A stretch of 39,172 bases of DNA from Candidatus Dojkabacteria bacterium (GTDB lineage Bacteria > Patescibacteriota > Dojkabacteria > SC72 > JAFGCJ01), in contig JAFGIK010000067.1 of assembly GCA_016929645.1 (NCBI GenBank), positions 1-39,172 on the forward strand. The letters run 5' to 3'. This document shows, one piece after another, positions 1 through 39,172 of this stretch. Positions within the stretch are counted from its first letter, which is position 1. The number at the start of each line of letters is the position of its first letter. The position numbers and the translations under genes are program-made. Below the pieces are notes generated by a model. That model worked only from the letters and a program-made list of their open reading frames with translations, had not been told where the DNA came from and made no database searches.

Positions 1-25
1 ATTATGACTTAGCTCACCATTTTTG

Positions 26-79
26 GGTATCATTTCCCTTTGGATCTAATTATTCATTTCGGTATCATTTCCCATTGGA
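26..79. repeat. short direct repeat pair (19 nt)
   Basis: Two 19-nt copies, at 26-44 and 61-79, differ at one position and lie 35 nt apart. Both begin GGTATCATTTCCC. No gene is visible in 1-185. The function is unknown; they may be paired protein-binding sites or the remains of a longer repeat that starts outside the window. Confidence 0.5.
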
Positions 80-185
80 CAAGACTATATTTCCCGAAAA
101 TGGTAAAAATATAGTAGAATATACCTAATCTTTAGTTATATAACTATTTGATACGCTTGGATTATGTTTTGAGATCATATGCTAA

Positions 186-257
186 GGGCGTGTAGCTCAG
201 TGGTAGAGCGCTGTTCTTATAAAGCAGTGGCCGGTGGTTCGATCCCACTCACGCCCA
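186..257 (+). tRNA. tRNA-Ile (anticodon UAU)
   Basis: This is a full 72-nt cloverleaf. The acceptor arm GGGCGTG/CACGCCC pairs perfectly and discriminator A257 follows. The anticodon stem CTGTT/AGCAG encloses loop CTTATAA, so the anticodon is TAT, which reads AUA. The T loop is TTCGATC. CCA is not encoded. Most bacteria read AUA with a CAU tRNA modified to lysidine by TilS; an encoded UAU anticodon is the minority solution and needs no lysidine. Confidence 0.93.
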
Positions 258-316
258 TATTTATGTGAAATGTAAAGTCTATTCGTGTTATTAACCTTCT
301 TCAATAATCTTCTACA

Positions 317-1255
317 ATGAGTGATATTCAGGAAAAGACTAAATCTGCTGAAAAACCTTTTGAATGTAGGGTTATTAACTACATCAATCCTGTGTTGGAG
401 TCTGCAATGTACGGAACGGCCCTTGATAAGGATATCATTGAGTTTCTAAATGGATTCAATCATTTTGACTTTGACGATCATGTTTTATCGCTTAGTAAGG
501 ACAAAGTTGTAGAAAGAGTGTCTGATGCCGAAAATCTTTTTAATGAATTTGATATTAGGATAAGGATGCAGAGATTGTGGACTCGTGTTCGCCAAATTCA
601 GCCTGATTTTGAACCTTCTCCCGTTCCTTTTTATTTTATTTATGCAGGACCAAAAACGAGTGCGAAATCGTTGTCTGGGACTGCAGTTGTTGTTAATCTT
701 GGTCACTTTTTGTCTCGAGCTAATGAATATTCTAGGACACAAATGTTAGAGCAAATCGAATCAGCATGTATTCATGAAGGTGTTCATGTTTTGTTAGAAC
801 AGCTTCGTCTGAGTCAGAGATACTCTGATTTACAAGAAATAATGAAGATTGTTTGGGAAGATGGCTTGGCGACATTTATGGAATTTGTTCACGATTCTGA
901 AACGGTTGCATACTACAACGATGTGGATTTTTGGCTAAATGTTCTTCGGGATTGGTTGCGTACAAATGGTAATGAAAAACAAAATGAAAGGAAAGTTGCA
1001 ATAATAAATAGATGCCTTCAAAACAAGATAATGTGTAAAATTGGACAAGCTTTGGTAAAAAGAACGAGGAGAGATCTTAAAGAATGCAAAGATTTAGATG
1101 AATTGTTTACGACTTTGATGTTTTGTTCAAATGGACCAGCATATCACGTCGGAAGATTCCTATGGGAACGAGAAATTAGTCAGGGTGGACAATTACCGGA
1201 ACTTGTAAAGAAAGGCTCAGGACAAGTAACCGATTGGATATTGAGGTTAACATGA
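317..1255 (+). CDS. putative zincin-type metallopeptidase (DUF2268-like)
   Basis: This is a soluble 312-residue protein with no signal peptide or membrane segment. Residues H153-E154-G-V-H157 form an HExxH zinc motif. They are followed 24 residues later by the E181-D-G-L-A-T helix, the usual place for the third, glutamate ligand of a gluzincin. The arrangement HExxH then EGLA-like resembles predicted Zn proteases of the DUF2268 type. The rest is not recognised, and no substrate can be named. The ATG at 317 has no clear ribosome-binding site. It lies 60 nt upstream of the moxR operon on the same strand and may be co-transcribed with it. The zincin call is supported by motif only. Confidence 0.6.
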   Translation: MSDIQEKTKSAEKPFECRVINYINPVLESAMYGTALDKDIIEFLNGFNHFDFDDHVLSLSKDKVVERVSDAENLFNEFDIRIRMQRLWTRVRQIQPDFEPSPVPFYFIYAGPKTSAKSLSGTAVVVNLGHFLSRANEYSRTQMLEQIESACIHEGVHVLLEQLRLSQRYSDLQEIMKIVWEDGLATFMEFVHDSETVAYYNDVDFWLNVLRDWLRTNGNEKQNERKVAIINRCLQNKIMCKIGQALVKRTRRDLKECKDLDELFTTLMFCSNGPAYHVGRFLWEREISQGGQLPELVKKGSGQVTDWILRLT

Positions 1256-1314
1256 TTGCTATTGTGTAATATTATTAGCATAATACCGTTAAGGCCCGTT
1301 TACTTTTTAACTTA

Positions 1315-2262
1315 ATGTTTAGATACCCTATGAAAAAACTTCAACAAGAAAATAGTAATTTGAGAAGTGATGTTAAATCAATTATCAATGGTGTTAATAA
1401 GATTGTTGTGGGTATGCAGGAAATTACAGAATTGATTATCCTGTGCATGATCTGTAATGACCATCTTTTGCTGGAAGATGTACCTGGTACTGGGAAAACT
1501 ATGCTTGTGAACACGATGGCTAGGATTTTGAAGTTGAATTTTAGAAGAGTACAAGGGACTCCAGATCTTTTACCTTCTGACTTAACAGGTGTAAACATTT
1601 ATGATCAAAAGAAAAATGAATTTCGTTTTATTGGTGGTCCGATTTTCACCAATCTCTTACTTTTTGATGAGATAAATAGGGCTGCTCCTAAAGCACATTC
1701 TGCACTTCTTGAAGCAATGCAGGAACGGCAGGTGTCTATTGATAATGATATTCATAAATTAGATGAGTTCTTCTGGGTTATTGCTACCCAAAATCCTATT
1801 GATTCAGTTGGTACATATTATTTACCCATGGCTCAGATAGATAGGTTTTTGTTCAAAGCTCGGGTTGGATATCCTAATCATGAAGAGGAAAAGAAGATAC
1901 TTTTGATGAAAGATTCGGACATCGAAAATGTAAAATTACCAAGTCTTTCTAGAGAAGAGATTGCTAAGTGGCAGAATGAGTTTGAACTTACACATATTGA
2001 GGATGATTTGCTAGAAAAGATAATGGGTGTTATTGAGAAAACCAGGGATCACAGTATTTGGGAGCTTGGGATTAGTCCTAGAGCGGGTAGAAAATTTATA
2101 CGCGCCATGAAAGCGAGTGCGTATATTCATGATAGGGATTATGTGAACCGGGATGATGTTGTTAAGTTGTTGCCTTATGTCTTTGGTCACAGAATTATCG
2201 CAATAAACGAGGATGAGAAAGATGAAAAGATTAAGGATTTGATAAAAGAAGCCGAATTTTAG
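1315..2262 (+). CDS. MoxR-family AAA+ ATPase
   Basis: At 315 residues this has the length of MoxR ATPases. It has Walker A EDVPGTGKT near residue 53, Walker B LLFDEINRA near 115, the sensor region ATQNPID, and the family motif GTYYLPMAQIDRF. The C-terminal lid contains SPRAGRKFIRAMKA. MoxR proteins act as chaperone-like ATPases, usually encoded with DUF58 and transglutaminase or VWA proteins, as here. The next two genes follow in the same direction with a 40-nt gap and then a 17-nt overlap, so the three form an operon. The start could be ATG 1315 or ATG 1330 (MKKLQQE); 1315 is kept. The client protein is unknown. Confidence 0.92.
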   Translation: MFRYPMKKLQQENSNLRSDVKSIINGVNKIVVGMQEITELIILCMICNDHLLLEDVPGTGKTMLVNTMARILKLNFRRVQGTPDLLPSDLTGVNIYDQKKNEFRFIGGPIFTNLLLFDEINRAAPKAHSALLEAMQERQVSIDNDIHKLDEFFWVIATQNPIDSVGTYYLPMAQIDRFLFKARVGYPNHEEEKKILLMKDSDIENVKLPSLSREEIAKWQNEFELTHIEDDLLEKIMGVIEKTRDHSIWELGISPRAGRKFIRAMKASAYIHDRDYVNRDDVVKLLPYVFGHRIIAINEDEKDEKIKDLIKEAEF

Positions 2263-2302
2263 GAATATTTAGAAGTTTTAATGGAATATTAATTAAATCT
2301 TG

Positions 2303-3787
2303 ATGAAATTCTCGGATTTAAAGGGAAAACTAAATAGATTATTAGTTAGTTATTCTAATTTTCGCAGTAAGATTTATCCATTTTCATTTTGGGGTGCAGT
2401 GTTGGATATTGCTTGTGGAGTTATTTGGTATATGATTTTCATGGAGTTTTCAGCTCTCCAGAAATTGATTCTTGATGCGTTTGTTTCTGAGGAAAAGGTG
2501 TACTTTTATACTGATTTTCCATTTTCAACTTTACTTGTTTCAACATTGATTTTCTTCGGAATATATGTGTTGATTTTTTGGATTATTATATTTTTCGTGA
2601 ACATTCATGCTAGCAGAATTTTAAAAAAAGGGAATTTCTTTATTGATGAAAATTCAAATCTCCATTTTGTTTATAGAGACAAGGTTACTGACACGTTAAA
2701 TGTTTTTGACAAAGTACTTCAAGGCAGAGTTTTTTCTGATCCTGGGATGTTTGTTTCAGTATTTGGAATTCTTGATCTTGAAAATCTGTCAGCTGGCGGA
2801 TTTATTGTGGATTCGTTTTCAAGGCCGGTGGGGAGAGTGGCCGGAAATCAAATACAATTTGATTTCCGGCCACTCAAATCCGGGAAATACAGGATTCGTA
2901 AGATAATTCTTGAAATAAAAGATCCTTTTGGTATTTTTAAATCGAAGATTGAATACTTATTAACATCAGATCATGTGATTATTATTAACAAATATAAAAA
3001 AATCGAATTCGATAACAAAATCAGATTAGACATAGAAAATGTAGGTAATAGCTACAAACTTGATCCGCTTGCTACGGAAGGATTTTTTAAGGTAAAAAAT
3101 TATGTGTTTGGCGATGATATCAGAAGGGTTCATTGGAAAAACTCTGCTAAAACAGGGAAGTTAATGGTGAGATTACCGGAGGAGATTTCTATTAATGATA
3201 ACGTGATAAATCTTGTTGTTAATCTTTATAATCCTTTTTGTGACAGGTTGGATTTCTCTAAAACTATTGGTCGGTTTTTAAATGAGACGTCAAGCGTAAT
3301 GAACTATCTGACCAATTTATCTGAATTTTCATTTAATTTATTTATTAATTCAAAAGAGAAAGTTATTTTAAAAGATTTTGAACAGAAATCGATTAGTAAA
3401 ATCTCTTATGAACTTATCAATCATTCCACAATTCAGAAAGAGACTTGTCTTAAAAGTTTTATTATGAATAATGAGCTTCGCAATTGTGTAGTGTTTTCTA
3501 TGACTAGTGATGATCTTGATTTTCCTGAGGTTCGAGCTTCTTATGTTCATAGGGTTTCATATGATCTTGAATCTTTTGGATCGGTTTTAAAACAAATTTT
3601 TACTATTGAACATTTGGGTAACGTAGCAAGCGTTGATATGTGGCAAGTTTTTCGTAGAAATAATCCGATAGCTGTTACAAAAAAAATTATTAATTTAGAT
3701 AAGTGTGAAAAATTTATTTATAAAAAAGAGCGTAAGATTAAACGTCTAAAAAATTTAATATTCATGAACGATGTTCTCAAAGATTAA
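2303..3787 (+). CDS. DUF58 domain membrane protein
   Basis: This protein has about 494 residues. Two hydrophobic segments lie near residues 25-50 and 72-100. A beta-rich extracytoplasmic stretch follows, and then the DUF58 signature around residue 269: GDDIRRVHWKNSAKTGKL, matching the family pattern GDDxRxIHW. DUF58 proteins are nearly always encoded beside MoxR ATPases and often beside transglutaminase-like membrane proteins; both neighbours are present. The open frame also has a TTG at 2300, but the ATG at 2303 is the more likely start. The 3' end overlaps the next gene by 17 nt, so translation is probably coupled. The biochemical role of DUF58 is not established. Confidence 0.88.
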   Translation: MKFSDLKGKLNRLLVSYSNFRSKIYPFSFWGAVLDIACGVIWYMIFMEFSALQKLILDAFVSEEKVYFYTDFPFSTLLVSTLIFFGIYVLIFWIIIFFVNIHASRILKKGNFFIDENSNLHFVYRDKVTDTLNVFDKVLQGRVFSDPGMFVSVFGILDLENLSAGGFIVDSFSRPVGRVAGNQIQFDFRPLKSGKYRIRKIILEIKDPFGIFKSKIEYLLTSDHVIIINKYKKIEFDNKIRLDIENVGNSYKLDPLATEGFFKVKNYVFGDDIRRVHWKNSAKTGKLMVRLPEEISINDNVINLVVNLYNPFCDRLDFSKTIGRFLNETSSVMNYLTNLSEFSFNLFINSKEKVILKDFEQKSISKISYELINHSTIQKETCLKSFIMNNELRNCVVFSMTSDDLDFPEVRASYVHRVSYDLESFGSVLKQIFTIEHLGNVASVDMWQVFRRNNPIAVTKKIINLDKCEKFIYKKERKIKRLKNLIFMNDVLKD

Positions 3788-6569
3788 CAAAAGGTTACAA
3801 AAATTTACAAAGAAATATAGATACGAAGTTATTGTTGGCTTAATGGCGTTTGTGGGCCTAATTTCACTATATCTGATCGAATTTTTCATGAAGGATAGAT
3901 GGATTCACGAATCGTATGACAGTGGGGTGGTTCCAACTACGATTGGATTTCTTGGCGGTACTATGATTGCCATTTTTCTCGGCCGTCTGCTTGTGTATAA
4001 GTGGAGGATACGGTTTGAATCAATTTTATACTTTGTTATTATTTTGGCCCTAATTCTATTCTTTGTGTTGTGTTTTCTTTCTCTCTTGTTTTGGGCTATT
4101 TCTGGTTTTGCTGATGTCTCGTTTATTGATATTTTTACTGACCTTTGTGGTCATATTTGGAGGTATTTTGCTGAATTGCCTTATAACAAAGCCCGGGAAT
4201 TTATTATAAATTTTGATGAAAAGTACATTCATTTAGCCTCTCTTATTAGGCAAATTCCTTATGATTATTCATATAAATTTGAGTATGTTTTTCAAGGTTT
4301 TGTTGCAGCTCTTGCGATTATATTTCCGATATACGTGTTTTTAGTTCGGACTAATAATCTGTTTATCATTTTTGGTGGTGTTGTTATTGGTTTTGGTACT
4401 GATTGGTCGTTTTCACGAGGTGAATTCTGGAAGGATACTAATCGTTTGTTTTTATATATTTTTTACTTTATTTTTATTCTCTTTTCTGTCTTGTTTATTG
4501 GTCATTATGAGCGGAACCTGAAGAATAAGTTGTTTGTAAAAAAGGTTTTTTTGAAGAGGAAGTCAATGAAGTGGTCTGATGTTTTTTCCCACCTATTATT
4601 GTTTGTTTTAATTGGTATTTCTTTTTGGTTTGGGATGTCTATAACAAGATATTTTGCTGACAATCTTAATCAATTTTGGGTAGTTCAGTATAAAAATGAT
4701 AGCTGGTTTCACTTTGGAGATCTTGATGGTGGGACTAAGAGATCAAATACCAAGGGATGTAATTTTGATCAAGATTGTACGTCCTCAACTATAAAAAACT
4801 CGCAAAAGCTACCCAAAATCAAGATTGTAGGATTTTATAAAACAACTTCTGGTGAACCTGAGTATCTAAAAACAGATGTTCTCACAATGTATGATTATTC
4901 ATATAGCTTGGCGTTTGTTCCTTATAGGTATAAGTCTTTTGACTATTTTACTACTTATGGTCTCAGCTATGATGATATTAATAAGTTATATCCTGATTCT
5001 GGTACTTCAGTATTAGATCAGATAAAGACGATTTATGTATATGACTCTGATTCAGAATTGCCATTACCGACAGCTTATACTGTTGGCAGTTTTGGGTACG
5101 ATCTTGCGGGTAGCGAAAATCAATTAGATTCAAATGCTTTTGGTAGTGAGTCAATGATTTCTCCCTCTGGAGTTGAGGATTCTGTTGGTAACAGTTCAGA
5201 AGTTGAGTATGAAAGTGATAATAATTTTCTTTCATACAGTACTGGTATGGGTTTACTTAAATCCAATAGCTATGGTGGCTACGATTCTCGATCTTCTGAG
5301 CCTGGAGTTACTGCTGATCTTGAATATTATGATTACTACTATTTCTCAGGTGGAGTTCCTGGTTATGTGAAGAGCTACTATGATTCTCATCTCTGTCCTT
5401 CTAGCGGAGCCTGGATATATGATTTTTCTGTTTCTAAGAATTTTGATCTGAATGGAAATGAGTGTTATGTCAGTAATCCTTTTGATAATTCCTATGTTGA
5501 CTCAAGTTTTACACCATATGTCTCGACTTATTCGGACAATTACGGAAAAATTAAAACGCTTACCAAAAATATAACAAAATCAGGAGAGTCTGATATTGAT
5601 AAAGCCCAATTGCTGGAAAATTATTTTCATGATAATTACGAATACTCACTTACTCCTGGCATTACTGATGTACAAAATCCTATTGACGATTTTATATTAT
5701 ATGTCCGTAAAGGTTATTGTCAGCACTTTGCTGCTGCAATGGTCTATATGCTTCGTACGATGGACATCCAGGCACGGGTTGTAACTGGATATTATTCAGA
5801 CACGTACTCTGAAGAATTTGGGGCATATGTGATATTCAATCGTGATTTACATGCTTGGGTTGAAGTAAGAGATCAAGAAACGGGAGAAATCTATGTCTTT
5901 GATCCAACTAGCGCGAAACTTGCTGATGATATGAAAGAAGAATGGTTGACTGGTCCATCAAAGCCTGCAATACAGGCTGAGTTGGCAATCGCTGATTCAG
6001 TAAAATCATTAAGTTTTAATGATTTATATGAAAGTGAAGATTCAGATGCCATAAAAGCCGCGCTTAAGGCCAATTTAAGTAATAATTCGGATTCTGTTGA
6101 TAAGTCGCAGGACAGCTATATGGATGGAATATTAAAAGATGTTATAAAGAAATTGTCATCTCAGCTTAATGATGTAAAACTTGTATTGAAATACATAATT
6201 ATAATAGTAATCTTATTTTTCGTAATAATAGTGATTGCAAGATTTATTAAATTGCTAAGTTACTCGATTTTTTATAAGTCTTTAATTCGAAAGAATAGAG
6301 AGAAGTTGTATACTAGGATGCGTTTAGTGAGCATTAAGAAGCTAATTGTTAAAAAGGTTAATCTTCAATATGAATCAATTTATTATACAGACAAAAAGTT
6401 TATGGATCTGCTTTATAAAAGCAATATTCCCAATGATGTTACAGAGAAATTGTCCGAATTTTTACATATCTGTGACAGAATCTTATATTCGAAAGGCTTT
6501 AGTAAAGATGATGTAAAAAAGGTGAAGACCTTTTCTCTTACTCTGAAAAGACTTCTCAATAAATTCTGA
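3771..6569 (+). CDS. transmembrane transglutaminase-like protein (TgpA type)
   Basis: This is a 932-residue protein with several hydrophobic segments in the first 300 residues. A large extracytoplasmic region rich in Ser, Tyr and Asp follows (about 310-600). Next come a transglutaminase-like core and a C-terminal membrane segment near 805-825 with a basic cytoplasmic tail. The catalytic triad is intact: C650 in GYCQHFAAAM, H694 in LHAWVEV and D711 in FDPTSA. The order membrane domain, TGase core, membrane helix is that of TgpA (DUF3488/DUF4129) proteins, which pair with MoxR and DUF58. The acidic Tyr/Ser-rich insert before the catalytic core is unusually long. Cross-linking or peptidase activity at the cell surface is inferred. 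Confidence 0.88.
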   Translation: MFSKINKRLQKFTKKYRYEVIVGLMAFVGLISLYLIEFFMKDRWIHESYDSGVVPTTIGFLGGTMIAIFLGRLLVYKWRIRFESILYFVIILALILFFVLCFLSLLFWAISGFADVSFIDIFTDLCGHIWRYFAELPYNKAREFIINFDEKYIHLASLIRQIPYDYSYKFEYVFQGFVAALAIIFPIYVFLVRTNNLFIIFGGVVIGFGTDWSFSRGEFWKDTNRLFLYIFYFIFILFSVLFIGHYERNLKNKLFVKKVFLKRKSMKWSDVFSHLLLFVLIGISFWFGMSITRYFADNLNQFWVVQYKNDSWFHFGDLDGGTKRSNTKGCNFDQDCTSSTIKNSQKLPKIKIVGFYKTTSGEPEYLKTDVLTMYDYSYSLAFVPYRYKSFDYFTTYGLSYDDINKLYPDSGTSVLDQIKTIYVYDSDSELPLPTAYTVGSFGYDLAGSENQLDSNAFGSESMISPSGVEDSVGNSSEVEYESDNNFLSYSTGMGLLKSNSYGGYDSRSSEPGVTADLEYYDYYYFSGGVPGYVKSYYDSHLCPSSGAWIYDFSVSKNFDLNGNECYVSNPFDNSYVDSSFTPYVSTYSDNYGKIKTLTKNITKSGESDIDKAQLLENYFHDNYEYSLTPGITDVQNPIDDFILYVRKGYCQHFAAAMVYMLRTMDIQARVVTGYYSDTYSEEFGAYVIFNRDLHAWVEVRDQETGEIYVFDPTSAKLADDMKEEWLTGPSKPAIQAELAIADSVKSLSFNDLYESEDSDAIKAALKANLSNNSDSVDKSQDSYMDGILKDVIKKLSSQLNDVKLVLKYIIIIVILFFVIIVIARFIKLLSYSIFYKSLIRKNREKLYTRMRLVSIKKLIVKKVNLQYESIYYTDKKFMDLLYKSNIPNDVTEKLSEFLHICDRILYSKGFSKDDVKKVKTFSLTLKRLLNKF

Positions 6570-6600
6570 GAGTGTGTATATAAAAAAATCCTAAAATCTG

Positions 6601-7680
6601 CTAGCCGTATTTTTCGTTTATTTGTGCCACAGGATTTCGATCGAGTTCCATAATTTCTCTGCTATTTTCCAATATCCTTATTCCTGTTTCTTGTTTTAAG
6701 TTTAAATAAGCGGCTATGCCTACCATTGCGGCATTATCAGTGAAAAGCCTGCTGGAGTAGGGATGATATGCTTTAATTTCGGCGTCTTTTGCAATTTTTT
6801 TAATCGCTTTCCTAATTTTTTGGTTTGAAATGACACCTCCACCCATTAAAATGCATTTGGGGTGATAGGTGTCGATCGCTATTTTAAGCTTCTTTTCGAG
6901 TGATTTGATGACCGACTGCTCAAACTCAGCACAAAAGTCGTAAACCCATGTTTTCGGTGATTTCTGCTGCTTTTGTATTTCGCGAATTTTATAAAGACAT
7001 GCGGTTTTTAATCCTGAAAAGCTGAAATTCATGTCAGCCGATTTTTCCATGGGTATTGGCAGGTGAAATCTATTTGCCTGAGCTGATCCTTTTCGTGCGA
7101 ATTCAGAGATTACAGGGCCTCCTGGATAGCCAAGGTCTAGCATCTTTGCGAGTTTATCAAAGGCCTCGCCAGCTGCATCATCAAGAGTCTCTCCAATAAT
7201 TTTGTATGAACCTATTTTTTCTGAATAGATAAGCTCTGTGTGACCACCTGAGATCAAGATCCCGATAATTGGAAATTCATTAAGATTTAATGAATTTTTA
7301 GAATTTCCTTTAGAATTTTTTGCAAAAGAAGAAAGAAGGTGACCTTCCATATGATTTATGGGAATAAGGCTAATTCCATTATCTATTGCTAATTTCTGTG
7401 CTTTCTTGATTCCGACTTCGAGTGCTATTGCTAGTCCTGGCCCATATGTAACTGCTATTGCATCAATATTATTAATATCTAATCTAGCTTTTTTTAATGC
7501 TTCTTCCGTGACTTTGTCAATCTTTTCCTGATGTGCTCGTTTGGCGATAGTGGGAACAACTCCTCCCCATTTTTTGTGAAGTTCGATTTGGGATGAGATA
7601 GTGTTTGAGATTACACGATCATTTTTCAAAACTGCAACTGAAGTTTCATCGCATGATGTATCTATTGCAAGAATATTCAT
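6601..7680 (-). CDS. tsaD: tRNA N6-adenosine threonylcarbamoyltransferase TsaD
   Basis: The product has 359 residues from the ATG at 7680. That start begins MNILAIDTSCDETS, the canonical TsaD N-terminus; the frame stays open 36 nt further but without family homology. Metal-binding H110 and H114 lie in NHMEGH. The ASKHA phosphate motifs are present: ISGGHTEL, LDDAAGEAFDKLAKML and MGGGVISN. TsaD transfers threonylcarbamoyl to A37 of ANN-reading tRNAs, normally with TsaB, TsaC and TsaE, none of which is in this window. A TATACA -10-like hexamer sits immediately upstream at 7690-7695 (minus strand), so the message may be nearly leaderless. It runs tail to tail with the transglutaminase gene, with only 31 nt between the ends. 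Confidence 0.96.
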   Translation of the reverse strand: MNILAIDTSCDETSVAVLKNDRVISNTISSQIELHKKWGGVVPTIAKRAHQEKIDKVTEEALKKARLDINNIDAIAVTYGPGLAIALEVGIKKAQKLAIDNGISLIPINHMEGHLLSSFAKNSKGNSKNSLNLNEFPIIGILISGGHTELIYSEKIGSYKIIGETLDDAAGEAFDKLAKMLDLGYPGGPVISEFARKGSAQANRFHLPIPMEKSADMNFSFSGLKTACLYKIREIQKQQKSPKTWVYDFCAEFEQSVIKSLEKKLKIAIDTYHPKCILMGGGVISNQKIRKAIKKIAKDAEIKAYHPYSSRLFTDNAAMVGIAAYLNLKQETGIRILENSREIMELDRNPVAQINEKYG

Positions 7681-7769
7681 AGCGCTGATTGTATAACAAA
7701 AAGAGTTCTTTAACAAAGGAATCTTATGAGTAAGAGTATGATATTCGCATTTGTGGTATGGCTATGGTT

Positions 7770-8651
7770 TTATAGCTCTTCTAGTTTTTGGTGTGTTCCG
7801 TTTTCCTCTTTATTCAAAATATTGAGGTATTTTTCTGTTGTTGAAAGTCTTTTGTGACCAACAAGCTTTGATACAGTAACAAGACTTACGCCATGAGCTA
7901 AATGATGTGCAATAAAAGTGTTTCTTAAATCATTAACTTTAGAATCCTTAATGCCAGATTTTTCAAATGCTCTATCTATTGATGTTCTTATATTTCTTAC
8001 AAGTAAAGGATTTCCGTTCTTAGTTACAAATATAATTGTTGATTCGGATTCTGGTCTAATTTTAATATATTCATTTATCGCCTTTAGTGCAGATGCATTT
8101 AAAGGTACCTTTCTGGATGGATGGCTGCCAAATTCCTGGATGAATAAGTATTTTAATTTCCCATCTGAGGTTGTTCGAATATCTTCTAGTTTTAATCTTG
8201 TTAATTCTCCAATTCTAATTCCTGTCTGAAGTAATATTTCAACTATTGAAAATAATCTGATATCAGCTCTGCTGACATCTCTTAATGCACGATATTCCAT
8301 TTCTGATAAAACTCGTGGTGGTTTCGTCTCGAATTTTGGATGGGAAAGTTTTTCGGAAGGGTTTTCTGTAATTGAACCTTGGGACATCATGAACTTAAAA
8401 AATGTTCTGATGCTGTTGATTTTCCTTGAGATACTTTTGGGTGTATATGTTTGATCCTCTAAGCCTTTTTTAAATTGTTCAAGGGTCTCAATAGTTACTT
8501 CTTTAGGATTTGTTAATCCGTGGGAAGAGAGAAACTTTACAAGTTGTTCAATATCTTTACCATATGCAATTATAGTAGATTGAGATCTAGAGTTTTCCTT
8601 TAGGCTCGTAAGAAATCTTTCATGTAATTCATTAAATGTATTATCAGACAT
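7770..8651 (-). CDS. tyrosine recombinase, XerC/XerD/XerA-like
   Basis: This 293-residue protein has an N-terminal SAM-like DNA-binding domain (1-100) and a C-terminal catalytic domain. The visible active-site residues are R146 (TGIRIGEL), K181, R243 (DLRNTF), H266 (LVGHKRLSTT) and Y275 (EKYL). The first histidine of the usual HxxR box is replaced by N240. The length and single-gene setting fit a chromosomal Xer recombinase resolving chromosome dimers, as with XerA/XerH lineages that use one protein, better than a phage integrase: no phage genes or att sites are visible. A good sigma-70-type promoter lies about 60 nt upstream. It is 89 nt ahead of tsaD on the same strand. Confidence 0.88.
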   Translation of the reverse strand: MSDNTFNELHERFLTSLKENSRSQSTIIAYGKDIEQLVKFLSSHGLTNPKEVTIETLEQFKKGLEDQTYTPKSISRKINSIRTFFKFMMSQGSITENPSEKLSHPKFETKPPRVLSEMEYRALRDVSRADIRLFSIVEILLQTGIRIGELTRLKLEDIRTTSDGKLKYLFIQEFGSHPSRKVPLNASALKAINEYIKIRPESESTIIFVTKNGNPLLVRNIRTSIDRAFEKSGIKDSKVNDLRNTFIAHHLAHGVSLVTVSKLVGHKRLSTTEKYLNILNKEENGTHQKLEEL

Positions 8652-8711
8652 AATTAGGGTCTTATTTAGAGATTAGGGTTTCCTTATGCTTTTTTTAAAA
8701 AGGTTATAAGT

Positions 8712-8740
8712 ATTATATCAGTAATGAATTCTTGGGTCAA
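8712..8740 (-). promoter_or_regulatory. promoter of the xer gene
   Basis: On the minus strand, TTGACC (8740-8735) and TATAAT (8717-8712) are separated by exactly 17 nt. Transcription would begin near 8705 and give a leader of about 54 nt. Confidence 0.75.
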
Positions 8741-8821
8741 TAATATTTGACTATGGGTAGCGTCATTGTTTATTTATCAGTCTTTTATTTTTTTGTCCTT
8801 TTGTGTTAATCTAGAGATATG

Positions 8822-8827
8822 TATAAT
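8822..8827 (+). promoter_or_regulatory. -10 element upstream of the FtsB-like gene
   Basis: A perfect TATAAT lies 17 nt before the ATG at 8845, so the transcript would have a leader of only about 10 nt. The -35 region is weak (TTGTGT at 15-nt spacing, or a T-rich hexamer at 17). Confidence 0.4.
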
Positions 8828-8844
8828 TGATCTTTTCTTTTTAT

Positions 8845-9288
8845 ATGGCCATTAATCGAAAACAAGTCGTAGATATAAATACAAATGGATTAGGATCGAC
8901 TGTTTTGTCGTTCTTTTTATCTATTTTTATGATTGCATTGTCGGTGTTACTCGTTATTAACTCTGCAAAATCTATAATCTTAGCTTACAGAAGATCACTT
9001 CTTCTTGAGCAAGCAAGACAAGAGGTTTACGACTTACGCTTGAGAAATCTAGAGCTTGTATCTGAGAAAAGTAATGTCATGAGTGAGGAGTATGTTGAAA
9101 CGGAAGCAAGAGATAGGTTGTCGTATGCAAAAGATGGTGAAGTTATTGTTGTTCTTCCTGATACAGCACAGTCGGATATCTCCGTTAGTCAGGATGAAGA
9201 ATATTTGATTCCAAATGACGAATCCGCTGAGGTAAAAAACAGCGAAGGTTTTACAAGATGGTGGTCAATTTTGCGAGACGGCATTTGA
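8845..9288 (+). CDS. FtsB/DivIC-like septum formation protein
   Basis: The product has about 147 residues from the ATG at 8845 (the open frame begins at a TTG at 8827). A single membrane helix spans residues 15-42, followed by a coiled-coil stretch (EQARQEVYDLRLRNLELVS) and the short motif ETEARDRLSYAKDGEVIVVLP. This helix, coiled coil, 'ARxxLxYxKxGE' arrangement is that of the FtsB/DivIC family. Those proteins bridge FtsL/DivIB and FtsQ in the divisome at mid-cell, outside the cytoplasmic membrane. It is followed by tRNA genes, so it is probably monocistronic. The family is short and poorly conserved, so the call rests on architecture and the terminal motif. Confidence 0.75.
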   Translation: MAINRKQVVDINTNGLGSTVLSFFLSIFMIALSVLLVINSAKSIILAYRRSLLLEQARQEVYDLRLRNLELVSEKSNVMSEEYVETEARDRLSYAKDGEVIVVLPDTAQSDISVSQDEEYLIPNDESAEVKNSEGFTRWWSILRDGI

Positions 9289-9393
9289 TTTCTTTCAAAT
9301 ATTAATGTAAAATCTCTCTTGTCCTCGATGATCCTTCATTTCATTTGAAGAAATTGATTACTACAAGTCTTTGACACTTTAAGTATGCTGTGA

Positions 9394-9468
9394 CGCGGGG
9401 TAGAGCAGAGGCAGCTCGTCAGGCTCATAACCTGGAGGTCGCTCGTTCGAATCGAGCCCCCGCAACCA
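9394..9468 (+). tRNA. initiator tRNA-fMet (CAU), CCA encoded
   Basis: The acceptor 5' CGCGGGG faces 3' CCCCGCA, leaving the C1-A72 mismatch that marks bacterial initiators. The anticodon loop is CTCATAA. T stem GCTCG/CGAGC and encoded CCA are present. The anticodon stem is TCAGG/CCTGG, so the usual three G:C pairs at 29-31/39-41 are reduced to two, with A:U at 29:41. Confidence 0.95.
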
Positions 9469-9612
9469 AAAAATTTACAATATTTTCCAATTTTCTCTGT
9501 TTTTTACTATCCATTCATTACATTTACTCAAAAAAGGTTTTGTTTTTTTACCTTTTTTTGGTAATATCCTAATGTGATAAGCACTGATATTACAAATATG
9601 CTTTGCAGTCTA

Positions 9613-9686
9613 GATGGCGTAGCTCAGTTGGCTAGAGCATGGGATTCATAAACCCAAGGTCGGTGGTTCAATTCCACCCGCCATCA
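9613..9686 (+). tRNA. tRNA-Met elongator (CAU)
   Basis: The acceptor GATGGCG/CGCCATC pairs perfectly, with discriminator A. The anticodon arm TGGGA/ACCCA encloses loop TTCATAA, with one A-A mismatch at 31-39. CCA is not encoded. A CAU tRNA could also be the lysidine-type tRNA-Ile2, but a separate tRNA-Ile(UAU) is present, so elongator Met is preferred. Confidence 0.85.
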
Positions 9687-9745
9687 TGTGATAGAGCATA
9701 TATCGCCTATTTATATTAATTACTTGTTTAGAGAAATTAAAAATT

Positions 9746-11824
9746 ATGTCAAATATTTCAAAAGATCATAGGATGGCAGGATACAGTGAAAATCAAGAGA
9801 GATTGTCATCTGGTCGTGTTCCTATGTTAAGTGAGAAAGAAGATAATTTATCGAGATCTTCATCAAAAAAAACTCCTATAAAATCTCGTGAAAATGTTAT
9901 ACCTGTAGGTAAAACGGTGATTAGAGTCAAAAGAGTGGACTCTTCTGGAAACCCTCTAGGTGATAAAGGTATTAATAAAAGGGGAACTATTATTTCAATT
10001 GTTGTTATTGTTGCTATCTTGGTTCTCGGTTTTTTGTATATTAGTTTTTTTTCAAATCCTGCAACTCAAGTTTCTACAAGTGAGGTTATTCAACAAATTG
10101 AAGATGATAATGTTAAATCTATAACTGTCAAAGAAGATAAGGTATTTGTAGAGCTTAAAAAAGATAAAGGTGATGGAAAAAATATTTTTACGTACCGTGA
10201 AAGTGATACAAGTTTTTCTGATTTTCTTCAAAAAGAAGGAGTTACAATTTCTGAAACAGATATTGATTTTTCTACAGAGCCCGTTACGAAAGTAAATTGG
10301 TTGGATATTGTCTCTGTTCTTTTTATGGCCGTTGTTGTCATTGCTGTATTTATGTTTGTTAGAAATATGCAGGCTTCGGGAGGCAAATTACTGGATTTCG
10401 GTGAAAGTAAGGCAAAGTTAATCTTTGGGAAAAAGACAAATGTTGCTTTTGATGATGTTGCTGGTATTAAGGAGTCCAAAGATGAGCTGATTGAGATTGT
10501 TGAATTTCTTAGGAATCCTAAGAAATATACAAGGCTCGGTGCAAGGATTCCAAAAGGTGTTCTTCTTGTTGGGCCTCCAGGATCAGGTAAAACTTTGTTG
10601 GCAAAGGCTGTAGCAGGAGAGGCTGGTGTTCCTTTTTTCCATACTTCTGGTTCAGAATTTGAAGAGATGCTTGTTGGTGCTGGTGCTTCAAGAGTAAGAG
10701 ATTTATTTGCAAAGGCACGAAGAGCTGCACCGTGTATTATTTTTGTCGACGAAATTGATGCTGTGGCTAAAAAACGAGGGACCACTCTTCATAGTGGTAA
10801 TACTGAGCAGACATTGAATCAACTTTTGGTTGAGATGGATGGACTTGAGCCTTCTGTAAACGTTATTGTTATGGCAGCGACAAATAGACCGGACGTTCTC
10901 GACCCAGCAATTCTCAGGCCAGGTAGGTTCGATCGTAACGTTGTACTAAGTTTGCCTGATGCACAAGAGCGTGAAGAGATTCTTAAGATCCACTCTGTTA
11001 AAAAGAAACTTTCGGAGGATATAGATCTCAGCAAAGTAGCCAGAAATACTGTTGGTTTTTCTGGTGCTGATTTAGAAAATACTTTAAATGAAGCGGCTAT
11101 ATTGGCTGCGAAGCAGGATCAAAAAGAAATAATGCAAAAAGATATTGACGAATCTGCGTTAAAGGTCAAGTATGGTCCTGAAAAAAGAAGTAAACGAAGA
11201 CGAGAGGAAGATCTCAAGAGTACTGCGTATCACGAAGCTGGTCATGCGATAGTTGCATATTTAACAGAGGGAGCAGATCCTGTTTATGGTGTTAGTATTA
11301 TTTCTCGTGGAATGAGTGGTGGTATGACGATGTTGATGCCAGAAAAGGATGTTGAAAATCATACATATAGTCAATTACTTGCAAGGATCTCTGTTACGAC
11401 TGGAGGCAACGTTGCAGAAGAACTTGTTTTCAATGATGTTTCTACTGGTGCATCTCAGGATATAAAGACGGCTACTGAGATTGCCAAAGAAATGGTTAAG
11501 AATTTTGGTATGAGCAAGAAGCTTGGTTTTGTGCAATATGGTGATCTTGATGAGATGCAGTATTTAGGCTACGGATATGAACAGCGTGATTATAGCGATG
11601 TGACAGCACAAGAAATTGATAGTGAAATAAAGTCAATAATTACTGAATCCTGGAATTCAGCATATAAGTTACTGAAGGAAAATAGAAATATTCTTGATGA
11701 ACTTGCTAGCGAATTGCTTGAAAAAGAGGATTTGAATGAAGCTGATTTTAAAAAATTCATGGATAAATATAATGTAAAAAAGGTTTCTTTCAAGAAATCA
11801 TTGGAAAATAAGGCTGAAAAGTAG
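9746..11824 (+). CDS. ftsH: ATP-dependent zinc metalloprotease FtsH
   Basis: This is a membrane-anchored AAA+ protease of 692 residues. A charged N-terminal extension of about 85 residues precedes the first membrane helix (IVVIVAILVLGFLYISFF). A periplasmic FtsH extracellular domain follows, then the second helix near residue 190-205. The AAA domain has Walker A GPPGSGKT near 275, Walker B IIFVDEID near 331 and the second region of homology ATNRPDVLDPAILRPGRFD. The M41 zinc site is HEAGH near 495, with the downstream Asp in STGASQDIKTAT. All catalytic features are intact. The N-terminal extension before TM1 is longer than in most FtsH. It follows the two tRNA-Met genes on the same strand. Confidence 0.97.
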   Translation: MSNISKDHRMAGYSENQERLSSGRVPMLSEKEDNLSRSSSKKTPIKSRENVIPVGKTVIRVKRVDSSGNPLGDKGINKRGTIISIVVIVAILVLGFLYISFFSNPATQVSTSEVIQQIEDDNVKSITVKEDKVFVELKKDKGDGKNIFTYRESDTSFSDFLQKEGVTISETDIDFSTEPVTKVNWLDIVSVLFMAVVVIAVFMFVRNMQASGGKLLDFGESKAKLIFGKKTNVAFDDVAGIKESKDELIEIVEFLRNPKKYTRLGARIPKGVLLVGPPGSGKTLLAKAVAGEAGVPFFHTSGSEFEEMLVGAGASRVRDLFAKARRAAPCIIFVDEIDAVAKKRGTTLHSGNTEQTLNQLLVEMDGLEPSVNVIVMAATNRPDVLDPAILRPGRFDRNVVLSLPDAQEREEILKIHSVKKKLSEDIDLSKVARNTVGFSGADLENTLNEAAILAAKQDQKEIMQKDIDESALKVKYGPEKRSKRRREEDLKSTAYHEAGHAIVAYLTEGADPVYGVSIISRGMSGGMTMLMPEKDVENHTYSQLLARISVTTGGNVAEELVFNDVSTGASQDIKTATEIAKEMVKNFGMSKKLGFVQYGDLDEMQYLGYGYEQRDYSDVTAQEIDSEIKSIITESWNSAYKLLKENRNILDELASELLEKEDLNEADFKKFMDKYNVKKVSFKKSLENKAEK

Positions 11825-11967
11825 GTATTTCTGTAAGTCTAAACTTTGCTTGATAAGAAAATTGAGATTGCTTGTAATTATATGTATTTTAGGTGTAAAC
11901 CAATAGCCTTAATTGATTTGGGTTTGAACTGAAATCTTTAGTATTTATTATGAAAACAGGAGTGAGT

Positions 11968-14718
11968 ATGCTTGATGGAATAAAAAAACATCCAAAGGTA
12001 TTTATTGCAGTAGATGCAAATTCTCTTGTTCATCGGGCTTTTCACGCTTTTCCTCAAAGTCTGGTTACTTCTACTGGTACGCAGGTCAACGCTGTGTATG
12101 GCTTCACTTCAATGCTTTTAAAAGTTCTTAATGAGTTATCTCCCAAATATATTGTATGTGCGTTTGATCGCAAGGAGCAGACTTTTAGGCACGCAGAATT
12201 TTCTGATTATAAAGCTCATCGGAAGCCAACAGACGAATCGCTTATTCAACAATTTCCTTTGGTAAAACAAGTTTTAAGTGGATTTAATATTCCATTTATT
12301 GAAGAAGCTGGATATGAAGCTGATGATATATTGGGTACACTTGCCAAATGGGTTAGTAATGGAAAATGGCAGAATGAAGGATTGCGTTTTATTATTTTAA
12401 CCGGAGATAAAGATCTTCTGCAGTGTGTGAATGAAAATGTACAGGTTCTACTTCCTCATGGAAGCTTTAAGATGCTGAAGCTTTATGATGATAATGCTGT
12501 AAACGAAAGATTCGGATTTGGGCCTGATTTTGTTACAGACTATAAGGGTTTAGTCGGCGATCCTTCTGACAATATTCCTGGAGTAAAAGGGATTGGTGAT
12601 AAAACCGCTACTGATATGATTAATAAATTCGGACATCTCGAAGATATTTATAAAAATCTGGATAAGCTTTCTCCTAAGGCTAAAAATCTTTTGGAAAATG
12701 GGGAAGAACTTGCTGCTTTAAGTCGTAGGCTTGCTACGATTGTAGATACCGTGGATTTTGATCTTGAATTAGAAGCCTGCTTAATGAGGGATTTTGATGT
12801 GGATACCATTGTCCGAATCTTTCAACAGTTTGAATTCAGATCATTAATTTCCAAAATACCTAAAAGCATTAATTCAATCCCTGGAGGTCAATTTGATCTA
12901 TTTTCTTCAACCGAATCTCAAAAAACGATTGCGAGTAATATTAAAGACTTTAATGTTGATTCGCTTAATTTAGATAATGTGAAAAATTTGAATTTATGTT
13001 TTTTTGAAAAAAGGGCATTGCTATTTGTTGGTGTTACTGACAAAAATTCGAAAACGAATAATTCTTCTACCGAAAAAATCGATTATTTTGATTTTTCCAA
13101 TCATGAAAAGCAGGATATTCTTAAGTTATTAAAATTGTGTTATGAAAATAAGATAAAGATGTCTTTTTTTGGTTGGGAACCATTTTGTCGATATCTATAT
13201 TCTTTGGATTTATCAAGAGATAATAAACTGTTACTTTACAGACTTTCTGAAAATAATGTTTTTGACATAGGTATTGTTGCGTACTATTTATCGACTGGGC
13301 TTAAGGATTATTCTATAAACAATCTGGCATTTACATATGCAGATATGGTATTGACTGATGAGGAATTGGAGGGGCCAGAGCGCGTAAAAAAATGTATTGA
13401 TGTTATTGTTGCAGCAAAAGAAAAGTTACAGAATATGTTCAATGACAAGATGGAATCTATTGGTAAGTTTCCGTTTTTTCTTGAATGTCCGATCATTCAG
13501 GAAGTTATGGAAAGTGTTGATTTACCATTATCTTTAAGTACTTCAGAGATGACCCAAAATGGAATTAAGGTTGACATTGATGGTCTTGATAAAAAAAATA
13601 AGCAAGTGGGTTTTGAGATTTCGAAATTAAAAAAAGAGATTTTCGATAGTATTGGTCATGAGTTTAATTTGGATTCCAGTCGACAACTTGCAGATGTTTT
13701 ATTTACGGAACTTGGTTTGCCTGCAGCTAAGAAAACGAAAACTGGGTATTCTACTGCAGAGGGAGTTTTGAGAGAACTAGAAGGTGTTCATCCTTGTATT
13801 TCGTCAATATTGAAGTATAGAGAACTTATTAAGATAAGTAATACCTATATTACGCCGCTTTTAAAATATGCTAAAGAGTCCGTGGATGGCCGTGTTCATT
13901 CTGTGTTTTATCAAACGTCTACAACAACAGGAAGGCTTTCTTCTCAAGATCCAAATCTTCAGACAATTCCTACTCGTTCAGATATTGGAAAAGAGATAAA
14001 GAACCTTTTTGTTGCGCCTAAAGGTAGAATTTTGCTGTCAGCTGACTATTCTCAGATGGAATTGAGGATATTGGCTCATTATTCTGGAGACAAGACAATG
14101 ATTGATGATTTCCGGTCTGGAGTTGATTTCCATTTGAGAACAGCGTCTAGACTGCTTAAAAAGGACGAAAAAGACGTGACTGGTAATGAACGACGTCTTG
14201 CCAAAACCATTAATTTTGGTGTCTTGTACGGCTTGAGTGCTTTTGGTTTGTCAAAGACGCTTAATATTGAGAGAGATACTGCTGCAAAGTATATTGAGGA
14301 ATATTTCAATGAGTACCAAGGAATTCAGAATTATATTGATACGATTCTAGCTTTTGCTAAAGACACTGGTTATGTTCAAAGTCTTTTTGGAAGAAGGCGT
14401 TATATTGGGAATCTTAATTCTAAAAACTATCAGGTAAGATCTGCTGCAGAGCGTGAAGCCATAAATATGCCAACGCAAAGTACAGTTGCAGATATTATGA
14501 GGGTTGCAATGAATAAGATTTACAAATGGATTTTGGATGGTGACATTAATGTAAAGTTTTTACTGCAGATCCATGATGAGCTTGTTTTTGAATGTGACAA
14601 GAAGGACGTTGATCTTGTGTCTTCTAGCGTTGCGGAAGTAATGGGTAGTATTGTGAAGCTAAAAGTTCCACTAGTTGTCAATCTGGATACTGGAGTGACA
14701 CTTCTTTCCAAAGCCTGA
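11968..14718 (+). CDS. polA: DNA polymerase I
   Basis: The product has about 916 residues. Residues 1-300 form the 5' nuclease, with DANSLVHRAF, EADDILG, TGDKDLLQ and the helix-hairpin-helix DPSDNIPGVKGIGDKTA. The middle region (about 310-530) occupies the 3'-5' exonuclease position but lacks the DxE and other DEDD residues, so proofreading is probably absent. The polymerase domain has DYSQMELR (motif A), RRLAKTINFGVLYGLSAFG (O helix, motif B) and QIHDELVFE (motif C). The frame opens at ATG 11950, but AGGAG at 11958-11962 sits 5 nt before ATG 11968, which is chosen. PolA works in Okazaki fragment maturation and repair; a DNA ligase gene lies downstream. Confidence 0.96.
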   Translation: MLDGIKKHPKVFIAVDANSLVHRAFHAFPQSLVTSTGTQVNAVYGFTSMLLKVLNELSPKYIVCAFDRKEQTFRHAEFSDYKAHRKPTDESLIQQFPLVKQVLSGFNIPFIEEAGYEADDILGTLAKWVSNGKWQNEGLRFIILTGDKDLLQCVNENVQVLLPHGSFKMLKLYDDNAVNERFGFGPDFVTDYKGLVGDPSDNIPGVKGIGDKTATDMINKFGHLEDIYKNLDKLSPKAKNLLENGEELAALSRRLATIVDTVDFDLELEACLMRDFDVDTIVRIFQQFEFRSLISKIPKSINSIPGGQFDLFSSTESQKTIASNIKDFNVDSLNLDNVKNLNLCFFEKRALLFVGVTDKNSKTNNSSTEKIDYFDFSNHEKQDILKLLKLCYENKIKMSFFGWEPFCRYLYSLDLSRDNKLLLYRLSENNVFDIGIVAYYLSTGLKDYSINNLAFTYADMVLTDEELEGPERVKKCIDVIVAAKEKLQNMFNDKMESIGKFPFFLECPIIQEVMESVDLPLSLSTSEMTQNGIKVDIDGLDKKNKQVGFEISKLKKEIFDSIGHEFNLDSSRQLADVLFTELGLPAAKKTKTGYSTAEGVLRELEGVHPCISSILKYRELIKISNTYITPLLKYAKESVDGRVHSVFYQTSTTTGRLSSQDPNLQTIPTRSDIGKEIKNLFVAPKGRILLSADYSQMELRILAHYSGDKTMIDDFRSGVDFHLRTASRLLKKDEKDVTGNERRLAKTINFGVLYGLSAFGLSKTLNIERDTAAKYIEEYFNEYQGIQNYIDTILAFAKDTGYVQSLFGRRRYIGNLNSKNYQVRSAAEREAINMPTQSTVADIMRVAMNKIYKWILDGDINVKFLLQIHDELVFECDKKDVDLVSSSVAEVMGSIVKLKVPLVVNLDTGVTLLSKA

Positions 14719-14914
14719 ATATTAGACGATATCAAATGCAGGTCATGTTGCTTTTTTAACCTGTTATCCCGATTTACTTATTCTGGTTCAAGGATTTCAT
14801 ACGTCAAGGTTTGTAACGACACGTAAAGTACGGCGTCGGTAGCATTGACGATTTTACCATGTCGGACACATTGACACCCCGCCCGCACGAGAAATGTAAA
14901 TAATCACACACAAG

Positions 14915-14923
14915 TTATCCACA
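14915..14923 (+). other. DnaA-box-like site in the polA downstream gap
   Basis: TTATCCACA is an exact match to the E. coli DnaA box. It sits in a 14719-15046 gap that is otherwise without genes, inside a CA-rich stretch next to a locally GC-richer segment (14810-14890). Only one perfect box is seen, and no dnaA, dnaN or box cluster is nearby. This could be a titration site or chance. Confidence 0.3.
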
Positions 14924-15046
14924 CACACAGATTCTTGTGAAACAGGAGATTAATTCTTGTGGTGTGTATATATTTAAATATTGTTATTATTCGAATATTT
15001 TTTTATTTTTGGACAGGAAGGCCTACAATGTTTTATAATTCCTTTA

Positions 15047-15481
15047 ATGAGAAGTAATAAGACAATTAAAATGGTTATGTTTGTTTTAGGTGCTGCTGTT
15101 GTTGGGTATGGGGTATATTCATTACTATCCGGAGTGAATGGTAGTCATCAAAAGATTGAAAAAAGAAAGAATAAAAATTTTATAAAGAAGATTTCAAGGA
15201 AATCGTTAAGAAATAGTCTTATAGCAAATAGAACTCCAAATAAATCATCAGATGTATCTTCGAATACTGGTATTATTAGTACTGGAGTTTCAACAGAGCA
15301 TCGTAGAAAATTAATACTTGATTATCTTAAACAAAATGAATTTGCAGTTATGTCCGATATATCAGCAATATTGCCAGACGTGACTGATCGGACATTAAGA
15401 AGAGATATGACATTTCTTGAGGATTCCGAAATAATCAAAAAAGTCGGTAGTACAAAATCCACTAAATATATTCTAAATTAG
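15047..15481 (+). CDS. membrane-anchored winged-helix (DeoR-like) protein
   Basis: The product has about 144 residues from ATG 15047 (MRSNKTIK); the open frame extends to 14981 but its extra N-terminus looks non-coding. One membrane helix (MVMFVLGAAVVGYGVYSLL) is followed by a basic linker. A C-terminal domain of about 60 residues (EHRRKLILDYL...DRTLRRDMTFLEDSEII) reads as a DeoR-type winged helix: RTLRRDM is the recognition helix, followed by a wing ending in YILN. A DNA-binding domain tethered to the membrane is suggested. It ends 1 nt before the DNA ligase ATG, so the two are translationally linked. The target is unknown. Confidence 0.6.
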   Translation: MRSNKTIKMVMFVLGAAVVGYGVYSLLSGVNGSHQKIEKRKNKNFIKKISRKSLRNSLIANRTPNKSSDVSSNTGIISTGVSTEHRRKLILDYLKQNEFAVMSDISAILPDVTDRTLRRDMTFLEDSEIIKKVGSTKSTKYILN

Positions 15482-15482
15482 C

Positions 15483-17327
15483 ATGAAATTCAAAGAGCTT
15501 TGTGAATGCTTTGAAAACATCGAGCGACATTCTTCCCGTATTGAAATGACCCAGATATTATCTGAGCTTTTTTCTGAACTTAAGGTTGATGAATCTTCGA
15601 TTGTTTGTTATCTAATCAATTCAAGGGTCTGTCCGCTATTTATATCAAAAGAGTTTAATATATCAACGAAATCTTTGATTAAAGCAATGATGGCTGTTGC
15701 TAGTGAAATAGATGGACAGTTTGATGTTGCGAAAGAATATGATAATTCCGGAGATCTTGGTTTGGTAGTGCAATCATTAAAATCTCTTCATGTTAGCAGT
15801 AGAAAATATGAAGAATATAGCCTTGAAAAAATCTATGATAAGTTGTGGGAAATAGTCAATATTTCGGGTACAGGTTCTAGTACACAAAAGATGAATAAGA
15901 TAATTGCTTTATTGAGGGATATTTCGCCTGTTGAATCAAAGTTTTTAGTTCGAGTACTCTCAGATAGAATGAGATTAGGATTGAGTGGAAAAACAGTTCT
16001 TGATGCACTTTCTGTATGTAAAACGGGTACTAAAGATGATAGAGATGATCTAGAATTGGCATATGGTGTATGTTCGGATTTAGGTTATCTTGCAAATGTT
16101 TATCTTGATGGTGGGCTTGAATCTGTTAAAAAAATCGGAATTATTCCGGGTAATCCAATAATGTCTATGCTTGTAGAGCGTGAAAAAGACTTTGAATCAA
16201 TTTGGGAACGTATAGATAACCCTATTGTACAGCCTAAGTTCGATGGAATACGTTGTCAGATACATATTGTTGATGATTTTCAAAATAAAATAAGGGATCG
16301 TGTTTGGAGTAAGTATCTGAATAAAAATATTGATACACAGCAATCTTTCTTGTCGTCTGGCAATCGTAATGTTGAAGTGAAAATCTACTCAAGAAATCTC
16401 GAAGATATGACGGACATGTTTCCTGAGGTTGTTAGTTCCGTCAAGTCATTGAATCTTAGGTCAGCGGTTTTTGATTCAGAGGTGATAGCTTACGACGAAT
16501 CTACAGGGACATTTCTTCCGTTCCAGGATACTATGGTTAGGAAGAGAAAGTATGATATTGCCAATGTGGCCATGGATGTTCCTGTCAAAGCGTTTATTTT
16601 TGATTTGTTATATTTGAATGGTGAATCACTTATTGTTAAGCCAACCGAGGAAAGAATAAAGATGCTTGCGGATATGCTTGAGGATTCAATAAAGTCTTCG
16701 AATAATCTTGTTCTTGCAAAGAATTGGAATGTCAAATCAGTAAAGGAGTTGGAATCGGTATTTTATGAAAACGTTAATGCCGGTCTTGAGGGCATAATTG
16801 TTAAAAATCCTGTTTCTTTTTACAGACCTGGACGTAGATCATATGACTGGATAAAAATGAAGAAAAGTATTGAAGGACGGCTTGTTGATACTATTGATGT
16901 TGTTATCATGGGTTTTTATTTTGGACGAGGTAGTCAAGTTGATTTTGGTATTGGTGCTTTGCTTGGTGGGGTTTATGATGAAAAACTTGATAGATATGTA
17001 AGTATTACTAAGATTGGTACGGGAATTACTGATGAGCAATGGGTTGAAATAAAAAAGACTTTAGACAAATTTGTTGTTAAGACGCAACCTGATAATTATG
17101 ATGTGGCAAGGACTTTATTGCCTGATGTCTGGGTAATTCCCAAAGTCGTGGCAACTGTGGAAGCTGATGAAATAACAAGAAGTCCTGTACACAAAGCAGG
17201 ATTGGATTCGTCGGGAATTGGTTATGCGTTGAGGTTTCCTAGACTTGTTGTCTGGGATAGACAAAAAGAATCGTGCACAACTGTTGCTGAAGTTAAAAGT
17301 TTGTATAAAAAACAGAAAGGAAATTAA
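15483..17327 (+). CDS. lig: ATP-dependent DNA ligase (archaeal/eukaryotic type)
   Basis: This 614-residue ligase has three parts. They are an all-helical N-terminal DNA-binding domain (about 1-210, with SPVESKFLVRVLSDRMRLGLS), the nucleotidyltransferase domain and a C-terminal OB fold. The catalytic lysine is K252 in PKFDGIR (motif I). Also visible are the motif III region FDSEVIAYD, motif IV EGIIVKN and motif V WIKMKK. The three-domain layout is that of archaeal LigB-type and eukaryotic DNA ligase I enzymes, not the NAD-dependent bacterial LigA. It seals nicks using ATP. No LigA is in the window, so whether this is the sole replicative ligase cannot be judged. The downstream gene begins 4 nt after the stop. 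Confidence 0.94.
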   Translation: MKFKELCECFENIERHSSRIEMTQILSELFSELKVDESSIVCYLINSRVCPLFISKEFNISTKSLIKAMMAVASEIDGQFDVAKEYDNSGDLGLVVQSLKSLHVSSRKYEEYSLEKIYDKLWEIVNISGTGSSTQKMNKIIALLRDISPVESKFLVRVLSDRMRLGLSGKTVLDALSVCKTGTKDDRDDLELAYGVCSDLGYLANVYLDGGLESVKKIGIIPGNPIMSMLVEREKDFESIWERIDNPIVQPKFDGIRCQIHIVDDFQNKIRDRVWSKYLNKNIDTQQSFLSSGNRNVEVKIYSRNLEDMTDMFPEVVSSVKSLNLRSAVFDSEVIAYDESTGTFLPFQDTMVRKRKYDIANVAMDVPVKAFIFDLLYLNGESLIVKPTEERIKMLADMLEDSIKSSNNLVLAKNWNVKSVKELESVFYENVNAGLEGIIVKNPVSFYRPGRRSYDWIKMKKSIEGRLVDTIDVVIMGFYFGRGSQVDFGIGALLGGVYDEKLDRYVSITKIGTGITDEQWVEIKKTLDKFVVKTQPDNYDVARTLLPDVWVIPKVVATVEADEITRSPVHKAGLDSSGIGYALRFPRLVVWDRQKESCTTVAEVKSLYKKQKGN

Positions 17328-17331
17328 GTAA

Positions 17332-18552
17332 ATGTCAAAATCGGAATTAGGTAAATCAACAGGTGGTGCTAAAACTCTGTGGTTTGTTGTTGGGTATGTA
17401 TTATTTTTTGTTGTTATGATTTATTGGAGCTATTGGTATAGTTTGTATCTTACTTTTCTTATCCTGATCATTGGTGTTGCGGGATTGTTTTTTTGGCTTC
17501 GTGGATGGGTTGGTCAATTAGAACCTAAACGGCAAGCTTATTTTTGGATTTGTTTGTTAGGTTTCCCTTTTCTTGAATTGTTAATCAAACATTGCATTGT
17601 ACATGAATATATTTCGTATTCGTGGAATTATTTGAATCGGTTAGAGCATTTAGTATGGGTTTTGAGTGTTTCTGGTTTTTTGTTGCCTGTTTTATTTTCT
17701 TCGGGAACGAAATTAAAGTGGCCCATTCGTATGGGTTTGGTGGTCGGTGTGATAACTGTATTGGGAAATATAAATGAGATGCTGGAATATCTTATAAGGC
17801 TTTTGTCTGGTAAGACATCAGATTATTATCTTGGTTTGTTTTACGTTGATACAATGATTGATCAACTTGTAAATTTGGTTGGAGCGTTTTTGGGCTTTGT
17901 TTTGTTTTATTCTGAGTTTTTTAGAAATAGAAAAAAGTTTCTTAATAGGTTTATGAAATTTTCATTAATCCTTAGTTTTGTGTATTTAATGTATTTTTCA
18001 TTAATTTCTTTCTTTGTTGTTTATTTTCCTGATTTTAGTTCAGCAAAACAAGCAGATGCAGCTATTGTACTTGGTGCTGCTCAGTATGACTGTTTTCCAA
18101 GTACTGTTTTGGAGAATAGAATTGTTGCTGCGGTGGATTTGTATGATCGAGGTCTTGTAGAAAAAATAATTTTTACTGGAGGTTCTGTAGCTGGTGATGT
18201 CTGTAGCGAGGCTGAGGTTGGGAAGCGTTATGCAATATATCATTTCAATATTGATCCTGATGATATTTTAGTAGAAACATCATCTCGAACTACTTACGGG
18301 AATTTATATTTCAGTTTGATGTTAATGAAACGGTATCATATTCAAGATGTAATAATTGTTTCAGATAGGTTTCATCTCTTTAGGGCTTCGTTATTTGCTA
18401 ATTATTTAAATATTAAACATTCTGTGATCTGTCCCGAAAATTCATCATATAAAAGTCTTGATACGATCCTTCCTTATATAAGGAAGGAATTTCGTGATAC
18501 GAATGTATTTCTATGGTTGATTTTTATTGATGAACTTGATTCGTGGAAATAG
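17332..18552 (+). CDS. multispanning membrane protein with C-terminal DUF218 domain
   Basis: The product has 406 residues. The N-terminal part (1-225) has six to seven hydrophobic segments and carries NRLEHLVWVLSVSGFLLP, NEMLEYLI and DTMIDQLVNLVGAFLG. That spacing resembles DUF2238 (YjdF-like) membrane proteins. The C-terminal part (about 240-400) is a DUF218 domain of the SanA/YdcF/ElyC group: ADAAIVLGAAQY, FTGGSVAGD, ETSSRTTYGN and VSDRFHLFRAS. DUF218 proteins are linked to envelope and peptidoglycan precursor metabolism, without a settled activity. The joining of the two domains in one chain is the unusual point. It follows the ligase with a 4-nt gap. Confidence 0.75.
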   Translation: MSKSELGKSTGGAKTLWFVVGYVLFFVVMIYWSYWYSLYLTFLILIIGVAGLFFWLRGWVGQLEPKRQAYFWICLLGFPFLELLIKHCIVHEYISYSWNYLNRLEHLVWVLSVSGFLLPVLFSSGTKLKWPIRMGLVVGVITVLGNINEMLEYLIRLLSGKTSDYYLGLFYVDTMIDQLVNLVGAFLGFVLFYSEFFRNRKKFLNRFMKFSLILSFVYLMYFSLISFFVVYFPDFSSAKQADAAIVLGAAQYDCFPSTVLENRIVAAVDLYDRGLVEKIIFTGGSVAGDVCSEAEVGKRYAIYHFNIDPDDILVETSSRTTYGNLYFSLMLMKRYHIQDVIIVSDRFHLFRASLFANYLNIKHSVICPENSSYKSLDTILPYIRKEFRDTNVFLWLIFIDELDSWK

Positions 18553-18625
18553 GTGTGTTTGCAACTGGAAAATATTCTATTATTTTCTTAACATTATATC
18601 TTTATCATGCGGTAATAATGACTTT

Positions 18626-18653
18626 TTGCAGTTTTGTTTTTTTGTGTTATAAT
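18626..18653 (+). promoter_or_regulatory. rRNA operon promoter P1
   Basis: TTGCAG (18626-18631), a 16-nt spacer and TATAAT (18648-18653) place a start near 18660 at a run of G. A hairpin with a U tract follows only about 16 nt later. Confidence 0.6.
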
Positions 18654-18675
18654 CGTGTTTAGGGATGGGAGAAGT

Positions 18676-18697
18676 AGAGCTATATACAGCTCTTTTT
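18676..18697 (+). terminator. short hairpin plus T tract in the rRNA leader
   Basis: AGAGCT (18676-18681) and AGCTCT (18688-18693) form a 6-bp stem around ATATAC, followed by TTTT and a pyrimidine-rich tail. It has intrinsic-terminator form. It may end transcription of the DUF218 operon, attenuate P1, or both; few other intrinsic terminators are visible in the window. Confidence 0.6.
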
Positions 18698-18759
18698 CCT
18701 TTTGAAAGAAATATAAATAAAACTTAATGAAACTGATCTTTAGTCATGTCTTTCTGTTA

Positions 18760-18788
18760 TTGACTTTATTGTGTTTCGTATGTATTAT
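18760..18788 (+). promoter_or_regulatory. rRNA operon promoter P2
   Basis: TTGACT (18760-18765), an exact 17-nt spacer and TATTAT (18783-18788). The expected start is near 18795, just before boxA. Confidence 0.8.
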
Positions 18789-18800
18789 CCATCCCATATG

Positions 18801-18812
18801 TGCTCTTTGAAA
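18801..18812 (+). promoter_or_regulatory. boxA antitermination site
   Basis: TGCTCTTTGAAA closely matches the bacterial rRNA boxA (TGCTCTTTAACA) recognised by NusB/NusE. Part of it (CTTTGAAAA, 18804-18812) is also complementary to TTTTCAAAG at 20530-20538 downstream of 16S, extending the processing stem. Confidence 0.8.
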
Positions 18813-18820
18813 ATTGAAAT

Positions 18821-18831
18821 GTGGTAGCTAG
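18821..18831 (+). other. 16S processing stem, 5' half (3' half 20512-20522)
   Basis: GTGGTAGCTAG upstream of 16S is the exact reverse complement of CTAGCTACCAC at 20512-20522 just after the 16S 3' end. The two form the RNase III-type stem that brackets 16S in bacterial pre-rRNA. Confidence 0.85.
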
Positions 18832-18885
18832 TAGCTATTAATTATAACCCAAGAATCTAGGTACGTTTTACGTACTTTGAAACTT

Positions 18886-20490
<1,605 letters not shown>

Positions 20491-20718
20491 CTAAGGAGAT
20501 GTGTAAATGCTCTAGCTACCACGTTTTAGTTTTCAAAGCATTAGCTCTTTTAACAAAATGTATAGTTCAGCCTGTTTATCTGAAACTGTTCTTGTGGCTG
20601 TTGTTTTGTTCTAACTGAATTTGAGTATATCAAAACTCAGATATAGTTTTCGGTTTTATTTTGTGCAAGAAATTGGGAGTTTTTTCTTGTCAGGTGTAGC
20701 GGTGTGAGCTAAGGAGCA

Positions 20719-20795
20719 GGGCGCATAGCTCAGTTGGCTAGAGCGCAGTCCTGATAAGACTGAGGTCCCAAGTTCGAGACTTGGTGCGCCCACCA
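20719..20795 (+). tRNA. tRNA-Ile (GAU), CCA encoded
   Basis: The acceptor is GGGCGCA/TGCGCCC. The anticodon stem CAGTC/GACTG has loop CTGATAA, giving anticodon GAT. CCA is encoded at 20793-20795. It lies in the 16S-23S spacer, the classical place for tRNA-Ile. Confidence 0.97.
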
Positions 20796-20920
20796 GTTTT
20801 TGTTGTGCTTGCAAATTAAAATACATCTATGTATCTTAATTAAATAGTTAGACCTTAACAAAACTTAGTTGAAATTTTGAAATTTTTTTCAAAATGGATA
20901 GAGTCAAGTCATATTAGAAT

Positions 20921-20994
20921 GGGGCTGTAGTTCAACTGGCTAGAACACTACATTTGCAATGTAGAGGTCGGTGGTTCAAGTCCACCCAGCTCCA
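20921..20994 (+). tRNA. tRNA-Ala (UGC)
   Basis: The acceptor GGGGCTG/CAGCTCC contains the G3-U70 wobble that specifies alanine. The anticodon stem CTACA/TGTAG has loop TTTGCAA. CCA is not encoded. It is the second tRNA of the 16S-23S spacer. Confidence 0.97.
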
Positions 20995-21104
20995 CAATAG
21001 TTTTGTTATATGTAGAATTTGTTCATCAGTCAAAATTCTTACGAGTTTTGTTCGATGAGCAATTTCTAATTGAGATTGTTCATTTGCTCTTTTTTATGTT
21101 TTTT

Positions 21105-21222
21105 ATCTTCAAAATTACTTCAGTATTTTTGAAGATTAGTGAGACTGCGATGTGTGTATATAGTTTTGTTTTACAAGTAAAACACTTCAGTATTTTACTT
21201 GAAGAGCGAGACTGTGATGCAG
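21105..21222 (+). repeat. tandem stem-loops with a shared loop in the 16S-23S spacer
   Basis: The first hairpin has ATCTTCAAAA (21105-21114) and TTTTGAAGAT (21127-21136). The second has CAAGTAAAA (21174-21182) and TTTTACTTG (21193-21201). The stems differ, but both loops contain ACTTCAGTA, and each is followed by a similar GAGACTG-C/T-GATG block. A third perfect stem, TTTCGATA/TATCGAAA around CTTG, is at 21234-21253. Confidence 0.65.
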
Positions 21223-21280
21223 TGGAGACGAAGTTTCGATACTTGTATCGAAAGGTAGCGAACGTAGTCACACTCGAGAT

Positions 21281-21339
21281 GGGGCTATCTAACAGATTTA
21301 TCTGGGTAGATTAGAGTGGTTCAACTCCATTCAGCTCCA
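21281..21339 (+). pseudogene. tRNA-Ala-like remnant in the 16S-23S spacer
   Basis: This 59-nt element starts GGGGCT and ends with a T arm (AGTGG, loop TTCAACT, CCATT) and CAGCTCCA, all very close to tRNA-Ala(UGC) at 20921-20994. The sequence just upstream is also similar to that before the tRNA. The D and anticodon arms are missing. In their place one hairpin is formed: ATCTA and TAGAT outside, CAGAT and ATCTG inside. It cannot decode. It is probably a rearranged duplicate, or a tRNA-like signal for processing enzymes. Confidence 0.65.
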
Positions 21340-21413
21340 TGATCTTTTTAAAAAAACATTCTGATAATAAATGCAACCGAACATCTTTGTTGCATAACAT
21401 CAAAATGTTTACT

Positions 21414-21436
21414 GTACTTTTAAAACTGAATAGAAC
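21414..21436 (+). other. 23S processing stem, 5' half (3' half 24674-24696)
   Basis: The 23 nt at 21414-21436 pair with 24674-24696 over their whole length; the only two differences are G-U wobbles. This is the bracketing stem for RNase III release of 23S. Confidence 0.85.
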
Positions 21437-21472
21437 GAAGTCCTTTGTAGCCTTTGGGGCTATAAAGGATAA

Positions 21473-24668
<3,196 letters not shown>

Positions 24669-24686
24669 TTTTAGTTCTATTCAGTT

Positions 24687-24768
24687 TTAAGGGTACTACA
24701 TAAGTTTTTCTTTGGAAGATGATTTTTTTGAAATCAATTCCTCTCAGAAATTTATGTTGTACCCTTAA
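24687..24768 (+). other. long hairpin between 23S and 5S
   Basis: TTAAGGGTAC and ACATAA (24687-24703) pair with TTATGT and GTACCCTTAA (24752-24768), interrupted by one T-T mismatch: 16 bp in all. Its left arm overlaps the 3' half of the 23S processing stem (24674-24696), so the two structures exclude each other. Confidence 0.65.
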
Positions 24769-24851
24769 AAAGAATATTTGAATTTGTGTTCATTTAAAAA
24801 GAAATATTTTGCAGCCGCAAGACATGAATGTTTATATCTTATGAACTTTCG

Positions 24852-24971
24852 TGCCTGGCGGCTGTAGAGGAGTGGTTCCACCTGATCCCATCCCGAACTC
24901 AGAAGTTAAACGCTCCATCGCCGAAGATACTTTGACCTCACGGTCTCGGAAAAATAGGTCGTCGCCAGGAC
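24852..24971 (+). rRNA. rrf: 5S ribosomal RNA
   Basis: The gene is about 120 nt. Terminal helix CCTGGCG (24854-24860) pairs with CGCCAGG (24963-24969). The conserved CCATCCCGAACTCAGAAG and AAACGCTCCATCGCCGA blocks of bacterial 5S are present. It is the last gene of the rRNA operon, about 180 nt after 23S. Confidence 0.95.
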
Positions 24972-25059
24972 TCATTGATCTCCTCTTTGTACTGTGGAAT
25001 TTATATCTACACGTTGTTACTATTTTCTTTTTTATATTTAATCCTGAAATATTGTACTA

Positions 25060-25088
25060 TTGCATAATGCATTTGTGCAGGATATAAT
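25060..25088 (+). promoter_or_regulatory. promoter of the S1-repeat / clpC / radA operon
   Basis: TTGCAT (25060-25065), a 17-nt spacer and TATAAT (25083-25088). The start would be near 25095. A small CTGG/CCAG hairpin and the ribosome-binding site AAAGGTGG (25127-25134) precede the ATG at 25144; this is one of the clearest SD sequences in the window. Confidence 0.8.
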
Positions 25089-25143
25089 TGCCCCAAAACT
25101 GGTTAAACGCCAGAAATTCATAAAGAAAGGTGGTTTGTTTTAA

Positions 25144-26307
25144 ATGGCTTCAAATAATAATACGTCGTCTACAAAAGATGACTTAAAAAATGGTGATAAT
25201 TCCATTGCTTTTCTAGAGGAATATTTATCGCATCCAGAAAATTTACCCAAAAATGTTACAGCGGGTGATATTGTTGAAGGAAACGTTGTTGACGTTAAGC
25301 CTGGCATAGTTCTTGTTGATGTTGGGTATAAATCTGAGGGTATTATTGCTGGAAGAGAACTCAAAGCTGAAGATATCGATCTTGAAAAACTCAAAATTGG
25401 TGATCCAATTCTTGTATATGTTGTTACAACTGAAGATGAAGAGGGTCAATTGGTTCTTTCGTTCAGACGTACACAATCAGCAAGGTTCTGGATAAAGCTT
25501 GAGAAGGCTAAATCTGAAAATGACGTTGTCGAAGCTGTAGTTGTCGAATCAAATAATGGAGGTGTTATATGTGAATTAGGTGAAAATATCCGTGGGTTTA
25601 TTCCAACTTCTCAGCTTGATGCGTCAAGAGTTTATGCTACCGGACAAAGGATGGTAGGTCATGATATTTCAAGTAGTGTTCAGGAAAGGCTTTCTTCTCT
25701 TATTGGACAGTCAATACAGACAAGAATTATTGAGTTAGATCGAGAGAAAAATAGAATTATATTGTCTGAGAAAATGGTTACTCAAGCAAGAGATCTTGCT
25801 AAGAGAGAAGCGACTTTAAATAAGATCAAAGAAAGCGATGTTCTCGAAGGAGAGATTAGCGGTATTACACCATTTGGAGTATTTGTTAATGCTCAGGGAT
25901 TAGAAGGTCTTGTTCACTTATCTGAGTTATCCTGGGATAAAGTAGAAAATACAGGAGACTTATATCATGTTGGTGATAAAGTGAAAGTTCAGGTAATCGG
26001 TATTTCCGATGGAGGAAAGCGTGTTGCTTACAGTATTAAAAGATTGCAAGAAGATCCATGGGCTGATTCAATTTCAAAGTACAAAATTGGTGATGTTGTC
26101 GAAGGAGTTGTTCAAAAGGTCGTAAATTATGGAGTCTTTGTTCGAATCGGTGAAGGATTAAACGGCCTTGTTCATATTTCTGAGATGTCGGATAAATTGG
26201 TTAAAGATCCAAATAATCTTGTTTCTATCGGAGATAAAGTTAAAGTAAAAATACTAACAGTATCAAAGACAGAAAGACATCTTGGCTTGAGTTTAAAAAG
26301 GGTTTAA
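25144..26307 (+). CDS. rpsA: 30S ribosomal protein S1-like (four S1 domains)
   Basis: This 387-residue protein consists of four S1 OB-fold repeats. They begin near residues 40 (AGDIVEGNVVDVKPGIVLVDVG), 122, 236 (SDVLEGEISGITPFGVFV) and 318 (IGDVVEGVVQKVVNYGVFVR). The third and fourth are the most canonical, with GLVHLSELSWD and GLVHISEMSD. Four repeats match the short S1 homologues of Gram-positives and many small-genome bacteria rather than the six of E. coli. S1 helps recruit mRNA to the 30S subunit, which would suit an organism with few strong SD sites. A promoter lies directly upstream, and clpC follows after 9 nt. Confidence 0.88.
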   Translation: MASNNNTSSTKDDLKNGDNSIAFLEEYLSHPENLPKNVTAGDIVEGNVVDVKPGIVLVDVGYKSEGIIAGRELKAEDIDLEKLKIGDPILVYVVTTEDEEGQLVLSFRRTQSARFWIKLEKAKSENDVVEAVVVESNNGGVICELGENIRGFIPTSQLDASRVYATGQRMVGHDISSSVQERLSSLIGQSIQTRIIELDREKNRIILSEKMVTQARDLAKREATLNKIKESDVLEGEISGITPFGVFVNAQGLEGLVHLSELSWDKVENTGDLYHVGDKVKVQVIGISDGGKRVAYSIKRLQEDPWADSISKYKIGDVVEGVVQKVVNYGVFVRIGEGLNGLVHISEMSDKLVKDPNNLVSIGDKVKVKILTVSKTERHLGLSLKRV

Positions 26308-26316
26308 CGTTACTAG

Positions 26317-28848
26317 ATGAAAAAACCGTTTACGCGATTCACTAAAAATGCATTCATTTCGTTACGCCTGGCAACAACAATTGCTGATCGTATGAAATCT
26401 GTGGAGGTAAAGCCTAAGCACCTTTTCCTGGGTCTGATTTTAAACAGAGCAGGTATAGCGTCTCGGGTGCTTAGTGCTATCCGCATAGATATAGCTAAGA
26501 CATTTAGTTCGTTTTCTGATGGGATAGACCTCTCTGATATTAAATCCTCTAGGTTTTTTGATAAAGATAAGGCAATTTCCGAAGATCTTTCTCGAGTTAT
26601 TGGACGGGCGTTTAGTATTGCTCATGACCTAAATCATGTTTATGTTGGTACAGAGCATCTTTTGATGTCTATTCTTCATGATAAAAAATTTGATTTTGTA
26701 AAAGATCTTGCTGTGTCTGGTATAACTCTTGATTCAGTGAGGAAGAATATTCTTAGTTTTACATCATATCCTCAAGGTGTGTTGTCTAAACCTCCAATAG
26801 CAAGTGATGCAGGTAAACCTTCGGCCCTTGATATTTTTGGTAGGAATCTTACTGATCTTGCAAAAAAAAGTAAACTTGATCCTGTAATTGGTCGAGATAA
26901 AGAGATAGATGAATTAATAAATATCCTCTCAAGGCGAAGGAAAAATAATCCCATAGTTGTTGGAGAAGCTGGTGTAGGTAAGACAGCGTTGATAGAAGGA
27001 TTAGCTCAAAGAATTGTAAAAGGTGATGTGCCTGACTCTTTAAGGAATACAGTGATAATTTCCCTTGATGTTACGGGGATTGTTGCTGGCAGTAAAATGC
27101 GTGGTGATATGGAAGAGAAGATGATGGCTGTTATAAATGAGGTTGCAAGTGTACCAAATATGATACTTTTTATTGATGAAATACATACAATTCTTGGTGC
27201 TGGTGCTGTTGGTGGAGGGGGGCTTGATATTGCAGGTGTTCTTAAACCTGCACTTGTTCACGGTGATTTTAGGTGTATTGGAGCTACTACGGTTGCTGAT
27301 TATAATAGGTATTTTGAAGAAGAGCCTGCTTTGAGTAGGCGTTTCCAAAAAGTTCTTGTTGAGGAATCCTCGGTCGAAGATACAGTTCAGATTTTAAAGA
27401 ATCTAAGGCCGTTGCTTGAAGCTCATCATAATGTTGTCATAACTGACGATGCAATTGAGTACGCTGTGAGGCTTTCTGATCAATATGTGAGTGATAGATA
27501 CCTTCCTGATAAGGCTATTGACCTAATGGATGAGGCTGCGGCTGCAAGAAGGCTTGAAATAGAAAAAGAATATGACTCTCTTGGTGATGTTAAAAATAGG
27601 TATAAACAGATTATTGAAAAAAAGGAAGGAGCTATAGATAATGGTGAATTTGATGTTGCAATTAATTTGAGAAAAGAGCAAAAAAAGGTCGAAAATGAAC
27701 TTTATGATCTGAAAAAGGCTAGAGTTAGGATAAAGAAGAATAAGAAGTTTCAGGTTGATGCTAAAGTTGTGCGAGAAATAATCTCAAGATGGACAAATAT
27801 TCCTCTTACAACCTTGGATTCAACAGAATCTTCTGAATTAATTCATTTTGAGGATACCCTTGCAAGTTCTGTAATTGGGCAAAACGAAGCAGTCTTGAAG
27901 GTTGCTAATGCTATAAAACGTGCTCGAACGGGGGTTACTAGTGTAGAAAGGCCATGGGCATCTTTCCTGTTTCTTGGTCCAACTGGTGTTGGTAAAACTG
28001 AGCTGGCAAAAGTTCTTACGCGAGAATTATTTGGTGATGAGGATCGTTTAATTCAGGTAGATATGAGTGAAATGATGGAAATGCATAGCGTATCAAAGTT
28101 GATTGGTTCTCCTCCTGGTTATGTTGGATATCGTGAAGGTGGCCAGTTGACGGAAAAAGTTAGATTGCAGCCACACTCAGTGATTCTTTTTGACGAAATT
28201 GAGAAAGCGCATATTGATGTCCTTAATTTGCTTTTGCAGATACTTGAGTATGGCCATCTTACAGATGGTAAGGGACGAAGAGTTAATTTTAAAAATACAG
28301 TTATTATCCTTACGTCCAATATTGGTGCTGAAGATATTCGGCGTGATAAGGTTCTCGGTTTTCAAGAAGCAGATGTGAGAGATCGTTCTTCCAAGTCTGA
28401 TAAAGAAATAGAGTCTGCTTATGATGGTATGAAGGAAAAGCTTCTGGATCAATTGAAAAAAGAGATTAGACCTGAGCTTTTGAATCGTCTTGATGACATA
28501 GTTATTTTCCGAACATTGACAAGGAAAGATGCTCGTAAGATTGTTGACCTTTTGCTTGGTGACCTTAATGGTCGGCTCGAAGATCAAAATGTTAAGGTAG
28601 ATCTTACTGACGAAGCTAAGGATTTTATTGTTACGCAAGGATTTAGTGAAGAATACGGAGCGCGTCCACTTCGTAGGACAATTCAGGATTTTGTAGAAAC
28701 ACCTGTTGCTAACTATCTTTTGAAATATGGCGGAGGTGTTGTTTTGAAGGGTAAAAAGGCTAAACCTGAACGTAAGAAATTATTAATAGCTGTTGATAAA
28801 GAGAAACATAAACTTTCTGTTTCGAAAGTAAAAAGTGCCAAAGAATAA
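26317..28848 (+). CDS. clpC: ATP-dependent Clp protease ATPase subunit, ClpC-like
   Basis: This 843-residue protein has an N-terminal Clp_N double repeat (about 1-150) and D1 AAA with Walker A GEAGVGKTAL near 216 and Walker B ILFIDEIHTILG near 283. A short UVR-type middle segment lies near 428-460 (KEGAIDNGEFDVAINLRKEQ). D2 has Walker A GPTGVGKTEL near 553 and VILFDEIEKAH. The D2 loop KVLGFQ near 679 supplies the LGF tripeptide used to dock ClpP. A short middle domain with UVR plus an LGF loop fits ClpC rather than the disaggregase ClpB. It unfolds proteins for ClpP; no clpP is in the window. The 3' end overlaps radA by 14 nt. Confidence 0.93.
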   Translation: MKKPFTRFTKNAFISLRLATTIADRMKSVEVKPKHLFLGLILNRAGIASRVLSAIRIDIAKTFSSFSDGIDLSDIKSSRFFDKDKAISEDLSRVIGRAFSIAHDLNHVYVGTEHLLMSILHDKKFDFVKDLAVSGITLDSVRKNILSFTSYPQGVLSKPPIASDAGKPSALDIFGRNLTDLAKKSKLDPVIGRDKEIDELINILSRRRKNNPIVVGEAGVGKTALIEGLAQRIVKGDVPDSLRNTVIISLDVTGIVAGSKMRGDMEEKMMAVINEVASVPNMILFIDEIHTILGAGAVGGGGLDIAGVLKPALVHGDFRCIGATTVADYNRYFEEEPALSRRFQKVLVEESSVEDTVQILKNLRPLLEAHHNVVITDDAIEYAVRLSDQYVSDRYLPDKAIDLMDEAAAARRLEIEKEYDSLGDVKNRYKQIIEKKEGAIDNGEFDVAINLRKEQKKVENELYDLKKARVRIKKNKKFQVDAKVVREIISRWTNIPLTTLDSTESSELIHFEDTLASSVIGQNEAVLKVANAIKRARTGVTSVERPWASFLFLGPTGVGKTELAKVLTRELFGDEDRLIQVDMSEMMEMHSVSKLIGSPPGYVGYREGGQLTEKVRLQPHSVILFDEIEKAHIDVLNLLLQILEYGHLTDGKGRRVNFKNTVIILTSNIGAEDIRRDKVLGFQEADVRDRSSKSDKEIESAYDGMKEKLLDQLKKEIRPELLNRLDDIVIFRTLTRKDARKIVDLLLGDLNGRLEDQNVKVDLTDEAKDFIVTQGFSEEYGARPLRRTIQDFVETPVANYLLKYGGGVVLKGKKAKPERKKLLIAVDKEKHKLSVSKVKSAKE

Positions 28849-30244
28849 ATCTTCAAAAACTGTTTATGTGTGTGATGAGTGCGGTAATGAATATTCTACC
28901 TGGAGTGGCCAGTGTTTGTTTTGTAAAAGCTGGGGATCTCTCAAGGAGAGAAATCTTGATGTTAGTGAGATATCTAAACTTTCCGCTACAGTCGAATCTG
29001 CGGAAATTTTTTCAATTGATAAATTAGAATCAGCCAAAAACGTAACTCGTGACTCAACGGGATTTTATGAGGTTGATAGGGTACTTGGTGGTGGTATTGT
29101 AAAGGGAGAGATGATTCTGATTAGTGGCGAGCCTGGTATTGGAAAATCGACATTGCTTTTACAAATTGCTAAAAAAGTCCTTTATTCTGGCGATTTCTCA
29201 ATACTTTATGTTAGTGGAGAAGAATCTGTAGATCAACTAATGACTAGGTATGGAAGAGTTAAGGTAGATAAATCAGATTCTTCTGATAGAAAAAATAAAG
29301 TTTTGGACGATAGAGATACAGGTCTCAAGTTGAAAGGTAAAGAAAGTTTTCCAGAGAAAAACTTTTGGATTACGGAAGAGAATAATATTGATAGAGTTAT
29401 CAAAGTAGTCGATGAGAAAAGACCTAATTTAGTCATTATTGATTCAATACAATCTGTATTTTCGGAAGATTCTTCAAGTTTTCCGGGCAGTATTTCTCAA
29501 GTTAGAGAGTGTGGAATAAAACTAATGCGCTGTGCCAAAAAGCTTGGTATTCCTTTTTTTATTGTTGGTCAAGTTACAAAAGATGGCGTAGTTGCTGGGC
29601 CTAAAGTGCTTGAACATATGGTTGATGCTGTGCTGTATTTTGAAGGTGATGATCTTGGAGAATATAGAGTATTGCGAAGTATAAAAAATAGATTTGGATC
29701 GACCAACGAGATAGGTATTTTCGAAATGACATCGTTTGGTTTATTGGAGGTTGATGATACAGCGAATATTTTTGTTTCAGATAGTGATGGTGGCACAGCT
29801 GGTGTTGTTAAGGCTGCGATATACAAAGGTTCCAGGGTAATTTTTATTGAAATACAGGCACTTACGATATCTTCGAGTTTTAACCTTCCGAGAAGGCTTC
29901 CAACGGGTTTTAAGAAATCTAGACTTGAAATGCTCTGTGCTGTACTTGGCAGGAGGATGGGTTTGGATTTGTCAGGTGATGATGTGTTCGTTAATGTTTC
30001 TGGTGGTATAAATGTAACAGATCCTGCAATTGATGTTGCTGTTTGTGCTGCGATAATTAGTGCCAAAAAGAACATAATAATCAACTTTAATAAGGTTTTT
30101 GTTGGTGAAGTAAGTTTATCGGGAAATATTAAAAAAGTTATGCATATCAAAAATATTCAATCCGAGGTTAAAAGAAGAGGTTACCACTATGAAGGTTGGT
30201 TGGAGAGTGGAAAAAATAAGATTAAGGATGTATTAAAGTTTTGA
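28835..30244 (+). CDS. radA: DNA repair protein RadA (Sms)
   Basis: This 469-residue protein begins at a GTG at 28835 inside the end of clpC. The C4 zinc finger is C13, C16, C27 and C30 (CDECG and CLFCK). The RecA-like ATPase has Walker A GEPGIGKST near 98. The RadA-specific KNRFGSTNEIG motif is near 284. The Lon-like C-terminal domain carries GEVSLSGNIKKV. RadA promotes branch migration in recombination. A stretch near 143-170, with repeated Asp, Lys and Ser, is an insertion relative to typical RadA. The clpC-radA pairing with overlapping frames is also found in Gram-positive genomes. Confidence 0.95.
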   Translation: MPKNKSSKTVYVCDECGNEYSTWSGQCLFCKSWGSLKERNLDVSEISKLSATVESAEIFSIDKLESAKNVTRDSTGFYEVDRVLGGGIVKGEMILISGEPGIGKSTLLLQIAKKVLYSGDFSILYVSGEESVDQLMTRYGRVKVDKSDSSDRKNKVLDDRDTGLKLKGKESFPEKNFWITEENNIDRVIKVVDEKRPNLVIIDSIQSVFSEDSSSFPGSISQVRECGIKLMRCAKKLGIPFFIVGQVTKDGVVAGPKVLEHMVDAVLYFEGDDLGEYRVLRSIKNRFGSTNEIGIFEMTSFGLLEVDDTANIFVSDSDGGTAGVVKAAIYKGSRVIFIEIQALTISSSFNLPRRLPTGFKKSRLEMLCAVLGRRMGLDLSGDDVFVNVSGGINVTDPAIDVAVCAAIISAKKNIIINFNKVFVGEVSLSGNIKKVMHIKNIQSEVKRRGYHYEGWLESGKNKIKDVLKF

Positions 30245-30485
30245 TGCGATAGGATAGGCTTCCTCTTTTGTTTGATTTTTCATTATTTAGTATAACATTT
30301 CAGCTATTTTCCCTAATTTAGGTTCGCTTAATGCGTATTCGTAACATGCGTAGTGAGCGATGATTATTCGTAACATTTACGTCTTGCCCTGACGCTTGCC
30401 TGAGGAATATCTCATTGTAACGGCGTAACTTGCAGGTGGATTTCGGGCTGGTTGCTATCGGGTAGTGACGAGATTAACTAAGGGG
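30245..30485. other. non-coding spacer after radA
   Basis: No gene is seen. The segment 30310-30480 looks richer in G and C than its surroundings and contains ATTCGTAACAT twice (30338-30348 and 30367-30377). No terminator is evident. The next promoter begins at 30486. Confidence 0.5.
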
Positions 30486-30514
30486 TTGACAAATGTAGGG
30501 CTATGAGCTAAAAT
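30486..30514 (+). promoter_or_regulatory. promoter of the structured RNA
   Basis: Consensus TTGACA (30486-30491), a 17-nt spacer and TAAAAT (30509-30514). The predicted start is near 30521, about 20 nt before the first large hairpin. Confidence 0.8.
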
Positions 30515-30520
30515 GTATTT

Positions 30521-30775
30521 GTTCTTAAACATATATCAATGAAAAGTAGGTTTGTTCCAGGATCTGGTTTAGCTATAAACTAGTACTGGGTCCTTGGATA
30601 AGCCTACTTTTGATGAATATCTGAATTTATCCCAGGATCTGGTTTAGCCATAAACTAGTACTGGGTCCTTGGATAAGTTCGGATAAATCGGGAAGCAAGA
30701 TTGTTCTTCGACTTTTGTAGAAGCTTTTCTATAAAAGTCGGGGTCGGTTGGGGCAGTACCGATCCCGATTATTGA
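30521..30775 (+). ncRNA. unrecognised structured RNA (independent ncRNA or long rho leader)
   Basis: About 255 nt contain at least four strong stems. Two long hairpins share a 46-nt core (separate entry). A third hairpin, CGACTTTTGTAGAA/TTCTATAAAAGTCG around GCTT, is at 30709-30740. A fourth, built on GGGTCGGT and ACCGATCC, is at 30741-30765. AATCGGG (30686-30692) can instead pair with CCCGATT (30764-30770), which excludes the fourth stem, so two alternative folds exist. There is no ORF of note. It has its own promoter, and rho has a second, nearer one at 30789-30817, which favours an independent transcript. It does not match tmRNA, RNase P RNA, SRP RNA or any riboswitch I know. Confidence 0.65.
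30557..30677 (+). repeat. tandem 46-nt core repeat with compensating outer stems
   Basis: Copies at 30557-30602 and 30632-30677 differ at one loop base (T30574 versus C30649). Each core folds as GGATCT with TGGGTCC and GGTTTA with TAAACT around a GCYA loop, leaving a 5-nt bulge AGTAC on the 3' side. Outside the repeat the sequences are unrelated but still pair: AAAAGTAGG/CCTACTTTT for the first and ATCTGAA/TTCGGAT for the second. Confidence 0.85.
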
Positions 30776-30788
30776 TATAACTCAACGT

Positions 30789-30817
30789 TTGACAAATTCT
30801 CAACATGTAAATATACT
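30789..30817 (+). promoter_or_regulatory. rho promoter
   Basis: TTGACA (30789-30794), a 17-nt spacer and TATACT (30812-30817): near consensus. The start would be near 30824, about 77 nt before the GTG of rho. Confidence 0.8.
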
Positions 30818-30900
30818 TTCTTTAGTCTCCTTTACTATTTTGAAATATGATATTCCTATTATTCTGTTGTTTATTTATTTAATATATTATTCCTCTACCT

Positions 30901-32157
30901 GTGAATGTTTCTGAGTTAAGCTCCAAGACCGCTACCCAATTGAAATCTCTCGCAAAGAAACTTGAGATAGATTTAGGGAAATCTAATGAAAAAACAGCTC
31001 TTATTAAAAGCATATTGAAAGCTACTAGTGAAAAAGAAGGCTTTAAGTATATTACTGGTATTCTTGAGGTAATGAATGACAGGACTCATGGAGTTCTTCG
31101 AGCTGAAGCTTTAAAACCAAGTGACACTGATACATATATAAGTGGTTCTCAAATTAAAAAATTTAGACTTAAGACAGGTGATGTTGTGACTGGTCCTGCC
31201 CGGCCACCTAAAGAAAATGAAAAATATTTTTCTCTATTAAGGGTTGATTTTGTATGGGATCAGGAACCTATTGAAATTATGAAAAGACTTGATTTCAGGA
31301 AGGCAACACCAATTTTCCCTGATAAACAGATTAAGCTTGAGACAACCGGTGATGTTTTGTCGACAAGGATGATTGATCTTTTGTGTCCTATTGGTTATGG
31401 ACAAAGAGGTATGATTGTATCTCCTCCTAAAGCAGGTAAAACTTATTTGTTACTTGATATTGCAAATGGTATTTCTCAGAATCATAAAGACATTGACTTA
31501 ATGGTCGTTCTCGTTGGAGAAAGACCTGAAGAGGTTACTCATATTGATAGATCAGTTGATGGTGAAGTATATGCTTCTAATTTTGATGAAAAGCCTGAAG
31601 ATAACTGCAAAGTGGCAGAAATTGCATTAGAAAAAGCAATGAGGATGGTTGAGCTTGGTCGAGATGTTGTTGTACTTATGGATAGTATTACTCGTCTAGC
31701 AAGAGCCTACAATATTACAATGCCAACTTCAGGAAGGACTCTTTCTGGTGGTTTTGATCCTGTTGCTTTGTTCCCACCAAAACGTTTTTTTGGTGCAGCT
31801 AGAAATATAGAAAATGGAGGAAGTTTAACGATCATTGCTACAGCATTAATTGATACTGGAAGTAGAATGGATGACTTAATTTACGAGGAATTTAAAGGTA
31901 CAGGTAACATGGAATTACATCTTGATAGAAACCTTGCAGAAAAAAGAGTTTATCCTTCAATTGATATTGTAAGGTCTGGAACTCGACATGAAGAGTTACT
32001 TTTAAGTAAAGAAGTATTGAATGATTCATGGAGGGTTAGAAGGATGCTTGAAGCTGTATCTCAAGAGGAAAATTCTACAAGCGTTCTTCTTGAGAGACTT
32101 AAAAAAACTAAGAACAATAAAGAATTTTTAGCCACATTACACGAAAGTGTTAACTAA
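30901..32157 (+). CDS. rho: transcription termination factor Rho
   Basis: This 418-residue protein has a GTG start at 30901. Rho N-terminal SAP-like helices (1-45) are followed by the primary RNA-binding cold-shock-like domain, with [15 protein letters not shown] and [16 protein letters not shown]. The RecA-type motor has [19 protein letters not shown] (Walker A near 174), [15 protein letters not shown] (Walker B), the Q loop region [20 protein letters not shown] and [15 protein letters not shown]. All key segments of a functional hexameric terminator are intact. The shortage of intrinsic terminators in this window agrees with active Rho-dependent termination. No SD is visible before the GTG. 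Confidence 0.97.
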
Positions 32158-32304
32158 ATTTGGATATGTATTAATGGCTCTAATACATTATTTGTGTTGT
32201 ATTGCGTTTTGAAATTACGTGTGTTAGCATATCTATGCCGTGTTGATATATTGTAAATTTAGGATTTTTATATCAATACAGGCAATAAATCTAGTATTTT
32301 GTTA

Positions 32305-33504
32305 ATGGATAGTAAAATTAAGCAGGCGCTATCTATTTTTGTTGATTACTTCAAATATCTTTCACTTTATATTTTTTCTCGTGCGAGGATTGTCTTTGTT
32401 ATCGCAAGCATTTCCTATGAGGTTATAAGTGAGGTAGCTACGAATCTTAAAAACTCAATAGTTCGGTACATGTTTTGGGGGCGTGGTAAGTGGTATCGAT
32501 TTCTTGTAGTAATTGTTGTTGCTTTGGCTGTTCTTGTATTACCTTTCTCTGTATATAAGACACCTTTTACAATTGAAACTTATGCTGACGAGGATGTTTA
32601 TTCAACAGTAGCTCAAACGGACTTGCTTATTGAGAAAGGTTCATCTATGACTTTGATTCCAGAAGGCAGACCTAGGATGGATACTGAAGTTTATACTGTT
32701 TCTGGAGGGGATAGTCTTGGTTCTATTGCTCAAAAGTTTGATTTGTCTGTAGATACTATACTTTGGGCAAATGATCTTTCGGATTCAGATATCATTAAAC
32801 CTGGTCAACAATTGAAAATTCCACCGGGAGATGGAGTTTTACATAAAGTTGTTGACGGTGATACTTTAGCGAGTATTGCTGATTTTTACGGTGCTGCAGA
32901 GCAGCTCATTGCTGATGTTAACTGGATCGATCCTCCATTTGAATTAGACCCCGGTCAGATACTATTTGTTCCTGATGGAACAATGCCTCTTCCTGATCCA
33001 GAGCCTGTTATTGCTGTTGCTTCAACAAGTACGGGAGCTTCTTCTGGTAATACTGGTGGTACTAGCGGTGGTGGCGGTTGGGTTCCTCCGACTTCTGCCA
33101 ATAGATGGCTTGCGTGGCCTGTTTCTGGTGGTAGAGGATATCTTACTCAATGTCCTAGTGCTTACCATATTGCTATAGATATTGCTGATTCCAGCGCTCC
33201 AGATCTTACGGCTGCTGCTTCTGGTACGGTAATATTTGCTGGTTGGGATCCTTCTGGGTACGCTTGGTCTGTTCAGATAGATCATGGTAACGGTTACACG
33301 ACCTGGTATGCTCATATGCAGGCTATTTATGTTTCGAACGGTCAGTATGTTTCTACTGGTCAGGCAATAGGTAGAATGGGTGCTACTGGTCTTGCTACTG
33401 GTATTCATGTTCACTTTGAACTTAGAAAAGGTTCTGCATGGTCTGGTAGGATCAGTCCTACGCCATATGTAAATGACTCAAGGGTTTATGTTTGTGGTTG
33501 GTGA
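32305..33504 (+). CDS. LysM-domain M23 peptidoglycan endopeptidase
   Basis: The product has 399 residues from ATG 32305 (the frame opens with a TTG at 32299). A cytoplasmic lead of about 65 residues and one membrane helix (FLVVIVVALAVLVLPFSV, about 68-85) put the rest outside the cell. Two LysM repeats follow, VYTVSGGDSLGSIAQKF and LHKVVDGDTLASIADFY, then a Gly/Ser/Thr-rich linker. The M23 domain has H288-x3-D292 and H368-V-H370 (GIHVHFEL), the zinc ligands of lysostaphin-type peptidases. It is expected to bind and cut peptidoglycan cross-links for growth or division. The stop codon sits at the edge of a large inverted repeat. Confidence 0.92.
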   Translation: MDSKIKQALSIFVDYFKYLSLYIFSRARIVFVIASISYEVISEVATNLKNSIVRYMFWGRGKWYRFLVVIVVALAVLVLPFSVYKTPFTIETYADEDVYSTVAQTDLLIEKGSSMTLIPEGRPRMDTEVYTVSGGDSLGSIAQKFDLSVDTILWANDLSDSDIIKPGQQLKIPPGDGVLHKVVDGDTLASIADFYGAAEQLIADVNWIDPPFELDPGQILFVPDGTMPLPDPEPVIAVASTSTGASSGNTGGTSGGGGWVPPTSANRWLAWPVSGGRGYLTQCPSAYHIAIDIADSSAPDLTAAASGTVIFAGWDPSGYAWSVQIDHGNGYTTWYAHMQAIYVSNGQYVSTGQAIGRMGATGLATGIHVHFELRKGSAWSGRISPTPYVNDSRVYVCGW

Positions 33505-33614
33505 TATCAGAAATCGAAAACATGTATCAACTGGTTGACCTTCTTGCTGGGTTTCTTTTTTATTAAATTATTCCTTTTCGGTCAAATATTTCACGTGTTT
33601 TCGATTTCTGATAT
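33504..33614. repeat. 19-bp perfect inverted repeat downstream of the M23 gene
   Basis: The left arm is 33504-33522 and the right arm is 33596-33614, perfectly complementary. They extend to 22 bp with one G-U. The inner TTGACC and GGTCAA also pair. The left arm begins inside the M23 stop codon. No T tract follows, so it is not a classical terminator; it may stabilise the 3' end or be a MITE-like remnant. Nothing else is seen in 33615-33823. Confidence 0.6.
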
Positions 33615-33823
33615 TATTGGTCGATGTTCAGAATGGTTTCTTCAAAATCAGTTCTTTCACAACAAGTGATCTGAACTCTTATGCAGGGTGGTAGTGAAGT
33701 GAGGCTCTGAATCAATTCCTCTATAATTATTTACAATGAAATTTTCTTGTTTTTCCTGCTATAATTGAACAGTTTCTCTGTTACTGTTGATTGAAATTGT
33801 ATTGATGACAGTAATAAAGGCTC

Positions 33824-33897
33824 GGGCCCGTGGCTTAATTGGCTAAAGCACCACATTCGCATTGTGGAGACTGGCGGTTCGATTCCGCCCGGGTCCA
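33824..33897 (+). tRNA. tRNA-Ala (CGC)
   Basis: The acceptor GGGCCCG/CGGGTCC includes the alanine G3-U70 pair. The anticodon stem CCACA/TGTGG has loop TTCGCAT, giving anticodon CGC. The T arm is GGCGG/CCGCC. CCA is not encoded. Confidence 0.95.
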
Positions 33898-34109
33898 TTT
33901 TATCATTTTTCCCTTATTTTCTTCATTATGACATTGTTTTTAGTATTTTCGTTTTCTGTTTTGAGAGAAAATTACTATACAACACTTGGTGTGTAGATCC
34001 GATGTGTCCTATAGTTGACATACGGAGAATTGTAGATATCTTTTTGAATTAGGATTTTGTGGTCATGTGGATTAATATAGGTAAGAATTTCTAAGCAATC
34101 GTTTACATG

Positions 34110-34138
34110 TTGATTTTGTGATATTATTTTTTTATAAA
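34110..34138 (+). promoter_or_regulatory. promoter of the 223-residue membrane protein gene
   Basis: TTGATT (34110-34115), a 17-nt spacer and TATAAA (34133-34138). The start near 34145 leaves only about 10 nt before the ATG at 34155, so the message is almost leaderless. Confidence 0.65.
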
Positions 34139-34154
34139 CTGTAAATGATCTCTT

Positions 34155-34826
34155 ATGAAAAGCAACGAAGTATCAAATCCTATTAGCAAGTCTGTGAACA
34201 AGAAACGTCATTCTAACACTGTTTTGTTTGTTGTTTCATCCTTGGTTCTAATTTTACTTGCTGTAAGTATTGTTCTTGATATTTTAAGCTCTTCGTTTTT
34301 CATTGAGAATGCGCAAGGTCTTAATGTTGACCATGTTGTTACCCAAGTTTCAACAAAAGAGGAAGAATTTAAGTATAGATATCTTATTAAAGTGGTGAAT
34401 TATGGCCCTTTATCAGTGCGATGTTCTGAAAATTTTATTATTAACGCAAAGGATAAAAATGGAAATGTTAAAATGTCTTCTGTGCAAAGTGGAACAGTAT
34501 TCCCATTATTTTATAGCTTAACTTTTGATGTTCAAGCAAAAGATGCTCCATATTTTATAGATGAAGGTGGAATATATACTATTGAAACAGTGTGTCAAAG
34601 TTATGATAAGGACGTTATTTGGAATAGAGAAACTGTAATCAATGATGAATTTAGTCATGTAGAGTCAAAGTATAATCCATTTGAATTTGTCCATGTTTAT
34701 CCAATAGATCGAAACGGGGTTTCGGTTTGGATTAAGGTTTTTCTTTTTGTTATGTCGATACCTTTTGTAATAGTATCGGCAGCCTCCATAATTTCCTCTA
34801 AAAAAGGTAAAGCTGCAAATAAGTAG
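34155..34826 (+). CDS. hypothetical membrane protein with extracytoplasmic domain
   Basis: This 223-residue protein is not recognised. A basic N-terminus leads into a membrane helix at about residues 24-46 (VLFVVSSLVLILLAVSIVLD). A beta-rich domain of about 140 residues follows outside the cell, with two cysteines (in VRCSEN and TVCQSY) that could form a disulphide. A second helix lies at about 193-214 (VFLFVMSIPFVIVSAASII), followed by a short basic tail. Hydropathy places both ends inside. It has its own promoter with a very short leader and is convergent with the next gene. No function is proposed. Confidence 0.7.
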   Translation: MKSNEVSNPISKSVNKKRHSNTVLFVVSSLVLILLAVSIVLDILSSSFFIENAQGLNVDHVVTQVSTKEEEFKYRYLIKVVNYGPLSVRCSENFIINAKDKNGNVKMSSVQSGTVFPLFYSLTFDVQAKDAPYFIDEGGIYTIETVCQSYDKDVIWNRETVINDEFSHVESKYNPFEFVHVYPIDRNGVSVWIKVFLFVMSIPFVIVSAASIISSKKGKAANK

Positions 34827-34880
34827 GACCAAGATTTTAATTGAAAATTCATATTTGAGCTGTGTTTAGAAATCCGTGAA

Positions 34881-35441
34881 TTACTGTTTTTTCAGGCTGT
34901 CTGCCACAAATTGTGTATTTGGAAATCTGGTCAATAACGAATTGTAAAGCTCAACGCTATCAAGTTTATTTAGTGCGAAAATCTCCTGTTTTTCTATGTT
35001 TTCTTTTAAGATTATTGATATAGCTACACCATAAAATGCAGGGTATGGTCCGACTTCGATTCCTACATCGTATGGTCTTGCTGGGTTGTAAATAAAAGTT
35101 ACCTTTTTCGGTTGAAAATCAGGATTTTGTATTTGAGAAATAATATTTCGTTTCCCTTGAATTTCTTTAAGTGCGATAAAAACGAGAATTATGTAAATTA
35201 TTGTAAAAACAAATGCCATAATATAAAGGAATGTGATATTTCGTTGAGCAATTGTTGAGCCATCAGTCCGGTAAAGTATATTTGCAAATATATCAGTTGC
35301 AAATATCAATAGGAAACCTGGTACGAGGATTAACCATGAAATTGTCCCGATTCCAAGCTTAAGTAAAAGATCCCTGTTTACGGATTTTTTAAGTAAGTCA
35401 ATAATTTTGTCGTTTAGTGATTTGTTGGTATCTGTTGTCAT
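34881..35441 (-). CDS. hypothetical two-helix membrane protein
   Basis: The product has 186 residues from ATG 35441 (MTTDTNKSL); the open frame reaches a TTG at 35480, which would overlap a -10-like TATAAT (35485-35480) on the same strand, so the shorter form is preferred. Two membrane helices lie near residues 33-57 (TISWLILVPGFLLIFATDIF) and 72-97 (FLYIMAFVFTIIYIILVFIAL). A soluble C-terminal domain of about 85 residues follows, including VTFIYNPARPYDVGIEVGPY. The family is unknown. It is convergent with the 223-residue membrane protein gene and divergent from the lipoprotein gene. Confidence 0.7.
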   Translation of the reverse strand: MTTDTNKSLNDKIIDLLKKSVNRDLLLKLGIGTISWLILVPGFLLIFATDIFANILYRTDGSTIAQRNITFLYIMAFVFTIIYIILVFIALKEIQGKRNIISQIQNPDFQPKKVTFIYNPARPYDVGIEVGPYPAFYGVAISIILKENIEKQEIFALNKLDSVELYNSLLTRFPNTQFVADSLKKQ

Positions 35442-35553
35442 ATAGATCGAGTTTATTTTCAATTTAACGATTTTATCCAATTATACAGCTATTTTGTGTT
35501 TTTGACTTATAATGAAAGCTGTGGTTATCTGATAGTTAAGGATTATGGTTTTC

Positions 35554-35582
35554 TTGAAAAAATATTGATCCTATAGTATAAT
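35554..35582 (+). promoter_or_regulatory. promoter of the zincin-like lipoprotein gene
   Basis: TTGAAA (35554-35559), a 17-nt spacer and perfect TATAAT (35577-35582). The start near 35589 gives a leader of about 27 nt without a clear SD. Confidence 0.8.
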
Positions 35583-35615
35583 GTAATCTTATTTATAAAT
35601 TGATAAAGATTATTA

Positions 35616-36983
35616 ATGGATAGAAAACCTGGTATTTTACTTGGGGCTGCAGCGGTGTTAGTTGCCGCCACTTCAACTTCCTGTGGATCTGCAGGTGAGT
35701 CTCCTAAAAAGCCTGATTCTACTCCAGCTCAGGCACCTGCAACTGTGATGCCTCGCATGTCTATTACTGGTACACCGACTGGTCGCGAAACTTCTTATTA
35801 CCATAGTCTGGGAGGTTGCGTGAAACCTGGTTTAACTGAGGTAGTAAGTCTAGCTCCAGGCACTTTAACCGCTGAAAATGTTCGTGCACAATCCGCCCAA
35901 ATTGAGGTGATTCCAGATGGTACTTCTTACGATATTCAGACACCGACGACTTTATATCTTCTTAATATTGAGCAAAATGATGTCGAGTCTGCCTTGGATC
36001 TTACGACAACGCTAAAAACGATTAGGGACGCGAGCTATTATTCTCTTATATTTCTTAAGTCAGTGAGTGGTGACACCGCACTTAATGGTTCTAAAGTTAT
36101 AACAACAGGGATTACTTTTTGGCAGGCTGTTCCTCCTAATGAAGTTCATGTACCCGGGCCTGCAATTTTAGTTACTGAAAATATTACTGATCTTCAGACA
36201 CTTTTGAGAAATACTACAGAGCCAGTTGCTCATCCGCTTACGTATCAGCCAGCCGAAACTGTAAATGATATCTTTGGAAATCAATATATTAGTGTAAGGA
36301 TGGATTCTGCTCAGCAAACTGCTGACGCATTCATTCGCAATAATTTTGCTAATGACCCATCAAAACAAAGATTAATTGGTTTTCCTGAATTCGCTTTATT
36401 TGTTACTCTTTTTCACGAAGATATTCATCAATATATCAACCAACTCTCTGAAAATGATTTAAACAGGTTGTTTTTGGGAATGGTTTTATATCTTGACCCT
36501 GGTGTTGATACAAAGACGTGTACTACTAATGTCGATGAAAGGAAAGAATTTATTACACGTTGGCTGACAATGCGATTTGTGAACGAAATGACGATTAATG
36601 AGCAGGGTCAGCTCATATATCCTACGGATGTGCCATCCCTTGAGGAATCAATCTATGCATCAACAACGGGATCTCTTGAATATTTTGTCTCTGGATTTGG
36701 ATCTCTTGCCCGTAACGCTTTTGCCGGAGGCCTTATCAATCGAGTAGTCCCTATACCTGAAAGGACTTGGGGTCTTTCGGGGAATTCTCTTGAGATTGTG
36801 CCTGTTGTGAGGGGTGAACTTATTCGTCGAGGAAAGAGAGAGAAAATGGTCCGAGCTTTATTAGCACTGAAGGAAGAAACTGATGCTAGAATTGCACAAG
36901 CTCCTGCTAGTAAAGTCTTGGTAATAGAACGAAGGCGTGATGCAAATGCTGCTGCAATAGTCAGACGATTTTTGGGCTATTAA
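35616..36983 (+). CDS. putative lipoprotein with HExxH zincin motif
   Basis: This 455-residue protein begins with a lipoprotein signal: basic MDRKPG, a hydrophobic stretch and lipobox STSC with C23 as the lipidated cysteine. A Ser/Pro/Ala linker follows, as in surface lipoproteins. H267-E-D-I-H271 is an HExxH zinc-binding motif preceded by a hydrophobic helix (FALFVTLF). A later Glu for a third ligand cannot be fixed; candidates lie in RWLTMRFVNEMT and GSLEYF. The C-terminal 100 residues are rich in Arg and Ala. An extracellular metallopeptidase is likely, but the family is not recognised. The base composition looks slightly richer in G and C than its neighbours. Confidence 0.65.
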   Translation: MDRKPGILLGAAAVLVAATSTSCGSAGESPKKPDSTPAQAPATVMPRMSITGTPTGRETSYYHSLGGCVKPGLTEVVSLAPGTLTAENVRAQSAQIEVIPDGTSYDIQTPTTLYLLNIEQNDVESALDLTTTLKTIRDASYYSLIFLKSVSGDTALNGSKVITTGITFWQAVPPNEVHVPGPAILVTENITDLQTLLRNTTEPVAHPLTYQPAETVNDIFGNQYISVRMDSAQQTADAFIRNNFANDPSKQRLIGFPEFALFVTLFHEDIHQYINQLSENDLNRLFLGMVLYLDPGVDTKTCTTNVDERKEFITRWLTMRFVNEMTINEQGQLIYPTDVPSLEESIYASTTGSLEYFVSGFGSLARNAFAGGLINRVVPIPERTWGLSGNSLEIVPVVRGELIRRGKREKMVRALLALKEETDARIAQAPASKVLVIERRRDANAAAIVRRFLGY

Positions 36984-37174
36984 TTCATGATTATGGAAAT
37001 AGTTTCTTAATATCAGTGTCGAAGCCATTTTCTCGGATATGGGCAATGCAAAGCATTGAAATGTCATAAAAACAGGCCACTTCCGTAAGTGTGTGAATTT
37101 TGACTTGGCAACAGGTAATTTGTTTTTACCTGAAAAATTATGGTATCATCTGGTTACTTTAGAACTGTTTCCAA

Positions 37175-37251
37175 GGGCCCGTGGCTCAGCTGGCTAGAGC
37201 ACTTCAATGGCATTGAAGGGGTCGCGAGTTCGAATCTCGCCGGGTCCACCA
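37175..37251 (+). tRNA. tRNA-Ala (GGC), CCA encoded
   Basis: The acceptor GGGCCCG/CGGGTCC has the G3-U70 alanine identity pair. The anticodon stem CTTCA/TGAAG has loop ATGGCAT. The T arm is GCGAG/CTCGC. CCA is encoded at 37249-37251. It is the third alanine isoacceptor in the window, after UGC and CGC. Confidence 0.96.
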
Positions 37252-37586
37252 GATGATATGTTTCGAAGTCTTTTGCTTCGAATCGATAGATATAAAGGAC
37301 AAATCTCGGTGTTCAATAACTTCCCATTAGCATATTGTGGAGTGTTCAAAAAGGTAGCGGATAATATCTACGTTTTTCTATCAAATCAAGAAGTTTCCCA
37401 TCCTGCAGGGCTGGTCTTTTGATATTCTTTCATTAGAATCCTTCGTTGTTGAATCTCTTTTTGCTTGAGAGGTTTTATTCTGTGGCTTTTGGGGTTCAGT
37501 CTTTGATTTGTGTGTCGATGAAGAATCCTTTTACTTGTTCGCTGGAGGAGAAGTGTGTGTAGATTACGGCTGTGTGCATTTTTTTA
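37252..37586. other. non-coding gap between tRNA-Ala and the HEPN gene
   Basis: No gene is supported. A 7-bp hairpin (TTCGAAG and CTTCGAA at 37262-37282) follows the tRNA closely and may mark its 3' processing. Nothing else is recognised. Confidence 0.4.
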
Positions 37587-38588
37587 TTATGTTCTAGACT
37601 TTATCTTGTTAATAATTTTCAGAACAATATCATAAAACTTCTTTGCTTCAATTGATGTAATAACGAGTCTTTCTCCAATCTGATAGCTCGAGTCGGTTGT
37701 TTCATGAAGATATTTTTGATCTACAATACCTTGCTGATGTTCCAAAAGGTGTCTTCTTTTAAACATTAAGAACATAAAGTTAAATTCACTTTTTGATAAC
37801 CAGTCCTGATATCCTTGCCCAAGGTTTTCATTCCATAATGAACTTCCTTCATAAGGTCTTTGAAAGACATTCATTTTAAGTTTGATCTTTGGGTACTTAT
37901 TTTTAAATTTATGCTCGCAAAATCTTTGAAACGCTGACACGATATCTTTGATTGAGGTTTCTAATAATTCTCTTGCTGTATTCTTCGCTTGATCTCTATC
38001 TATTTTCTCAAGTTCTTCTTTTATCTTTTCTGTATTTTCGATCTTAAATAAGATTGAAGCCATGGAATCGTCAAAAGTAGAATCGATATCATTAAAGCCG
38101 CAAGATGGGCAGAAATATGCAGAACCAATTACAGCATATCTAGAATTGCATTTTGAACATTTAATTTTTCTTTCGATCTTTTGCTGTGCGGAAATTGGAA
38201 GAATTTGAGTTGAAGAATGAAAACCTTTAGGTTGCATTCGCATTTGAATAAATCCTTTTACATATTTGGAATTAAACTTTCTAGAATCTTTCTTAATAGC
38301 GGTCCCAAGTCTTGCACTTATATTATTCACGGCTTTTTGTTTAGCTGCCTCTATCTGTTCTGTCGTAAAGAAGTTTTCTGCTAAAGAACCTTTTCCACAC
38401 ATAGGACAAAATACTTCTTCATCTCTAAAAATATTCGCCCAATCATTTTGATTAACTTTAAATACGAATTTACAGTTGTTATTGGGGCACTCTTTATCGA
38501 TGTAGCCATCTTCATCTGGATTAATAGGTATGCTTACCGTATGTGTTCCATCGAGATTGTTTAATTCTTTTATTAAATTTTCAAACAT
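37587..38588 (-). CDS. zinc-ribbon protein with C-terminal HEPN-like RNase motif
   Basis: The product has 333 residues from ATG 38588. Two zinc-binding clusters are visible: C34, C39, C61, C64 and C144, C147, C160, C163 (CSKC and CPSC). The helical C-terminal region (about 180-333) contains R279-H-L-L-E-H284, a textbook Rx4H HEPN motif with a polar residue after Arg, followed by GIVDQKYL and SSYQIGERLVI. HEPN domains with this motif are usually metal-independent RNases in toxin-antitoxin, abortive infection and CRISPR systems. The zinc ribbons suggest nucleic-acid binding. The start overlaps the stop of the upstream HTH gene (ATGTTTGA), so translation is coupled. RNase activity is inferred from the motif; the family is not one I can name. 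Confidence 0.65.
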   Translation of the reverse strand: MFENLIKELNNLDGTHTVSIPINPDEDGYIDKECPNNNCKFVFKVNQNDWANIFRDEEVFCPMCGKGSLAENFFTTEQIEAAKQKAVNNISARLGTAIKKDSRKFNSKYVKGFIQMRMQPKGFHSSTQILPISAQQKIERKIKCSKCNSRYAVIGSAYFCPSCGFNDIDSTFDDSMASILFKIENTEKIKEELEKIDRDQAKNTARELLETSIKDIVSAFQRFCEHKFKNKYPKIKLKMNVFQRPYEGSSLWNENLGQGYQDWLSKSEFNFMFLMFKRRHLLEHQQGIVDQKYLHETTDSSYQIGERLVITSIEAKKFYDIVLKIINKIKSRT

Positions 38589-38778
38589 TTTTCTTTTCTG
38601 CCAAATTATCTTCAATAAACTCCTCAAAATACTTCTTCGGAATCCGATATCCATTCCCCAATTTTATAGCTTTCAATTTTCCAGACTTAATATAATTCAG
38701 AACTGTCTGCCAGTGAACTTTTAAAAATTCGGAAACTTCTGCGACTGTGTAGACACCTTCTTCTGATTTCTTTTTCAT
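38581..38778 (-). CDS. excisionase-family helix-turn-helix protein
   Basis: This is a complete 65-residue MerR-like/excisionase domain: VYTVAEVSEFLKVHWQTVLNYIKSGKLKAIKLGNGYRIPK. That is the pattern of the 'excisionase family DNA binding domain' (helix_turn_helix_17): helix-turn-helix, then a wing ending in a basic YRIPKxxFEEF segment. It is the first gene of a two-gene unit with the zinc-ribbon/HEPN protein and overlaps it by 8 nt. A promoter and a GTATA/TATAC palindrome over the transcription start lie just upstream, which suggests autoregulation. No integrase is adjacent, so a true excisionase role is less likely than a regulator. Confidence 0.85.
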   Translation of the reverse strand: MKKKSEEGVYTVAEVSEFLKVHWQTVLNYIKSGKLKAIKLGNGYRIPKKYFEEFIEDNLAEKKNV

Positions 38779-38788
38779 ATTTTGAGAG

Positions 38789-38801
38789 GTATAAACTATA
38801 C
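38789..38801. promoter_or_regulatory. candidate operator of the HTH/HEPN operon
   Basis: GTATAAACTATAC has perfect 5-bp half sites (GTATA/TATAC) around AAC. It covers the expected transcription start (about 38801), where a bound repressor would block initiation. Confidence 0.5.
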
Positions 38802-38807
38802 TAAATC

Positions 38808-38836
38808 ATTATAACTTGTTGATAGAAGTAATGCAA
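38808..38836 (-). promoter_or_regulatory. promoter of the HTH/HEPN operon
   Basis: On the minus strand, TTGCAT (38836-38831), a 17-nt spacer and TATAAT (38813-38808). The predicted start is near 38801, 23 nt before the HTH ATG. Confidence 0.8.
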
Positions 38837-38980
38837 GCAATTATTGTTATTGTATAAGGGTTTACTTTGGTTTACATGATTTACTACTTGTTGACTTTAG
38901 GAAACTGCTGTCAACCACAAAAAATAATTAATCAAACAATTTAAAACCTTTGCTCCTCCTGTCTCATTAATATTATACAC

Positions 38981-39023
38981 GGAGTGATTGGGTGGACGTC
39001 TTCGACCTCCACCCAATCACTCC
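38981..39023. repeat. 16-bp perfect palindrome, GC-richer than its surroundings
   Basis: The arms 38981-38996 and 39008-39023 are exact complements. Inside, after one C-C mismatch, GTC and GAC pair around TTC. No T tract follows on either strand. The rest of 38837-39128 has no gene. A TATAAT on the minus strand (38977-38972) abuts the palindrome but lacks a -35. It may be a recombination or replication hairpin, or an operator. Confidence 0.7.
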
Positions 39024-39128
39024 CTCGACACCGTTAAAGTGTGAGAGGAGTAAAATGAGTGTTTTTAGTGTATGAAATTCGGTAGTTGAATAAGTTGGGA
39101 AACATGTTGCAGAAAAAAGGATAAAAAA

Positions 39129-39172
39129 GTGAGAGAATTGTTGAAGTATCTAAATTCAATAATATCTCTCAC
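39129..39172. repeat. inverted repeat at the window end
   Basis: GTGAGAGA at 39129-39136 pairs with TCTCTCAC at the last 8 bases. Pairing continues inward through ATTGTTGAA with TTCAATAAT, with one bulge and one G-U, for about 17 bp. The window ends exactly at the right arm, so what follows is unknown. Confidence 0.55.

Follow-up and report, generated by a model that had tools for sequence, protein, structure and literature searches.

The RNA Locus and Its Neighbors

The window analyzed here is the whole stretch of 39,172 nucleotides of contig JAFGIK010000067.1, and the host of the RNA locus that it carries is Candidatus Dojkabacteria (WS6, CPR). A gap of 656 bp separates a radA-like gene from rho, and this gap contains a first promoter, a structured RNA, and a second promoter. 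The features are given below with their positions in the window.

28835..30244, plus strand: radA-like gene, upstream neighbor (Pfam matches; named from domain content and gene order)
30338..30375, plus strand: two direct repeats TTCGTAACA, 29 bp apart (30338, 30367), upstream of promoter 1
30486..30514, plus strand: promoter 1, TTGACA-17-TAAAAT (from the sequence; start expected near 30521)
30521..30766, plus strand: ncRNA, about 246 nt when measured through the 3' hairpin (fold z, homologues, covariation)
30542..30611, plus strand: arm 1, holding core copy 1 (30557-30602); fold z -6.7; R2 match E 2.7e-15
30618..30685, plus strand: arm 2, holding core copy 2 (30632-30677); fold z -7.3; R2 match E 2.4e-14
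30688..30711, plus strand: small linker hairpin H3 (fold; its GCAU/AUGC stem covaries in the order)
30712..30737, plus strand: linker hairpin H4, variable in sequence (folds; a hairpin here also in single-sequence folds of relatives)
30740..30766, plus strand: 3' hairpin H5, GGGGUCGGU-UGGGGCAGU-ACCGAUCCC, loop GGGCAGU, near-identical across the order
30789..30817, plus strand: promoter 2 (rho), TTGACA-17-TATACT (from the sequence)
30901..32157, plus strand: rho, downstream neighbor (Pfam Rho_RNA_bind and ATP-synt_ab)

The segment from 30515 to 30780 folds with a z-score of -11.5, and none of the shuffled sequences was equally stable. The plus strand is the one read as RNA, since the fixed G.U wobbles would turn into A.C mismatches on the minus strand. 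In the fold of the window copy, a stem closing the whole RNA is predicted at 30532-30541/30770-30779; no such closing stem comes into view in the relatives. Elsewhere in the window, the 16S (18886-20490) and 23S (21477-24667) genes exceed the lengths of their Rfam models, at 1605 versus 1533 nt and 3191 versus 2925 nt, respectively—these lengths suggest insertions in both genes.

The Arms and Their Repeated Core

The preliminary description of this DNA reported a 46-nt core that occurs twice with one change, and both copies are present, one in each arm; when extended, the repeat covers 52 nt at 94%. The same description enclosed the cores in outer stems, AAAAGTAGG/CCTACTTTT and ATCTGAA/TTCGGAT, both of which exist and lie within helices that covary across relatives. 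Its account of the arm tip fared less well: a GCYA loop and an AGTAC bulge were said to be kept in both cores, and the minimum-energy fold and a sister genome (L004) show another layout. In that fold a stem of 4 bp, with a loop of 7 nt and a single bulged base, makes up the apical part of the arm, and the sister genome has the same layout with changed pairs (UUAG/CUAG, AUAG/CUAU, and GUAG/CUGC, in our own reading of the alignment).

Covariation across 34 arms is extensive. Both sides have changed in 17 of 23 pairs, and 96.4% of the cells are paired, compared with 71% in shuffles and 33-53% when the alignment is slid; the covariation score is 0.72 against 0.22, in an alignment that was partly fitted and was also the source of the structure. 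This biases the result towards that structure, but the difference from the controls is very large. RNAalifold finds 17 pairs changed on both sides in the one-arm alignment (A1) and 16 in the two-arm alignment (A2). Certain features of the arm are fixed: the tandem wobbles of UCUGG/CUGGG (U.G in 33/34 arms, G.U in 34/34), together with a C.U-type mismatch after UCC and the CC/GG element.

The 3' Hairpin

The best-conserved part of the RNA is H5, which the preliminary description overlooked. In 39 related genomes, a plain search at the DNA level recovers a near-invariant block of 27-28 nt (window 30739-30766), usually once per genome. Among 18 sequences of several lineages the GGGCAGU loop is invariant and 7 of the 9 stem pairs have changed on both sides, and covariation in H5, like that in the arm, is far beyond both controls; in L157 (family f12), by our own reading, the loop sits on a wholly different stem. 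The covariation of the arm and H5 stems bears out the earlier suggestion that selection acts on RNA structure.

A mutually exclusive AATCGGG/CCCGATT pairing had also been proposed. It is possible in the window RNA, but relatives show no conservation of a sequence-specific pairing of this type: across species it does no better than when the tails are shuffled among them (p = 0.22), and we reject a conserved switch of this kind. In the full-length ensemble of the window RNA, the 3' hairpin dominates over the alternative pairing.

Promoters and Transcript Ends

Two near-consensus promoters had been described as bracketing the RNA; both are present, and both are conserved well beyond shuffled sequences. 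At promoter 1, 11-12 of the 12 consensus bases are matched in 47 of 51 non-redundant loci, a level that 0.7% of shuffles reach. The second promoter, before the downstream gene, reaches the same 11-12 of 12 matches in 29 of the 51 loci, versus 0.4% of shuffles. Taken with the covariation, these comparisons indicate that the structure of the RNA is under selection and that a strong, predicted sigma-70-type promoter precedes it.

The tail after H5 is U-rich in many species, not in all; that of the window has 6 T in 14 nt and no clear U-run.

Distribution in the Class

A covariance model of the RNA (R1) matches 80 of the 86 class genomes and all 17 sampled families, mostly at one locus each. The preliminary description would have counted the absence of a homologous element from related genomes as a refutation, an objection that this distribution decisively removes. 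With the same model, a phylum sample of 380 genomes gave matches in 32 class genomes and in 7 others, all of the latter weak. Pattern scanning across GTDB genomes yielded 55 loci, of which about 53 belong to Dojkabacteria/WS6 or to unresolved records (Patescibacteria or bacterium). The spread seen beyond Dojkabacteria is a lower bound, because the RNA-model searches there used strict filters. We set aside two pattern-scan loci from outside the CPR (L086 and L090), which lack promoter and context and look like chance, and two weak model matches outside the class (G354 and G402), in which the hairpin or loop is distorted and no rho was found; these also look like chance.

In relatives the RNA is about 150-255 nt long and consists of one or two long arms, linker hairpins, and H5. 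In all 29 loci first examined, the RNA is flanked by a radA-like gene and rho as far as the contig extends, and the order radA/clpC-RNA-rho holds in most loci. There are exceptions: family f15 keeps the RNA between clpC and rplJ/rplL-like genes, with no rho beside it (L164, L165, L168, and L169; the genes, for L10 and L7/L12, were named from translated sequence), and family f17 retains the RNA with rho not next door. Judging by its distribution among these genomes, the RNA is a core gene of class Dojkabacteria.

Module Number and Separate Modules in Other CPR Classes

The preliminary description offered, as one of two readings, a new ncRNA with two identical ligand- or protein-binding modules. 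That it is an RNA gene is strongly supported; the two modules are not essential, as most lineages of the class have a single arm. The families with two arms are f1 (the window and L004), f2, whose second arm is often degenerate, and f11, where the arms precede rho and H5 is absent. In L042 (f3, 1965-2291) the whole RNA is found twice in tandem between radA and rho, and the second copy has a C-G to U-A change in H5. Within a genome the arms of f1, f3, and f11 are 83-98% alike, versus 48-74% between genomes; since arms of one genome resemble each other more than those of different genomes, duplication or homogenization has recurred.

Outside the class the two modules appear separately. In f30 and f46 (five genomes) the arm is a stand-alone small RNA located after lon, with its own promoter. 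The stand-alone loci are L171, L172, L175, L191, and L192; L175 and L192 carry TTATCCACA close to where the RNA begins. H5 alone, immediately preceded by a promoter, is found upstream of rho in f24, f30, and f103; in f44 it comes after radA, and the contig stops there. Judged genome-wide, two of the H5 matches are weak (G151, E 0.008; G240, E 0.03), with weight added by their position before rho; a further weak match, in G181, was rejected because its loop differs and rho is absent. A hairpin with a GGGGCAGU loop is found before rho in CPR genomes outside Dojkabacteria at L173, L176, L188, and L190.

Comparison with Known RNA Families

No family of Rfam 15 scores above its gathering cut-off for the window RNA, and matches with E up to 10 are chance matches only, nearly all to miRNA families. 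In the literature covered, mainly open access, we found no description of such an RNA, and a search for a phage origin gave no match. Two common bacterial RNAs are accounted for elsewhere: 18 of 19 genomes carry RNase P RNA (RF00010) at another location, which in the window's genome is G000:C26, and 13 of the 19 have tmRNA (RF00023) above cut-off away from this locus, at G000:C49 in the genome of the window. By these database comparisons no relative of the RNA family is known; the way it works may nonetheless turn out to be familiar.

The signal recognition particle (SRP) RNA model (RF00169) finds a match in only one of 19 genomes of the order and in none of the 10 genomes of a further test that included other classes. 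That single SRP RNA-like match is in G013 (L100), a genome with 7% contamination. In G012, a near-complete single contig of 733,750 bp, neither SRP RNA nor an SRP-type GTPase motif was found, and Ffh was not found either (tblastn with E. coli Ffh gave E = 1.8, versus 3e-65 for TrmD); TrmD and L19 were both found. These results suggest that the SRP has been lost in the Dojkabacteria lineage of this genome.

Proposed Function

We favor the reading that this is an independently transcribed ncRNA that docks a partner in trans and is not primarily a leader of rho, which on the genome comparisons above seems probable, though by no means secure. We infer trans action and partner docking from the fixed non-canonical features and from recurrent arm duplication. 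The invariant mismatch and wobbles, placed amid freely changing stems, would form a docking site for a protein or another partner, and repeated duplication of the arm would provide more such sites. H5 would be a second recognition element and, in the many species where the hairpin is followed by a U-rich tail, would also end the transcript. On this view the RNA would probably form a small, stable ribonucleoprotein or act as a regulator that sequesters a protein, instead of switching rho in cis.

CsrB/RsmZ-type RNAs, in which repeated protein-docking hairpins of variable number sequester a protein, serve as our working analogy, as the candidate docking arms here are likewise repeated and vary in number. 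The module differs: it is a long arm with tandem wobbles, present in one or two copies only, and not a CsrA-binding GGA-loop hairpin. Neither the arms nor the linkers contain a run of GGA loops.

The main alternative is a cis-regulatory leader or attenuator of rho. Here H5 would stop transcription coming from promoter 1 or be overridden, according to whether a partner occupies the arms or the GGGCAGU loop. Like attenuation leaders, the RNA lies before rho in most loci and has a terminator-like 3' hairpin in many species, with U-rich tails after many H5 copies; the lone H5 of other CPR families, found before rho right after a promoter, also fits. However, the RNA has its own promoter and a separate strong one stands between it and rho, f11 places arms before rho with no H5, the arm lies apart from rho in f30 and f46, and the alternative pairing proposed for a switch is not conserved. 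Because f15 and f17 keep the RNA with no adjacent rho and the arm is located elsewhere in other classes, we conclude that it is probably not primarily a rho leader. The tandem regulatory leader of the preliminary description is thus weakened by f15 and f17, by the RNA's own and the usually separate rho promoter, and by the lon-linked arm, and retains in its favor the H5 that stands alone before rho elsewhere; as an account of the whole RNA we regard it as unlikely. H5 at least may act on rho in cis, as most loci directly precede rho and H5-like hairpins do so in other CPR classes.

6S RNA is a single-copy, strongly promoted, trans-acting structured RNA of roughly 200 nt, and a divergent, RNA polymerase-binding relative of it would share much with the RNA described here: one copy per genome, a strong promoter, a length of about 200 nt, a long imperfect hairpin arm, and expected trans action. 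The slot is also vacant, in that the Rfam 6S model (RF00013) finds nothing in 19 genomes. Against this, the model is absent even from the permissive (E <= 10) matches at the locus, and the consensus folds are branched and modular—separate arms and a 3' hairpin, with arms that can be duplicated and vary in number, rather than a single rod with a large central bubble. We consider a 6S-like RNA very unlikely.

A highly diverged SRP RNA, for which the vacancy of RF00169 and the existence, in two other CPR families, of arm-only RNAs of about 100 nt that fold as one imperfect hairpin could be cited, is the least credible of these readings, as the arm lacks the GGAA tetraloop and AGCAG side and has no Rfam match, and G012, with neither Ffh nor the GTPase motif found, would have no SRP to serve; for that genome the reading is largely refuted.

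Returning to the trans-acting, partner-docking RNA, a more ambitious form of this proposal can be put forward tentatively, as a possibility that we would not yet back. The RNA might belong to a core, abundant RNA-protein particle of the class, with a standing like that of 6S RNA, assembled from two modules that are separate in other CPR classes, in bacteria seemingly devoid of an SRP.

It is rare for a class of structured RNA to be nearly universal in a bacterial class and yet absent from Rfam. The separate encoding of the two modules in other CPR lineages points to an unusual fusion or fission of RNA modules. Natural mutants are on hand—one-arm, two-arm, arm-only, and hairpin-only—along with a covariance model and clear module boundaries, which makes the question of RNA-based regulators in the CPR directly testable.

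Upstream Sites

The pair of direct repeats upstream of promoter 1 has counterparts in most loci of the order, where two CGTAAC[A/T] copies spaced 28-29 bp apart lie at about -150/-122 from the RNA start; the repeat pair (TTCGTAACA in the window) is possibly a regulator site. In f2 (L010-L027), TGTGGAT occurs at fixed positions of about -55 and +16 from the RNA start, flanking the promoter. These sites resemble part of a DnaA box (TGTGGATAA) and are candidates only; L061 and L096 have TGTGGATAA at +16.

The loci of genome G012 are L193-L229, and this genome has a dnaA-like gene near its GC-skew minimum (43860-45353 and 725529-725744 noted). Should the contig be circular, about 50 kb would separate the RNA from the dnaA-like gene.

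Follow-up and report, generated by a model that had tools for sequence, protein, structure and literature searches.

Proteins that join a HEPN domain to a zinc ribbon have been described in restriction-modification (R-M) operons, where the HEPN-ZnR proteins comprise the EC042_2821/DUF3644 and DUF4145 families (PMC3710099), and HEPN RNases also occur in two-gene operons in the HEPN-MNT toxin-antitoxin systems. The C proteins, RptR and BrxR/CapW are small regulators of defence islands (PMC12255303), and PMC11811056 traces the PDC systems of the PADLOC collection to Payne et al. 2021 and calls them unpublished candidates. The gene pair described here has features in common with all of these, and lies in a contig (C92) of 39,172 nucleotides, from a 1.59-Mb Candidatus Dojkabacteria genome, which was analyzed in its entirety and is referred to as the window.

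The 333-residue product of the second gene (zinc-HEPN protein) resembles the HEPN-ZnR proteins in its predicted architecture and in the restriction-operon context of its relatives, but it has no direct Pfam match to either DUF3644 or DUF4145, and its profile match to the latter is weak. As in the HEPN-MNT systems, a predicted HEPN RNase is encoded within a two-gene operon, but there is neither an MNT gene nor a dedicated antitoxin; the initial annotation had remarked on the absence of MNT, and neither gene adjacent to the zinc-HEPN gene encodes an MNT nucleotidyltransferase, its sole overlapping partner being an HTH_17 gene. Like the C proteins, RptR and BrxR/CapW, the 65-residue HTH_17 product is a short DNA-binding protein whose gene opens a defence or R-M operon and overlaps or abuts the gene behind it, but those regulators belong to other protein families, whereas this predicted regulator is of the HTH_17/excisionase type.

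The gene pair and its upstream region

The two overlapping minus-strand reading frames reported in the initial annotation are both present, with the overlap ATGTTTGA as described (Table 1), and this overlap probably couples translation of the HTH and zinc-HEPN genes. The start codon assigned to the 333-residue protein is correct, as nearly all of its homologues open with M-F-x-x-L at the same point. The HTH gene starts 394 bp from the contig end on its upstream side, and no other defence genes were seen within the window. An rRNA operon (16S, 23S and 5S, with tRNA-Ile and tRNA-Ala in the spacer) occupies positions 18886-24970.

Table 1. Coordinates of the predicted genes, domains and sites, with the loci of related gene pairs.
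Feature	Position	Strand	Basis
HTH_17/excisionase-type DNA-binding protein, 65 aa, predicted transcriptional regulator	38581..38778	-	PF12728, TIGR01764; same-phylum relatives
Zinc-HEPN protein, 333 aa, predicted RNase of PDC-M14A-related family	37587..38588	-	PADLOC PDLC04447; 78-homologue alignment
8-nt overlap ATGTTTGA of both reading frames	38581..38588	-	Sequence
First Cys4 cluster, residues 34-64 (C34, C39, C61, C64)	38397..38489	-	Invariant in 78 homologues
Second Cys4 cluster, residues 144-163 (C144, C147, C160, C163)	38100..38159	-	Invariant in 78 homologues; weak zinc-ribbon Pfam hits
C-terminal HEPN-like domain, residues about 172-333	37590..38075	-	hhalign to HEPN_RiboL-PSP
R279-H280-x3-H284 motif, predicted RNase active site	37737..37754	-	Invariant in 78/78, kept in remote members
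Possible promoter TTGCAT-17-TATAAT	38808..38836	-	Present in sequence; not above chance
Possible operator GTATA-GTT-TATAC	38789..38801	-	Present; not above chance
HTH_17 + zinc-ribbon gene pairs	L155, L156, L157, L160, L161, L164, L167, L168, L176		

A promoter and a GTATA/TATAC palindrome had also been proposed upstream of the HTH gene. Both exist as written, but the -35 element of the promoter agrees with the consensus at three of six positions, and the region contains 10 promoter-like sites against a shuffle mean of 7.2 (sd 3.0), showing no enrichment. For the palindrome, shuffling the 45-nt stretch that holds it gives a 5-bp inverted repeat as good in 49% of cases. Since neither element exceeds chance, both were dropped as evidence of regulation. 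The stretch from the HTH gene to the contig end holds a 20-bp inverted repeat (38981-39023; 95% complementary, with a 3-nt loop) that folds into a very stable hairpin (z -6.8); it has no Rfam match, no T-tail and no further copy in the window.

The zinc module and the C-terminal domain

Residues 17-165 of the zinc-HEPN protein, with the two Cys4 clusters that we infer to bind zinc, match the PADLOC model PDC-M14A (PDLC04447) with an E value of 2.2e-18, and all 78 of the homologues match it too. At 152 positions, this model leaves out the HEPN domain. The second component expected from the system name, PDC-M14B, was recognised in neither the HTH nor the zinc-HEPN gene at E values up to 10, in a contig that ends a short distance upstream, and a literature search found no paper that names PDC-M14. 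The initial annotation spoke of an undescribed system; that description holds only in part, since PADLOC already lists the zinc module as a phage-defence candidate.

Pfam HEPN models gave no direct HMMER match to the 333-residue protein or its C-terminal domain, and members of four HEPN families were therefore fetched and their profiles compared, a profile search that the initial annotation had itself proposed. The best match was to HEPN_RiboL-PSP (PF18735; hhalign probability 37.6%, E 3.4e-4, 112 columns), in which the R-H-x3-H of the zinc-HEPN family is superposed on R-N-x3-H. This match scores 30.4, whereas none of 60 column-shuffled controls exceeds 14.4 and the reversed profile reaches 16.1; an earlier round of decoys contained one score of 133 that did not recur in the 60-decoy repeat. 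The match to DUF4145 is weaker (score 22.0 against shuffles of at most 14.8; probability 8.8%), and the AbiU2 and ApeA HEPN profiles were ruled out, scoring no higher than shuffles. When the domain profile was run over 2,216 background ORFs, only three ORFs ranked above a pair of RiboL-PSP-type sequences (E 0.0013 and 0.0086): a longer frame of the query family, a Marinobacter paralogue, and the HEPN-like gene that immediately follows one homologue. Pfam RiboL-PSP matches one member of this pair with an E of 2.3e-6, 0.3 bits below the curated cut-off. No credible relatives of the 333-residue protein were found in the PDB.

The resemblance to HEPN_RiboL-PSP lies in the profile match, in the coincident R-x4-H positions, and in the FQN and RH-x3-H motifs that some RiboL-PSP-type sequences also have. 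The zinc-HEPN family differs in that its similarity falls below Pfam detection, in its RH-x3-H-x2-G-x2-D-x2-Y signature and N-terminal zinc ribbons, and in lacking an endoRNase L-PSP fusion. The HEPN assignment made in the initial annotation is supported by the invariant R-x4-H and by this best profile match, and we consider the C-terminal domain likely, although not proven, to be HEPN, with R279 and H284 as the residues through which it would cleave RNA.

Relatives of the zinc-HEPN protein and their neighbours

The zinc-HEPN family is widespread and travels with bacterial anti-phage genes. In a tblastn search, relatives at 43% identity (Aliarcobacter) and 37% (Phaeobacter and Sinorhizobium) turn up on plasmids, and remoter ones in Emticicia, Miltoncostaea, Marinibacterium and elsewhere; some sit on conjugative plasmids. 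A scan of GTDB genomes gave 103 relatives, of which 80 loci were retained. In an alignment of 78 proteins from about ten phyla the eight cysteines and residues R279, H280, H284, G287, D290 and Y293 are all invariant, and NxFQ (240-243) nearly so. Both the paired four-cysteine clusters and the R279-H-x3-H284 motif that had been pointed out in the window protein are therefore kept in 78/78 homologues, far above chance, and the loss of R279 or H284 that would have spoken against the initial reading was not seen.

Within the phylum, a full-profile search of 379 genomes yielded one other clear member (G097) and one marginal partial match (G222). Two matches from the first phylum survey were dropped, L015 because it looks like a zinc-lid adenylate kinase, and L014 because the profile search did not confirm it. 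In the tree the window protein falls within a 25-row, mostly pseudomonadotan clade (support 100/98), separate from the G097 protein; its exact sister is from Maribacter, an unsure placement that joins two long branches. Horizontal acquisition of the gene is the simplest reading of this pattern. A viral origin was rejected, as searches of IMG/VR and of phage records found no relatives. The tRNA-Ala gene at 37175-37251 was rejected as an attachment site, since its 3' end has no second copy in the genome within three mismatches and there is thus no sign of tRNA-site integration.

Several relatives have unusual arrangements. Marinobacter profundi (L033, 3558-4700) encodes a second zinc-HEPN relative (75 bits) about 1.6 kb downstream of the first. 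At locus L086 a HEPN-like gene (7033-7836) directly follows the zinc-HEPN gene, and its R-N-x3-H, followed by IVDRKF, resembles the motif of the first gene. In Sinorhizobium medicae pSymA (L010, 5001-5786) the C-terminal HEPN part alone is left, joined in frame to unrelated sequence, which suggests recombination near the domain border.

Where a sizeable gene is present directly upstream or downstream of a zinc-HEPN gene it is usually a defence gene, an association that is given without a measured background rate of neighbours. These include HsdR, HsdS, type ISP restriction enzymes, an MmeI-like enzyme, Cap15, a KAP NTPase, PLD and OLD nucleases, a HATPase (MORC-like) protein and IrrE-type peptidases, and the PADLOC families among 131 immediate neighbours include capP, capH, RmrA, GajA, SAVED and MADS proteins, together with type I and IIG restriction enzymes. 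No defence partner is common to the surveyed loci, and many homologues have no operonic neighbour. The initial annotation had suggested a toxin or defence function, and the link with defence is supported by the PDC-M14A match and by the restriction and Abi-type neighbours. Taken with the HEPN profile, these make a defence-associated HEPN RNase likely, bearing in mind that guilt by association is no proof of defence.

The HTH_17 gene and interpretation of the pair

The 65-residue protein is an excisionase-type HTH protein, as originally described, matching PF12728 (HTH_17) above the curated cut-off over residues 9-58 of 65 (E 8.6e-15) and TIGR01764 (excise; E 3.5e-12). Of 379 genomes sampled from the phylum, 127 have similar genes. 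Among the best 29 relatives, serine recombinase genes directly follow or overlap the closest ones (60-64% identity), and the partners of others, downstream or fused, are DNA methylases, GmrSD_N, and EcoO109I- and TdeIII-type endonucleases; the 20 genes lying downstream of or fused to HTH relatives in the phylum include five for recombinases and about ten for R-M functions. These contexts make the HTH protein most likely an interchangeable leader regulator, not a dedicated antitoxin, and it plausibly regulates transcription of the operon. Nine of the best 29 relatives are in a separate type of pair (Table 1), in which a small zinc-ribbon gene of roughly 57 codons with C-x2-C motifs lies within about 10-20 nt behind the HTH_17 gene, or overlaps it in L160.

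The initial annotation treated the HTH and zinc-HEPN genes as one dedicated module, in which the HTH protein would repress the operon and directly neutralise a HEPN toxin. The overlapping genes, the small first gene with a DNA-binding fold and the HEPN second gene all fit such a toxin-antitoxin pair. A survey of gene neighbours, set beforehand as the test of this pairing, nonetheless places an HTH_17 gene immediately upstream of the zinc-HEPN gene in none of 85 homologue loci, so that the conserved antitoxin-toxin linkage of type II systems is absent; the HTH_17 genes that come closest lie 567 bp off on the opposite strand (L084) and 615 bp upstream (L045), and because the contigs of some loci, such as L021 and L018, end near the zinc-HEPN gene, a few upstream neighbours may be missed. 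The HTH relatives precede recombinase and R-M genes, not HEPN genes, and the DNA-binding domain takes up almost the whole HTH protein, with little left over for binding a toxin; neutralisation is without support. The toxin-antitoxin pair was accordingly rejected as the best explanation, and we regard it as improbable. Slightly less probable still is a regulatory or housekeeping RNA-binding protein with an inactive or non-defence HEPN domain, hitch-hiking in defence islands; the diversity of neighbours and the want of a single conserved partner would suit it, but the active-site R and H are invariant in 78/78 proteins, and the distribution is sporadic (a single other clear member in the phylum) and extends to conjugative plasmids.

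We favour, as the somewhat better than even explanation, a horizontally acquired HEPN-type RNase that is cargo or an accessory of anti-phage loci, preceded by a generic regulator. The two N-terminal zinc ribbons of the 333-residue protein would recognise a nucleic acid, or a partner, that arises during infection, the predicted HEPN domain (R279, H284) would then cut RNA, and the cutting would stop phage or host growth, as with other second-line HEPN nucleases. The 65-residue protein would be a generic HTH_17 regulator of the operon, translationally coupled to the zinc-HEPN gene, and of a type that stands before varied mobile and defence genes in the phylum. A narrower form of this explanation, which we think rather unlikely, has the RNase standing beside a restriction system that holds it inactive or that it senses, as PrrC does with PrrI, and being here either alone or with partners past the contig end. 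The recurrence of the family beside HsdR, HsdS, type ISP and MmeI-like genes and the earlier finding of HEPN genes within R-M operons (PMC3710099) are in its favour, but the partners vary widely, many homologues lack an adjoining R-M gene, and none was seen in the window, where the contig ends close upstream. A little more readily, although still tentatively, we can envisage the broader possibility that the family is an undescribed RNA-cutting arm of immunity, stand-alone or added on, whose zinc module is a sensor and which plugs into many unrelated defence systems, and that in Patescibacteria it is under a general HTH_17 controller shared with recombinases and restriction genes.

The zinc-HEPN gene of the window is a newly found, probably horizontally acquired member of an already known candidate defence family. 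Until now the zinc module was just a PADLOC name and the C-terminal domain was without any Pfam model; for this candidate family there is now a probable activity, that of a HEPN RNase, and there are residues to mutate. The contexts of the small HTH_17 genes in the phylum suggest that they control mobile and defence genes interchangeably, and two-gene HTH-effector pairs in these bacteria should thus not be taken for toxin-antitoxin systems on their arrangement alone.
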